From positions 1 to 55,471 of the forward strand of contig JAFUHF010000010.1 in the NCBI GenBank assembly GCA_017468985.1: a stretch of 55,471 bases of DNA, in the 5' to 3' direction. The notes below the pieces were generated by a model that saw only the letters and a list, made by a program, of their open reading frames with translations, ran no database searches and had not been told where the DNA came from. Below, in pieces: positions 1 through 55,471 of the stretch. This DNA comes from Bacteroidaceae bacterium. Lineage in GTDB: Bacteria > Bacteroidota > Bacteroidia > Bacteroidales > Bacteroidaceae. Made by a program: the position numbers and the translations under genes. Numbering within the stretch: the stretch's first letter is position 1; the number at the start of each line of letters is the position of its first letter.

Positions 1-137
1 CTCGGAGGTGTCGGGGACCACGAGCTCCCCAGCGTTTCATACACTCGGAAGTGTCGGGGACCATGGGCTCCCCAGCGTTTCATACACTCGGGAGTGTCGG
101 GGACCACGGGCTCCTCAGCGTTCCCTACACTCGGGGA
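1..137. repeat. Tandem 43-bp hairpin repeat, three full units plus a partial
   Basis: Three consecutive 43-bp units lie at 1-43, 44-86 and 87-129, and a fourth begins at 130 and breaks off. Each unit starts CTCGG, holds a short dyad (GGGGA ... TCCCC) that can fold as a hairpin, and continues with AGCGTTTC or AGCGTTCC before the next CTCGG. The units differ by a few substitutions, several of them in the hairpin loop. The array is cut by the left window edge, so its full length is unknown. No ORF is supported in it. Function is unknown; a REP-like intergenic repeat is the simplest reading. Confidence 0.85.
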
Positions 138-150
138 TGATGAATGCATA

Positions 151-212
151 ATGTACAAATAATAAATCCAATGTGTTGCAGAACAGGCAAACCCTAATTG
201 TGAAGTGTGAAT
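151..212 (+). repeat. Left copy of a dispersed small repeat (inverted relative to 7571-7650)
   Basis: The core at 161-198 is nearly identical to the reverse complement of 7592-7630, with one substitution and one single-base gap over about 38 bases. Similarity extends outward on both sides with more differences. Between the copies lie two secreted-protein genes. This copy has degenerate ends compared with the right copy. Confidence 0.8.
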
Positions 213-344
213 CTCGCACCATATTATATATAATAAGGTAAAATACGCGAGAGCGTGGTGATTTTGTTGCGATATGATGTCAGTTTGTAATCTTCGGATA
301 AAAAAATCCCCCTCCTCCGTGTGTGCCATTTCGAATTATTGATG

Positions 345-352
345 TAACTTTG
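345..352 (+). promoter_or_regulatory. -7 promoter box of the two-gene secreted cassette
   Basis: TAACTTTG matches the Bacteroidetes -7 consensus TANNTTTG and lies 30 bases before the ATG at 383. I do not see a good TTTG -33 element at the usual distance, so the promoter is only partly supported. Between 213 and 344 I see nothing else that I can name. Confidence 0.55.
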
Positions 353-382
353 TAGGCAGTAAATTAAGCACATTAGGTAAAA

Positions 383-3031
383 ATGAGAAAGAATATATTG
401 TTCTTCGTAGCACTATGTCTGATGTCTGTAATGGACATTAAGGCTCAGGATGAGGTGGTCCTGACATCTGTGTCAGCAGAGTATCCCAATGAACGTCCGC
501 AGTGGACCAAGGCCGATGGAGTGGCATGGCAGGAAAAGTATGGGCCGATCATTGGCATCAACCATCCCCAGGCTCCTTATCCCAATATGTCGCGCAAGGA
601 CTGCCTGCGCAAGGTGAAGGAACTGGGCTTCAATAGCGTGCGTATGTTCATTAGCGGTAGCACGGCCGATTCCTATATCGCCAACGTGCGTTCCTATGCT
701 GCCGACTGCGAAGAGTTCGGTCTGACGCTCTCGCCCGTATTTACCTTTCCTCAGACTTGCTATGCCAATGCCAACAAGGCTATCGGCCTGAAGACATTGG
801 AAAACATTGTGCGCAAGGTGGTGCAGGCCTTCCGCGGTGATGACCGCATCATTCTCTGGGATATCTGGAATGAGCCCGTGATGACTGACGAAACGGCTAC
901 TATCGAGGTAATGGACTGGATCAAGCAGATGGTGGTATGGTGCCGTCAGGAAGGATGCACGCAGCCCATTACCTGCTCTATTGTGTGGGATGCCGGTATC
1001 AGTGCTGCCAGTTCCACAAGCACGCTCATGCGGCACCGCAACGAGGCCGAATCCATGATGGACCTCCACAACTTCCATGACTATAGCTGTGAGGAAGATC
1101 ATAGTCGCAACATTTCCGTAATGGTGGAGCGTCTCAAGAAACTGGGCGACGTGCCTTTGGTATGTACCGAAGCCCTGACGCGTACCAACGGTTCGGGAGT
1201 GGCTCGATCGCTGGCTGAATTTTCGAAATATCATATTAATTTCTATACGTGGGGCCTCTATGCCTGCGATAGCCCTTGGCACGTGCGCTGGGACCGTTCG
1301 GCTTACTATGCCTGGGAACCCATGTTCCACAACCTGCTCTATTCTGACGGCGATCCTTACGATGAGAGCGAGCTGCCTTGGTTCCCCAACTTTAAGTTTG
1401 CCGAAGAGGACGAGGTGGTTGATCCGGGTGCCGAATATACAGAGCGCTGGAGTCCACGCCGTGCCTGGAAATGGCTGAGCCGTTCCGAAACGAAGGGCTT
1501 GCACTACAGTTCGCTGACGGCTGCCATTGATGGTGTAAGTCAGCATGCAAGCGACGGACTCTATAGCAGTGTGAACGTGGACATTTCCCTTCAGGACTAT
1601 ATCAATAACACCTCGTTGCTGTATTCTCGTCTGAACAGCCTGCTCACGGCTGCCAATGCCGCCGGCATGACGGTGTTGCCCACGCTGCTCAGCGGAGCAG
1701 ACTTGGGACGCAACTATGTGACGGTGCGCGACTATGTTTACACCCTGATAGGTCGTTACTATTACGACCGCCGCATCCTGGGTTGGGAAATCTTCCGCCA
1801 GAAGGATGCCTCCGATGCAGACAACATGACCTCCGTGTTGCCTAAACTGATGCGCTACGTGCGTTACGACTTTCCCAATCAGCCCATGTTCATGTCGCCG
1901 CTTGTGACCGACGCTACGGAGCTCGACCCCGAGGGCACCGATGCCGCCAATCTGGCATGGCGCCTGAGCGACGTGATAGGCTACACCACGGCTGAGGGCA
2001 CCACGCTGAGCGACGAGTGGCGCACCAAGGTGCACGAAACCTACAGCCGTCCGCAGTTCCAGATGCTGACGGAAGGCATTGCCGCTGATTTTGCCAAGCA
2101 CCACGTGAATTGGTTTGCTTCGGCCGAAGTGGATGCCGAGGCTGTGAAAGACTTTGCCTACCTGCCAGCTACACAGGCTGCAAGCAGCGACGGTCGATGG
2201 GAAGGATGGAAGTCGTGGATGTGGATGAACCGCGGTGAGACCAAGGGGCTCTACTTTACTTCCGTGAGTGCCGCATTGGCCGGAGTGGAGAAGTATAAAG
2301 GCGACGGCACCTACAACAGCCTGCGCGTACTGTTGGAGTATGCTGACTATGCTGAAGACACTGAAGCCTTCTTCGCCGCTTTTGACGAACTGCTCAGTGC
2401 AGCTACTGAGGCTGGCATGACGGTGCTTCCTGCACTCATTGCCAACAAGTATCTGTCAAGTAACACTGACGAAGAACTCCTTGCCTACGTTTCGCAGGTG
2501 GTGGGCCGCTATGCCAAGCAGACGCAAATCCTGGCATGGGACCTGCTCTTTAGTCCTACCAATAGTGGTACGGCGCGCGTAATGGCGCTCGTTCCCCAGC
2601 TGTTCAGTGCTGCACGTGCCGCTGATCCCGTTCAGCCCTTGTTCATGACCCCCTCTGTCAGCGTGAAGACCCTGCCGGAAGACTACCTCATCCTGCAAAA
2701 CCACAGCCACGGCAGCGGCGGTTGGAACTACTTTAACTATACTGGTGGAGCCACGGCCGATCTGCTGTATCTCATCTGGTGCCAGAGTGACGTGATAGCC
2801 TACGCCTCCACACAGCAGTCCATTCCCATGGGCTGGGTGGCCAGCATTGCCTACCGTTTTGGCCGTCCGCTGTTCTGTTCACAATGGCGCACCACGGTGA
2901 CCGAGACCGCCACCAATAGCCTCGCCATCTTCTCCGACCTGCACGTGAACTGGTATGTTGACGGCGAAGCCCGTGTGGATGCCGACGACGTGAAGAACTT
3001 CAAGTTCCAGCCTGTAAGTACGCAACATTAA
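383..3031 (+). CDS. Secreted protein with three tandem GH-A-like barrel modules
   Basis: An 882-aa exported protein with an N-terminal signal peptide ending near residue 21 (AQD). Module 1 (about 45-330) looks like a clan GH-A glycoside hydrolase, GH5/mannanase-like: an SVRMFIS strand, then ILWDIWNEP with candidate acid/base Glu164, and VCTEALT with candidate nucleophile Glu263. Modules 2 (about 355-600) and 3 (about 610-878) resemble each other: both open with W-x(n)-R-x-ETKGL and continue with AGMTVLP, and both close with HVNW followed by an acidic stretch. At the acid/base position they carry GWEIF (near 466) and AWDLL (near 718) instead of WNEP. I infer one potentially active barrel and two degenerate copies, perhaps for glycan binding. 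The substrate is unknown. It is followed after 41 bases by another large secreted gene, so the two probably form an operon. No C-terminal sorting tail is obvious. Confidence 0.75.
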   Translation: MRKNILFFVALCLMSVMDIKAQDEVVLTSVSAEYPNERPQWTKADGVAWQEKYGPIIGINHPQAPYPNMSRKDCLRKVKELGFNSVRMFISGSTADSYIANVRSYAADCEEFGLTLSPVFTFPQTCYANANKAIGLKTLENIVRKVVQAFRGDDRIILWDIWNEPVMTDETATIEVMDWIKQMVVWCRQEGCTQPITCSIVWDAGISAASSTSTLMRHRNEAESMMDLHNFHDYSCEEDHSRNISVMVERLKKLGDVPLVCTEALTRTNGSGVARSLAEFSKYHINFYTWGLYACDSPWHVRWDRSAYYAWEPMFHNLLYSDGDPYDESELPWFPNFKFAEEDEVVDPGAEYTERWSPRRAWKWLSRSETKGLHYSSLTAAIDGVSQHASDGLYSSVNVDISLQDYINNTSLLYSRLNSLLTAANAAGMTVLPTLLSGADLGRNYVTVRDYVYTLIGRYYYDRRILGWEIFRQKDASDADNMTSVLPKLMRYVRYDFPNQPMFMSPLVTDATELDPEGTDAANLAWRLSDVIGYTTAEGTTLSDEWRTKVHETYSRPQFQMLTEGIAADFAKHHVNWFASAEVDAEAVKDFAYLPATQAASSDGRWEGWKSWMWMNRGETKGLYFTSVSAALAGVEKYKGDGTYNSLRVLLEYADYAEDTEAFFAAFDELLSAATEAGMTVLPALIANKYLSSNTDEELLAYVSQVVGRYAKQTQILAWDLLFSPTNSGTARVMALVPQLFSAARAADPVQPLFMTPSVSVKTLPEDYLILQNHSHGSGGWNYFNYTGGATADLLYLIWCQSDVIAYASTQQSIPMGWVASIAYRFGRPLFCSQWRTTVTETATNSLAIFSDLHVNWYVDGEARVDADDVKNFKFQPVSTQH

Positions 3032-3072
3032 AACATTTATAATATTAACCAAATTATTCATCTCAAAAATTA

Positions 3073-6000
3073 ATGCTCATGAGAAAGTTTTATGCAATTC
3101 TCCTGATGGCTATCGGGATGCTGGGTTTCAGCCTTCCGGTAGTTGCTCAAGATGATCCGGAATCTACGGACATCGCGACTGGGTATTATTATGTTTACGC
3201 CAACGAAGCACAGGCTTTGGTAAACATCAATAAGATGCTGAAGTGGGATCCACTTCAGAGAGGAAACGCTGCTTTTATCTTCTACATTGAGAAAGCAGGC
3301 GACGGTGAAGACTTTGCCGAATACTGGGTACAGAGTCTTTACGACGATTCATGGTTTAGCTGCGTGCCTAACTACTACATCACGGAGTTCCGTGGTGAAG
3401 ACGAGAAGGCAAGATTCGTATTCGACCCCATTGATGGGGGGGGGTACGGCATCCGTCCCCTCTGGGACCGCCCCGACATGACCAAGGAAAGCGGCAACTG
3501 GGACCACAACTGGATGCAGACTATGGCTTCTCGTAGTACATCGTTCTCCAGCACTACCGGTGACTACCATCCCTTGGCCCAGTGGACCAAGCAGTCTTGG
3601 TACGTAGAGCAGGTGCCTGACTACGAGCTGGCCACTGCCAAGCTGCGCGTAGCCCTGAAGAAGGCCATCGTGGCTTATCAGAACGCAAACCAGTACACCG
3701 TGGGCGAGGAAGGCCTGATTACGAACGTAGAGTCTGACGATCCTGCAACAGGTTATGGCTCACAGTTCCTCAGCACTTGCCAGAGAAACGAAGCCTATTC
3801 TTCGTTTGCCAACCTCATTGACGGTGATCTGGGCACTTGCTTCCAGGCTACATGGTCGGCCGAAGAGTCCAGCGCACCCCAGTGGCTGCAGATTGACGCC
3901 AGTAAGGAAGTGGAAGGTTTCCAGCTGAAGATCGGTCTTCGCAACTCCGACTGGGGTTCTATCGGAATGTGGCAGGACATCACTCTCTTTGCTACCAACG
4001 ATGAGAATGCTGCGAACGACCTTGCCTTGACCACGATTGAAGACGTGATCGCTGATCCTGCATGGGTACGCATCGGCGAGTATGAATACTCTACATCGCT
4101 CTGTCTGGCTTATGGCGAAGGAAACTGGGGCATGACGCAGCTCAAGGCTCATCCGACGAACACCGACCGCTGGATGACGAAGGACTTCTTGCTCTTTGGA
4201 AACAAGTATCGTTACCTGCGTTTCTTCGTGAACCAGACGATGAATCCACACAGCGAAAACAAGGACTTCACCCTGGGCGAAGTTCAGATTTACGAAATCA
4301 GCAACACTACGGTGAACGCAAGTATTAGCGAAAAGGTAAATGCGCTGAAAGACCTGATCGAAAAGACCAAGACGATGATTGCCGAGCAGTCGGGCACAGA
4401 GGCTGACGTTGAGGCGCTCGTTGCAGCTGCCGAAGCTGTAGAAAGCACCAGCAGTCAGGCATTGGCTGACCTCAAGGCTCTGATTGAGAACGTTGAGCAA
4501 ACAGCTCCGAAGTTCAACCCTGGTACCGATCCTGGTTACAACGACGAAGAAGCAATAAGTGCTTACGAAAAGGCGCTTGCCAATGCTAATGCTGCTTCGC
4601 ATCAGGAGCTCTCTGACGAAGAATATGCCGCAGCTGGCGAAGCCCTCCTCAAGGCTCTCGAAGATGCCAAGAACAGCGTGATCCCCGTAACCGACGGTTA
4701 CTATCGCATCATCAGTGCTTATCCTGAGTTTACGAACAAACAGCATGTGCTCAAGGCTATGTATGCCAACTATGAGGGTACGATGGCTTGGACCACACTG
4801 GACGAAGAAAATCCCTCCATGCTCTTCAAGATTACGAGCCTGGGCGACGGAACCTACTCTGTACAGAGCGTGGGTACGGACACCTACATTGGCAGCGTGG
4901 CCGGTACGAGTGCATTCGTTCCTCAGACTGAAACACAGCAGGTGGGCCAGATCTTCAAGAATATTGCCGGAAGCACACAGTTCAACATCTATAACACAGA
5001 GAACGACATTCCTTATCATACCAATGACCACAACTCTGGTAATGGTAATGCCGGTGCCATCGTAACATGGTCTGGCGGTGTGAACTCTTGCTCAGCCTGG
5101 AACATTGTGAAGGTGACCGATGAGGATCTCATCAACCATCTGATCAACGACGTAGCTCCTCAGAACATTCTGAACTACAAGGCAGCTAAGGAAGTGGGAG
5201 CTTCACAGATTGTATATGAGCAGATGTTCCGTTACAAGACGAACTTCAACCGTCCGCTCATCAACGCTGCTGACGACGACGATCCTGACAACAACCAGTT
5301 CCGTGGTAGCGAAGAGCCCAGCGCTCATGGTGACTACTCTTACTTCCACAACCTGATTGACGGTAACCACGCCACCTGCTTCCAGTCTACATGGAGCTCC
5401 AGCGTTCAAGAACCGCCACAGTGGCTGCAGGTAGACCTGCGCAACAATCCGGTTCAGAACTTCCAGTTCTACTACGGACTGCGTAACGGTATGTGGGGTG
5501 CTGTAGAGCAGTGGACCGACATTACCGTATTTGCCACCAATGACGAAAGTATCGCCCTTGATGAAAACATCAAGAAGATCAGCGAGGTAGAAGAGCTCGA
5601 AGAGTGGACCAAGATTGGCGACTATCAGCTGCCCATCGACCTTGCTCGCGACGACCGCACCGGTAACGACCGCGGTTTCTACTTCAGCATCAACCGCATG
5701 GACCAGAAGTATCGCTTCATCCGCTTCTACGTGAACAGCACGTATGAGCCGCAGGCCAACATGATGTACACCATCGGTGAGTTCCAGGTTTACGAAAACG
5801 AATTCGACGAGGAGAACTCTCCTTATGCTTACATCCCAGGTTTGAGCGACGCTGCTGACCGCCTGCAGGCTGCTATCGAAGCTACTCAGGCTGCCGTTGC
5901 CGGAGGCACCGTAACGCAGGAAATCTACGACGAAATCGTAGCTGCCCGTGAGGCTATGGTGGCCCTCGTGCCTAACACTGCTCCGCTCGACCAGCTCGTT

Positions 6001-7422
6001 GAGAACGTGAAGGAATATGTGAACAATTTTGCTGCCGGCGACCAGTATGGTGACGTAAGCGCTGAAAACTGGACTACCATGCAGAAGGCTATTGATGATG
6101 CTGCCAACTATGGCAACCATCCTCTGAAGGCTGACCTTGAAGAGCGTTACACCGCTCTCGAAGAAGCACTCGCTACCTTCAAGAAGCAGCAGAAGCAGTT
6201 TGAGCCCAATAAGTGGTACTACATCGTGAACCGCGACAAGAGCGCCGTAGGTAGCTATGTAGACGGTTTGGACAACAGCAACGTATACGACACGTTTACC
6301 TATGGTAACGTAGTGATTGCTACCAGCGACAACACGATTGCTGCCGGCTCTTGGGGCGAAGGCAACAAGAATGCCGTTCATTGGGGTTACTACAACCGCT
6401 ATGAGGCCGATAAGGACAAGACTGACGGTAATGCCGTATATCGTGAATTGACCGATCCGCACACCATGTGGCGCTTCGTACCTATCGAAGGTCAGGAAGG
6501 TCAGTATGCCATCCAGAACCGTGCAAGCGGTAAGTATCTTGTGAACTACACGGGTGCTTCTAACACTTGGGTTTACCAGGTAGACGATCCGATGCCTTAC
6601 ACACTGGAGAACTTTGCTTCCGGTCAGTATGGTATCATTCCTCCCGGAGCTACGCAGTACCTGCAGACCGCCGGTGATGGCTATATCTATTCTTGGAGTG
6701 ACGCTAGAAAGGTTGACCAGCGTTGGGCTTGGGATCTGGAGCCGATTGAGGACGAAGATTATGAATTCATGAATCTGCAGTTCCCCGAGAACAGCATTCA
6801 GGTAGTATCTCTGCCTTATGCATTGAACGACGAAGACCTCTCTGACTACAATGCCGAAGTAGGTCTCATTATGTACGGTGTTGATGGTATTCACACTGGT
6901 GACGATGGTTCTCAGGAACTCTACCTCACGCAGAAATTGACTGTTGAGGCAGGCGAACCGTTCATCCTCGTTGCCGGCGACTATGAAGCTTATGACAATG
7001 ACAACGTTACTTTGACTACGTTTGCCATTCCTATGATTAACGAATATACCACGGAGAACGGTAAGGCCAATGGTCTTGTTGCAGCTCTTGACTATACGAG
7101 AGTGCCTCGCGCCGGTCTGGGGGTATTTGTGAAGTCTGAACTCAAGGCAACTACCGAGAATCAGGGTATAGACGCCCACACGGGTTATATTGACACCAAG
7201 AACTTGGCAGAAGCTACGGGTAATCCAGATCTCATCCTGACACTCGCTGAAGGCATCACTTCTGTGAAGAGCCTTACAGGAGCTGTGAAGGCCAACGAGC
7301 AGGTGAACGTTTACACCATCGACGGTAAGTTGGTGAAGAAGAACGTGAAGGCCGTTGACGCCAAGAAGGGTCTGAAGAAAGGCATCTATGTAGTAGGTAA
7401 GCAAAAGGTTGCTGTGAAGTAA
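3073..7422 (+). CDS. Large secreted multidomain protein: two F5/8C-like domains, beta-trefoil-like modules, sorting-type tail
   Basis: A 1449-aa protein with a signal peptide (the second Met, at 3079, is an equally good start) ending before AQDDP. Two discoidin/F5/8 type C-like domains, at about 228-410 and 740-912, share the pattern F-x-NLIDG-x(4)-TCFQ-TW, PQWLQ-D, and YR-R-F-VN near the end. Helical repeats (about 415-545 and 915-1050) resemble FIVAR-type spacer helices. Segments at about 550-690 and 1055-1240 (DGYYRI, NKWYYIVN, MWRFV, IQNR-SGKYL) look like ricin-type beta-trefoil modules. The last 80 residues (VNVYTIDGKLV ... KKGIYVVGKQKVAVK) have the form of a type IX secretion sorting domain. 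I see no catalytic domain, so it is probably a surface glycan-binding partner of the upstream barrel protein. Its trefoil and tail modules recur in the esterase-like protein at 28203. Confidence 0.75.
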   Translation: MLMRKFYAILLMAIGMLGFSLPVVAQDDPESTDIATGYYYVYANEAQALVNINKMLKWDPLQRGNAAFIFYIEKAGDGEDFAEYWVQSLYDDSWFSCVPNYYITEFRGEDEKARFVFDPIDGGGYGIRPLWDRPDMTKESGNWDHNWMQTMASRSTSFSSTTGDYHPLAQWTKQSWYVEQVPDYELATAKLRVALKKAIVAYQNANQYTVGEEGLITNVESDDPATGYGSQFLSTCQRNEAYSSFANLIDGDLGTCFQATWSAEESSAPQWLQIDASKEVEGFQLKIGLRNSDWGSIGMWQDITLFATNDENAANDLALTTIEDVIADPAWVRIGEYEYSTSLCLAYGEGNWGMTQLKAHPTNTDRWMTKDFLLFGNKYRYLRFFVNQTMNPHSENKDFTLGEVQIYEISNTTVNASISEKVNALKDLIEKTKTMIAEQSGTEADVEALVAAAEAVESTSSQALADLKALIENVEQTAPKFNPGTDPGYNDEEAISAYEKALANANAASHQELSDEEYAAAGEALLKALEDAKNSVIPVTDGYYRIISAYPEFTNKQHVLKAMYANYEGTMAWTTLDEENPSMLFKITSLGDGTYSVQSVGTDTYIGSVAGTSAFVPQTETQQVGQIFKNIAGSTQFNIYNTENDIPYHTNDHNSGNGNAGAIVTWSGGVNSCSAWNIVKVTDEDLINHLINDVAPQNILNYKAAKEVGASQIVYEQMFRYKTNFNRPLINAADDDDPDNNQFRGSEEPSAHGDYSYFHNLIDGNHATCFQSTWSSSVQEPPQWLQVDLRNNPVQNFQFYYGLRNGMWGAVEQWTDITVFATNDESIALDENIKKISEVEELEEWTKIGDYQLPIDLARDDRTGNDRGFYFSINRMDQKYRFIRFYVNSTYEPQANMMYTIGEFQVYENEFDEENSPYAYIPGLSDAADRLQAAIEATQAAVAGGTVTQEIYDEIVAAREAMVALVPNTAPLDQLVENVKEYVNNFAAGDQYGDVSAENWTTMQKAIDDAANYGNHPLKADLEERYTALEEALATFKKQQKQFEPNKWYYIVNRDKSAVGSYVDGLDNSNVYDTFTYGNVVIATSDNTIAAGSWGEGNKNAVHWGYYNRYEADKDKTDGNAVYRELTDPHTMWRFVPIEGQEGQYAIQNRASGKYLVNYTGASNTWVYQVDDPMPYTLENFASGQYGIIPPGATQYLQTAGDGYIYSWSDARKVDQRWAWDLEPIEDEDYEFMNLQFPENSIQVVSLPYALNDEDLSDYNAEVGLIMYGVDGIHTGDDGSQELYLTQKLTVEAGEPFILVAGDYEAYDNDNVTLTTFAIPMINEYTTENGKANGLVAALDYTRVPRAGLGVFVKSELKATTENQGIDAHTGYIDTKNLAEATGNPDLILTLAEGITSVKSLTGAVKANEQVNVYTIDGKLVKKNVKAVDAKKGLKKGIYVVGKQKVAVK

Positions 7423-7445
7423 TCCTTTCCTTCATACATCATTTC

Positions 7446-7486
7446 ATTGTGGGCCTTACCAATAGGGTGGGGCCCACAATTTTTTG
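7446..7486 (+). terminator. Rho-independent terminator of the secreted cassette
   Basis: A perfect 10-bp inverted repeat (ATTGTGGGCC at 7446-7455 with GGCCCACAAT at 7471-7480) is followed by a run of T up to 7485. It begins 23 bases after the stop codon at 7422. Confidence 0.85.
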
Positions 7487-7570
7487 TTTAGGGAGTTCGA
7501 GGAGGGCAGATGATGATATGGCGGTTCTCAACCCTTGCCGGGTTGCAGACCATGGAAAGTAAATGGTTTA

Positions 7571-7650
7571 ATTCACAATGCTCAATGCACAATTAGGGTT
7601 TGCCCGTTCTGCAACACATTTGGATTTATTAATTGTGCATTGTTACAAGT
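7571..7650 (-). repeat. Right copy of the dispersed small repeat, with 12-bp terminal inverted repeats
   Basis: The core 7592-7630 is the reverse complement of the left copy at 161-198. This copy is framed by a perfect 12-bp inverted repeat, CAATGCACAATT at 7583-7594 and AATTGTGCATTG at 7631-7642, giving a 60-bp unit that looks like a MITE or REP-type element. A 67-codon reading frame crosses it, but its composition does not look like a gene. Between 7651 and 7902 I see only weak G/C hairpins and nothing I can name. Confidence 0.8.
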
Positions 7651-7902
7651 ATGCGGTGATCTTCATCAGAGTCTTTCGCCCTATGGGCACCCCTGCTCTA
7701 CAGGGGAGATGTTTTTCTTACTCTTGACCAGCGAATAAGAAGATGCTCCTCTTCCTATTCTCCTTATCAAAATGCTCGGTGCCGTTCGAAATGGCCCAAA
7801 ATGACCGTGGAAAAAACTCTGTGCAGTTCAGTAACCCTCTTTTTCCTTGAACATAAACCCTGAGTTACTGTCTGACCTTTAGCCCCATCAACACCAAAAG
7901 AA

Positions 7903-7938
7903 GAATCCCGTTTAGAGCAGAAGCTCTAAACGGGATTC
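7903..7938 (-). terminator. Terminator of the rpoBC operon
   Basis: A perfect 15-bp inverted repeat (7903-7917 with 7924-7938, 6-base loop) lies 25 bases beyond the rpoC stop codon. Read on the minus strand, the stem is followed by a T-rich tail (TTCTTTT). Confidence 0.85.
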
Positions 7939-7962
7939 AATATGACGATGGAATGGGTCAGG

Positions 7963-10900
7963 TCAGAAGTCGATGCCTTTAAGCAACTGATCTTCTTTTT
8001 CTAACTGTTCATCCATTTCTTCTTTGGCACCTACCACGATGTCGCGGAAACGCTGCATGCCAGTTCCGGCAGGAATGAGGTGACCGGTGATGACATTTTC
8101 CTTCATTCCTTCCAGATAGTCCACACGGCCGCGGATGGCAGCTTCGTTGAGCACCTTCGTGGTTTCCTGGAATGAAGCTGCTGACATGAAGCTGGAGGTC
8201 TGGAGGGCTGCACGCGTGATGCCCTGGAGAATCTGGTTAGAGGTGGCAGGAACGGCATCGCGTACTTGCACGGTATGCAGGTCGCGGCGCTTGAGCATGG
8301 AGTTTTCGTCGCGGAGCTTGTGGGCGGTAACGATCATGCCGACTTTGAGGTTTTCGCTGTCGCCGGCATCGGTGACTACCTTCTTACCCCAAATGCGATC
8401 GTTTTCTTCAGAGAATTCGATCTTGTCGACAATTTCTTCTTCAAGGAACATAGTGTCGCCTGGATCGACAATGCGCACTTTGCGCATCATTTGGCGAACG
8501 ATGACCTCGAAGTGCTTGTCGTTGATCTTTACGCCCTGCAAACGATAAACGTCCTGAATCTCATTTACAATGTATTCCTGAACGGCCGTCGGACCCTTGA
8601 TGGCCAGAATGTCGGCAGGCGTGATGGAACCGTCGGAAAGTGGTGTTCCGGCACGTACGAAGTCGTTTTCCTGTACCAGAATCTGTGAGGACAGAGGAAC
8701 GAGGTATTTACGGATGTCGCCCACCTTGGAGGTGACGATGATTTCACGGTTACCACGCTTGATGTTGCCCATGGAGATCTCGCCGTCGATTTCGGAAACG
8801 ATGGCAGGATTGGACGGATTACGGGCCTCGAAGAGTTCCGTAACGCGTGGCAGACCGCCGGTGATGTCACCGGCTTTACCTACGGCACGTGGTATCTTTA
8901 CAATGACTTCACCAGCACGGAGGGGCTGATTGTCGGTGATGGTGATATGGCCGCCAATGGGGAAATTGTAGGTGCGAAGGGTGTTGCCCTTGTCGTCTAC
9001 GATGTGTACCATAGGTACCTTGGAACGTTCCTTGGATTCAATGACGATTACCTCGCGAAGACCGGTGGCTTCGTCTTGTTCCACACGGCAGGTAACGCCT
9101 TCCTTGACGTTCTCGAATTTGGCCGTACCAGCCATTTCCGTAACGATAACGGCGTTGAAGGGGTCCCACTTGGCTATGATGGTGCCGGGCTCCACAATGT
9201 CGCCATCGTGAACAAAGAGCTGAGAACCGTAGGGCACATTCTGAGTGGAGAGCGAAATGCCTGTGTTTTCATCCACCTGACGCACTTCGGCCAATCGCCC
9301 TACTACCACCATGCCCTGCGTACCGTCGGAGTTCAGGACGTCGACTACTCTGAGTTCGTCGAATTCTACACGGGCCTTGTGGCGTGCAGTGATGGTGGCA
9401 TTTGCTTCAGCATTACCGGCCACACCACCGGCGTGGAAGGTACGAAGCGTAAGCTGTGTACCCGGCTCACCAATGGACTGTGCTGCAATGACGCCCACGG
9501 CTTCGCCGATCTGAACCATCTTGCTGGTGGCCAGATTGCGGCCGTAGCACTTCATGCAAACGCCATGCTTGCTTTCGCAGGTCAGCACTGAACGGATTTC
9601 TACGGTCTCAATGGGAGAGTTTTCTATTTCAGATACCACAGATTCAGTGATTTCTTCACCGGCGGCAAGAATTAGCTTGCCCGTGGTGGGATTGACAATG
9701 TCGTGAACGGACACACGTCCCAGAATGCGTTCTCCCAGTGAACTGATGACTTCTTCACCATCCTTGAGGGCGGAGCATTCCAAGCCGCGGAGCGTGCCGC
9801 AGTCTTCTTCCGTAATGATAACGTCGTGAGCTACGTCGACGAGACGACGAGTAAGGTAACCGGCATCGGCCGTCTTCAGGGCGGTGTCAGCCAGACCCTT
9901 ACGGGCACCGTGGGTGGATATGAAGTATTCGAGCACGGACATTCCCTCCTTGAAGTTGGACAGAATGGGGTTTTCGATGATCTGAGCACCTTCGGCACCG
10001 GCCTTCTGGGGCTTGGCCATCAGTCCACGCATGCCGGCCAACTGTGCAATCTGGTCGGCCGATCCACGGGCTCCGGAATCGAGCAACATGAATACGGAGT
10101 TGAAGCCCTGGTCGGCTTCGGTCATCTGTTTCATAAGGGTGCGCTTCAGCTTGGCATTGGCGTGGGTCCAGGTGTCGATGACCTGATTATAACGCTCATT
10201 GTCGGTGATGAAGCCCATGTTGTAGTTGGCTGTGATCTGTTCTACTTCCTCGTTGCCTTCGGCCACGATTTCTTCCTTTTCCTTAGGAATGATGATGTCG
10301 TCGAGGTTGAACGAAAGGCCACCGATGTAGGCCATGCGGTAACCGAGGTTCTTGATGCCATCGAGGAACTTGCAAGCGCGAGCCATACCTACGGCCTTGA
10401 TTACCTTGGCAATGATGTCGCGCAGGGACTTCTTGGATATGATTTCGTTGACGTAGCCAATCTCAACGGGAATGATTTCGTTGACGATGATACGTCCTAC
10501 GGAGGTTTCGACGAGGCGCTTCTGAATCTTGCCTTCTTCGTTGAGATCGTCAACCACTACCTTTACGATGGCATGTACGTCGACGCGCTTCTCGTTGTAG
10601 GCAATGATGGCTTCTTCAGGACCATAGAACACCAGTCCTTCACCCTTGGCACCTGGACGGAGCTTGGTGATGTAGTAGAGGCCCAATACCATGTCCTGAG
10701 AGGGCACGGTGATAGGTGCACCGTTGGCAGGGTTGAGAATGTTATGGCTCTGGAGCATGAGGGTCTGGGCTTCCAGAATGGCATCGTTGCTCAGTGGCAA
10801 GTGAACAGCCATCTGGTCACCGTCGAAGTCGGCATTGAAGGCCGTACAGGCCAGCGGATGAAGTTGAATGGCCATGCCTTCGATCATCTTGGGCTGGAAG

Positions 10901-12261
10901 GCCTGTATACCTAAGCGGTGAAGCGTCGGGGCACGGTTGAGCAATACGGGATGGCCACGCATGACGAACTCCAAGATGTCCCAGATGACGGGATCTTTGC
11001 GATCGATGATGCGCTTAGCGCTCTTTACGGTCTTAACGATGCCACGCTCGATGAGGCGACGGATAATGAACGGCTTATAGAGCTCTGCGGCCATGAGTTT
11101 GGGTAGACCGCATTCGCCCATGTTGAGCTCAGGACCTACCACGATCACGGAACGTGCGGAATAGTCAACACGCTTACCCAACAAGTTCTGACGGAAACGT
11201 CCCTGCTTACCCTTCAGGGAGTCGGAGAGCGACTTGAGCGGACGATTGGAGTCGGAACGGACGGATGAGCTCTTGCGAGAGTTGTCGAGCAGACTGTCGA
11301 CGGACTCCTGAAGCATACGCTTTTCGTTGCGCAGGATGACTTCTGGGGCCTTGATTTCAATGAGCCTCTTCAAGCGGTTGTTGCGAATGAGCACACGGCG
11401 ATAGAGGTCGTTGAGATCGGAAGTGGCGAAACGTCCACCATCGAGAGGCACCAAGGGACGAAGGTCGGGAGGTGTGACGGGGAGGATCTTGAGAATCATC
11501 CACTCTGGACGATTGTGCTCTCCGCTGGCACGGAAGGCTTCCACTACCTGCAAACGCTTCAGGGCCTCGGAACGGCGCTGCTGAGAGGTGTCGGTATTGG
11601 CACGGTTGCGCAATTCGTAGGACAGAGAGTCGAGGTCGAGGGTTTTGAGCAAATCGTAGACGGCCTCTGCTCCCATCTTGGCAATGAACTTCTGGGGATC
11701 GGAGTCGTCTAAGTATTGATTGTCCTTGGGCAGCTGATCAAGAACGGCCATATATTCGTCCTCGGTGAGCAGGTCGTACTTATGGATTTCGTTGCCTTCG
11801 AGTACTTCCTTACCTGCAAGGCAGCCTTCCTGAATGACCACATAGCGCTCGTAATAAATGATGGCGTCCAACTTCTTGGTGGGAAGACCGAGCAGGTAGC
11901 CAATCTTGTTGGGAAGTGTGCGGAAGTACCAAATGTGGGCTACGGGAACGACTAAGGAAATGTGGCCGCAACGTTCGCGACGTACCTTTTTTTCCGTTAC
12001 TTCCACACCGCACCGGTCACAAACAATGCCCTTGTAGCGGATGCGCTTATACTTTCCGCAGTAGCACTCATAGTCTTTGGTGGGACCGAAAATGCGCTCG
12101 CAGAAAAGGCCGTCACGCTCGGGCTTGTAGGTACGGTAATTGATCGTTTCGGGTTTCAACACTTCGCCAAACGAATTCTCCAGAATCTCCTCAGGAGATG
12201 CCAACCCGATGGTGATCTTCGTAAACGAACTTTTTATCTTTGATTCTTTCTTAAAAGCCAT
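7963..12261 (-). CDS. rpoC: DNA-directed RNA polymerase subunit beta'
   Basis: A 1432-aa beta' subunit, the clamp and active-centre half of RNA polymerase. The N-terminal zinc ribbon is visible (CYCGKYK ... CDRCGVEV near residue 70). The catalytic [12 protein letters not shown] motif that binds Mg2+ with three aspartates is intact. A second cysteine cluster ([13 protein letters not shown]) and the trigger-loop region ([16 protein letters not shown]) follow. The length fits Bacteroidetes beta'. It is the last gene of the ribosomal protein-polymerase operon, 29 bases after rpoB, with a strong terminator directly downstream. Confidence 0.99.
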
Positions 12262-12290
12262 TTGATTCTATATGATTAAGAATGTCAAGA

Positions 12291-15200
12291 TTAATCTAAC
12301 GTAATACTCAAACCTAATCCACGGAGTTCATGGAGAAGTACGTTGAGTGACTCAGGAATGCCGGGAACGGGTAGTGGTTCGCCCTTTACGATGGATTCGT
12401 ATGCCTTGGCACGACCTACTACATCGTCGGACTTGATGGTGAGCATTTCTTGCAGTACGTGAGAAGCACCGAAGGCCTCAAGTGCCCAAACCTCCATTTC
12501 TCCGAATCGCTGGCCACCGAATTGCGCTTTACCGCCGAGGGGCTGCTGAGTGATCAGAGAGTACGGGCCGATGGAACGGGCATGCATCTTGTCTTCAACC
12601 ATGTGGCCCAGTTTGAGCATGTAAGTAACACCCACGGTGGCTTTCTGGTCGAATGGCTCACCAGTTTCGCCATCGTAAAGCTGCGTGGAGCCCAGATGGG
12701 GGAGACCTGCCTTGTCGGTCCAGGTTTCAAGATCCTTGAGCGTGGCACCATCGAAGATGGGAGTGGCGAACTTGATACCTAACTTACTGCCGGCATAACC
12801 CAACACGGCTTCAAAGATCTGGCCCAAGTTCATACGAGAAGGTACACCTAATGGGTTCAGTACGATGTCGACTGGCGTTCCGTCTTCAAGGAACGGCATG
12901 TCTTCCTGACGTACAATCTTGGAAACGATACCCTTGTTACCGTGGCGTCCGGCCATCTTGTCGCCTACGCCGATTTTACGCTTCTTGGCAACATAAACCT
13001 TGGCCATCTGAATAACGCCTGCAGGAAGTTCGTCGCCAATGGTGATGGCGAAGTTCTTGCGCTTGAGTTCGGCATCGTAGATGTTGTATTTCTTAAGGTA
13101 GTTAAGTACTACCTGCTGAATCAGTTCGTTCTGATGAGGATCAGAGGTCCATTTGCTCAGTTGAACGGAAGAATAGTCAATGGTCTGGAGTACTGCCTTG
13201 GTGAACTTCACGCCTTTGGCAACAGTGGTTTCGCCTAAGTTGTTCTTGATACCGGCAGAAGTCTTGTCCTTGGTAAGAACCAGAAGTTTGTCAATCAGCA
13301 CCTCTTTGAGCTCGCTGACTTTTTTATCAAACTCTTCGCTGATCTTCTGGAGTTCTATTTTGTCAGCAGCCCGGCTGGTGCGCGTCTTGATGGCTTTGTT
13401 GAAGAGGCACTTGTCAACTACGACACCAGACAATGACGGCGTGGCTTTGAGGGATGCATCCTTTACGTCACCGGCACGATCGCCGAAGATGGCGCGCAAC
13501 AGCTTCTCTTCGGGAGATGGATCACTTTCGCCCTTCGGGGTGATCTTACCAATGAGGATGTCGCCGGGTTCTACGCGTACACCGATGCGAACGATACCAT
13601 TTTCGTCCAAGTTCTTGGTGGCTTCTTCGCTGACATTTGGAATATCGTTGGTGAGTTCCTCCATACCACGCTTCGTTTCGCGAACAGCTAAGGAGAATTC
13701 ATCTACATGAACAGAGGTCAGTACGTCTTCGCGTACCAAGCGTTCGTTGAGTACGATGGCGTCTTCATAGTTGTAACCCTTCCATGGCATGTAAGCTACC
13801 AGTAGGTTGCGGCCTAAGGCCAATTCACCATTTGCCGTAGCATAGCCTTCGGTAAGGATATCGTTGGCCTTGACACGCTGACCAAGCTCGCAGATGGGGC
13901 GGAGGTCGATGGTCATGCTCTGGTTTGTCCTGCGGAATTTGGGCAACAGGTATTCCTTAACGGCAGAATCGAAGCTAACGAATTCTTCTTCCTTGGAGCG
14001 GTCGTAGCGGATGATGATCTTTTCTGCGTCAACGTATTCAATTACGCCATCGCCCTCGGCTACGATCATGGTACGGGAGTCTTCGCAGACTTGTTTTTCA
14101 ATGCCGGTACCTACGATGGGAACTTCGCATGTAATGAGAGGCACAGCCTGGCGCATCATGTTGGAGCCCATCAGTGCACGGTGAGCATCGTCGTGCTCAA
14201 GGAAAGGAATAAGTGCAGCGGCGATGGAGGCAATCTGCTGAGGAGCAACGTCCATGAGATTGACCTCGGAGGGTGATACCACAGGATATTCGGCATCCTG
14301 ACGGCATTTTACCTTTTTGCGGATGAAGGAACCATCGTCGTTCAGAGGAGCATTGCCCTGAGCAATGATTTTACCGGTTTCTTCTTCGGCGGTAAGATAG
14401 ACTACCTTGTCGTTGTGCAGATTAACCTTGGCATCGTTGACAACGCGGTAGGGCGTTTCGATGAATCCAAGTTCGTTGATCTTTGCGTATACGCACAAGG
14501 AGGAGATAAGGCCTATGTTAGGTCCTTCAGGAGACTCAATGGGACACAGACGGCCATAGTGAGTATAGTGTACGTCGCGGACTTCGAAACCGGCACGCTC
14601 GCGCGTCAAGCCACCAGGACCCAATGCAGAAAGTCTGCGCTTATGCGTAACTTCTGCCAATGGATTGGTTTGATCCATGAATTGCGACAATGGGTTGGCT
14701 CCAAAGAATGAATTGATTACAGACGATACGGTCTTTGCATTAATCAGATCTGTCGGGGAGAAGACTTCATTGTCGCGTACGTTCATTCTTTCACGAATGG
14801 TGCGGCTCATTCTGGCCAGTCCAATGGAGAACTGATTGGCTAACTGTTCGCCCACGTTTCTGACGCGGCGATTGCTCAAGTGGTCAATATCGTCAACCTG
14901 AGCCTTGGAGTTAACCAGCTGAATGAGATATTTGATAATCTCAATGATGTCCTCCTTCGTCAGTACGCGCACATCCATTGCTGTGGTAAGTCCCAGCTTG
15001 CGATTAATACGATAGCGTCCAACGTCTCCCAAGTCATAACGACGTTCAGAGAAGAACAGATTGTTGATGACTTCTCTTGCGCTTGCATCGTCGGCAGGGT
15101 CTGCGTTTCTTAACTGTCGGTAGATGTAGAGTACGGCTTCTTTTTCTGAATTGCTCGGGTCCTTCTGCAAGGTGTTAAATATGATGGAGAAATCTACGCC

Positions 15201-16103
15201 ACCGGCATCTTCCTTGTGAAGCAGTATTTTCTTCTCTCCGCTTTCAATGATCTTGGCAATGTTGTCTTCGTTCAGTTCTGACTCTCTGTCTAAGATCACC
15301 TCATTACGTTCGATGGAAACTACCTCGCCGGTGTCTTCGTCAACGAAGTCTTCAATCCAGCTCTTAAGAACCCTGGCTGCCAATTTGCGGCCAATGTATT
15401 TGCGTAAACCGACCTTGGAAACTTTTACCTCTTCTGCGAGATTGAAGATTTCCAGAATGTCTTTATCGTTTTCAAAGCCTATGGCTCTTAACAATGTGGT
15501 CACAGGAAGCTTCTTCTTGCGGTCAATGTATGCGTACATGACATTATTAATATCAGTAGCAAACTCAATCCAAGAACCTTTAAACGGAATAATTCTTGCT
15601 GAATACAGCTGAGTACCGTTGGCATGAACGCTGGAGCCGAAGAAAACACCGGGAGAACGGTGCAATTGGGATACGACAACGCGTTCGGCACCATTGATGA
15701 TAAAGGTGCCATTGCCCGTCATATACGGAATGGGACCCAAGAACACGTCTTGGATCTGCGTTGAGAAATCTTCGTGGTCAGGGTCGGTGCAGTAGAGCTT
15801 CAACTTGGCTTTCAGAGGAACACTATAGGTGAGTCCCTTTACCAGGCATTCCTCGATGGAATAACGCGGAGGGTCAATGTAGTAATCTAAGAATTCTAAT
15901 ACAAAGTTGTTACGCGTATCGGTAATAGGGAAATTCTCGCTGAAGACCTTGTATAAGCCATCATTCTTTCTCTTTTCCGGTGGAGTATCCAATTGGAAAA
16001 AATCACGGAATGATTTCAGTTGTACATCCAGAAAATCCGGGTAGGGCATGGGATTCTTGATGGATGCAAAATTAATCCGATTATTTTTTTCTTGTGATGA
16101 CAT
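12291..16103 (-). CDS. rpoB: DNA-directed RNA polymerase subunit beta
   Basis: About 1270 aa, the beta subunit of RNA polymerase. Familiar blocks are present: the rifampicin-region sequence [26 protein letters not shown], here given only by its ends (SQFMDQ ... ALGPGG), then [18 protein letters not shown] and the C-terminal [11 protein letters not shown]. The ATG at 16103 (MSSQEKN) is preferred; an in-frame TTG at 16130 would add nine unconvincing residues and lies against the hairpin at 16135-16171. It is transcribed from the rplKAJL side and is followed closely by rpoC. Confidence 0.98.
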
Positions 16104-16128
16104 TGAAAAGACGTTAATATTACAACAC

Positions 16129-16171
16129 AAAAAAGCTAAGAACCCCCTACCAGAGGATTCTTAACCTTAGC
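16129..16171 (-). terminator. Hairpin plus U-run between rplL and rpoB (likely partial terminator)
   Basis: On the minus strand GCTAAG (16171-16166) and the inner AAGAATCC can pair with GGGTTCTTAGC ending at 16135, followed directly by TTTTTT. It sits between the rplL stop (16189) and the rpoB start (16103). Attenuation in this gap is known in E. coli and sets the ratio of ribosomal proteins to polymerase; the same role here is inference. Confidence 0.65.
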
Positions 16172-16188
16172 ACTTTATTAAAAACTGA

Positions 16189-16566
16189 TTATTTAATCTC
16201 TACTTCAGCACCAGCGGCTTCAATAGCATTCTTTAATGCTTCTGCATCGTCCTTGGATACACCTTCCTTCAAGGTCTTGGGTGCACCGTCTACGAGTTCT
16301 TTAGCTTCCTTCAAGCCAAGACCACAAGCTTCTTTAACGGCTTTTACAACCTGAAGCTTAGCAGCGCCTGCACTCTTCAATACCACATCGAAAGAAGTCT
16401 TTTCCTCGGCAGCTTCGGTAGCGCCTGCGGCAGGACCTGCAGCAACTGCAACTGCAGCAGCAGCGGGCTCAATGCCATATTCTTCTTTCAATACTGTTAC
16501 CAACTCGTTGACTTCCTTAACTGTCAAATTAACTAATTCTTCAGCAATAGCTTTAATGTCTGCCAT
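16189..16566 (-). CDS. rplL: Ribosomal protein bL12 (L7/L12)
   Basis: A 125-aa acidic stalk protein. The N-terminal dimerisation part ([20 protein letters not shown]) leads to an Ala/Gly-rich hinge ([15 protein letters not shown]) and the C-terminal domain with [24 protein letters not shown], which recruits translation GTPases such as the EF-Tu encoded nearby. Length is typical. It follows rplJ after 35 bases. Confidence 0.98.
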
Positions 16567-16601
16567 TTTATTTTTAAATTAATTGTTATACAAATTGTTT
16601 G

Positions 16602-17117
16602 TTATTCTGGACGTTCGCCCAATGTTTTTAATATGCCATGAATGTTGTTGCCACCACTTTGCAGGGCAGAAACCACATTCTTGATCGGTGATTGCAGCAA
16701 TGCAACAACATCGGCAACCAATTCTTCCTTACTCTTGAGGGCAGCAAGAACTTCAAGCTGATCAGCCCCAAAGAAACCACCTTCTGCATATGCAGCTTTC
16801 AAGCCTTTTACTCCAGACTTGGGATTGTTCTTCAGCATCTTGCCAGGAACGTTTGCTGTTTGTGTAAACAATACAGCAGTTGTTCCTTTTAATGCAGAGT
16901 ACAATGGACTATAGTCAGTCTCAGCTGCTTCTAATGCTTTTTCCAGCAGGGTGTTCTTCACCACTACCATGTGGATCTCCTGCTTAAAACACATTCTGCG
17001 GAACTCTGTGGTTTGTTCTGCATTCAGTCCTGTAGTATCTACAAGATAGAAATGCGGATACTCTTTAAGCAGTTCTCCTAACTTTCCAATTATCGCGTTT
17101 TTATCTTCTTTTCTCAT
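16602..17117 (-). CDS. rplJ: Ribosomal protein uL10
   Basis: 171 aa. L10 anchors the L7/L12 stalk on the large subunit. The family pattern is visible: an N-terminal KxxIIGKLGELLKEYPHFYLVD, the VVKNTLLEKALE stretch, and a helical C-terminal part that binds L12 dimers. Its stop is 35 bases before rplL and its start is 6 bases after the rplA stop, consistent with tight co-translation. Confidence 0.98.
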   Translation of the reverse strand: MRKEDKNAIIGKLGELLKEYPHFYLVDTTGLNAEQTTEFRRMCFKQEIHMVVVKNTLLEKALEAAETDYSPLYSALKGTTAVLFTQTANVPGKMLKNNPKSGVKGLKAAYAEGGFFGADQLEVLAALKSKEELVADVVALLQSPIKNVVSALQSGGNNIHGILKTLGERPE

Positions 17118-17123
17118 GATGGA

Positions 17124-17825
17124 TTAATTTTTATCGTCAACAGACTTTGGATCAACCTTAATACCTCTACTCATAGTAGAAGATATAAACACGCTTTTTA
17201 CATATGTACCTTTAGCTGCAGCAGGCTTTAACTTAATGATGGTTGACATGAATGCACGTGCATTGTCAGCGATTTGTTCGGGAGTGAAGCTCACTTTTCC
17301 AATAGAGGTGTGAACGATACCGGTTTTATCTACCTTAAAATCGATCTTACCTTGCTTTACTTCGCGTACAGCTTTAGCAACATCCATAGTTACAGTGCCA
17401 CTTTTGGGATTAGGCATGAGACCGCGAGGACCTAATACACGACCTAATGGACCAATCTTACCCATAACAGCAGGCATGGTGATTACCACGTCAATATCAG
17501 TCCAGCCGCCTTTGATCTTCTCTATGTATTCATCTAAGCCTACATAGTCTGCGCCAGCTTCCTTTGCTTCAGCTTCCTTATCGGGAGTACAAAGACACAA
17601 TACTCGTACTTGCTTACCAGTACCATGAGGTAAAGAAACTACGCCACGTACCATCTGATTAGCTTTACGAGGATCAACGCCTAAACGGACGTCGATGTCA
17701 ACAGAGGCATCAAATTTGGTGGTTGTAATTTCCTTAACAAGAGTAGATGCTTCAGATAAGGTATATACTTTTCCAACTTCAATCTTCTCTGCGGTCAACT
17801 TTTGATTTTTTGTCAGTTTACTCAT
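17124..17825 (-). CDS. rplA: Ribosomal protein uL1
   Basis: 233 aa. L1 forms the mobile stalk at the E site and in many bacteria represses its own operon by binding the rplK leader. Signature blocks are present: [24 protein letters not shown] and [17 protein letters not shown]. It follows rplK after 12 bases. Confidence 0.98.
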
Positions 17826-17837
17826 TTTCTTGAAGAT

Positions 17838-18281
17838 TTAATGATTAGTGGGAAACTCACCTGTCACAGTAATACCCATACTTCTTGCTGTACCGGCAAT
17901 TAACTTCATTGCACTTTCAACAGTAAAGCAGTTTAAGTCTTGTAACTTATCTTCTGCGATAGCTTTTACTTGATCCCAAGTGACTGAAGCGACTTTCTTG
18001 CGGTTAGGTTCAGCACTACCAACCTTAAGCTTTGCAGCTTCTAACAATTGGATTGCAGCAGGTGGTGTCTTGATCACAAAAGTAAACGACTTATCAGCAT
18101 AGAATGTGATAATAACAGGAAGAACCTTGCCTGCCTTACTTTGCGTCAAAGCATTAAACTGCTTACAGAAATCCATGATGTTAAGTCCCTTAGAACCCAA
18201 TGCGGGGCCAACGGGAGGAGATGGATTAGCAGCGCCGCCTTTAATCTGTAATTTGATTATTCCAGCAACTTCTTTAGCCAT
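17838..18281 (-). CDS. rplK: Ribosomal protein uL11
   Basis: 147 aa. L11 forms the GTPase-associated centre and is needed for the stringent response. The motifs [16 protein letters not shown], the proline-rich [13 protein letters not shown] and SMGITV near the end are typical. It follows nusG after 62 bases, the usual place for L1 autoregulation; I could not identify the L1 site by eye. Confidence 0.98.
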
Positions 18282-18343
18282 TTTAAAAAATAAATTTATA
18301 AACCTTAGAATTCAGCGTGAGATCGTCTTCCGTAACATTTAAA

Positions 18344-18886
18344 CTACTCACGCTCTACCTGCATAAAACCTAAGACTAAAGGTGTGTTACGACCGAAGAC
18401 TTTTACCATGACGGTAAGTTTTTTCTTTTCGTTGTTCACCTCGTCTACTACACCAGAGAATCCGCTAAATGGACCTTCCGTAACTTTGACAGCTTCACCA
18501 ACAACAAAAGGAACCATAGCATCTGCTCCTTCTTCTGCCAGTTCATCTACCTTTCCGAGAATACGGTTAACTTCTGCTTGACGTAACGGCGTGGGATTTT
18601 CTATGCCCCCAAGAATGCCTACCACGTTGGGTGTATTTCTTAGAATGGAAGGTACTTCTCCTACCATTTGTGCCTGAACCAATACATACCCAGACATCAT
18701 GTTGCGTTCCTTAACGACACGTTTTCCATTCCGTGTTTGCAGAACCTTCTCCATGGGGATCAGCACTTGTTGAACATAGGAAGATAAAGTGTTGTTCTTG
18801 ATTTCGGCATCAATATACTCCTTTACCTTTGATTCCTTCCCCGTAATTGCACGGAGTACATACCAATTATAGTCAATACCCGACAT
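18344..18886 (-). CDS. nusG: Transcription termination/antitermination protein NusG
   Basis: 180 aa. The N-terminal NGN domain (YNWYVLRAITGKE, KRNMMSGYVLV-type strand, VGILGG) binds RNA polymerase. The C-terminal KOW domain (VGEAVKVTEGPFSGFSGVVDEV) binds NusE/S10 or Rho. It starts 13 bases after secE, the standard secE-nusG arrangement. Confidence 0.97.
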   Translation of the reverse strand: MSGIDYNWYVLRAITGKESKVKEYIDAEIKNNTLSSYVQQVLIPMEKVLQTRNGKRVVKERNMMSGYVLVQAQMVGEVPSILRNTPNVVGILGGIENPTPLRQAEVNRILGKVDELAEEGADAMVPFVVGEAVKVTEGPFSGFSGVVDEVNNEKKKLTVMVKVFGRNTPLVLGFMQVERE

Positions 18887-18899
18887 TTATTTAATGCAA

Positions 18900-19091
18900 T
18901 TAATGAGGATAAACCGCCGTCATAATCAACCTAAACACTTCATCCATAGCGAATACCACAATTGCAATGATGATGGAAGCAGTTAAAACCACCAAAGAAC
19001 TATGGGTTAACTCTCTACGTGTAGGCCAAGTAGTCTTATGAGCTAATTCTTCGTAAGAATCTTTGCAGTATTTAATAAATTTCTTAAGCAT
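18900..19091 (-). CDS. secE: Preprotein translocase subunit SecE
   Basis: 63 aa, the small SecE with one membrane span typical of most bacteria outside the Proteobacteria. An amphipathic helix (KYCKDSYEELAHKTTWPTR) with the conserved KTTWP turn comes before one hydrophobic segment (LVVLTASIIIAIVVFAMD). It clamps SecY in the inner membrane. It lies directly downstream of tRNA-Trp and before nusG. Confidence 0.96.
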   Translation of the reverse strand: MLKKFIKYCKDSYEELAHKTTWPTRRELTHSSLVVLTASIIIAIVVFAMDEVFRLIMTAVYPH

Positions 19092-19103
19092 AATTCTCTA
19101 TCT

Positions 19104-19179
19104 TGGCACGGAAGGAGAGGCTCGAACTCCCGACAACCGGTTTTGGAGACCGGTGCTCTACCAACTGAGCTACTTCCGT
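19104..19179 (-). tRNA. tRNA-Trp (CCA)
   Basis: Read on the minus strand: acceptor ACGGAAG/CTTCCGT, D arm GCTC...GAGC, anticodon stem CCGGT/ACCGG with loop CTCCAAA giving anticodon CCA, T arm GGGAG TTCGAGC CTCTC, discriminator G and an encoded CCA end (19104-19106). It sits between tuf and secE, as in other Bacteroidales. Confidence 0.97.
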
Positions 19180-19213
19180 AAAAGGAACCCTTGCAGAAGT
19201 CGCAAGGGATTCC
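19179..19213 (-). terminator. Hairpin with U-run between tuf and tRNA-Trp
   Basis: On the minus strand a stem of 11 pairs with one bulge (19213-19202 with 19194-19184) is followed by TTTTA just before the tRNA. It could reduce read-through from the highly expressed tuf into tRNA-Trp-secE-nusG, or mark a processing site. Confidence 0.6.
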
Positions 19214-19249
19214 CTACTAACTAAAATATTTAACGATATGATCTTTCGT

Positions 19250-20434
19250 TTAGTCAATGATCTCAGTGATCTGGCCAGAACCTACCGTACGACCACCTTC
19301 GCGGATAGCGAAACGCAGACCTTGGTTCAGAGCTACCTGATAGATCAATTCAACGGTGATTTCTACGTTGTCACCAGGCATTACCATGTCAACACCTTCT
19401 GGACGAGTGATTTCACCCGTGCAGTCCATGGTGCGCAGATAGAACTGAGGACGATATTTGTTTCCGAATGGAGTATGACGACCACCTTCTTCCTTCTTCA
19501 ACACGTAAACCGATGCTTTGAATTTGGAATGAGGAGTGATAGCACCCGGATGGGTGATAACCATACCACGCTTTACTTCGTTCTTGTCAATACCGCGGAG
19601 CAACAAGCCTACGTTGTCACCAGCTTCACCTTCGTCAAGAATCTTGCGGAACATTTCGACACCAGTTACCACAGACTTCTTGTCTTCGCCAAGGCCGAGG
19701 AGCTGAACATCGTCACCAACCTTTACCTTTCCAGTTTCGATACGACCTGTAGCTACCGTTCCACGACCTGTGATAGAGAATACGTCTTCTACCGGCATCA
19801 AGTATGGCTTTTCAACGTCGCGGATAGGCTCCTGAATCCAGTTGTCAACTGCATCCATCAGTTCCAATACTGTATTCTCCCACTTTTCAACACCATTAAG
19901 TGCGCCAAGGGCAGAACCACGGATGATAGGAGTGTCTTCCTCGTAGTCATATGCAGCAAGAAGCTCTCTCATTTCCATTTCAACGAGTTCAAGCATCTCT
20001 TCGTCGTCTACCATGTCGCATTTATTCAAGAATACTACCAAACGAGGTACATTTACTTGGCGAGCGAGAAGGATGTGTTCACGTGTCTGGGGCATAGGAC
20101 CATCAGTAGCAGCAACTACGATAATAGCACCGTCCATCTGGGCTGCACCAGTTACCATGTTCTTTACATAGTCAGCGTGACCCGGGCAATCCACGTGTGC
20201 ATAGTGGCGATTGTTTGTTTCGTACTCAACGTGAGCAGTGTTGATCGTAATACCACGCTCTTTTTCTTCGGGGGCATTGTCGATCTGATCGAATGACTTT
20301 ACTTCTACATTACCGTTCTTTTCAGCAAGAACCTTCGTGATAGCAGCCGTCAAAGTAGTCTTACCATGGTCAACGTGGCCGATGGTACCAATGTTTACGT
20401 GCGGTTTTGTACGCACAAAATTTTCTTTAGCCAT
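19250..20434 (-). CDS. tuf: Elongation factor Tu
   Basis: 394 aa. The GTPase carries aminoacyl-tRNA to the ribosome. G motifs are intact: [10 protein letters not shown] (P loop), [13 protein letters not shown] and GSALGAL. The effector region holds [13 protein letters not shown], and the C-terminal barrels end in [15 protein letters not shown]. It lies between the Tyr-Gly-Thr tRNA cluster and tRNA-Trp, an ancient arrangement also seen at E. coli tufB. Confidence 0.99.
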
Positions 20435-20479
20435 TGCTTCTTGTTATTTATTTATTGATATTTCAGCGATTCTATGTTG

Positions 20480-20551
<72 letters not shown>

Positions 20552-20556
20552 AAAAG

Positions 20557-20629
20557 AGCGGAAAACGGGACTCAAACCCGCGACCCCCAGCTTGGAAGGC
20601 TAGTGCTCTATCGACTGAGCTATTTCCGC
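20557..20629 (-). tRNA. tRNA-Gly (TCC)
   Basis: Minus strand: acceptor GCGGAAA/TTTCCGC with the D arm GCTC...GAGC, anticodon loop CTTCCAA giving TCC, and T arm GCGGG TTTGAGT CCCGT. It is six bases from tRNA-Thr, so the cluster is cotranscribed. Confidence 0.96.
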
Positions 20630-20638
20630 GTTTTTGTG

Positions 20639-20721
20639 TGGGCAGTGATGGATTCGAACCACCGAAGGCAAGAACCAGCAGATTTACAGTCTGCCCCATT
20701 TGGCCACTCTGGAAACTGCCC
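20639..20721 (-). tRNA. tRNA-Tyr (GTA)
   Basis: 83 nt, a class II tRNA with a long variable arm. Acceptor GGGCAGT/ACTGCCC, anticodon loop CTGTAAA giving GTA, T arm GGTGG TTCGAAT CCATC on the minus strand. It is the first gene of the tRNA-tuf cluster. Confidence 0.96.
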
Positions 20722-20794
20722 CTTTTCGTTCAAAATCAGCGATAAAAGCATGGTGCTTAACTCTGCAACCGCTCTATTTGATACGAAACGGCTG

Positions 20795-20823
20795 CAAAGT
20801 TAGGAAATAAAATTGGATACAAA
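20795..20823 (-). promoter_or_regulatory. Promoter of the tRNA-tuf-rpoBC block
   Basis: TAACTTTG (20802-20795, minus) is a perfect -7 box, with TTTG at 20823-20820 and a 17-base gap, slightly short of the usual 19-20. It lies 73 bases upstream of tRNA-Tyr and downstream of hpf. Confidence 0.65.
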
Positions 20824-20842
20824 AAACTTTTGAGCAACTTTT

Positions 20843-21142
20843 TTATTTTCCATGTTGCTTTTCTTTATATTTTGCTACTTGACGAAGCAAGGAATCTACA
20901 CAGAGATCGATGCCCTCTTCAAAGGTGTCGCAAGTTTTTTCCACGAAAAGGTCAGTCCCTTTTAATAAGAGTCTTACAGAGGTGCTTTTGTTTTTGGCCG
21001 TTTCAGGTTTCTCTACCTTAAGGACAATTTCGGCCTTGCGCACGTCATCACTTGCCTTGCCAACTTTGGCCAGTTTCTTCTCAATGAAAGCCTGTAATTT
21101 TTCGGTTGCGTCAAAATGAATAGCCTGAACATTTATATCCAT
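20843..21142 (-). CDS. hpf: Ribosome hibernation-promoting factor (short HPF/RaiA family)
   Basis: 99 aa, a short-form ribosome-associated inhibitor that binds the 30S A/P site in stationary phase. The pattern is visible: an N-terminal beta strand (MDINVQAIHFDATEKLQAFIEKKL), the VEIVLKV-like strand and DTFEEGIDLCVDSLLRQ helix. The long-form C-terminal dimerisation domain is absent. It follows the xer recombinase after 11 bases. Confidence 0.93.
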   Translation of the reverse strand: MDINVQAIHFDATEKLQAFIEKKLAKVGKASDDVRKAEIVLKVEKPETAKNKSTSVRLLLKGTDLFVEKTCDTFEEGIDLCVDSLLRQVAKYKEKQHGK

Positions 21143-21153
21143 AGTTGTTTATT

Positions 21154-22032
21154 TTATGCCCGTGGATGGGCGTTGTTGTATATTTTTTTTAGTTCTTCAA
21201 AGGTAGTGTGAGTATAGATTTCTGTTGTTGAGATGCTCTCGTGGCCGAGCAACTCTTTCACTACTTGAATTTCGGCGCCGTGGTTAAGCATCGCAGTCGC
21301 AAACGAGTGGCGCAATACGTGAGGGCTGCGCTTTTTTTGTGTAGTTACCAAGCCTAAGTAAAATTTTACTCGTTCTTCCACTACAGATCGTTCGATACGG
21401 CCTCCGTTGTGACCTAAAAAAAGAGCGTGATTATCATCCTTGGCATGATTGCGAACATTAAGATAGTTCATCATGTCGTTTTTCATTTCTATTCCGAAGG
21501 GGATAATTCGTTGTTTATTCCGTTTACCGGTAACTTTCAGGCTCATCTTCTCCAGATCTACGTCTTCAATGTTCAGTCCAACCAGTTCTGCCAGTCGTAT
21601 GCCGGTACTATAGAAGGTAAGTAGGATCGTCCGGTCTCGTGTTCCTTCATAGTTGTCGGGAAACTTTGTTTTATCAAGCAGGCTATCTATTTCTCCCTCC
21701 TTTATATAATAAGGTAATGCTTTTTTCTTCTTTGGGCCTTCCAGTCTTCTTGTAGGGTCGGTACTCGCATAGCCATAGGCGAGTAAAAATTTGTAGAAAG
21801 AGCGCATTGCGCTTAACCATGTGTTTATGGAAGAGGTGGAACATCCTTTACTCATTTCTTCGGTCATCCATTCTCTGATGTCACCTGTTTCTACCTTAAG
21901 CCAGTCTGTTGTTATACCCTGTTGCTCCATGTAGACGGCAAATTTTGACAAGGCATAATCATAACCCGAAACGGTTGCTGCAGAATAATTCCGCTCAGCA
22001 GAAAGATAATGGAGAAACTTTTCTTTCAACAT
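21154..22032 (-). CDS. xerC: Tyrosine recombinase of the XerC/XerD family
   Basis: 292 aa. An N-terminal SAM-like domain (about 1-95) binds core DNA. The catalytic domain shows the conserved set: Arg in STGIRLAELVGL, HVLRHSFATAML (His-x-x-Arg), LLGHESISTTEIYTH (His/Trp position and nucleophile Tyr). Size and even similarity across the chain fit the chromosomal dimer resolvases rather than mobile-element integrases, and no phage or element genes are near. XerC and XerD cannot be told apart safely by eye. It forms a pair with hpf. Confidence 0.9.
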   Translation of the reverse strand: MLKEKFLHYLSAERNYSAATVSGYDYALSKFAVYMEQQGITTDWLKVETGDIREWMTEEMSKGCSTSSINTWLSAMRSFYKFLLAYGYASTDPTRRLEGPKKKKALPYYIKEGEIDSLLDKTKFPDNYEGTRDRTILLTFYSTGIRLAELVGLNIEDVDLEKMSLKVTGKRNKQRIIPFGIEMKNDMMNYLNVRNHAKDDNHALFLGHNGGRIERSVVEERVKFYLGLVTTQKKRSPHVLRHSFATAMLNHGAEIQVVKELLGHESISTTEIYTHTTFEELKKIYNNAHPRA

Positions 22033-22154
22033 GATCTTGCTATTCTTGTTTTCGAATGCGAATATACAAAAAACTTGTTATCGGGGCCAAAGAAAATACA
22101 GAAAACCTTTTCTATGGCGTGTATTTTCGTTCTGCGTGTATGTAATACAGAAAA

Positions 22155-22191
22155 ATCATAAGTGTTCCGAAACAAACGGAACACTTATGAT
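22155..22191 (-). terminator. Terminator downstream of rpsU
   Basis: A perfect 15-bp inverted repeat (22155-22169 with 22177-22191, 7-base loop) is followed on the minus strand by TTTTTC. It is 161 bases past the rpsU stop. The stretch 22192-22351 between stop and hairpin has no ORF; it may be a long 3' untranslated region. I see nothing else in 22033-22154. Confidence 0.85.
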
Positions 22192-22351
22192 AAATGGTCT
22201 GCAAATGTTCATCACGTTCAATGCCGGATGAACCCTATATAATAATGTATTCTCTTTAGTCCTTACAAGACAGCAATCTTTCTTCGCCCCCTTTCAGTAG
22301 GTTGTTCCTTAGTTTAAGGGAATCAACGTTCTTGAATTTGCTAAAACCGGA

Positions 22352-22543
22352 TTACTGTTCTTCACGATGGAGAGCCTGCACGTAAATGGCATGCTCCTTT
22401 GCAATGCGACGCTTAACAGAAGGTTTGTCAAACTGCTGACGGGCGCGAAGTTCCTTCACTACACCGGTGCGCTCAAACTTTCTCTTAAACTTCTTCAATG
22501 CTCTTTCGATGTTCTCACCATCTTTTACTGGTACTACAATCAT
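22352..22543 (-). CDS. rpsU: Ribosomal protein bS21
   Basis: 63 aa. The basic small-subunit protein sits near the anti-Shine-Dalgarno end of 16S rRNA. The sequence MIVVPVKDGENIERALKKFKRKFERTG (ends: MIVVP ... KFERTG) and KPSVKRR are typical of the Bacteroidetes form. It stands alone with its own promoter and terminator. I see no extended Shine-Dalgarno site before its start. Confidence 0.96.
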   Translation of the reverse strand: MIVVPVKDGENIERALKKFKRKFERTGVVKELRARQQFDKPSVKRRIAKEHAIYVQALHREEQ

Positions 22544-22592
22544 ACTTTTAATCTGTTAATCTTACTTTTATTGTTTTCGAATTTTGTGGGCG

Positions 22593-22624
22593 CAAAATTA
22601 CGCATTCTTTTAAACTCTTGCAAA
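22593..22624 (-). promoter_or_regulatory. rpsU promoter
   Basis: TTTG (22624-22621), a 20-base gap, then TAATTTTG (22600-22593) on the minus strand: a full match to the Bacteroidetes promoter, 49 bases before the rpsU ATG. Confidence 0.8.
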
Positions 22625-22707
22625 CTTTTTCGAGGATTTTTAGTTTCGAATGGGCTGCATCCTCTATTTTTTAGGCTTGTTCAAGGGCTGACTTCGCTGA
22701 AAAGGCT

Positions 22708-22715
22708 TAACTTTG
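22708..22715 (+). promoter_or_regulatory. -7 box of the FAD oxidoreductase gene
   Basis: TAACTTTG lies 29 bases before the ATG at 22745. It is divergent from the rpsU promoter about 110 bases away. No convincing -33 element. Confidence 0.6.
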
Positions 22716-22744
22716 CGCTATCATAATTATTTTTCATCGAAAAT

Positions 22745-24331
22745 ATGAAGAAGTTCATCATCAGTATGCTGTTGCCCATTTGTTTGTGTGCAAGTGGAAT
22801 GGCCCAGGAAGTCTATTTTAAAGGTTCCTCTTATCCAACAATCCAGAATGAGGTGGATGTTTGCGTTTATGGCGCAACATCGGCAGGTATTATGGCTGCA
22901 ATTACTGCCAAAAAGGAGGGCAAAAATGTGTTGCTCATAGAGTCTTCGCGTCGTATTGGAGGGCTCACAGCCGGTGGACTTGGCTTTACTGATATTGGAA
23001 AGGTGGAAATCATCAGAGGACTGGCGATGGACTTCTATCAGCGTGTGGGGAAATATTATGACAGCAGTGAACCAGCTTTTAAGTTCGAGCCGAAGGTTGC
23101 TCTGGCCGTCTATCGCGATCTTTTGCGCGAATCGAACGTTAGTCCTATCATGGAGTGGCATGTCGTTAAGGCAAAGAAGAAAGGTACGACCATTGAACAG
23201 ATAACCTTAGAACATGCAATCACTCATGCTAAGCATAACGTCAAGGCAAAAGTCTTCATAGATTGTTCTTACGAGGGTGACTTAATGGCTCTTTCAGGCG
23301 TAACCTACACGGTTGGGCGCGAGGGCAACGAAAAGTACAGCGAAGATTACAATGGCATGCAGATGTTGGATAAGCATCAGTTTCCAGATGGAGTGGACCC
23401 CTATCGTGAGAAGGGAAATCCCAAGAGTGGACTCCTGTACGGCATTAGCGATGCGTCCATCGGCTCCTATGGACAGCCCGATAAGCGTGTTCAGGCCTAT
23501 AATTTCCGGCTGACGTTGACTGACGATCCCCAGAACCGTATTCCCATCACAAAACCGGCGAACTACGACCCTGAAAAATATGAATTACTCATCCGATGGA
23601 AAGAAGTGGAGCCATGGAAAGAGCTATGGGACTGCTTTGCATGGGACAGAATGCCTAATCACAAGACTGACATTAATAATAATCATGGATTCTCCACTGA
23701 TATGATAGGTGCCAATTGGAATTATCCCGAGGCTTCATACAAGGAAAGAGAGATAATCCGTAAGGCCCACGAAGACTACACCAAGGGCTTGCTTTATTTT
23801 GTGGGCCATGATCCCCGTATACCCGAGAAGATCCGTAATGAGATCAATCAATGGGGCTACCCAAAGGATGAATACGAAGATAACGACCATTTTACTCCTC
23901 AACTATACATTCGCGAGGCCCGTCGTATGGTGGGCCGCTATGTGATGACCCAGGCCAATTGTCAGCGCAAGCGTACAGCCGAAGATCCTGTGGGCTGGGC
24001 TGCTTATACGATGGATTCTCACAATTGCGGACGCTTTGTTGTCAATGGTATGGTGAAAAATGAGGGAGATGTTCAGATACGCATCCCCGGTATGTATAAT
24101 GTTTCCTACAGAAGCATCACTCCTCAGGAAAATGAGGCCAAGAATCTATTGGTTCCTGTATGTCTTTCGGCTTCCCATATTGCTTATGGTTCCATTCGCA
24201 TGGAACCCGTGTTTATGGTATTGGGTGAAAGCGCTGCCATTGCTGCGTGCTTAGCCATCGATAGTTGCGAAAGCACAGTGCAACACGTGAAGTCCGAAAA
24301 AGTTCTGGAGCGGTTCTATCAAATCAAGTAG
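22745..24331 (+). CDS. Exported FAD-dependent oxidoreductase
   Basis: 528 aa with a clear signal peptide (MKKFIISMLLPICLCASGMA). Right after it comes a dinucleotide-binding fold: VDVCVYGATSAGIMAAITAKK, a glycine-rich loop variant (GATSAGIMAA), then an acidic residue in LLIESS and RRIGGLTAGG. This layout matches the FAD-dependent oxidoreductase family often found beside glycan-use genes in Bacteroidetes, where members are exported and of unknown substrate. Later conserved stretches include RRMVGRYVM and the C-terminal GESAAIAACLA typical of the flavin-binding end. It runs convergent to the HAD gene with an 8-base gap. No partner genes in an operon are evident. Confidence 0.85.
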   Translation: MKKFIISMLLPICLCASGMAQEVYFKGSSYPTIQNEVDVCVYGATSAGIMAAITAKKEGKNVLLIESSRRIGGLTAGGLGFTDIGKVEIIRGLAMDFYQRVGKYYDSSEPAFKFEPKVALAVYRDLLRESNVSPIMEWHVVKAKKKGTTIEQITLEHAITHAKHNVKAKVFIDCSYEGDLMALSGVTYTVGREGNEKYSEDYNGMQMLDKHQFPDGVDPYREKGNPKSGLLYGISDASIGSYGQPDKRVQAYNFRLTLTDDPQNRIPITKPANYDPEKYELLIRWKEVEPWKELWDCFAWDRMPNHKTDINNNHGFSTDMIGANWNYPEASYKEREIIRKAHEDYTKGLLYFVGHDPRIPEKIRNEINQWGYPKDEYEDNDHFTPQLYIREARRMVGRYVMTQANCQRKRTAEDPVGWAAYTMDSHNCGRFVVNGMVKNEGDVQIRIPGMYNVSYRSITPQENEAKNLLVPVCLSASHIAYGSIRMEPVFMVLGESAAIAACLAIDSCESTVQHVKSEKVLERFYQIK

Positions 24332-24339
24332 ATTGACGT

Positions 24340-24966
24340 TCATTTCAGGTGCTGATAGATGTCTTTCGTCCAGTCGGCACCATTTTCGGGGCAAAAAGTG
24401 CGAAAGCCCAATTGTACAGCTGCTGCCACGTTCTTAGGGCCATCATCCAAGAAGAGTGTTTCTTCGGCAAGGATGTTTTCTTTCTCAAGAAGGTGTTGAA
24501 AGATGGCCTTGTCAGGCTTCAGTACGCCACATTCGTAGCTCACGCAGATTCCGTCAAAGTAATCTTTCAAGGAATGCCCTTGTCCATCGAATTGATCCGA
24601 CATGGCCCATTCCATTATGAAAGGATTGGTGTTTGAGAGCAGTAAAAGTCGGAAGCCTTCCTTGTGTAATTGGCGTAAAACGTTCAGGTTGCGTTGGGGC
24701 AACTCTTTCAGGTAGCCTAACCAGCCATATTTGCAGTCGTTCCAGCTGAGTTCCTTTCCTGCAATGCTGCTTAATTGCTGGCGAAACTCTTCGCCGCTGA
24801 TTTTTCCTTTCTCTAAATCACCGAAAATTCCTATTTGGGTATACGGGTCCAGTACGTGGGCGGCATTTGCTATTCCAATTTGCTGAAAATGCTTCACGGC
24901 TTGTTGGTAATCAATCGTAATGATTACGCCGCCGAAGTCAAAAACAATATTCTTGATTTTTCCCAT
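24340..24966 (-). CDS. HAD-superfamily (HAD-IA) hydrolase
   Basis: 208 aa from the ATG at 24966 (MGKIKNIVFDFGGV). An in-frame ATG farther upstream would add 64 residues of low quality that run into the neighbour's promoter, so the short start is chosen. The HAD motifs are all present: nucleophile Asp in VFDFGG, motif II LLLSNT, motif III Lys in VLKPDKAIF, and motif IV FLDDGPKN. These are typical of small-molecule phosphatases such as YihX-like sugar-phosphate phosphatases; the substrate is unknown. It is convergent with the FAD enzyme and divergent from the CDF transporter. Confidence 0.9.
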   Translation of the reverse strand: MGKIKNIVFDFGGVIITIDYQQAVKHFQQIGIANAAHVLDPYTQIGIFGDLEKGKISGEEFRQQLSSIAGKELSWNDCKYGWLGYLKELPQRNLNVLRQLHKEGFRLLLLSNTNPFIMEWAMSDQFDGQGHSLKDYFDGICVSYECGVLKPDKAIFQHLLEKENILAEETLFLDDGPKNVAAAVQLGFRTFCPENGADWTKDIYQHLK

Positions 24967-25080
24967 CTTTTCCGTGCTTCTAAATGTTCTGTGCAATGGT
25001 GGTGCAAAAATAATAAAAAAACTTTTTGCGTCATTCATTTCGCGTTTGTTCTTTGCAACTCGGTTGCACTCATAAATGGC

Positions 25081-25088
25081 TATCTTTG
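25081..25088 (+). promoter_or_regulatory. -7 box of the CDF transporter gene
   Basis: TATCTTTG lies 25 bases before the chosen ATG at 25114. A TTTG at 25052-25055 is at 25 bases, too far to be a standard -33 element. It supports the short start of this gene. Confidence 0.6.
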
Positions 25089-25113
25089 CATCCGTAAACA
25101 ATACAATGTTATC

Positions 25114-26013
25114 ATGGAACATCATCATCACCATCACGATCACATCACTCAAGTCCATTCACTCAGTGGCGTCTTCGTTCTTTCCATTGTTCTGAACACG
25201 GTCTTTGTAGGCGTTGAGGCTGCTATCGGTCTGTACCATAACTCCCTGTCTCTTCTTTCTGATGCTGGCCATAATCTGAGCGATGTCTTTAGTCTGATCC
25301 TTGTTCTTGTGGCGTTCAAACTTTCCAAGGTTCATGCCAATAGACATTTTACGTATGGCTACCGCAAAAGTACGGTGCTCATTTCCTTGCTCAATGCCAG
25401 CCTGCTCTTGGTCGCGGTGGGTGCCATCATTGTGGAAAGCTGTCATAAGTTTGTCAGTCCTTCCGACGTAAATGGTGTTGCTGTTTCATGGACCGCAGGA
25501 GTAGGTATCATTGTCAATGGCGTTACAGCATTGCTGCTTATGAAGGGTCAGAAGGAAGATCTTAATGTCCGTGGTGCATTTCTCCACATGGCCGCTGATA
25601 CTCTGGTTTCTGTAGGAGTGCTCATTTCGGGCATGATCATTTCCGCTACAGGTTGGAACATTGTCGATCCCATTGTCAGCCTCATTATAGCAGTCGTAAT
25701 CCTCGTTTCCACATGGCATCTCTTTTCCGCCAGTCTGCGGTTGTCTATGGATGGTACTCCTGAGCATATTGAGCCTGCTGAAGTTCTTCGCCGTCTATGT
25801 CAGGTTCCCAATGTCACCGATGTTCACCATCTTCATGTCTGGGCCATTAGTACTACCGAGAACGCACTTACGGCTCATGTCGTTATTCCTCGTCTCGAAC
25901 TTATGAATAGCGTGAAATGTGACATAAAGCACGAACTCGAACACCTCAACATCTGTCATTCCACCCTTGAGTTCGAACTCTCTGGTACTTCGTGCCCTGA
26001 TTGCAACTGTTAG
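25114..26013 (+). CDS. Cation diffusion facilitator (zinc/divalent metal exporter)
   Basis: 299 aa from the ATG at 25114. The chain opens with MEHHHHHHDH, a histidine-rich cytoplasmic tail common in zinc-exporting CDF proteins. The transmembrane part has the metal-site pattern LLSDAGHNLSDV (HxxxD-like in helix 2: D and H...D) and HMAADTLVSVGV in helix 5 (HxxxD). The cytoplasmic C-terminal domain (VPNVTDVHHLHVWAIS) is the usual metal-sensing fold, and the chain ends in the Cys-containing CPDCNC. It exports Zn2+ or a similar ion by proton antiport. A Fur-family regulator follows 77 bases downstream with its own promoter, so the two may form a metal-homeostasis pair. Confidence 0.93.
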   Translation: MEHHHHHHDHITQVHSLSGVFVLSIVLNTVFVGVEAAIGLYHNSLSLLSDAGHNLSDVFSLILVLVAFKLSKVHANRHFTYGYRKSTVLISLLNASLLLVAVGAIIVESCHKFVSPSDVNGVAVSWTAGVGIIVNGVTALLLMKGQKEDLNVRGAFLHMAADTLVSVGVLISGMIISATGWNIVDPIVSLIIAVVILVSTWHLFSASLRLSMDGTPEHIEPAEVLRRLCQVPNVTDVHHLHVWAISTTENALTAHVVIPRLELMNSVKCDIKHELEHLNICHSTLEFELSGTSCPDCNC

Positions 26014-26057
26014 CCAATCTCTCCGTTTCCGACACCTCTGCATTCATGATTTTGTGT

Positions 26058-26065
26058 TAACTTTG
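26058..26065 (+). promoter_or_regulatory. -7 box of the Fur-family regulator gene
   Basis: TAACTTTG, 25 bases before the ATG at 26091. Confidence 0.6.
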
Positions 26066-26090
26066 CACAGATTAAAAATAATCTCTGCTT

Positions 26091-26540
26091 ATGTGCCATC
26101 CCATGCATACAGAAGAATCCATACTTCAGAGCCGCGACATCAAGCCTACGGCAATGCGAATTCTTGTGTTGCGTACAATGGCTGAGATGGGGAGCGCAGT
26201 GTCGCTCTCCGATCTCGAAGCTCGTCTTTCCACGGCCGATAAATCTACACTTTTTCGCACGCTTACATTGTTCCTTGCCCATCATCTTGTGCATTGCATA
26301 GACGATGGCAGCGGATTTACCAAGTATGCGCTCTGCAGCAGTGATTGTCATTGCGGCGAAGCAGATGACGATGGCTTTTCCGATCATCATACTCATTTCT
26401 TTTGTGAGCGGTGCCACCGCACCTTTTGTCTGCGTGGTCTTCCTGTGCCCGAGGTGGCTGTTCCAATGGGCTTTCAGCTTCATTCGGCCAACTATGTGTT
26501 GAAGGGGCTGTGTCCTTCGTGTTCCCACTGCTGTCGCTGA
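26091..26540 (+). CDS. Fur-family metal-responsive transcriptional regulator
   Basis: 149 aa; the ATG at 26106 (MHTEES) is an alternative start. A winged-helix N-terminal part (KPTAMRILVLRTM ... DKSTLFRTLTLF) is followed by the Fur signature HTHFFCERCHRTFCL with a CxxC pair, and a second CPSCSHCC near the end. These form the structural zinc site; the His/Glu/Asp sensing residues are in the expected region (SDHHTH). Next to a CDF exporter, a Zur- or Fur-like zinc sensor is more likely than a peroxide sensor, but the metal cannot be fixed from sequence. The DNA target is unknown. Confidence 0.88.
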   Translation: MCHPMHTEESILQSRDIKPTAMRILVLRTMAEMGSAVSLSDLEARLSTADKSTLFRTLTLFLAHHLVHCIDDGSGFTKYALCSSDCHCGEADDDGFSDHHTHFFCERCHRTFCLRGLPVPEVAVPMGFQLHSANYVLKGLCPSCSHCCR

Positions 26541-26633
26541 GTGCCGTTCCCCTCCTATGCTTCCTTACGGCATCGTATAGGTCTGAAATGCAGTTTTTGC
26601 ATTTTGCTTTTAACTTCTTTAGGAAAAAATCTC

Positions 26634-26641
26634 TACCTTTG
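26634..26641 (+). promoter_or_regulatory. -7 box of cysS
   Basis: TACCTTTG, 28 bases before the ATG at 26670. It places the start of transcription downstream of longer in-frame ATG codons and so supports the chosen cysS start. Confidence 0.6.
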
Positions 26642-26669
26642 CATATCGTATTTATCAATCAGAAAAAAG

Positions 26670-28154
26670 ATGGAACAAGAACTCGTTATTTATAATACGC
26701 TGACCAGATCGAAGGTCGCTTTTCGTCCACTCCATGAAGGCCGCGTGGGCATGTATGTCTGTGGCCCTACGGTGTATGGAGACGCTCATCTCGGGCATGC
26801 CAGGCCTGCCATCACGTTTGATCTGCTGTTTCGCTACTTGCAACACATTGGTTACAAGGTTCGCTATGTCAGGAATATTACGGACGTGGGTCACTTGGAG
26901 CACGATGCCGACGAGGGCGAGGACAAGATTGCTAAGAAGGCCCGTTTAGAGCAGTTAGAACCGATGGAGGTGGCTCAGTTCTATGCCAATCGCTTCCATG
27001 AGGCCATGCGCGCCCTTAACGTATTGCCACCTAGCATCGAGCCCCACGCAAGCGGACATATCATGGAGCAAGAACAGCTCGTACAGGAGATACTCGACAA
27101 TGGTTTTGCCTACGTGAGCAACGGCAGTGTGTATTTTGATGTGGAGAAGTACAACCAAAGCCACCATTACGGGAAACTCTCTAACCGCAACTTGCAAGAC
27201 GTTATCAATCATTCCCGTGAACTGGCCGGTGTCGGCGAAAAAAAGAATCAGGTAGACTTTGCACTATGGAAGCGCGCTGAGCCTCAGCATATCATGCGCT
27301 GGAACAGCCCTTGGGGCGAAGGTTTTCCGGGCTGGCATTGCGAGTGTACAGCTATGGGCCGAAAGTATCTGGGTCAGCATTTCGACATTCATGGTGGAGG
27401 CATGGACCTCATCTTTCCTCATCACGAGTGCGAAATAGCGCAGGCCGTTGCCAGCCAGGGCGACGAAATGGTTCACTACTGGATGCACAACAACATGATT
27501 ACCATCAACGGTCAAAAGATGGGTAAGAGCCTTAATAATTTCATTACCCTTCAGGAGTTCTTCACGGGCAGCCATTCTGCGCTCGATGAGGCCTATTCTC
27601 CCATGACCATCCGTTTCTTCATCCTGCAGGCCCACTATCGCAGCACCGTGGATTTCAGCAATGAGGCCCTCAAAGCCAGCCGCAAGGGCTTGGAACGCTT
27701 GCTTGACGGCGTGAAGGCCCTCGAACGTCTTGTGCCCACAGAGGGTGGAGCTGTTGGAACTGAGTTCACTGATGCGCTTCGCACCAAGTGCTACGACGCA
27801 ATGAATGACGACCTCAATTCTCCCATTCTCATTAGCCATCTGTTTGATGCCATCCATACCATCAACCAGATTGCCGATCGCCAGACCACCATCTCTGCCG
27901 AGGCCCTCACTGCCCTGCGCCAGATTTTCCAAGTCTTTGTGTTCGATATATTGGGTTTGCAGGCTGAAAGTTCCGGAAGCAGTACGCGCGACGTCGCTTT
28001 TGGTGCTGCAATCGACCTCTTGCTCCAAATCAGGGGTGAAGCCAAGGCGAAAAAAGACTGGGCCACCAGCGACAAGATTCGTGACGAACTGGCTCGCTTG
28101 GGCTTCGAGGTGAAAGATACTAAGGAAGGGCCCACTTGGAAACTTGACGTGTAG
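26670..28154 (+). CDS. cysS: Cysteinyl-tRNA synthetase
   Basis: 494 aa, a class I synthetase that charges tRNA-Cys. The HIGH-type motif ([14 protein letters not shown]), the zinc ligands (Cys in [25 protein letters not shown]) and the KMSKS-type KMGKSLNNF are all present. The ATG at 26670 ([11 protein letters not shown]) is preferred to an upstream in-frame ATG that would add 43 poor residues across the promoter. The C-terminal anticodon-binding part ends with [15 protein letters not shown]. It lies 48 bases before the esterase-like gene. Confidence 0.97.
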
Positions 28155-28202
28155 TTCCTTCCTGCATTTCCTGCCAATAAGCAATATCATATCTTTACAC
28201 TC

Positions 28203-31200
28203 ATGAAATACAAGATTATTTCCTTTATCCTTATGCTGTTTGTGACTACTATGGCCAAGGCCGTGGTCTATCCAGCCGCGCCCTTCAAGAGTGGCATGGT
28301 TTTGCAGCAAAAATCAAACGTGGCCCTTTGGGGTAAGGCCAAGGCAAACGCCGTTGTTACCATTGCTCCCACTTGGAGTGAGGAAACATACTCCTGCCAG
28401 GTCGATGCTTCCGGAAAATGGCGGATCAGTATCCCCACTCCAGAGGCGAGCCTCACTCACCATCGTCTTGTTTTCTCCGACGGAGTAGGCAACGCCACTA
28501 CTCTGAGCAATATTCTCATTGGCGAGGTGTGGATTTCCTCCGGCCAGAGCAATATGGAAATGCCCGTAAAGGGATGGGCGAGCTCTCCCATCCACAATGT
28601 CGACTCGATCGTAGAGTCTGCTTCAAAATATACCGACAAGTTGCGATTCGTGACTGTGCCTGAGACCGGCCAGCGCTATCCGCAGGACTCAGCGCGTATC
28701 AATTGGCAAACCTGTTCCAAGTCGTCGGTCAGAGAGTTCAGCGTTGTAGCCTACTTTTTCGCCACGCATCTTATCGATAGTCTCAATATACCCGTCGGCA
28801 TCATTAATGCCAGTTACGGGGGATCTTGTGTGGAGGCTTGGATCCCTGTAGAAACGAACCGCATGCTTGGAACATTGCTTATGGACGATGCGGCATACGC
28901 CAGCATTACCCAGAACACTCTTTCTGCAAACTATAATGCCATGGTTCACCCCTTGCGCGGCTATACTATTTCCGGTTTTATCTGGTACCAAGGGGAGAAC
29001 AACGTTTATACACGCTCTCAGCAGTATGCCCTACACTTGAGCAACATGATTTCGTCATGGCGGAACGTATGGGGGCAGGGCGATCTTCCTTTCTACATCG
29101 TTGAATTAGCCCCGTACTACTATAACAATGTCAATGCAACCGAAGGGGCATACACGCGCGAGTTGCAGAATGTGGTTCAACACACTCTGCCAAACGTGCG
29201 CTTAGTGGGCACCAACGATTTAATACTGCCTAATGAAACCCAACAGATCCATCCCAGTCATAAATTGGGCGTCGGGCAGCGATTGGGCAACCTCGCTCTT
29301 CACGACGTGTATGGTTACACCCACCTGCGTCCGTATCATCCGGAGTTATTGAAGGCTTCATTCCACGATGGCAAAGCCTACCTCCAGTTTTCTCACTGCG
29401 AGGATGGCTTCAACCGCACCTCGGGCATCACTGGCTTTGAGGTGAGTGGTTCCGACGGCGTGTTCCGCACGGCTACCGCTGTGGTGGAAGGCGGTGAGGT
29501 AGTGTTGAGCGCGGCTAATGTGGCCAACCCGGTGGCCGCGCGTTATTGCTACCGCAATTTCCTGATGGGTAATCTCAAGAACAAAGCAGGGCTTCCCCCT
29601 CTTCCCTTCCGCACAGACGGCAACCTTGTCAAGAACATCCCTGATGACACGTGGGTTACGGGCGAACGACTCTCTGCCGACCAGCTCAAGGCCGGTGATA
29701 CCATCATCATAGCCGGCGCTTCCTGTATTGAGGCGAACAGTTACTTCTTCAATGGCACCTCCATGCAGCAAGGGGCTACCAATTCCTGTGCCTTCAGGCT
29801 CGAACAGGCTCCCAAGGTGGATCAGACGGGCCATTCGGCCTTCTATCTTCGCCACCTCGACACCGGATTCTACGTGTCGGCCAACAATATTGACAATTCC
29901 GGAGTGGCCAATAACGGTGCGCCCCAGTTGGTCAGCCTTGACAAGGCGGCCACATTCGTCATCGCATCGGCCAAGGATTCCATTATGCCCACCAGCACGC
30001 GTACTCCGGGCTGGGACGACCTTTCCATCTGCCTTGTTCACGAAGGCTTTGGTGCGCGCGGCTATTTTGGCCGCTATCTGTGCCATCAGTGGGACACGCC
30101 CCAGGCTCTCGTGGCGTCCTATCGCTATCTCTGTGCCTGGAACGCCTATCGTGCCCACCGCTCTTCCGAGCCGCGCCAGCCCATCGTCGCTGCCGTGAAC
30201 CATGCAAACATGATGAAACCCCTCTATGCCGCCGGCACGGACCCCGGATTTGTGGAACCTGACTATTACAACGAGTTCGTGCAGCTTGCCGACCAGGCTA
30301 ATGCCGCCCTCTACAGTGCCCTGCCCTCTGGCGGTGCCGAACAGCTGGCGGCCGACCTGGAAGACCACATCAAGGGGCTCAACACGTATTCCGTTCCCCT
30401 CTCCGAGGGCTTCTATACCATTGTCAATGCCTATCCTTCCTTCCGCACGGCTCAGCGTAAGGAGAAGGTACTCTATGCCGGCGATGACGGACTGCTCCAT
30501 TGGGGCGACGCAGCCGACGACATTGCCCAGTATGCCTTCCGTCTCGACGAAGCCACCGACGGCAGCGGCCGCAAGGCCCTGTTCTCCATTGCAGCACAGG
30601 CCTACATTGGTCGTGCAACGGATAAAACCAAGGTGGCACTCTCTGCCGATCCTCAATTCGACATCAAGATCAGTCACTACAGCCGCGGTCAGTGGACCAT
30701 CACTCCCGTGGGGGCTACCGAAGACCTCTGTGCAGGCAACAATGGCAACGGATCTACTGCAACGGGCCTCGTTACAGTGAAAACAGATCTCTACAATACG
30801 GCATCCACCTGGTATTTGCGCAAAATCACCGACCCCGAAACCACCAGCCGCCTTCGTGCTTCCGGACTCTACATTCAGTTACAGAATGTGCTGAAGTCGT
30901 GCCAGGCTTTGATGGACAGCACGTCCGTGGGTCAGGGTGTGGGCGACGTTGATCAGGCTGACAATGACCTCTTCCAGCAGGTGCTCGACGAGGCTGCCGC
31001 AGTTAAGGTAGACGATGCAGAGTCCTACATCGCTCAGGTGATGGAAAAACTCCAGACCCAATGCACCCTCTTCCGCAATGCACGCCACACCTTCGAGGAC
31101 GGACGCTGGTACTACATTATTAATATGGACGGAGCGGCCAACTCAGCCTTTGCCGGCCAGGCCATGGGCCTTTTGAGCAACAATACGACCGACTGTTACC

Positions 31201-32201
31201 GTTGGTCGGCCACCGCAGACATTCTCACGTGGGGCGGACGGCCTTCCTCGGCCGATGAGCAGCCTGCATACCTGCACAATCCACTCTTCATGTGGCGTTT
31301 CGTGACCCGAACGGATGGCGGTGGAGTGGCCTTGCAGAACCGGGCCACTGGAACGTACCTCAATAATGCTCCCTCATCCAGCCGATATGGCATGTCGGCC
31401 ACTGCTACGGACTGGCGTGCCGACGTATTAGGCCACGCGCAGTTGCAGCTCACGCCGCTCAACGGTTCAGCAACGGCGCAGCCCATTGGTGCAGTGAGTT
31501 CCGCCTCTGCGGTACAGAGCATCAACGGTGGGTTCAGCTCTCCAGCTGTCTGGAATCTCGAAGCCGTAGCCGACGATGAAGCCCTCAGCTACCTTGAAGT
31601 GGCCGCGCCGGTAGGCAAATACGCGATTATGTGCCTTCCCTATGCTGTTTCGGGTCTTGAAAGTCCCGACGGCGATGTTCGGACTTACCGCCTGCACAGC
31701 CTCCATTCCGAGCAGACGCTCAATCTGACGTCGGCCACGGAGTTTGCGGCCGGCGAACCCTTCTTCATTCTCATAGGACAGGAGCGTTCATCGGTTCTCA
31801 GCGGTACCCTGCGCGTGACTCCAGAGAGCGAATTCGTTACTGAGGGCCTCACGAGCAATGGCCTGGTGGGCGTGCTCGACAAGCGGCAGCTTTCGGGCCA
31901 GGGCCTGCTCTATTTCAACACGTCCTATGCGCTCAAGGAGGCCACGCGCCTGCCCTTCATCCTCGAAGGCCATACGGGCTACGTTGACCCCACTCAGGTA
32001 GAGACTTCTACTGACCAGATAGACCTCACCATAGGCAAGAACGCCGTAGGCATCCATGTCGTGAGCCTCGACGGGCAGACGGTTGACGTTTATTCCGTTG
32101 ACGGACGCCTTCTGCGCTCCGGCGTGCTTTCCTCCAAGGCCGCTCAGGGCCTGAGCAAGGGCATCTACATCATTGGTGGGCAGAAGGTGGTGGTAGACTG
32201 A
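28203..32201 (+). CDS. Secreted sialate O-acetylesterase-like protein with C-terminal trefoil modules and sorting tail
   Basis: 1332 aa with a signal peptide (about 1-20). The N-terminal ~480 residues match sialate 9-O-acetylesterase (SGNH fold): SSGQSNMEMPVKGW with candidate nucleophile Ser116, GGSCVEAWIPVE, FIWYQGENN, and IHPSHKLGVGQRL with the late His. Residues ~490-1300 hold non-catalytic modules: beta-trefoil-like segments (TIIIAGASC ... DTGFYVSANN; GFYTIVNAYPSF; RWYYIINMDG ... MWRFV ... LQNRATGTYL). They resemble the modules of the 1449-aa protein at 3073. The tail (VDVYSVDGRLL ... KGIYIIGGQKVVVD) is of type IX secretion type. Family members remove acetyl groups from sialic acid or from xylan; here a host-glycan role is possible given a sialidase-like gene at 52805, but that is inference. 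At 1332 aa it is about twice the usual length. Confidence 0.85.
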   Translation: MKYKIISFILMLFVTTMAKAVVYPAAPFKSGMVLQQKSNVALWGKAKANAVVTIAPTWSEETYSCQVDASGKWRISIPTPEASLTHHRLVFSDGVGNATTLSNILIGEVWISSGQSNMEMPVKGWASSPIHNVDSIVESASKYTDKLRFVTVPETGQRYPQDSARINWQTCSKSSVREFSVVAYFFATHLIDSLNIPVGIINASYGGSCVEAWIPVETNRMLGTLLMDDAAYASITQNTLSANYNAMVHPLRGYTISGFIWYQGENNVYTRSQQYALHLSNMISSWRNVWGQGDLPFYIVELAPYYYNNVNATEGAYTRELQNVVQHTLPNVRLVGTNDLILPNETQQIHPSHKLGVGQRLGNLALHDVYGYTHLRPYHPELLKASFHDGKAYLQFSHCEDGFNRTSGITGFEVSGSDGVFRTATAVVEGGEVVLSAANVANPVAARYCYRNFLMGNLKNKAGLPPLPFRTDGNLVKNIPDDTWVTGERLSADQLKAGDTIIIAGASCIEANSYFFNGTSMQQGATNSCAFRLEQAPKVDQTGHSAFYLRHLDTGFYVSANNIDNSGVANNGAPQLVSLDKAATFVIASAKDSIMPTSTRTPGWDDLSICLVHEGFGARGYFGRYLCHQWDTPQALVASYRYLCAWNAYRAHRSSEPRQPIVAAVNHANMMKPLYAAGTDPGFVEPDYYNEFVQLADQANAALYSALPSGGAEQLAADLEDHIKGLNTYSVPLSEGFYTIVNAYPSFRTAQRKEKVLYAGDDGLLHWGDAADDIAQYAFRLDEATDGSGRKALFSIAAQAYIGRATDKTKVALSADPQFDIKISHYSRGQWTITPVGATEDLCAGNNGNGSTATGLVTVKTDLYNTASTWYLRKITDPETTSRLRASGLYIQLQNVLKSCQALMDSTSVGQGVGDVDQADNDLFQQVLDEAAAVKVDDAESYIAQVMEKLQTQCTLFRNARHTFEDGRWYYIINMDGAANSAFAGQAMGLLSNNTTDCYRWSATADILTWGGRPSSADEQPAYLHNPLFMWRFVTRTDGGGVALQNRATGTYLNNAPSSSRYGMSATATDWRADVLGHAQLQLTPLNGSATAQPIGAVSSASAVQSINGGFSSPAVWNLEAVADDEALSYLEVAAPVGKYAIMCLPYAVSGLESPDGDVRTYRLHSLHSEQTLNLTSATEFAAGEPFFILIGQERSSVLSGTLRVTPESEFVTEGLTSNGLVGVLDKRQLSGQGLLYFNTSYALKEATRLPFILEGHTGYVDPTQVETSTDQIDLTIGKNAVGIHVVSLDGQTVDVYSVDGRLLRSGVLSSKAAQGLSKGIYIIGGQKVVVD

Positions 32202-32225
32202 CCTCAGGCTTTCGTTTCCCGACGG

Positions 32226-32269
32226 TGTCGGCGAGGCGTTCCATGGTGAATGCTTCGCCGACATTTTTT
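32226..32269 (+). terminator. Terminator of the esterase-like gene
   Basis: TGTCGGCGA (32226-32234) pairs with TCGCCGACA (32255-32263), followed by a run of T to 32269. It starts 24 bases after the stop codon at 32201. Confidence 0.8.
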
Positions 32270-32400
32270 GTGCTTCCTCGTCGCAGGGTGGGCCGAGGCT
32301 TCCCGGCCCCTTGAGAAGGACGAACGGAGGCTCGTTGGTGCTACTTTCCTGTCGGGTGGGGCCAAACGAGTCTCGTTTCATGAAATTCATCCTCCAAAGT

Positions 32401-32538
32401 CGTCCGGCAGAGCCTCTGCCGGCGTTTCCAAGGCCTCGGGCAGGGTGGCCCGAGGTGCTGTTGTCCGGATTCAGCGGTCTGAGAAGTCCGGCAGAGGCTC
32501 TGCCGGCGTTTCCAGGGCCTCGGGCAAGGCCGCATGAG
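32401..32538. repeat. Two ~54-bp copies of a hairpin repeat
   Basis: Copy A (32401-32454) and copy B (32485-32538) share the same order: a hairpin (CCGGCAGA...TCTGCCGG at 32404-32422 and 32488-32506), then CGTTTCCA, then GGCCTCGGGCA and further G/C-rich sequence. The layout hairpin-CGTTTC-N5-CTCGG is also that of the 43-bp repeat at 1-137, although the hairpin arms differ. No protein-coding frame is supported here. The rest of 32270-32640 holds G/C-rich short repeats and nothing I can name. Confidence 0.8.
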
Positions 32539-32644
32539 GGTAGGGCGGCGCTGTTTAGCCGTCTGTGGGCGATGGCGGCCCCTTGCGCAGCCTTTCTGAA
32601 GCAAGTTTTCTCTCAGTTCACTTGGTGTTTATGCAGATTATGCC

Positions 32645-32652
32645 TAACTTTG
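32645..32652 (+). promoter_or_regulatory. -7 box of the thiamine operon
   Basis: TAACTTTG. A TTGG at 32622-32625, 19 bases before it, could serve as the -33 element. The expected start of transcription, about 7 bases downstream, coincides with the first base of the TPP aptamer at 32660. Confidence 0.75.
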
Positions 32653-32659
32653 CAGCCAG

Positions 32660-32750
32660 AAAATTGAGGGGTGCCCCGACTTTTGTCCTGGCTGAGAACA
32701 AACCCTTATCACCATCTGAACCGGGTAATGCCGGCGTAGAGAACAATTTT
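32660..32750 (+). promoter_or_regulatory. TPP riboswitch (THI element)
   Basis: The thi-box is unmistakable: GGGGTGCCCC (from 32668), CTGAGA (from 32692), ACCCTTATCACC, then CTGAACCGGGTAATGCCGG and GCGTAG, the conserved pieces of the TPP aptamer. Helix P1 is a perfect 7-bp pairing of AAAATTG (32660-32666) with CAATTTT (32744-32750). The 3' strand of P1 runs into a U-rich stretch and the ATG at 32766 is only 15 bases away, so binding of TPP would stabilise a stem next to the start. Control could be by translation or by termination; I do not see a separate strong terminator hairpin. Confidence 0.96.
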
Positions 32751-32765
32751 TTATTTTTCAATATC

Positions 32766-35012
32766 ATGATCAAAAGAATGCTGATCTGCAGCTGCATCGG
32801 TGTGGCTGTCAGTGTGAATGCGGCAGAGCCGCAAGTGAACGATTCCCTCAAGCTGCGCGAATTGCAGGAAGTACAGGTGCGCTCCACTCGTGCCACTTCC
32901 AGAACGCCCATGGCCGTGACCAACATGAGCCGTGAGGACATCCGTAAGGTAAACTTCGGCAAGGACATCCCCTTCCTGCTGAGCCTGACGCCCAGCGCAC
33001 TCACGTCGAGCGATGCCGGTATCGGCATAGGCTATACCGCCCTGCGCATTCGCGGCACTGACGCCACGCGCATCAACGTTACGGCCAACGGCATCCCCCT
33101 CAACGATGCTGAGAGCAACGGCCTCTACTGGGTCAACATGCCCGACTTTGCCTCAAGCCTCGGCAGCATACAGATTCAGCGCGGTGTGGGCACTTCGACG
33201 AATGGCAGCGGAGCCTTTGGCGCTACTGTCAATCTCCAGACCGAAAAACTAAGCCCCGAACCCTACTTCAGGCTGGACGCCTCGGGAGGATCGTATGGCA
33301 GTCATAAGGAGAGCCTCCTTTTCGGAAGTGGAATGCTGCACGACCATTGGGTTCTGAGCGGTCGATTATCGGAAATCGGGAGTGATGGATACATTGACAG
33401 GGCCAGTGTAAGGCTGGGCAGCTACTTTTTGCAGGCTGCCTACCTCTCAGAACGGACGAGCGTGAAGTTCGTCACGTTTAATGGCAAGGAAAAAACCTAT
33501 CACGCATGGGACTACGCCACTCTTGACGACATGAGAACCTACGGCCGCACCTACAACCCCTGCGGCAAGTATAAAAAAGACGATGGCAGCACCGCCTTCT
33601 ACCCCAACCAGACGGACAATTACCATCAACAACACTACCAGCTCCTCTGGAACCAGCTTTTTAGCCCCAACCTCAACCTCAACGTGGCCCTCCACTATAC
33701 CCACGGACATGGATACTATGAGCAGTATAAGAAGGATCAGTCCTTGTATAAATACACGCTGCCTGCTTCAGTAGGCAGCGAGAGCGACCTTGTCCGACAG
33801 AAGGTGATGGACAATGACTTTTTCGGTACGGTTTACTCGCTCAACTATCGGTCGGGAAAATTCAGGGGCACGATTGGCGGCGGCTGGAACATGTACGACG
33901 GTGATCACTATGGCAAGGTGCTCTGGCTGCGCAATGCTCAGGCCAACTGGAACCCCGAGCATCAGTATTACGACAATACGGGCAGGAAACACGACATGAA
34001 TATTTACGTCAAACAAGAGTACGACATCGTTTCTCAGCTCACGGGATTCCTCGACTTACAGTATCGCTTCGTGGACTACCGCATGAGAGGCCCCAGCGAC
34101 CAGTACGTCAGCGGTTCCCAGCTCAATTACAGGCTCAACCAACGCTTCAACTTCTTCAATCCCAAGCTGGGCATCACCTGGCAGCCCTCCGATGGTCATT
34201 CCCTGTATGCCTCGGTGGCTCAGGCACACAAGGAACCTACGCGCAACGACTACGAGGACAATCTGACGACCTCCTCCCTTCCCAAGTCAGAGCGCCTCAC
34301 CGACTTCGAGGCCGGCTATCATTTCCGCCAGAGCCGCGTGGAAGCAGGAGCAAACCTCTATTACATGCTCTACAAGGATCAGTTTGTCCTGACGGGTGAG
34401 CAGAATCAGATCGGAGAAATGGTGGCGCGCAACGTGGGTGACAGTTATCGTTTCGGACTGGAGCTGACGGGACGGTGGAGACCCTTGCATTGGCTCCAGT
34501 GGGACGCCAACCTTACGTGGAGCCGCAACCGGTCAAAGAATCTCAAGCTGTGGGTTGACGACCTGGGTGAATATTATAATTTGAAGAGTGCACCCCTCTC
34601 GTTCAGCCCCAGTCTCACGGCTTCAAGCGTGGTGAGTGCGCAGTGGAAAGGCCTGAACGTCGGTTTTCAGTCGCAGTATGTGGGTGAACAATACATGACC
34701 ACCACGGGCCTGCGCAGTTATAACGACAACGGACAGGACGTCAGCCTCATGCTCGACCGTTTCTTCGTCAGCAACCTTGACGTTACCTATTCCTTCGACA
34801 AGATACGCTTCGTCAGGGGCCTGAACGTCGGTGTTACGGTCTATAATCTCTTCGGCACCAAGTATGAGAGCTTTGGTGCGGCCTATACGGCCATCAAGAG
34901 CTCCCCGAGCGGCGGCATCATGGGCTATCAGGACGCCAACTGGAACAGCTACAGCGTTTATTCCGCCCAGGCTCCCGTCCACTTCATGGCCCACGTGAGC
35001 ATTAACTTCTAA
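32766..35012 (+). CDS. TonB-dependent outer-membrane receptor, probably for thiamine
   Basis: 748 aa from the ATG at 32766, the first start after the TPP riboswitch; an upstream in-frame ATG would read through the aptamer and is rejected. A signal peptide (MIKRMLICSCIGVAVSVNA) precedes a short N-terminus and the plug domain (about 30-160: REDIRKVNFGKDIPFLLSLTPS, RIRGTDATRINVTANGIPLNDAES, GVGTSTNGSGAFGATVNL). The beta-barrel follows and ends in an aromatic residue (SINF), as in OmpA/BAM clients. It lacks the long SusC-type N-terminal carboxypeptidase-like extension. Thiamine specificity is inferred from the riboswitch and from the permease and kinase downstream. It is the first gene of a three-gene operon. 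Confidence 0.92.
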   Translation: MIKRMLICSCIGVAVSVNAAEPQVNDSLKLRELQEVQVRSTRATSRTPMAVTNMSREDIRKVNFGKDIPFLLSLTPSALTSSDAGIGIGYTALRIRGTDATRINVTANGIPLNDAESNGLYWVNMPDFASSLGSIQIQRGVGTSTNGSGAFGATVNLQTEKLSPEPYFRLDASGGSYGSHKESLLFGSGMLHDHWVLSGRLSEIGSDGYIDRASVRLGSYFLQAAYLSERTSVKFVTFNGKEKTYHAWDYATLDDMRTYGRTYNPCGKYKKDDGSTAFYPNQTDNYHQQHYQLLWNQLFSPNLNLNVALHYTHGHGYYEQYKKDQSLYKYTLPASVGSESDLVRQKVMDNDFFGTVYSLNYRSGKFRGTIGGGWNMYDGDHYGKVLWLRNAQANWNPEHQYYDNTGRKHDMNIYVKQEYDIVSQLTGFLDLQYRFVDYRMRGPSDQYVSGSQLNYRLNQRFNFFNPKLGITWQPSDGHSLYASVAQAHKEPTRNDYEDNLTTSSLPKSERLTDFEAGYHFRQSRVEAGANLYYMLYKDQFVLTGEQNQIGEMVARNVGDSYRFGLELTGRWRPLHWLQWDANLTWSRNRSKNLKLWVDDLGEYYNLKSAPLSFSPSLTASSVVSAQWKGLNVGFQSQYVGEQYMTTTGLRSYNDNGQDVSLMLDRFFVSNLDVTYSFDKIRFVRGLNVGVTVYNLFGTKYESFGAAYTAIKSSPSGGIMGYQDANWNSYSVYSAQAPVHFMAHVSINF

Positions 35013-35024
35013 GGCAGCGACGGC

Positions 35025-35606
35025 GTGGACTTTCTCATCGCTCACTGGCTCGACATTTTCACCACCCTGCTGGGTCTGCTCTACATTGCGCTGGAGTATA
35101 AGGCCAGCATATGGTTGTGGCTCGTGGGCATCGTGATGCCGGCCCTCGACATATGGTTGTACTGGAGTCACGGACTCTATGGTGACGCCGGCATGGCCGC
35201 TTACTACACGCTGGCCGGCTTTTATGGCTTTGCCGCATGGAAGGTGGGCCAGTCCCGGGCCCGGAAGGGCCATGCCCCCCTCCTGATCAGCCACTTCCCA
35301 CGCCGCCTGTGGCTGCCCGTGGGGGTGGTGTTCGTTCTGCTGTGGGTGGGAACCTATGCCATGCTGGTGCGCTTCACTAATTCCACCATCCCGGTGACCG
35401 ACGCCTTCACCAATGCGCTGAGCTTCGTGGGGCTGTGGCTCCTGTCGAGGAAGTATATAGAGCAGTGGGTGGTCTGGATCATTGTAGACGTGGTCAGTAC
35501 TTATCTTTACGTCACCAAAGGAATTCCGTTCAAGGCCGGGCTCTACGGTCTCTACGTCATCATTGCCATTATGGGCTATCGGAAATGGAAACTCATGATG
35601 TCATAA
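35025..35606 (+). CDS. pnuT: PnuT-type thiamine permease (PnuC family)
   Basis: 193 aa, starting at GTG 35025, 12 bases after the receptor stop. Six to seven hydrophobic segments are visible, with the PnuC-family pattern: an N-terminal GLLYIALEYKASIWLWLVGI, WLYWSHGLYGDAGMAAYYTLAGFYGFAAW (given by parts WLYWSHGLYGDAG and YYTLAGFYGFAAW), and near the end SRKYIEQWVVWIIVDV and YGLYVIIAIMGYRKW. Members in THI-regulated operons of Bacteroidetes move thiamine by facilitated diffusion. The end overlaps the kinase gene by 22 bases, which implies translational coupling. Confidence 0.9.
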   Translation: MDFLIAHWLDIFTTLLGLLYIALEYKASIWLWLVGIVMPALDIWLYWSHGLYGDAGMAAYYTLAGFYGFAAWKVGQSRARKGHAPLLISHFPRRLWLPVGVVFVLLWVGTYAMLVRFTNSTIPVTDAFTNALSFVGLWLLSRKYIEQWVVWIIVDVVSTYLYVTKGIPFKAGLYGLYVIIAIMGYRKWKLMMS

Positions 35607-36244
35607 CCTCCTGGCGAGGCTCTGCCTTCGCTCTCGTGGTGGCCAATGGCGAGTGGCCACCCTTAGACGTGGTGCGCCGGCTCCTGGGAGAGGCCTCCAT
35701 GAGCGTGAGCTGCGACGGTGCGGCCCAGAGGCTGGCCGCCGAGGGGTTGGATACCCCCATTACGGTGGGCGACGGCGACTCGCTGCCCTCGGACGTGAAG
35801 GACCGGCTGGGAAGCCGCTTTGTGCACATCGCGGAGCAGGAAACCAACGATCTCACCAAGGCCGTCCTTTACCTGCACGGCCAGGGCCATGAGCGCATAC
35901 TCGTGGTGGGAGCCACGGGCCTGCGCGAAGACCATACGCTGGGCAACGTGAGCCTCCTCATCCACTATTTCAAGCAGGGCATTCAGGTCAGAATGCTCAC
36001 GCCCTACGGCCTGTTTCTGCCCTGCAAGGACAGGCTCTGCCTGAACGTCAAGGTGGGACAGCCCGTTTCCGTGTTTCGCCACGACGCCACGCAGCTCCGG
36101 GCCACGGGCCTGCGCTACGCACTCTACGACTTCAGCATGCTCTGGCAGGGAACGCTCAACGAAGCCACGGCTTCCGAGGTGGAAATCACGGGGAAAGGAT
36201 ATTTTTTGGTCTACCTGCCCCACCACGGGGCAATATCGGGCTGA
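35585..36244 (+). CDS. Thiamine pyrophosphokinase
   Basis: 219 aa from the ATG at 35585 inside the end of pnuT. Thiamine diphosphokinase motifs are visible: CDGAAQRLAAEG, TVGDGDSLPSDVK, the QETNDLTKAVLYL stretch that binds ATP/Mg2+, and VGATGLREDHTLGN. The C-terminal domain ends in KGYFLVYLP. It converts imported thiamine to TPP, trapping it in the cell; TPP in turn is the ligand of the upstream riboswitch. Longer in-frame starts lie within pnuT and are not needed. Confidence 0.92.
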   Translation: METHDVITSWRGSAFALVVANGEWPPLDVVRRLLGEASMSVSCDGAAQRLAAEGLDTPITVGDGDSLPSDVKDRLGSRFVHIAEQETNDLTKAVLYLHGQGHERILVVGATGLREDHTLGNVSLLIHYFKQGIQVRMLTPYGLFLPCKDRLCLNVKVGQPVSVFRHDATQLRATGLRYALYDFSMLWQGTLNEATASEVEITGKGYFLVYLPHHGAISG

Positions 36245-36307
36245 CCGCTACGTTATTATAGAAATAGCCCCTCATTGTAGAACCATTCATAACGCTGTTC
36301 ACCCAAG

Positions 36308-38599
36308 ATGAAGCCCTTACTACTCCTCCTACAGCTCGCCCTGCTCTCCCTGACGGCCGGAGCGCGAGAGTGGAAAGCCTATATGGCCTACCACAATGCC
36401 ACGCTTAACTGTCCGGTAGACGAACGGGTATATACCCTGGCCGATGGAAGCCTGTTCACCTATCGGTTGGGCGAAACCACCGTAAGTACTTTCTCCAAAG
36501 CCACAGGGCTCAGCGATACCAACATCCGCTATATGGTGTACAACGAGGAAGAAGAGGCTTTTCTGCTGGTGTATTCCAATTGGAACATGGACGTCATCGG
36601 AATTAATGACAGCATAACCAACATGCCAGAATACAAGAACAGCAATGTGGACGATAAAACTGTGAACCACGTTACGATGAACGGCCGCTATGCCTATGTG
36701 GCCACCAATTCAGGCGTGGTCGTGGTCAACATGAGGCGCAGAGAGTTTGCCAATACCTACAACTTCGGCAAGGCGGTGAAGAGTTGTGCCAGCGCAGGGG
36801 GAAGCATCATGGCCCTCACCGCTGAAGGCATCTATCAGGGCAAGCAGAGCGCCAACCTGATTGATGCATCCAACTGGCAACGCCTGAACAACCGTAACCT
36901 GACGGAACTGATTCCCTTCGACGACAAGCTCTACGCCACCGCCACTGACGGACTCTATGCCGTAGACGTGAGCAACGGAAATGCACAGCGTATATGGAGC
37001 GGCAAGATCAAGTTTGCCGCGCCTTATGACGACAGAATCGTCATGGGCAACGCCAGCCAGGTTATTACGATGGATGGTCAGGAAAAGTTCACCACGTTGC
37101 AGTGGGCCAACGACTTTGAAAGCCTGTCGTGGGACGGCGAGCGCTATTGGGCCAGCCGCGGTTACAACGGTCTGCAGGCCTACAGCGTTAGAAACGACTC
37201 CATCAGCCCTGCCTCATCCCCCATCATTCCCAATAGCCCCATCCGAAACCTCTGCTACTACCTGGACTTCGCCCCTGAGGGGCGCCTGCTCGTGGGCGGA
37301 GGCAGCCTGAACTATACTTACCAGACCTATCCAGGTACGGCCATGATGATGCAGGACGGCAAATGGACCAATTTCAGTGAAGACAGCATCGTGCAGAAAA
37401 CCGGCATACCTTATAATAATGTGACAGCCATCATTCAGGACCCCGAAGACGCCGGGCATCACTACGTGACAGCCGCCGGAGGAGGCCTGTATGAATTCAG
37501 AAACGGAACGTTCAGCTATCTTCACAGCTTCGACAACAGCGCCCTTGAAACGATTCTCCCTTCAAGCAGCCGACCGAAGTATTACGTCCGAACGGCAGGC
37601 CTCACATTCGACCGCGAAGGAAATCTTTGGATGGTGAACAACGAAGTAGACAGCATCCTGAAAATATACATGAAAGACGGGTCCTGGCAGGGGTTCTACT
37701 TCAACGTGCTGGACGGATACCCCACCTTTGATCACATTTTGCTCGACAGCAGAGGTATAGCGTGGATCACTCATCGCCGCACCACGAGCGTGCACCATGC
37801 AGGACTGCTCGGTTTTTATTACGGAGGCACCGTGAAGGACCGCAGCGACGACGTCTGGCGTTTCAAGTACCAGTTTACCAACCAAGACAACACGAGCTAC
37901 ACTTTTAACCAGCTCTATGACGTGAAAGAAGACCGCGACGGACAAATTTGGGTGGCTACAGACAAGGGCCCATTCGTGATTACCCAGCCTGAGACGTTTT
38001 TTGACGACCAGACAGTGTTTACTCAGGTGAAAGTGGCGCGCAATGACGGTACCGACTATGCCGACTATCTGCTCAGCGGCGTGCCCGTCACCACCATAGC
38101 CATTGACGGCGGAAATCGAAAGTGGTTTGGCACCAGCGGCTACGGGGTTTATCTTGTGAGTGCCGACGGACAGGAAACCCTACACCATTTCACGGCCGAA
38201 AACTCCCCTCTGCCCTCCAACGTGGTCTATTCCATCGCCATCAACGGCACTACAGGCGAAGTGATGATAGGCACCGACGCCGGCCTGGTGGGTTACAGGA
38301 GTGACGCCACCGAGCCCATGGCCGAGCTGGCGAAGAGTAACGTCAAAGTATATCCCAACCCCGTTCGTCCTACCTATGAAGGACAACTGCGAGTGGACGG
38401 GCTGAGTTTCAACTCCGACGTGAAGATTACAACGACCACCGGTCAGGTGGTGGCACAGGGTCAGTCCGTAGGAGGCACCTATACGTGGAACCTTCTGAAC
38501 CGCAAAGGAGAGAGGGTGGGCACTGGAATATACTACGTGATCGCCTCAGACGAGGCAGGCAACAAGGGAGCAGTAGCAAAATTCTTGGTAGTGAAGTGA
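36308..38599 (+). CDS. porZ: PorZ-like type IX secretion system protein
   Basis: 763 aa with a signal peptide (MKPLLLLLQLALLSLTAGA). Repeated short blade motifs suggest two beta-propellers (for example VYTLADGSLFTY, YAYVATNSGVVVVNM, LYATATDGLYAVDV, RKWFGTSGYGVYLV, EVMIGTDAGLVGY). The last ~85 residues (VYPNPVRPTYEGQLRV ... GIYYVIA) are a type A T9SS sorting domain. Length and architecture match PorZ of Porphyromonas gingivalis, which is part of the surface sortase (attachment) complex that replaces the sorting domain with anionic LPS. It starts 63 bases after the kinase. If right, cargo with similar tails (genes at 3073, 28203 and 54119) would be exported by this system. A generic two-component-type propeller protein is the alternative. 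Confidence 0.78.
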   Translation: MKPLLLLLQLALLSLTAGAREWKAYMAYHNATLNCPVDERVYTLADGSLFTYRLGETTVSTFSKATGLSDTNIRYMVYNEEEEAFLLVYSNWNMDVIGINDSITNMPEYKNSNVDDKTVNHVTMNGRYAYVATNSGVVVVNMRRREFANTYNFGKAVKSCASAGGSIMALTAEGIYQGKQSANLIDASNWQRLNNRNLTELIPFDDKLYATATDGLYAVDVSNGNAQRIWSGKIKFAAPYDDRIVMGNASQVITMDGQEKFTTLQWANDFESLSWDGERYWASRGYNGLQAYSVRNDSISPASSPIIPNSPIRNLCYYLDFAPEGRLLVGGGSLNYTYQTYPGTAMMMQDGKWTNFSEDSIVQKTGIPYNNVTAIIQDPEDAGHHYVTAAGGGLYEFRNGTFSYLHSFDNSALETILPSSSRPKYYVRTAGLTFDREGNLWMVNNEVDSILKIYMKDGSWQGFYFNVLDGYPTFDHILLDSRGIAWITHRRTTSVHHAGLLGFYYGGTVKDRSDDVWRFKYQFTNQDNTSYTFNQLYDVKEDRDGQIWVATDKGPFVITQPETFFDDQTVFTQVKVARNDGTDYADYLLSGVPVTTIAIDGGNRKWFGTSGYGVYLVSADGQETLHHFTAENSPLPSNVVYSIAINGTTGEVMIGTDAGLVGYRSDATEPMAELAKSNVKVYPNPVRPTYEGQLRVDGLSFNSDVKITTTTGQVVAQGQSVGGTYTWNLLNRKGERVGTGIYYVIASDEAGNKGAVAKFLVVK

Positions 38600-38606
38600 G
38601 CAGAGG

Positions 38607-38636
38607 ATCGGTGGAGGCTTCTAGACCGATTTTATT
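38607..38636 (+). terminator. Short terminator after the PorZ gene
   Basis: ATCGGT (38607-38612) pairs with ACCGAT (38625-38630), followed by TTTATT, in the gap between the convergent genes. The six-pair stem is weak, so this is only moderately supported. Confidence 0.45.
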
Positions 38637-39753
38637 CTCCGAGCCACTGTAGGCACACCGGCCGCGGCAGCTTAATGTCGTGGTCTGTGGGGCTGAGCAG
38701 TCCCGTGTCGGTATGGCGGCGGTAAACCTCAATGCGGTCGTCGTCCCTGCACGCCACGAGAAGGTAGTTGCCACTGGGCGTAAGGATAAAATTGCGCGGA
38801 TGGCGGCCGGTGGGCTGATATCCCACCTTGCTGATGCGGCCAGAGAGACTGTCCACCTGCCAGATGGAGATTCCGTCGTGCTGAAGACGGTGGGACGCAT
38901 AGAGAAAGCGGCCGTCGGGGCTCAGATGAATGTCGGCACTGCCGTGGGCAGGCACTTCCTCGGCCATTTCGTTCTGAATGGGCTCCAACACACCGTCATT
39001 ATAACGGAAAACAACGATGGTGCCGCCCAGTTCATTGATCAGATACATGAAGGAACCGTCGTTGCTGAATACGAAGTGGCGCGGTCCCCAGCCGGTGGGG
39101 CCGGTGTAGGCTATGCAATGGTCGGTGAGGAAGTCAGCCTCGCCGTCGGGAGCGGCATCGGGGTGGATGGTGTAGCGATAAATGCAGTCGTTGCCCAGGT
39201 CGGTCACCAAGAGGTAACGGGAATCGGGGGTGGGCAGTGCGCAATGGATATGGCTCACCGTGCTGTCCCTGAGGGCAGGGTAGCTGATGAATTGGCGGAG
39301 GCTGAGCGTGCTGTCGTCACCTATGGCAAACACCGATAGTGAGCCTCCGGAGTAGTTGGCGGTGACGATATGGCTTCCGTCGCTCCATGCATTGCATGGA
39401 TCTTCGGCTCCCGGACCTTCCGGAGCGGCCAGACAGGACGAAACAAGACGCAGACGGCCATCCTCAGGGGCATAGGAACCTAAATGGGCAGCTGCCCTGG
39501 CGTCGTGGAACTCTGAAAGCGTGCAAAAAGCACTCGATCCAGGCAAGAAACGCACAAAGGAGGGATTCTCAACCATCAGTGAAGAGCGCAAAGTGGCCTG
39601 GCCCGACTGTTCATTGAACAAACCAGAATATATGCCCTGACTTTCGCCGCCGTCGGTATAGGTGCCAACCAACAGATGGAGGTCAGAGGGAGTGGACGGG
39701 TGCTGGCAGGCCATGCAAAGCAGGAAAAGGGGGATGAGCGCGAGGTGTTTCAT
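38632..39753 (-). CDS. Lipoprotein of the lactonase (7-bladed beta-propeller) family
   Basis: 373 aa, starting with a lipoprotein signal (MKHLALIPLFLLCMAC, Cys16). The chain matches the 6-phosphogluconolactonase-like seven-bladed propeller family (LLVGTYTDGGESQGIYS, NPSFVRFLPGS, HIHCALPTPDSRYLLVTDLGNDCIY given by HIHCALPTPDSRYL and VTDLGNDCIYRY, GPRHFVFSNDGSFMYLINE and GRHPRNFILTPSGNYLLVA). Cytosolic Pgl members act in the pentose phosphate pathway; a membrane-anchored member more likely acts on another lactone or is only structural. Its ATG overlaps the stop of the upstream small lipoprotein by the ATGA form, so they are cotranscribed. Confidence 0.85.
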   Translation of the reverse strand: MKHLALIPLFLLCMACQHPSTPSDLHLLVGTYTDGGESQGIYSGLFNEQSGQATLRSSLMVENPSFVRFLPGSSAFCTLSEFHDARAAAHLGSYAPEDGRLRLVSSCLAAPEGPGAEDPCNAWSDGSHIVTANYSGGSLSVFAIGDDSTLSLRQFISYPALRDSTVSHIHCALPTPDSRYLLVTDLGNDCIYRYTIHPDAAPDGEADFLTDHCIAYTGPTGWGPRHFVFSNDGSFMYLINELGGTIVVFRYNDGVLEPIQNEMAEEVPAHGSADIHLSPDGRFLYASHRLQHDGISIWQVDSLSGRISKVGYQPTGRHPRNFILTPSGNYLLVACRDDDRIEVYRRHTDTGLLSPTDHDIKLPRPVCLQWLGE

Positions 39754-40232
39754 TCGATTGTCTGGCCTTTGCCGGCCTGAACGATGGTGAAATAACGTGA
39801 CGAGGAGCCATTGGAGAGATAAACGGACAGTCCCCGGGTTTCCTCGCTCTCATTGGGACGAAGGGCAATGCGCATGCATTCGGGCCGCTGCTCCGTGACG
39901 CTGCAAACGAACCACGGACCAGAGAGCAGGAAGGCGTTGGCGCTATGCCAGATGGTATCTGTACGCGCACTGTCGGCCGAGTTGGCATGACTGAGGGGAT
40001 AATAGTAATGCGGATCCTCGGTGTCGGTCCCGTCGTTGGCATTCAGAATGCGCAGCGAGGAGTGGTTGGTGCTCCATACACTGTCGCGGCCACCCTGATC
40101 GGTGAAAAGAATGACATCCTTGTCTAATTTGATGAGTTCAGCCTCCGCTTCATTGATGTCGTTGCATGCAGCAACGCCCATCAGCAGTGCTGCAGCGATG
40201 GGCAACAGGCGCATAAGGGATTTTTTCTTCAT
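39750..40232 (-). CDS. Small lipoprotein of unknown function
   Basis: 160 aa from the ATG at 40232 (MKKKSLMRLLPIAAALLMGVAAC). The lipobox (GVAAC) gives Cys23. The mature part is a small, beta-rich domain with no recognised motif (NDINEAEAELIKLDKDVILFTDQGG in parts: AEAELIKLDKDV, ILFTDQGGRDSVW; the end SSSRYFTIVQAG). The alternation and the FTIVQAG end recall Ig-like BACON-type domains, but the match is weak. A longer upstream ORF is rejected because a promoter box (40263-40270) lies within it. Confidence 0.7.
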   Translation of the reverse strand: MKKKSLMRLLPIAAALLMGVAACNDINEAEAELIKLDKDVILFTDQGGRDSVWSTNHSSLRILNANDGTDTEDPHYYYPLSHANSADSARTDTIWHSANAFLLSGPWFVCSVTEQRPECMRIALRPNESEETRGLSVYLSNGSSSRYFTIVQAGKGQTIE

Positions 40233-40262
40233 GATGTTCAGATGAGATACTCTATATAGGCG

Positions 40263-40270
40263 CAAAATTA
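40263..40270 (-). promoter_or_regulatory. -7 box of the lipoprotein pair
   Basis: TAATTTTG on the minus strand, 30 bases before the ATG at 40232. No standard -33 element is evident. Confidence 0.55.
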
Positions 40271-40320
40271 CGAAAAAAGCGTGGTGGACGGAATGAATCA
40301 CGGAAAAACTTGAAATGAAC

Positions 40321-40352
40321 CTTTTGTTCATCTCTCGCTTAATCGTAATTTT
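40321..40352 (+). repeat. Upstream copy of a duplicated promoter segment
   Basis: These 32 bases (CTTTTGTTCATCTCTCGCTT and following) recur with few changes at 40404-40436, 83 bases downstream. This copy keeps the TTTG element, but its -7 position reads TAATTTTA instead of TAATTTTG. Confidence 0.8.
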
Positions 40353-40406
40353 AGATAAACTACTTTCGCTCGGATGACCAAACAAGAAAATACTTCGTCT
40401 TTTCTT

Positions 40407-40437
40407 TTTGTTCATCTCTTGCTTAATCGTAATTTTG
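40407..40437 (+). promoter_or_regulatory. Promoter of the U32-family gene
   Basis: TTTG (40407-40410), exactly 19 bases, then TAATTTTG (40430-40437): a complete match to the Bacteroidetes consensus, 25 bases before the GTG start at 40463. It is the downstream copy of the duplicated segment at 40321-40352. Confidence 0.85.
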
Positions 40438-40462
40438 TACTTTCAAACAATAAACACTCATT

Positions 40463-41737
40463 GTGGCACGCCAAATAGAAGACATAGACCTTAGCGGACT
40501 GAGCATTCAGGATTTCGAAGTGATGGCTCCGGCCGGATCGTGGGAGTCGCTTCATGCCGCGCTGAAGGCAGGGGCTGATTCGATATACTTTGGAATAGAA
40601 AGCCTGAACATGAGGGCCCATTCGGCTGCCCATTTTACCATTGAAGACCTGCGGAGCATTGCTTCAATATGTGAACAGGCCGGCGTGAAGAGTTACCTCA
40701 CAGTAAATACCATTATTTATGGCGAAGACTTGCCGTTGATGCGAGAAATATGTCTCGCGGCTAAGAATGCAGGCATCTCGGCCATTATAGCCAGTGACGT
40801 GGCAGTGCTCCAATACTGTCAGGACATCCGGCAGGAAGTGCATCTGTCCACCCAGCTTAACATTTCTAATGTGGAGGCACTGCGTTTTTACGCCCGATAT
40901 GCCGACGTGGTTGTGCTGGCACGCGAACTGAATCTCCAGCAGGTGCAGGACATCTGGCGGCATATCGCTGAGGAAAAAATCACCGGCCCGGGAGGAGGAC
41001 TAATACGCATTGAGATGTTCTGTCACGGTGCATTATGCATGGCTATTAGTGGGAAGTGCTATCTGAGCCTGAATAATACGTCGCGCAGTGCTAACCGCGG
41101 CGAATGTATGCAGCTTTGCAGGCGTGGTTACTATGTGACCGACCGCGAAACGGGCACGGAACTCGAAGTGGACAACAAGTACATCATGAGCCCGAAGGAT
41201 TTAAAGACCGTACGATTCGTGGACCAGATGATGGCGGCCGGCGTGCGCGTGTTTAAGATAGAGGGCAGGGCACGCGGACCGGAATATGTCTACACCGTAG
41301 TGACGTGCTATAAGGCTGCACTGCGTGCGGCCTTGGAAGGAACCCTGACTGAGGAACTCAAGGACGAGTTGGACGAAAAACTGGCCACGGTCTTCAACAG
41401 AGGCTTCTGGGATGGCTACTATCAAGGTCAGATGCTCGGAGAATGGAACAAGGATTACGGTTCGAGTGCCACAAAGCAGAAAATATATGTAGGCAAGGGC
41501 GTGAAGTATTATTCGAACATAGGAGTGGCAGAGTTTGTGATAGAGGCACAGGAAATCAGTCAGGGCGACGAGCTCATGATAACCGGTCCCACAACGGGCA
41601 TCATCTACCTTACGGCCGACGATATTCGCTACGAACTGCAAACCGTGGCTACTGCGAAAAAGGGATGGCATGTATCACTGAAGGTTCCTGAAAAAGTGCG
41701 CCCCAGCGACAAGCTCTTCAAGGTGGTCAGCCGCTGA
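40463..41737 (+). CDS. U32-family protein (tRNA hydroxylation TrhP/YegQ type)
   Basis: 424 aa, starting at GTG 40463 (ARQIEDIDLSG), 25 bases from a perfect promoter. The N-terminal barrel (APAGSWESLHAALKAGADSIYFG) and the U32 signature EMFCHGALCMAISGKCYLS with its Cys residues are intact; further Cys in RGECMQLCRRGYY complete the likely iron-sulfur or metal set. Annotated as peptidase U32, members such as E. coli YegQ (TrhP) are now known to add a hydroxyl to uridine 34 of tRNA from prephenate. Which U32 branch this is cannot be told by eye. A collagenase role is possible but less likely for this kind of conserved cytosolic protein. Confidence 0.85.
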   Translation: MARQIEDIDLSGLSIQDFEVMAPAGSWESLHAALKAGADSIYFGIESLNMRAHSAAHFTIEDLRSIASICEQAGVKSYLTVNTIIYGEDLPLMREICLAAKNAGISAIIASDVAVLQYCQDIRQEVHLSTQLNISNVEALRFYARYADVVVLARELNLQQVQDIWRHIAEEKITGPGGGLIRIEMFCHGALCMAISGKCYLSLNNTSRSANRGECMQLCRRGYYVTDRETGTELEVDNKYIMSPKDLKTVRFVDQMMAAGVRVFKIEGRARGPEYVYTVVTCYKAALRAALEGTLTEELKDELDEKLATVFNRGFWDGYYQGQMLGEWNKDYGSSATKQKIYVGKGVKYYSNIGVAEFVIEAQEISQGDELMITGPTTGIIYLTADDIRYELQTVATAKKGWHVSLKVPEKVRPSDKLFKVVSR

Positions 41738-41794
41738 GTACGTACCTAAAACGACGAAGGAGCCTGTTCCGCCAAGAATGAACTGTGGGGAAAG

Positions 41795-41834
41795 GATAAA
41801 AGAAATGGCCGCGGCAAAATGCATGGCGGCCATT
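41795..41834 (-). terminator. Hairpin with T-rich tail ending the riboswitch-led transcript
   Basis: On the minus strand AATGGCCGC (41834-41826) pairs perfectly with GCGGCCATT (41812-41804), and the stem is followed by TCTTTTATCC. It would stop a transcript coming from the cobalamin riboswitch before it enters the convergent U32 gene. A second hairpin (AAGCCTC/GAGGCTT, 41884-41890 with 41897-41903) lies just upstream of it. Confidence 0.65.
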
Positions 41835-42220
41835 CAGGGAAAAGAAATAAGAGAGTTGTTATCGCCAGGATGAGTGACTGCGGAAGCCTCTGTGTCGAGG
41901 CTTGACGGCTCAATGGCAGGCTGCTGCTCCTCGTGGTTTGCTCTCGAGGGAAAGAAGCACGCGCCGATAGCGACACGGCTTCTTCCGAGAGACTTTGTAA
42001 TATAAGTACAACAACTAAGCCTAACCTACTGACCATGGCAGACGCCACGGCGATGCATTGGACGGCTCAACATGCCCCACGTAAGCCGAAGGCAGAGCCA
42101 CAGCTATTTGCTGCATGCCATGCTGCAGTCATGAACGATCCTCAATAAAACAATTTTGCCTCCTGCCCTTACATCGAGAGCATTCGACCACACTTTCGCA
42201 ACCTCAGAGGTGCATTGTAT
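41835..42220 (-). other. Structured stretch under the cobalamin riboswitch, no convincing gene
   Basis: This interval lies between the end of the riboswitch and the terminator-like hairpin. A 100-codon minus-strand frame (41746-42048) covers part of it, with two hydrophobic patches (LGLVVVLIL and LILAITTLLFLF), but it is rich in Ser/Arg/Pro, resembles nothing I know, and runs straight through the terminator. Hairpins at 41884-41903 and a dyad CTGCA...TGCAG near 42110-42127 are visible. It may be a decayed cobalamin-regulated gene or a noncoding RNA. Confidence 0.5.
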
Positions 42221-42396
42221 AAGGCAGGTCTTCTGACTTTGCTCCACTCCGAAACGCCTTCCCACCCGTAACACTTCCTTCGTTGGGGCAGTGGCTTGAT
42301 TGTTTAGGAGCGACAAGGGAGCTCACAGCTGCGAGACAGTCGGGGATTCACACCCCATTCCCAATTAATCGCGGTTAAACGAACCTTAACGCCTGC
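42221..42396 (-). promoter_or_regulatory. Cobalamin (B12) riboswitch
   Basis: Read on the minus strand the conserved pieces appear in order: a GGTTCG start, GGGAATGGGGTGTGAATCCCC, CGACTGTC, GCAGCTGTGAGC, GCCACTG, GGGAAGGC, and the B12 box AGTCAGAAGACCTGCC. P1 can form between GCAGGC (42396-42391) and CCTGCC (42228-42223). The element is complete and shows no damage in the conserved core. No cobalamin uptake or synthesis gene follows it in the proper direction. Confidence 0.95.
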
Positions 42397-42427
42397 AAAA
42401 GTACAACAAACCTTCGTAGTAGCCAAG
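42396..42427 (-). promoter_or_regulatory. Promoter of the cobalamin riboswitch
   Basis: CTTG (42427-42424), a 20-base gap, then TACTTTTG (42403-42396) on the minus strand, a match to TANNTTTG with one change in the -33 box. Transcription would begin near 42389, at the edge of the aptamer. Confidence 0.65.
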
Positions 42428-42530
42428 AAGGAGAACTGATTTTAATTTTTTCAGGTAAAGAAATACTCTATTTGTAGGTATGCTGGAGGAAGTATTAACA
42501 ATATTGCTTTCGGCATAGACTGCGAAATCG

Positions 42531-42538
42531 TAACTTTG
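42531..42538 (+). promoter_or_regulatory. -7 box of the porin gene
   Basis: TAACTTTG, 31 bases before the ATG at 42570; TTTC at 42508-42511, 19 bases upstream, may be the -33 element. Confidence 0.65.
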
Positions 42539-42569
42539 CACCCGAAATCAATAAACCGAAGGAAGAACA

Positions 42570-43613
42570 ATGAAAAGATTCATAGCAGGTCTGCTGCTCA
42601 TTGTGGGATGCGGTTGCTCGCTGGTGGCACAGACGGAAGCCGGACAGTGGATCAACACTTTGCGCGAACATATTCGCATAACGGGATATGCGCAGGGAGG
42701 ATTTGACTATTATGACAAGTCGGAATCCAAGGATCAGTTCAAAATAGCCCGAATAATACTGATGGCCAATGCTCAGATCAATGACCAGATGAGTGCATTT
42801 GCAATGTACGACCTGAAGAGTGCTGCTTTGCACGAAATGTGGTACAATTACAAGGCATGCGAGGGGTTGCAAATAAAGCTGGGACAGTTTAAGACTCCTT
42901 TTACCATAGAAAATCCGCTTTCGCCCACGGTGCTCGAGACGGCGTTTCCTAATTCGCTCGTGGTGGGCAACATGATCTTAGGTGCCGATGCGCTAATGAT
43001 GCCTGGAGCAGCCGGGCGCGACATTGGAGTGACTCTTTACGGCACATGGGCAAAGGGGCTCATAAGTTACGATCTGGCTCTGATGAACGGAGCCGGAAGG
43101 AACAAGGCAGACAACAATTCACAAAAGGACTTGGTGGCGACGTTGCGCGTTAAGCCGTCGTCCTGGCTGTTGCTGAGTGGTAGCATTATGAAGGGAACGG
43201 GAAATGTGGCCGTGCGGCGCGACGCGTCAGGAAACCTTGTGAGCGATGTGGGAAGCCTGAGGGGACTGAAAGCCAATGGAAACTACCGACGTGACCGCTA
43301 TAGTGCAGGCTTTCAACTGAAGACCGACCCTTTCAACCTGCGCTCGGAGTATCTTTATGGCAAGGATGGCCATGTGAGCAGCAAGGGGGCCTATGCCACA
43401 GCCACGGTGAACCATCTGCTGATGCCTCATCTGGACCTGATAGGGTCGTTTGACTGGCTGGACAAGCGTGGAACCAAGCAGAACCGCTGGGTTACGGGTT
43501 TACAGTACTGGTTTTATCCCCAATGCCGTGTGCAGCTCAATTATGCACGGCAACATTTCAATGGCAACTATTCGGAGAACTGCATTTTGGTGCAATTGCA
43601 GGTGAAATTCTGA
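42570..43613 (+). CDS. OprO/OprP-like outer-membrane porin
   Basis: 347 aa with a signal peptide ending in LVAQTEA (a Cys-containing GCGCS stretch before it is not a clear lipobox). The chain has the features of phosphate-selective porins OprO/P: ITGYAQGGFDYYD, an FKIARIILMANAQIND strand, a KLGQFKTPFTIENPLSP stretch, long alternating beta strands and an aromatic final residue (LQVKF). These porins form 16-stranded trimers; Bacteroidetes members have unknown specificity. It stands as a single gene divergent from the cobalamin riboswitch. Confidence 0.85.
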   Translation: MKRFIAGLLLIVGCGCSLVAQTEAGQWINTLREHIRITGYAQGGFDYYDKSESKDQFKIARIILMANAQINDQMSAFAMYDLKSAALHEMWYNYKACEGLQIKLGQFKTPFTIENPLSPTVLETAFPNSLVVGNMILGADALMMPGAAGRDIGVTLYGTWAKGLISYDLALMNGAGRNKADNNSQKDLVATLRVKPSSWLLLSGSIMKGTGNVAVRRDASGNLVSDVGSLRGLKANGNYRRDRYSAGFQLKTDPFNLRSEYLYGKDGHVSSKGAYATATVNHLLMPHLDLIGSFDWLDKRGTKQNRWVTGLQYWFYPQCRVQLNYARQHFNGNYSENCILVQLQVKF

Positions 43614-43706
43614 GTCTGGACAAATGCTGGACCCTATGGAGAAGATAAGCACTGGCAGGATGTGAAAAAATGCAGGGTCAGGCGACCTGACTTAAGCAAC
43701 ATTTTG

Positions 43707-43714
43707 TAACTTTG
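43707..43714 (+). promoter_or_regulatory. -7 box of the serine acetyltransferase operon
   Basis: TAACTTTG, 41 bases before the ATG at 43756. It probably serves the genes from here through purD. Confidence 0.6.
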
Positions 43715-43755
43715 CAGCCTAATGTTCATTAACAGCGTGCGTAACAGCTAAGGAT

Positions 43756-44670
43756 ATGAATCCCGATAAATTTGCTCATCAGTTTGCCCGTGTGGTAGAT
43801 GAGCTATCAGACTGCACAGACATGGAGAAGAAGGGCTTCTTCCATGAGTATAGAAACAGCGACCCAATACCTTCGTCAAAAGTATTGGAGGAAATCGTGG
43901 AGTTGTGTCGAACATTGTTTTTCCCGGGTTATTATGGGCGATCCAGCATTAACCGATCTACTCTGGCCTACAATGTAGGGGTGCAGGTGGAGCAGTTGAA
44001 CCACTTGCTTCGCAGTCAGGTGGCGGCCGGATTGTGCTTTGGCGGACAGATGCAGGAAGGCGACACGTTGCATGCTACCTATTTGAAAGCAGAAGAGATA
44101 TGCACGCAGCTCATCTGTAAGTTACCCGAACTGCGCGAAACGCTCATGACGGACGTGATTGCTGCATATACTGGCGACCCCGCAGCCATGAGCATGGGGG
44201 AAGTGATCAGCTGTTATCCTGTGATAAAAGCTCTGACCAACTATCGCGTGGCCCACGAACTCTATGAACTTCACGTGCCGCTGATACCGCGCATGCTGGC
44301 CGAATTGGCCCATAGCGAAACCGGCATTGATATTCACCCTGGAGCTAAGATCGGTCGCTATTTCACCATAGACCACGGTACGGGTGTGGTGATTGGTGCC
44401 ACTTGCATCATAGGCAACCACGTGAAATTGTATCAGGGTGTAACCTTAGGAGCCAAGAGCTTTCCCCTTGACACCGAAGGAAATCCCATCAAGGGCATCC
44501 CCCGGCATCCTATCATCGAGGATGACGTGGTAGTATACTCTAACGCCACTATTCTGGGGCGCATAACGATAGGCCGAGGGGCGACCATAGGAGGAAACAT
44601 CTGGGTAACCGAAGACGTACCGGCAGGTGCGCGCCTTGTGCAATACAGAAAACAAGAACCAAAAGAATAA
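43756..44670 (+). CDS. cysE: Serine O-acetyltransferase (EpsC/CysE type)
   Basis: 304 aa. The N-terminal helical domain (about 1-165) precedes a left-handed beta-helix of hexapeptide repeats: DIHPGAKIGRYFTIDHGTG, VIGATCIIGNHVKLYQGVTLGA, then DDVVVYSNATILGRITIGRGATIGG. Catalytic His and Asp of the HPGA and DHGTG motifs are present. It makes O-acetylserine from serine and acetyl-CoA, the precursor of cysteine. The next gene starts directly after its stop (TAA then ATG), so translation is coupled. Confidence 0.94.
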   Translation: MNPDKFAHQFARVVDELSDCTDMEKKGFFHEYRNSDPIPSSKVLEEIVELCRTLFFPGYYGRSSINRSTLAYNVGVQVEQLNHLLRSQVAAGLCFGGQMQEGDTLHATYLKAEEICTQLICKLPELRETLMTDVIAAYTGDPAAMSMGEVISCYPVIKALTNYRVAHELYELHVPLIPRMLAELAHSETGIDIHPGAKIGRYFTIDHGTGVVIGATCIIGNHVKLYQGVTLGAKSFPLDTEGNPIKGIPRHPIIEDDVVVYSNATILGRITIGRGATIGGNIWVTEDVPAGARLVQYRKQEPKE

Positions 44671-46230
44671 ATGGAACAATTTAAACTCATTGCCAAAACC
44701 TTCCAGGGTTTGGAAGAATTATTGGCGAAAGAGCTTACGGACCTGGGTGCGTCAGACGTAACCGTAGGGAGAAGAATGGTGTCCTTTACGGGCGATAAGG
44801 AAATGATGTACCGGGCCAACTTCTCATTGAGGACGGCAGTGAGAATACTCAAGCCCATTGCGAGTTTCAAGGCTCATACGGCCGACGAAGTATACGATGC
44901 CGTGAAGGCCATCAACTGGAATGAGTTTTTAGACCTTAATACGTCTTTTGCCGTAGACTCGGTGGTCTATTCTGAAGACTTCAGACACTCCAAATTTGTG
45001 GCCTACAAGGTGAAGGATGCCATTGTGGACTTCTTTCGAGAGCAGACCGGTAAACGTCCCAACATCAGTGTAACCAATCCTGACATCAAATTCAATATGC
45101 ACATTGCGGAAGACGAGTGTACCCTTTCGCTCGATTCTTCTGGTGAGAGCTTGCACAAGCGTGGTTATCGGGATGCCACTGTGCCCAGTCCCATCAACGA
45201 AGTGCTTGCCGCAGGCATGATTATGCTCACCGGCTGGCAGGGTGAAACCGACTTGATTGACCCCATGTGTGGTTCGGGAACCATTGCCATAGAGGCTGCT
45301 CTGATAGCCCGTAACATTGCTCCGGGTGTGTTTCGCAAGCATTTCGCTTTTGAAAGCTGGAAAGACTTCGACAGAGACTTGCTGGACCAAATCTATAACG
45401 ATGACTCAAAAGAACGGGAGTTTGTTCACCATATTTATGCCTATGATATAGATAAACAGGCCGTGGCTGCCGCTACTCAGAATGTGAAATCGGCCGGTGT
45501 GAGTGCTCTGGTTTCAGTGATAGGTCAGCCTTTGCAGCAATTCAAGCAGCCGGAGGAAAAAGCCATCATGATTACGAACCCACCTTATGGGGAGCGTATC
45601 TCATCGCCTAATCTTTTAGGATTATACCGTACTTTGGGCGAAAAACTCAAGCATCAGTTTGTAGGCAATGATGCGTGGGTGATCGGCTACCATGAGGAGA
45701 CTTTTGAGCAAATCGGTTTGCGTCCCAGCGTAAAGATACCTTTATATAATGGTTCGCTTGATTGCCTTTTCTGCAAGTATCAGATATTCGACGGTAAGCT
45801 CCATCAGTTCCGGTCGCAGGGGAACATCTTGAAGACCACCGAAGAATTGCAGCGTAACGCTCAGAAACGAAAGTTGCGTCCACATCGCGAAACGGTGCAG
45901 GCCGAAGATGCTGGTAACGACATGTATGCAGACGTCCCTGAATACGTGATGAAACGGCATAGGGAGTTTGTACAGAGACAGCAGGTGGAGTCACGCAGAC
46001 AGCTCCATCGCGAGGAACGCCGTCAAGGTAAAACAGAGCATTCAGCCCCTGCCTATGAGCGCAAAAGGGAAGAACCCTCCCAGGGCAGAGCCTACCATGG
46101 TGACCGCAGAAATGAATATGGAGGCCAACGCCAGGGCGGAAGAAATGAGGAGAGAGGCAGGAATGCGCATGGCTTTAATAACAAGAATGGTCGTAAAGGA
46201 CGGCATTTTAATGCGTATGATGAGGATTAA
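44671..46230 (+). CDS. THUMP-domain class I rRNA methyltransferase (RlmL N-terminal type)
   Basis: 519 aa. The N-terminal ferredoxin-like/THUMP region (about 1-165) is followed by a Rossmann methyltransferase fold with motif I DPMCGSGTIAIEAALIARN, and motif IV NPPYGERI typical of N2-guanine methyltransferases. This matches the RlmL N-terminal half, which makes m2G2445 of 23S rRNA. From about residue 395 the chain ends in a long, Arg/Glu/Gln/Gly-rich tail (for example RRQLHREERRQGK), probably an unstructured RNA-binding extension. It overlaps the peptidase gene downstream by up to 20 bases. Confidence 0.93.
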   Translation: MEQFKLIAKTFQGLEELLAKELTDLGASDVTVGRRMVSFTGDKEMMYRANFSLRTAVRILKPIASFKAHTADEVYDAVKAINWNEFLDLNTSFAVDSVVYSEDFRHSKFVAYKVKDAIVDFFREQTGKRPNISVTNPDIKFNMHIAEDECTLSLDSSGESLHKRGYRDATVPSPINEVLAAGMIMLTGWQGETDLIDPMCGSGTIAIEAALIARNIAPGVFRKHFAFESWKDFDRDLLDQIYNDDSKEREFVHHIYAYDIDKQAVAAATQNVKSAGVSALVSVIGQPLQQFKQPEEKAIMITNPPYGERISSPNLLGLYRTLGEKLKHQFVGNDAWVIGYHEETFEQIGLRPSVKIPLYNGSLDCLFCKYQIFDGKLHQFRSQGNILKTTEELQRNAQKRKLRPHRETVQAEDAGNDMYADVPEYVMKRHREFVQRQQVESRRQLHREERRQGKTEHSAPAYERKREEPSQGRAYHGDRRNEYGGQRQGGRNEERGRNAHGFNNKNGRKGRHFNAYDED

Positions 46231-48394
46231 AATCTTTCTGGTTTTCATGATTCCTGTCTTAGCAGTAAGCAATATGGCTCAATCAAAGCAGTTCACGCTT
46301 GATGATTTGATTCCAGGCGGAAAAACATACAAGGTGCTTCAGCCGTTGAGCCTTACAAGCGCATGGTGGGGCAATCGGCTGATACGCATAGAGAAAGACA
46401 AGTGCTCAATCCTTAATCAGCGCATTAACTGGGAGCCCCTGTTGTCCTTGGCTGACATCAAAGATGCCATCAAGGCGCAAGGACTCGAAGAACCCAAAGG
46501 GCTCACGTTGCTTTCGGCGCGTTTCCCAAATGGTGATAAGACTGAACTGGTCATGATCGGGAGTAATTACCTGTTTTCTTACGATTGGAAACTCAAGCGT
46601 ATCCTCCGTTGGCAGGTTTACGACGAGGCAATAAGCTATCAGGACTTTTCCAATACGGGTGGAAGCATTGCCTATAGTCAGAACAACGATCTTTTTGTCG
46701 ATGAATACCTCTCTCAAAAGGGGCAGGTAAAGCATCATCGTATCAGTAGCGATGGCGGAGTAAATCTGGTCTATGGCCAGAGCGTACATCGCAATGAGTT
46801 TGGCATCAATAAGGGTACGTTCTGGAGCCCTGACGGTCGCAGCCTCTGTTTCTACCAGATGGATCAGTCCATGGTGGCTGACTATCCCTTGGTGGATATC
46901 TCTACGCGTATTGCAACCCTTCAGCCCATTAAGTATCCCATGGCTGGCGAAACGAGTCACAAGGTAAGCATCGGCGTCTACAATACTCTTACGCGCCAAA
47001 CCGTGTGGTTGCAAACGGGTGACAATACGGATCAGTATTACACGGGTATAACGTGGAGCCCTGATTCCAAGAAAATATTTCTGTACCATCTCAACCGTGA
47101 TCAGAATCGCTGCGAACTCCAGCAGTTTAATGCTGAGACAGGTGTTTCAGAGGGAGTGATCTATGAGGAGTATCATCAGAAATATGTGGAACCGCAGCAT
47201 GGGCTTGCCTTTCTTCCCTGGGATTCTGATAAGTTTATCTATTGGAGCCAGAAAACGGGCTATGATAACCTTTATCTGTATAGTCTGAAGGAAAAACGAA
47301 CCTTGCGTAACCTTACGGCAGGCCATGATGGTGTGGTGCTGGAACTCTTAGGCTTCAATGCCAAAACGAAGAGCATCATTGTGAATACCACATGGACGTC
47401 GCCCATACAGCACAATTTCTATAGCGTGAGTGTAGAGAGTGGTAAGGCACAGCCTTTAGGAAGTGCGAAAGGCATCCATAGCGGCAAGCTTTCAGCCGAC
47501 GGATCACTCTTGATCGACACTTGGACATCCCATGAAGTACCTCGGCAAGTAGATTATATTAATACGGCTACCGGTAAGAGCGTGACATTGTTGGTGAGCT
47601 ATGATCAGTGGAATGGTTATGACGTTCCTGAAATATCGTGCGGAATGGTGAAGGCTGCCGATGGTCATACTGATCTATACTATAGGCTCATTAAGCCTAC
47701 CCATTTCGATCCCAACAAGAAATATCCTGCCGTAGTTTATGTCTACGGAGGTCCGCACACCCGTCTTGTTACCGATTCATGGGGCTATGGCTGTCGTGGC
47801 TGGGAAATCTATATGGCTCAGTTGGGCTATGTCGTGTTTGTTCTTGATGGCCGTGGCAGCAGTGAGCGTGGACGCGATTTTGAGAATGTTACATTCCGCC
47901 ACCTTGGACGTGAGGAGATGAAAGATCAGATGCAGGGCGTGAGGTTACTTTCTACGCTTCCCTATGTGGATAGCAACCGTTTGGGCGTTCATGGTTGGAG
48001 TTATGGTGGATTTATGACAACCAATCTGATGCTGACCTATCCAGAAGAGTTCAAGGTAGGTGTGGCTGGAGGTCCTGTGATCGATTGGAGTCTCTACGAA
48101 GTCATGTATGGCGAACGCTATATGGATACGCCGCAAACCAATCCTGATGGATATAAGGAGAACAATCTTTGTCTGCGTGCCGGCGACCTCAAGGGCCGTT
48201 TGCTCATCATCTTCGGATACAATGATCCGGTATGCGTTCCCCAGCATACGCTTTCTTTCATTCGTGCGTGCGAAACGGCTGGAACTCATCCTGACCTTCT
48301 GACCTATCCTGGCGATGAGCACAACATGCAGGGGGCTGATCGTATTCATCTGCACGAACACATTACTCGTTATTTTGAAGATCATCTGAAGTAA
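46211..48394 (+). CDS. Dipeptidyl-peptidase IV-type serine peptidase (family S9)
   Basis: 727 aa from the ATG at 46211 (46220 is equally possible); upstream in-frame ATGs lie in the methyltransferase gene and are not needed. A signal peptide (about 1-25, ending in NMAQS) leads into a beta-propeller domain ([32 protein letters not shown]) and the C-terminal hydrolase. The catalytic set is clear: [11 protein letters not shown] (Ser597), then NDPV (Asp) and DEHNM (His). Substrate-gating Glu residues of the DPP-IV type are not pinpointed. In Bacteroidales it sits in the periplasm and removes Xaa-Pro dipeptides. It is followed by purD after 22 bases. Confidence 0.92.
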
Positions 48395-48416
48395 TACGTA
48401 TAAAATACTTATCATT

Positions 48417-49685
48417 ATGAACATACTCCTATTGGGAAGTGGTGGCCGCGAGCATGCCTTGGCATGGAAAATAGCGCAGAGCCCCAAGCTGACAAAACTT
48501 TTTATTGCTCCTGGCAATCCGGGAATGGAGGCACATGGACAGTGCGTCAATCTTTCCTTGAGCGATTTTCCTGCCATTGCAGCATTTGTTAAGGAAGAGA
48601 ACGTCGAGCTGGTAGTTGTGGGTCTTGAGGTGCCCCTTGTTGAGGGCATCGTGGACTACTTCAAGCAAAACGAAGCCCTTCAGCATGTAGGCATTATTGG
48701 ACCATCAAAACAAGGAGCGCAGTTAGAGGGGAGTAAGAACTTTGCCAAGGCCTTCATGATGCGTCACGGCATTCCAACGGCAAAATACCAGACTTTTGAC
48801 GGAACAACGCTGAAGGAAGGTCTGGAGTTCTTGGAAACCATGCGTCCACCTTACGTATTGAAAGCCGACGGGCTGTGTGCCGGTAAGGGAGTGCTCATCG
48901 TTCCTACTCTCAAGGAGGCACGCAAGGAGTTTCAGGACATGCTAGGTGGTATGTTTGGCAATGCTTCGGCCCATGTGGTGCTTGAGGAGTTTCTTGATGG
49001 TACAGAGTGCTCCGTTTTTGTGTTGACTGACGGACAGCACTATAAGATTCTTCCCGAGGCCAAGGATTATAAACGCATTGGCGAATATGACTGTGGCCTC
49101 AATACAGGCGGCATGGGTAGTGTCTCTCCTGTTCCCTTTGCTACTGCTGAATGGATGCAGAAGGTGGAAGACCGTATCATTCGCCCCACCATTTTGGGAC
49201 TAGCGGAAGAAGGCATTGACTACAAGGGGTTCATCTTCTTTGGTCTCATCAATGTAAAGGGCGAACCAATGGTCATTGAATACAATTGCCGTATGGGTGA
49301 CCCCGAAACTGAAACCGTGATGCCCCGTTTGCAGAGTGATCTTGTGGAATTGTTCGAAGGGGTAGTAAATGGTAAACTTGATCAGTATAATGTTGTTATT
49401 GACCCAAGAGCTGCGGTAAACGTGATGTTGGTTTCCGGCGGTTATCCTCAGGATTATAAGAAAGGCTATCCCATTTCCGGCCTTGAGCAGGTCAAGGACA
49501 GCATCGTTTTCCATTCCGGTACGGCCTGGAAAGACGGACAGTTGGTTACGGCTGGCGGCCGCGTGATTAGTGTTACTTCCTATGGTAAGGATAAAGCCGA
49601 GGCTTTGGCCAAGAGCATGGAGAATGCGCAGCATATCAGTTATGCTGATCGCTATTATCGCCGCGACATTGGCAAAGACCTTTAA
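48417..49685 (+). CDS. purD: Phosphoribosylamine-glycine ligase
   Basis: 422 aa, GAR synthetase, the second step of purine synthesis. Markers: [18 protein letters not shown] at the N-terminus, the ATP-grasp segments [29 protein letters not shown] and [16 protein letters not shown], and the Mg2+ region [14 protein letters not shown]. The length is normal. It lies in the operon after the S9 peptidase. Confidence 0.97.
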
Positions 49686-49754
49686 TGAAGTCTTTCCCTG
49701 GTACTCATTTTCAAACCTTCTGATTTTATACAAACAACTACATAACAATAACTT

Positions 49755-50810
49755 ATGAAACGCAAAATTGCAATATTAGGCGCAGGAATGATGGGCTCCG
49801 CCTTAGCCTTTCCTGCTGCAGAGAATGGTAACGACGTCTGCATCATTGGCACTTGCCTTGACGATGACATCATTGATGGATATATTAAGACCGGCAAGCA
49901 CGAAAAGTTTTGCCGTCCCTTCCCCGAAAACGTTAGATATGCCTACTTCAAGGATTGGAAGAAGGAAGTGGAAGGCTGCGATTTTATTATAGGTGGTGTG
50001 TCGTCGTTTGGTGTGGACTGGTTCTTGGAGGAGATTCTTACGCAGTTGGATCCTGACATGCCGGTACTTAGTGTAACCAAGGGCTTACGCGCCACGTCCG
50101 ACGGAACGCTCCTTTCCTATCCCGGTTATTGGGAAAGCGAACTCGCCAAGCGAGGCATCCATCGTACCATCTGTGCCATTGGCGGTCCGTGTACCAGTTA
50201 TGAACTCGTTTTCATGGATCCCTCCGAGGTGGGCTTCTGTGGTAAGGACAACGATGCCCTGCGCATGATGAAAGAAGCCATGCAGCGTCCTTATTATCAC
50301 ATTTCGCTTACCAACGATGTGATTGGTCTGGAGAGTGCAGTAGCGCTGAAGAATGCCTATGCCATGGCTGTAACGCTGGCCGTGGGTCTCAATACGCGCT
50401 GGCACGGGCCCGAAGAACCTCAGCACTACAATTCTCAGGCAGGCACATTCACTCAGGCCGTTCGCGAAACGCATGCCCTGATGCAGATGCAGGGTGGCAC
50501 CTTTGAGTCTGAATGCATAGGTCTGGGCGACCTCTATGTCACCATTTTCAGTGGACGCACCCGTCGCTGTGGCGTACTGATGGGCGAAGGCCTTAACTAC
50601 GATCAGGTAACAGAAGCCTTGGCTGGCATCACGCTGGAGAGTCTGGTCATTACGCGCGTTATGGGAGAGGCCATTCGCAAAAAGGCAGAGCTGGGACTTG
50701 TTGACCTTCGCGATTTCCCCTTGCTTATGCACATTGCAGATATACTTGACAAGGGCATGGCCGACGCTGATCTTCCGTGGGAAGCATTCACGTTCGAGCA
50801 TCTCAAGTAA
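49755..50810 (+). CDS. Glycerol-3-phosphate dehydrogenase-like protein (GpsA family)
   Basis: 351 aa. The Rossmann N-terminus (IAILGAGMMGSALAFPAAENG) has the NAD(P)-binding glycine pattern, and SVTKGL with IGGPCTSYELV are family motifs. The catalytic Lys is in ESAVALKNAYAMAVTLAVG (Lys199), followed by GLGDLYVTIFSGRTRR. It probably reduces dihydroxyacetone phosphate to glycerol-3-phosphate, or the reverse, given its partner. A GlpT-type transporter begins 6 bases after its stop, so the pair probably takes up and uses glycerol-3-phosphate. The second member of the family (a core gpsA) was not looked for and may lie elsewhere. Confidence 0.85.
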   Translation: MKRKIAILGAGMMGSALAFPAAENGNDVCIIGTCLDDDIIDGYIKTGKHEKFCRPFPENVRYAYFKDWKKEVEGCDFIIGGVSSFGVDWFLEEILTQLDPDMPVLSVTKGLRATSDGTLLSYPGYWESELAKRGIHRTICAIGGPCTSYELVFMDPSEVGFCGKDNDALRMMKEAMQRPYYHISLTNDVIGLESAVALKNAYAMAVTLAVGLNTRWHGPEEPQHYNSQAGTFTQAVRETHALMQMQGGTFESECIGLGDLYVTIFSGRTRRCGVLMGEGLNYDQVTEALAGITLESLVITRVMGEAIRKKAELGLVDLRDFPLLMHIADILDKGMADADLPWEAFTFEHLK

Positions 50811-50816
50811 GGAGAC

Positions 50817-52157
50817 ATGAAGACCAAGCACAGCTTTAAATATTGGCAATGGAGAGTAATCATCTGTTCCATGATAGGTTACTCCATGTTCTATTTCGTA
50901 AGAAAGAACTTCTCGTTTGCCATGCCTGCCTTGGGCGAAGAATATGGCATTACCAATACCAGTTTTGGCATCATTCTTTCCTTAGTGGGCATCATCTACG
51001 GTGTATCAAAATTCATTAACGGGTTTATTGCCGACCGCACCAATGCCCGTTGGCATCTCGTCATTGGTTTGAGCATTTGTGCGCTGCTCAATTACATTTT
51101 CGGGTTTAGTGCTGATCTCAGCCGTTGGATTACAGGCAATCCTTCTGGCCCTGATTTTGTCAACACGATGGTTGTCATTATGGCTGTGTTGCTCATTCTT
51201 AACAATGTCTTTCAGGGTTGTGGCTTCTCGCCATGCAATCGGTTGATGGTTCATTGGGTGCCGCCTAAGGAGTTGGCTACCAAAATGAGCTTCTGGAATA
51301 CCTCCCATTCCATTGGTGCCGGCCTGGTGTCCATTCTTTGTGGCTACATTGTAGGTAGTCAGATGGGTAGTGGCATGGGTACCATGGCTTGGCAGTGGTG
51401 CTTCTGGATCCCGGCCATCATTGCTACGGCTGGAGTGTTCTTCATTATCCTCACGTTGCGCGATACGCCTACTTCTGTGGGCCTACCCGAATTGCCTGAC
51501 ACCAAGACCGAGCTTGATGACAACGATACGCCAGAGGCCTTCAAGGCCTTTATCCGCAAGAAGGTATTCCAGAATCCCATCATTTGGACGCTGGCCGTAA
51601 CCGATCTGTTTGTGTACATCGTTCGCTTCGCCGTGCTCGACTGGGGCCCCACCTTCTTGCAAAATCGTGCCGTACCGCTGTCCCCTCAGCTTGCAGGGTG
51701 GACCATCGCCATTTTTGAGATAGCTGGCTGTGCAGGCATGATGTGTGCCGGATGGGTTTCCGATCATCTGTTTAAGGGAAAGGCCCAGCGCGTATGTGCC
51801 ATAGAGATGGGCATCGTGGCCGTTTGTTTGGTGGCGCTCCATCTGTTGCCGGCCGATGCCAGTAGCATGTTGGTGCTCGTCTTGTTGGCCATTGCCGGAT
51901 TCTTTCTTTATGGTCCGCAGGCATTGCTGGGCGTGGTGGCTTCCAATCAAGTTACCAAGAAGGCCGCTTCGTCAGCCGTAGGGCTTATTGGACTGATGAG
52001 CTACGTTTCCGTAATCTTCACCGGAGCTGGTCTGGGATGGTTTTCCGACCATTTTGGTTGGGATTATCTCTTCATCCTCATGAGTGTGGTTTCCGTAATA
52101 GGTGGTATCATTGTAGCCACGCTTTGGAACATTAAGGATGACGGCTATATTCATTAG
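50817..52157 (+). CDS. OPA-family glycerol-3-phosphate or hexose-phosphate transporter (MFS, GlpT/UhpT-like)
   Basis: 446 aa with about 12 membrane segments. The GlpT/UhpT layout is visible: an N-terminal YWQWRVIICSMIGYSMFYFVRKNFSFAMPAL, given by parts MIGYSMFYFVRKNFSF and AMPALGEEYG, an FINGFIADRTNARWHLVIG loop, and the conserved GCGFSPCNRLMVHW. Arg residues of the substrate site (R in YFVRKNF, and R in the C-terminal half) are present. It exchanges organophosphate for inorganic phosphate. It is the second gene of the pair with the GpsA-like dehydrogenase. A terminator follows. Confidence 0.88.
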   Translation: MKTKHSFKYWQWRVIICSMIGYSMFYFVRKNFSFAMPALGEEYGITNTSFGIILSLVGIIYGVSKFINGFIADRTNARWHLVIGLSICALLNYIFGFSADLSRWITGNPSGPDFVNTMVVIMAVLLILNNVFQGCGFSPCNRLMVHWVPPKELATKMSFWNTSHSIGAGLVSILCGYIVGSQMGSGMGTMAWQWCFWIPAIIATAGVFFIILTLRDTPTSVGLPELPDTKTELDDNDTPEAFKAFIRKKVFQNPIIWTLAVTDLFVYIVRFAVLDWGPTFLQNRAVPLSPQLAGWTIAIFEIAGCAGMMCAGWVSDHLFKGKAQRVCAIEMGIVAVCLVALHLLPADASSMLVLVLLAIAGFFLYGPQALLGVVASNQVTKKAASSAVGLIGLMSYVSVIFTGAGLGWFSDHFGWDYLFILMSVVSVIGGIIVATLWNIKDDGYIH

Positions 52158-52201
52158 GAGTTCAAGGCAGAAGCCTGAAGGGCTTGTGCAGATAAAACCA
52201 A

Positions 52202-52240
52202 ACCGGCCGAGATGTGACTCACATCTCGGCCGGTCTTCTT
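52202..52240. terminator. Bidirectional terminator between the GlpT-like and HhH genes
   Basis: A perfect 16-base inverted repeat (52202-52217 with 52219-52234, rich in G/C) is followed by TCTTCTT on the plus strand. It separates two convergent genes and can serve both. Confidence 0.85.
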
Positions 52241-52260
52241 ATGTAATGTTCCCTGCCAGA

Positions 52261-52668
52261 TTAATAAGTCATCTTAGGCTCCAGTTCCTTGGCCTGGTTC
52301 ACCATCTTGATCACTTCTTTCAGGGCAGGTACGCGACGTACCAAGTGTTTCTGGTCGTTCACTTCCTGTAGCTTGGCCGTGAGGTTCTCAGGTACGCGGT
52401 GTTTTAGCTCCTTCACTGTGTCCACACCGCTGGCTTCCAGCAGCTCAGCAAACTGTGGGCCTACGCCCTTAATGCGGAACAGGTCTGCATGGTTGGTCCA
52501 TTTCAGGATCAGACCATCGGCAATGCTCGTTTCTTCTGCCAGAGCCTTACGGCCTGCAGGAGCAGCACCTTTTTCCAATAACTGTGCAGGAGTCTCAATG
52601 CCTGCTGCAATCAACTTCTCGGCATAAACTTCGCCGATTCCTTCAATGTCAATAATTTTGTATGCCAT
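52261..52668 (-). CDS. DUF4332-like helix-hairpin-helix protein
   Basis: 135 aa. Two helix-hairpin-helix units are visible: IEGIGEVYAEKLIAAGIET near the start and IKGVGPQFAELLEASGVDT near residue 70, each with the GxG hairpin. They fit the DUF4332 pattern of small DNA-binding or scaffold proteins of unknown role. The surrounding helices are amphipathic. It stands alone with its own promoter, and its partner is unknown. Confidence 0.85.
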   Translation of the reverse strand: MAYKIIDIEGIGEVYAEKLIAAGIETPAQLLEKGAAPAGRKALAEETSIADGLILKWTNHADLFRIKGVGPQFAELLEASGVDTVKELKHRVPENLTAKLQEVNDQKHLVRRVPALKEVIKMVNQAKELEPKMTY

Positions 52669-52702
52669 AATCTTTTTGGAATTATTTTCTTTACCACGTC
52701 CA

Positions 52703-52734
52703 CAAAATTAAGACTTTTCAATCGAAGTACCAAA
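52703..52734 (-). promoter_or_regulatory. Promoter of the HhH gene
   Basis: TTTG (52734-52731), a 20-base gap, then TAATTTTG (52710-52703) on the minus strand, 34 bases before the ATG at 52668. Confidence 0.8.
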
Positions 52735-52774
52735 CTTTTTGAGTTTAAAAAGCAGTTCGTCATGATTTTATCGC

Positions 52775-52782
52775 TAATTTTG
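52775..52782 (+). promoter_or_regulatory. -7 box of the sialidase-like gene
   Basis: TAATTTTG, 22 bases before the ATG at 52805. A -33 element is not evident. Confidence 0.6.
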
Positions 52783-52804
52783 CGTTTAAACAAACCAACG
52801 CAAT

Positions 52805-53854
52805 ATGGCATTCAATCGCAAATCAACTTTTTCTCTTCTCCTGTTGGCATTAGGTATGCTTATTTGTCTGCCAGCCAGTGCAAAGAAGGAGTATCGTTAT
52901 TCAGTAGACCGTATTTGGAGCAATGGCACCTACAGTTCGTTTACCTCGCTCGTTAAGTACAAAGGCCGCTTCTACTGTGCTTTCCGCGAAGGCCGAGGCC
53001 ACGTTTTCGACGAAAATGGAAAGGCCGAAGGTAAGATACGCATCATTTCTTCCAAGAATGGCAAGAAATGGGAATCCGTCTTGCTTACCGGTTTGCCCGA
53101 TATGGATTTCCGTGATCCAAAGCTGTCCGTTACCCCCGACGGACGCCTCATGGTGGCCATCGGAGTGTCCGTCTATGTGGACAGACAGCTCAAGGCGCAG
53201 ATCCCTTATGTATGCTTTTCGTCCGATGGTCAGCATTTCTCCGATCCGCAGCGTTGCACCATTGATGCGCAGGCCGATCCCAAAAACGACTGGATATGGC
53301 GTGTCACATGGCACGAAGGTAAGGGCTATGCCATCGACTATTTCACCTCTGGTTCCGGCCGCAGTGGTCTTTGGCTGCTAACCACGTCCGATGGCGTTCA
53401 TTACCAAAAGCTCTGCGACCTCGATGTTCCCGATTTTCCTAACGAGGCAACGGTACGTTTCCTGCCCGAAAGTGGCCAGATGGCCATCATGGTACGTCGC
53501 GATGCAGGCGACTGCATGGGTTATTGGGCCACTGCCGATGCGCCTTATACGAAGTGGGAATGGAAAAAGATGCCCATGCGTTTGGGCGGTCCCGATTTCG
53601 TGATGCTCGATGACCATAAAGTGATAGCCTGCTCACGTTGCCATCACATTCCTAATCACTGCACCACCTCTGTTTATCTTGGCGATGCCCAGACGGGGCG
53701 TTTCGAGCAACGTTTCGTGCTTCCATCAGGGGGAGATACCAGCTATCCTGGAATGATCATCGAAGGCGATGAGTTGTGGATCAGCTATTATGCCGGCCAC
53801 GAATCCAAATGGCCTTGCATTTATTTGGCACGCATTCCCCTGGGCATGTTTTAG
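52805..53854 (+). CDS. Exported sialidase-fold (BNR/Asp-box) protein
   Basis: 349 aa with a signal peptide ending in LPASA. The chain has sialidase-like features: SFTSLVKYKGRFYCAFREGRGH with the fold's arginine triad start (FREG), repeated Asp-box-like blocks (SSKNGKKWESV, SSDGQHFSDP, TSDGVHYQKLC), an RVTWHEGKGYAID strand and EATVRFLPESGQMAIMVRRD. The Asp boxes are not perfect S-x-D-x-G-x-x-W in each case. It could be a sialidase or a related beta-propeller hydrolase. The set Arg, Glu, Tyr is partly visible; catalytic activity is not proven. It fits with the esterase-like protein at 28203 in handling sialylated host glycans. Confidence 0.75.
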   Translation: MAFNRKSTFSLLLLALGMLICLPASAKKEYRYSVDRIWSNGTYSSFTSLVKYKGRFYCAFREGRGHVFDENGKAEGKIRIISSKNGKKWESVLLTGLPDMDFRDPKLSVTPDGRLMVAIGVSVYVDRQLKAQIPYVCFSSDGQHFSDPQRCTIDAQADPKNDWIWRVTWHEGKGYAIDYFTSGSGRSGLWLLTTSDGVHYQKLCDLDVPDFPNEATVRFLPESGQMAIMVRRDAGDCMGYWATADAPYTKWEWKKMPMRLGGPDFVMLDDHKVIACSRCHHIPNHCTTSVYLGDAQTGRFEQRFVLPSGGDTSYPGMIIEGDELWISYYAGHESKWPCIYLARIPLGMF

Positions 53855-54118
53855 GAAACCATAGGTTGGCCTATCCAGCCTGCTTCCTAATGCCAATCTC
53901 TCAGTTATTAGTTTCCGTTAAAAAGTGCCGTAGGCATAAAGACGTGGTAGCTAAAAACGCGAATCTGCAAAATGTGAACTACAACTACGCTCAAATTGCA
54001 GATTCTTACCTTCCAGTCCCAGCTTCGCTGGGGTCCGTGGCCTTAGGCGCTCAATTCTCACCTCTCAATTACTGCGCTCCTTCGGTGCTCGTGACCTTCG
54101 GTTCTCAATTCAAATGAA
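53850..54118. other. Intergenic stretch with hairpin, no gene
   Basis: A dyad TTAGGAA...TTCCTAA encloses GGTTGG/CCAGCC at about 53852-53891, just after the sialidase stop, and may stabilise the 3' end, but no T-run follows. The rest up to 54118 has short imperfect repeats (CTCAATT three times) and no supported frame. Confidence 0.4.
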
Positions 54119-55060
54119 TCACCACAGAATCTTCCGCCCGTTTTTAATGTAGATGTTGCCTTTCACGGGATGAGTGATTTCTCTTCCCAACAGGTCGTAA
54201 ATGCGGCCCTCCTTACTTTCTTTGTCATTGTTAATAGATGGAACCCCATCTATTGAAACAGGATACCAACGCAAGAAGTCTTCAAAATTATAGATGTGAT
54301 TTTGCTGATGTTCCACTGTCCATTTCCATTCTTCTACCACGTCAGGATTCGATGGATCCCATGTTAGATGATATCTGTTATGAAAATAGAGTGACACTTC
54401 CATCTTTGATAGATATAACTCTCTTTTCTTGGCATCATAATAAAATGGGCTGATATGTACTGTATATCCTGTTCCAAGCCTCCGTACAACTCTTTCTCCT
54501 CTTATTGGATCATATCGATGGATATATTGAACTTCTTCTGTCACTATGGTGTCATTGGGGTATTCCTTTAAAGGAAGGCAATTTCTCTTAACATGGCCTA
54601 TTGGCATACGTATATCAGTGGCTATGAGCTTCCTCTCAATAACCTTAATATCTGCTTTATAAACTAAATACTCTCGGTTCCATGCATATGGATTTGGAAT
54701 ATAGTACCATAGATATTCATATCCATAAGGTACAGCTATTTCATATATAAAATGTGGCATCATTATGCAATACCAATAGGCTCTTTCGTGACAGTTCTGA
54801 TAACTTTCAATTCCAGGGATTTCATATGACTGATAATATCCGTAATCTTTATAGATAACGGTAGAATCATATGCTCTGCTGATTCTGTCATAACCAGGGA
54901 TATTATTTTCAGGATCTGTTTGATTAACTCCTAAGTATTTGACTTTCTCGAATCTTTCTGCATCAAAATCGCAGATTAACTTAATCTGAATGGTATCTGG
55001 TTCTGCATGCAAGTAAGGGAATGCCCACATGAAGATGAACAATACAATGTACTTTTTCAT
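54119..55060 (-). CDS. AT-rich exported protein with sorting-type tail, propeptide-like
   Basis: 313 aa with a signal peptide (MKKYIVLFIFMWAFPYLHA). Composition is clearly poorer in G/C than its neighbours, which hints at transfer. Residues about 175-240 (RGERVVRRLGTGYTVHISPFYYDAKKRELYLSKMEVSLYF, seen as VHISPFYYDAKKRELYL and MEVSLYF) recall the gingipain-type propeptide or Ig-like region, but no peptidase catalytic His/Cys domain follows. The end (RIYDLLGREITHPVKGNIYIKNGRKIL) matches the short sorting-like tails of Prevotella. It is Tyr-rich. The function is unknown; a remnant of a secreted C25-like peptidase or a separate family are both possible. Confidence 0.6.
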   Translation of the reverse strand: MKKYIVLFIFMWAFPYLHAEPDTIQIKLICDFDAERFEKVKYLGVNQTDPENNIPGYDRISRAYDSTVIYKDYGYYQSYEIPGIESYQNCHERAYWYCIMMPHFIYEIAVPYGYEYLWYYIPNPYAWNREYLVYKADIKVIERKLIATDIRMPIGHVKRNCLPLKEYPNDTIVTEEVQYIHRYDPIRGERVVRRLGTGYTVHISPFYYDAKKRELYLSKMEVSLYFHNRYHLTWDPSNPDVVEEWKWTVEHQQNHIYNFEDFLRWYPVSIDGVPSINNDKESKEGRIYDLLGREITHPVKGNIYIKNGRKILW

Positions 55061-55123
55061 TGACTTATTTGGTTATGAATATTTCTAATTTGTATTTTAA
55101 AACAAACCTTAAGATTCACGACA

Positions 55124-55131
55124 CAAAGATA
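55124..55131 (-). promoter_or_regulatory. -7 box of the AT-rich gene
   Basis: TATCTTTG on the minus strand, 63 bases before the ATG at 55060. No -33 element at the usual distance. Confidence 0.45.
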
Positions 55132-55333
55132 TACAAAATAAATATTCTCTGTGCCATTATCGCATGATAAAATGTTGGTCAGCCATGAAAAAAGTGGTGT
55201 TTAGGTCACAAAGTGGTGTCTTAATGCTCTATTATATATATTGCCCCTGCCTGAGGTCTGCATACCCGAAAGGCTTGCTTGATGGTGCATGATGCATTTT
55301 TGATTCCTCCTTGCAAAAAACCGGTGCAAGATT

Positions 55334-55364
55334 TTTGCCATTTCCCAACTTCTTGCGACCTTTG
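55334..55364 (+). promoter_or_regulatory. Promoter of the gene cut at the right edge
   Basis: TTTG (55334-55337), exactly 19 bases, then GACCTTTG (55357-55364), one change from TANNTTTG, 24 bases before the ATG at 55389. From 55132 to 55333 I see a short direct repeat (AAGTGGTGT at about 55191 and 55212) and nothing else I can name. Confidence 0.6.
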
Positions 55365-55388
55365 CAATCGGAAACGGAGAGAGCTACT

Positions 55389-55471
55389 ATGAATGAGACA
55401 TCTCCCCAACACACTGACGCTGCCACAAGCAGCCACCGAGACAACTTCAGGCCCCCACTCAGAACTAACAC
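55389..55471 (+). CDS. Start of a plus-strand gene, cut by the window end
   Basis: An ATG at 55389 opens a frame of 27 codons with no stop before the edge (MNETSPQHTDAATSSHRDNF and on). The N-terminus is polar with no signal peptide. A promoter stands at the right distance. The product cannot be named. A minus-strand frame covers the same bases but has no promoter or family match. Confidence 0.5.
   Translation, partial: MNETSPQHTDAATSSHRDNFRPPLRTN

Follow-up and report, generated by a model that had tools for sequence, protein, structure and literature searches.

An orphan cobalamin riboswitch in a Bacteroidaceae genome, from a lineage that often carries a conserved RNA element

A B12 riboswitch usually takes its annotation from the gene downstream of it, and the locus studied here raises the question of what such a switch controls when no gene follows. 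Barrick and Breaker described a handful of good matches not upstream of related genes, and named trans-acting RNAs or recently orphaned switches as explanations (PMC2258182). For the window (the whole stretch of 55,471 nucleotides analysed here), the original prediction placed a short terminated transcript behind a cobalamin aptamer and left two options, a lost target gene or a B12-controlled noncoding RNA. These were the right options to weigh, and comparison with relatives shifts weight to the RNA without settling the choice. The riboswitch in the window is confirmed as an orphan, and its lineage frequently produces a conserved RNA element.

The unit, its coding capacity and its neighbours

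The unit and the genes on either side comprise the following features:

40463..41737 (+): peptidase U32 gene, convergent (PF01136, E 7.3e-63)
41746..42048 (-): 100-aa GTG ORF, probably spurious (0 Pfam families; codon scores outside the coding range)
41804..41834 (-): terminator-like hairpin with perfect 9-bp arms (41804-41812 / 41826-41834) and a 13-nt loop, then UCUUUU on the minus strand
41935..42009 (-): candidate diverged type C element (UACUUAUAUUACAAAGU), then hairpin 41949-41986; not significant (model R2 with filters off, 4.4 bits, E 1.2)
42068..42133 (-): 21-codon ORF, read from the translated frame, where a leader-controlled gene would start; without support as a gene (no codon signal in the region)
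42122..42164 (-): tail of homology with riboswitch loci of genus g6 continuing past P13 (local alignments)
42165..42183 (-): P13-type expression-platform hairpin ATGCTCTCGATGTAAGGGC, with a loop of CUCGAUGUAAGG type
42206..42403 (-): complete cobalamin riboswitch aptamer (Rfam RF00174)
42396..42426 (-): Bacteroidetes-type promoter, TTG (42426-42424), 20-nt spacer, TACTTTTG (42403-42396); read from the sequence
42570..43613 (+): divergent gene, porin-like (PF07396, E 0.00099, below its cut-off)

By its family match, the aptamer is a complete cobalamin riboswitch aptamer: RF00174 aligns along model positions 1-189 at 92.3 bits (gathering threshold 31.5, E 1.2e-21), which bears out the predicted intact aptamer on the minus strand. 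The Bacteroidetes promoter consensus is TTG / TAnnTTTG, and the claim that the unit has its own promoter of this type on the minus strand agrees with the TTG / TACTTTTG pair found by reading the sequence. This promoter-like pair (42426-42396) overlaps the 5′ edge of the aptamer, and TAnnTTTG stands at the start of five of the six other related aptamers printed. The P13-type hairpin, to which we assume a kissing-loop role, carries a 12-nt motif, CTCGATGTAAGG, common to the window and its g6 homologues L106 and L108; a regular expression found a P13-like motif in 64 of 72 g6 loci. Rfam scans of the unit gave the aptamer alone above threshold; permissive settings brought up a single further match, no better than chance and overlapping the aptamer. 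Elsewhere in the window, a TPP riboswitch at 32657-32760 (+) scores just over its gathering threshold (54.6 vs 54.3 bits).

The hairpin with a T-rich tail that was said to close the unit before the convergent U32 gene is present, with its perfect 9-bp arms and UCUUUU. A simple terminator scan with a loop limit of 8 missed it and listed solely 41977-41960, one site against 1.1 expected in shuffles. Folding z-scores were -3.0 for 41790-42205, -3.3 for 41850-42165 with the terminator left out (0/200 shuffles) and -4.3 for the stretch 41940-42005. Since a z-score of -3.3 is also attained by 15 of 350 stretches of that length across the window (16 shuffles each), folding alone is weak evidence, and we dropped the z-score as a main argument. 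Stronger folds lie elsewhere in the window (32233 (+), z -6.65; 52141 (-), z -6.39; 316-nt stretches, 16 shuffles each), and a weak match to the short-core type C model R3 (52184-52251) sits near the second.

Between P13 and the terminator-like hairpin lie about 400 nt without coding signal. Across 41738-42167, codon scores of all six frames fall below the 5th percentile of true-frame chunks; the best frame has a mean of -0.017, against a 5-95% range of 0.089 to 0.383 for true-frame chunks. Pfam searches of six-frame pieces of this body gave no family above cut-off and one sub-threshold match (PhnH, E 0.066). Protein relatives of six-frame pieces from 41738-42205 were sought by tblastn in 269 loci (275 minus the six that hold the window region), which include proteins after other riboswitches; the best E value was 0.13. 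As positive controls, the receptor loci L022 and L001, themselves in the database, matched 80 and 7 loci. No recognisable gene thus follows the aptamer, as had been claimed, and a conserved protein family in 41746-42048, which would have spoken against the claim, was found neither by Pfam nor by codon scores or tblastn. The unit therefore shows no protein product after its aptamer, as expected of a B12-controlled noncoding RNA. Residual coding signal or similarity in broken frames, the mark of a decayed gene, is likewise lacking in these searches, and a decayed receptor or other gene was rejected as having left no trace in frames, codon scores, Pfam or the 269 loci. Because both controls matched, a recent pseudogene is unlikely on this sequence evidence; an older or deleted gene may leave no such trace.

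The genome of the window spans 2.17 Mb in 87 contigs, is 78.65% complete and contains three cobalamin riboswitches, the window's included. The other two precede a TonB receptor (Plug, PF07715) and NrdD (PF13597). Cobalamin riboswitches are present in sixteen of 18 congeners, 22 in total, and every one is gene-led, meaning here that an ORF of 150 aa or more begins within 300 nt. The genes after them read as receptors, NrdD or a DUF5074 lipoprotein; Pfam was applied to three of them and gave Plug for L020 and L021 and DUF5074 for L024. A cobalamin riboswitch before an anaerobic ribonucleotide reductase gene was seen at L002 (PF13597) and L016 (by similarity). A DNA search for the body in the 18 congeners gave no match, all seven matches, in six genomes, falling inside the aptamer. 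In four congeners (L083, L087, L088, L089), U32 directly precedes the two genes that in the window lie beyond the unit and the porin, presumably an acyltransferase and an rRNA methyltransferase. As the 18 congeners show no such unit, transfer of the riboswitch from a g6-like donor is plausible from the sequence comparison.

The riboswitch lineage of genus g6 and its type C element

Searches for the body after P13 found no convincing relative in 399 family genomes, the window's own and its congeners included, so conservation lends no support to a function. Short DNA matches to the body occurred in eight family genomes. In two of these, L106 and L108, the matching sequence was the P13 hairpin following a different cobalamin aptamer, which led to the comparison with genus g6. 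Rfam gave no match at L107, L110 and L112, three of the six other short-match loci. A B12-box pattern missed even L106 and L108, and its empty result is therefore uninformative. Relatives sought through the neighbouring porin in named genomes amounted to three loci and were not useful.

With the window's aptamer plus P13 as query, 192 of 398 g6 genomes matched at E 1e-6. In a 169-row tree (bootstrap not fully settled, L294 left out), the window row, made up of aptamer, P13 and a few bases, nests with 31 g6 rows at 100/99 support on an end branch of 0.085. In an 88-row tree, which drew a warning of long branches among other rows, the window falls in a 71-row group with 70 g6 rows (93/92) and is sister to 50 of the 70 (96/89), with a branch of 0.18. 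A first aptamer tree had placed it beside orphans of genus g2 on a long branch; that placement was superseded when g6 rows were added and the window moved among them. By this nesting of aptamer and P13, the window's riboswitch belongs by descent to the lineage seen in genus g6. Since the g6 rows had been selected for their similarity to the window aptamer, the informative part is what its closest relatives do rather than the clustering itself. Local alignments with g6 loci, given here without significance values, end past P13 at about 42139 (L291), 42129 (L283), 42122 (L289), 42158 (L297) and 42070 (L370).

What these relatives carry is an element that we call type C, a near-invariant AU-rich AUACGUGUAUUAUUAUAUAAGUU followed by a terminator with covarying arms. 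The type C model R2, built from 23 sequences, reaches a covariation score of 0.417, which none of 500 shuffles equalled (shuffled mean 0.192); seven of its pairs show changes on both sides, a number reached by 24 of 500 shuffles. At E ≤ 0.01, R2 matches 51 of 70 window-like g6 loci, 28 of the 51 lying outside the training set, and the weakest match is L360 at E 0.0086. The 70 loci comprise 68 of the best-ranked window-like matches plus L106 and L108, so that the share holds for window-like riboswitches only; L294 and L362, in which no B12 box was found, had been dropped from 72. We took the count from R2 because a regular expression missed elements (L280 and L354, for example, were labelled as without the core). 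All 51 matching loci have the element 69-216 nt downstream of the B12 box. Traced over the g6 tree, the element label switches about 18 times, which is an upper figure since some elements escaped the labelling pattern; type C is a module that comes and goes.

When ORFs are called mechanically (90 aa or more, within 420 nt), the first one after the element shares its strand in 34 of the 51 loci and is convergent in 15; two loci have none. Seventeen of the 51 therefore have a convergent-or-absent layout, which is the window's layout. In view of the 34 same-strand ORFs, the element may act as an attenuator within a leader instead of being an sRNA. A similar 133-aa ORF occurs with the element lying between the ORF and P13 in L279, L295 and L297, and with no element there in L304 and L338. 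An ORF of 29 residues whose last residues read YNHKA or nearly so (for example MQYIIVVAIEFLFAFVGVGMLIRYYNHKA), which looks hydrophobic and has only sub-threshold Pfam matches, stands right after P13 in L284 and L298, after the terminator in L281, L288, L289 and L292, and further on in L300, L304, L338 and L350; this conserved ORF is perhaps a B12-controlled small membrane protein. L108, L293 and L357 each hold a back-to-back pair of cobalamin riboswitches, one on either strand, with less than 100 nt between them.

Across the 399 family genomes searched, R2 matches at E<1e-9 are found only in ten g6 genomes. Weaker matches (E 1e-5 to 0.01) occur in 106 further genomes, one of them being a site of the type B transcript described below (G070), and those in ten congeners sit on contigs other than the congeners' riboswitches. 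Rfam 15 gave no family above threshold for the elements in the 11 and 13 loci scanned, and a permissive scan of one type C element returned nothing at E 1.

In the window itself, no AUACGUGUAUUAUUAUAUAAGUU-like core with a covarying terminator is detectable. The weak R2 match at 41935-42009 is in the right register before the hairpin 41949-41986; R3, modelled on the short-core subgroup, aligned to a terminator only (6.3 bits, E 0.27). For the core consensus, 387 of 1000 shuffles reached the window's long-form score and 28 of 1000 its short-form score, the better of two tried, so that the latter figure is not decisive. On these figures (R2 E 1.2, R3 terminator only, and the shuffles), membership of the window in type C is not demonstrable by sequence.

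Gene-less riboswitches and types A and B elsewhere in the family

Known cobalamin riboswitches of this phylum had been said to precede receptors or B12-use genes, a premise that proved too simple on two counts: 18 of 136 assessable aptamers in our survey are not gene-led, and the nearest g6 relatives of the window mostly carry an AU-rich element and terminator after the aptamer (51/70). The survey covered 138 aptamers, namely 25 genus rows and 113 of the best-scoring listed matches, and is not a random sample; L116 and L198 were excluded as too short downstream. By the rule used for the congeners, 118 of the 136 are gene-led.

Eleven of the 18 gene-less aptamers are followed by type A, a AAUAAACUCUGCCAAGUUUAUU hairpin with a CUGCCA loop plus a terminator, exemplified in alignment A1 by these sites:

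L185 2363-2434 (-): type A
L123 1348-1419 (-): type A
L159 1090-1161 (+): type A

In the type A model R1 (13 sequences), 11 of 20 pairs are changed on both sides, as many as in none of 500 shuffles, and its covariation score of 0.360 was not attained in any of the 500, which average 0.197. Of the 399 family genomes, 43 have strong R1 matches (E<1e-6), including the 13 training genomes; they span seven genera (g3, g4, g9, g10, g13, g16, g18), and the window's genome has no such match. When the best 30 matches were fetched, 20 of them from outside the training genomes, 26 had a B12-box motif 122-238 nt upstream, and the other four had an ORF of 324-330 aa between B12 box and hairpin. We had called this ORF MetE-like by eye and dropped the name when Pfam gave no match to the one tested. 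As an ORF intervenes in only four of 30, type A has the RNA hairpin as its constant part, with the ORF an optional addition. Type A does not include the window: R1 matches 41793-41862 (17.5 bits, E 0.00084 over 901 bases) at the terminator alone, the AAUAAACUCUGCCAAGUUUAUU hairpin is absent from the window, stricter filters gave no R1 match at E ≤ 0.01 in its genome, and type A was ruled out.

Type B is a shorter conserved transcript after the cobalamin riboswitch in genus g2, running roughly 200-230 nt to its terminator. Among the six g2 genomes, aptamer and body both match in G019, G048, G070 and, in two pieces, G119; in G088 the match is confined to the aptamer, and G104 gives none. The type B loci are L266, L267, L268 and L269, with GUCGUGA in the terminator loop region of three (L266, L268, L269). 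They score a weak 22-30 bits with R2, near the noise level of that search. Types A and B place the layout of a riboswitch followed by a conserved RNA in genera other than g6. About 1.8 kb from one gene-less cobalamin riboswitch, at L219 688-751 (+), there is a match to the sRNA FopS (RF04319, 68.9 bits).

Readings of the unit and known systems

We consider it about an even bet (roughly 50%) that the unit makes a B12-responsive short noncoding transcript of the g6 lineage whose body has diverged. The complete aptamer, P13, the promoter match, the lack of coding signal, the terminator-like hairpin and the nesting in g6 speak for this reading; the undetectable type C element and a structure z-score that is not exceptional for the window speak against it. 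Such a transcript would begin a little way into the aptamer from its 5′ side, cover aptamer and P13, and end at the hairpin 41834-41804 (about 590 nt) or earlier at 41986-41949. Its sensor would come from the g6 riboswitch lineage, whose usual output appears to be a leader with AU-rich element and terminator, a third of them without a same-strand gene next, and its body after P13 would have diverged beyond recognition of the conserved element. We infer that the unit is transcribed and that B12 lowers the amount of full-length RNA. Bacteroides B12 riboswitches are reported as repressed at 37 nM cyanocobalamin and activated at 0.37 nM (PMC6143338), and by analogy the transcript would be full length and abundant when B12 is scarce. 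It might then act in trans, by pairing with mRNAs or by binding an RRM protein; the RRM protein RbpB is reported to prefer AU-rich sequences (PMC11697453).

The close rival, possible if doubtful, is that the unit is a remnant: a g6-lineage riboswitch, copied to this place or left in it, whose target (a gene or an RNA element) has since been lost and whose transcript is idle. The DNA search shows the site in the window's genome only among 19 of the genus (63-99% complete by listing, so that some may miss it), the body matches nothing convincing in the genomes or the 269 loci, and the roughly 18 label changes (an upper figure) imply that loss is common. At L156b, moreover, the ORF after the aptamer has only 128 aa and reads as what we take to be the start of a carboxylase. 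Set against such a relic are the 92.3-bit aptamer with P13 and promoter in place on a short branch (0.085; 0.18), unlike a long-drifting sequence, the lack of any frame with the coding signal that a recent pseudogene would keep, and a directional terminator-like hairpin that is still present.

We regard it as improbable that element and terminator in g6 are simply a riboswitch expression platform that governs read-through into any gene downstream, the window's leader having a gene that is gone or on the other strand. Such an attenuator would fit the same-strand ORF next within 420 nt in 34 of 51 g6 elements and the 133-aa ORF noted above, present in loci both with and without the element. The terminator arms, however, vary with compensation, and the AU-rich core is nearly fixed, so that it does not look like their pairing partner; 17 of 51 elements have no same-strand gene next, and the window's next gene is convergent. 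Least probable of all is a small protein or an antisense RNA against U32 as the real product: the 21-codon ORF (42133-42068) starts about 31 nt after P13, near the start point in gene-led relatives, a 29-aa ORF directly follows P13 in L284 and L298, and the unit is convergent with U32, but the region has neither codon signal nor protein relatives, the 29-aa family was not seen in the printed window frames, and antisense action would need read-through of the terminator-like hairpin that precedes U32.

Returning to the noncoding transcript, we tentatively put forward a broader view, somewhat less probable than that reading itself, in which Bacteroidaceae make several families of B12-riboswitch-controlled sRNAs (A; B in g2; C in g6) and the window is a diverged or stray copy. 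Gene-less cases are not rare in the family (18/136 in a best-scoring sample), and since 11 of the 18 share one conserved, covarying type A element, the choice between trans-acting RNA and orphaned switch posed in PMC2258182 becomes testable. A 2024 atlas of B. thetaiotaomicron lists riboswitch overlap among its sRNA curation criteria, apparently for exclusion (PMC10994844), so RNAs of this kind could be missed by design. An orphan riboswitch whose relatives often bear conserved RNA elements hints at unnoticed B12-controlled RNAs in a major gut group, and if the view is right, sRNAs of types A, B and C would be a hidden arm of B12 regulation. Cobalamin affects about 20% of the genes of X. ruminicola KHP1, in which four riboswitches are reported; two of the four stand directly before genes with proposed roles in transport or biosynthesis, and the authors call the mechanism for the propionate genes unknown (PMC11575231). 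Type C would be a candidate for unexplained B12-dependent changes in rumen Xylanibacter ruminicola if that species falls in g6. A search of the openly available literature (subscription papers and preprints lying outside its scope) found no publication on the three families.

A noncoding RNA controlled by a B12 riboswitch is an already known kind, and families A, B and C are without an Rfam 15 match in the loci scanned. Type C of g6 shares riboswitch lineage and P13 motif with the window and differs in its AU-rich core, which is undetectable in the window. The leaders of TonB receptors, nrdD and DUF5074 lipoproteins in Bacteroidaceae have the window's aptamer class, two of them (receptor, nrdD) in its own genome, but run into an ORF (118/136 surveyed), whereas the riboswitch in the window is followed by no ORF of at least 150 aa within 300 nt. 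FopS and GibS (RF04319) of Bacteroides are short noncoding RNAs of the same phylum, for which the main text of the report gives no riboswitch link, the words cobalamin and riboswitch being absent from it (PMC11697453); Rfam gave no FopS match in the window. Rli55 and AspocR of Listeria monocytogenes are described as noncoding RNAs controlled by B12 riboswitches, their transcripts being truncated by B12 (PMC8079631). Both resemble our reading of the window in that the switch controls something other than an mRNA, and both are set apart by description, Rli55 by its own ANTAR elements, which hold EutV, and AspocR by being antisense to pocR (PMC8079631). They are precedents for protein-sequestering and antisense uses of a B12 riboswitch (PMC8079631).
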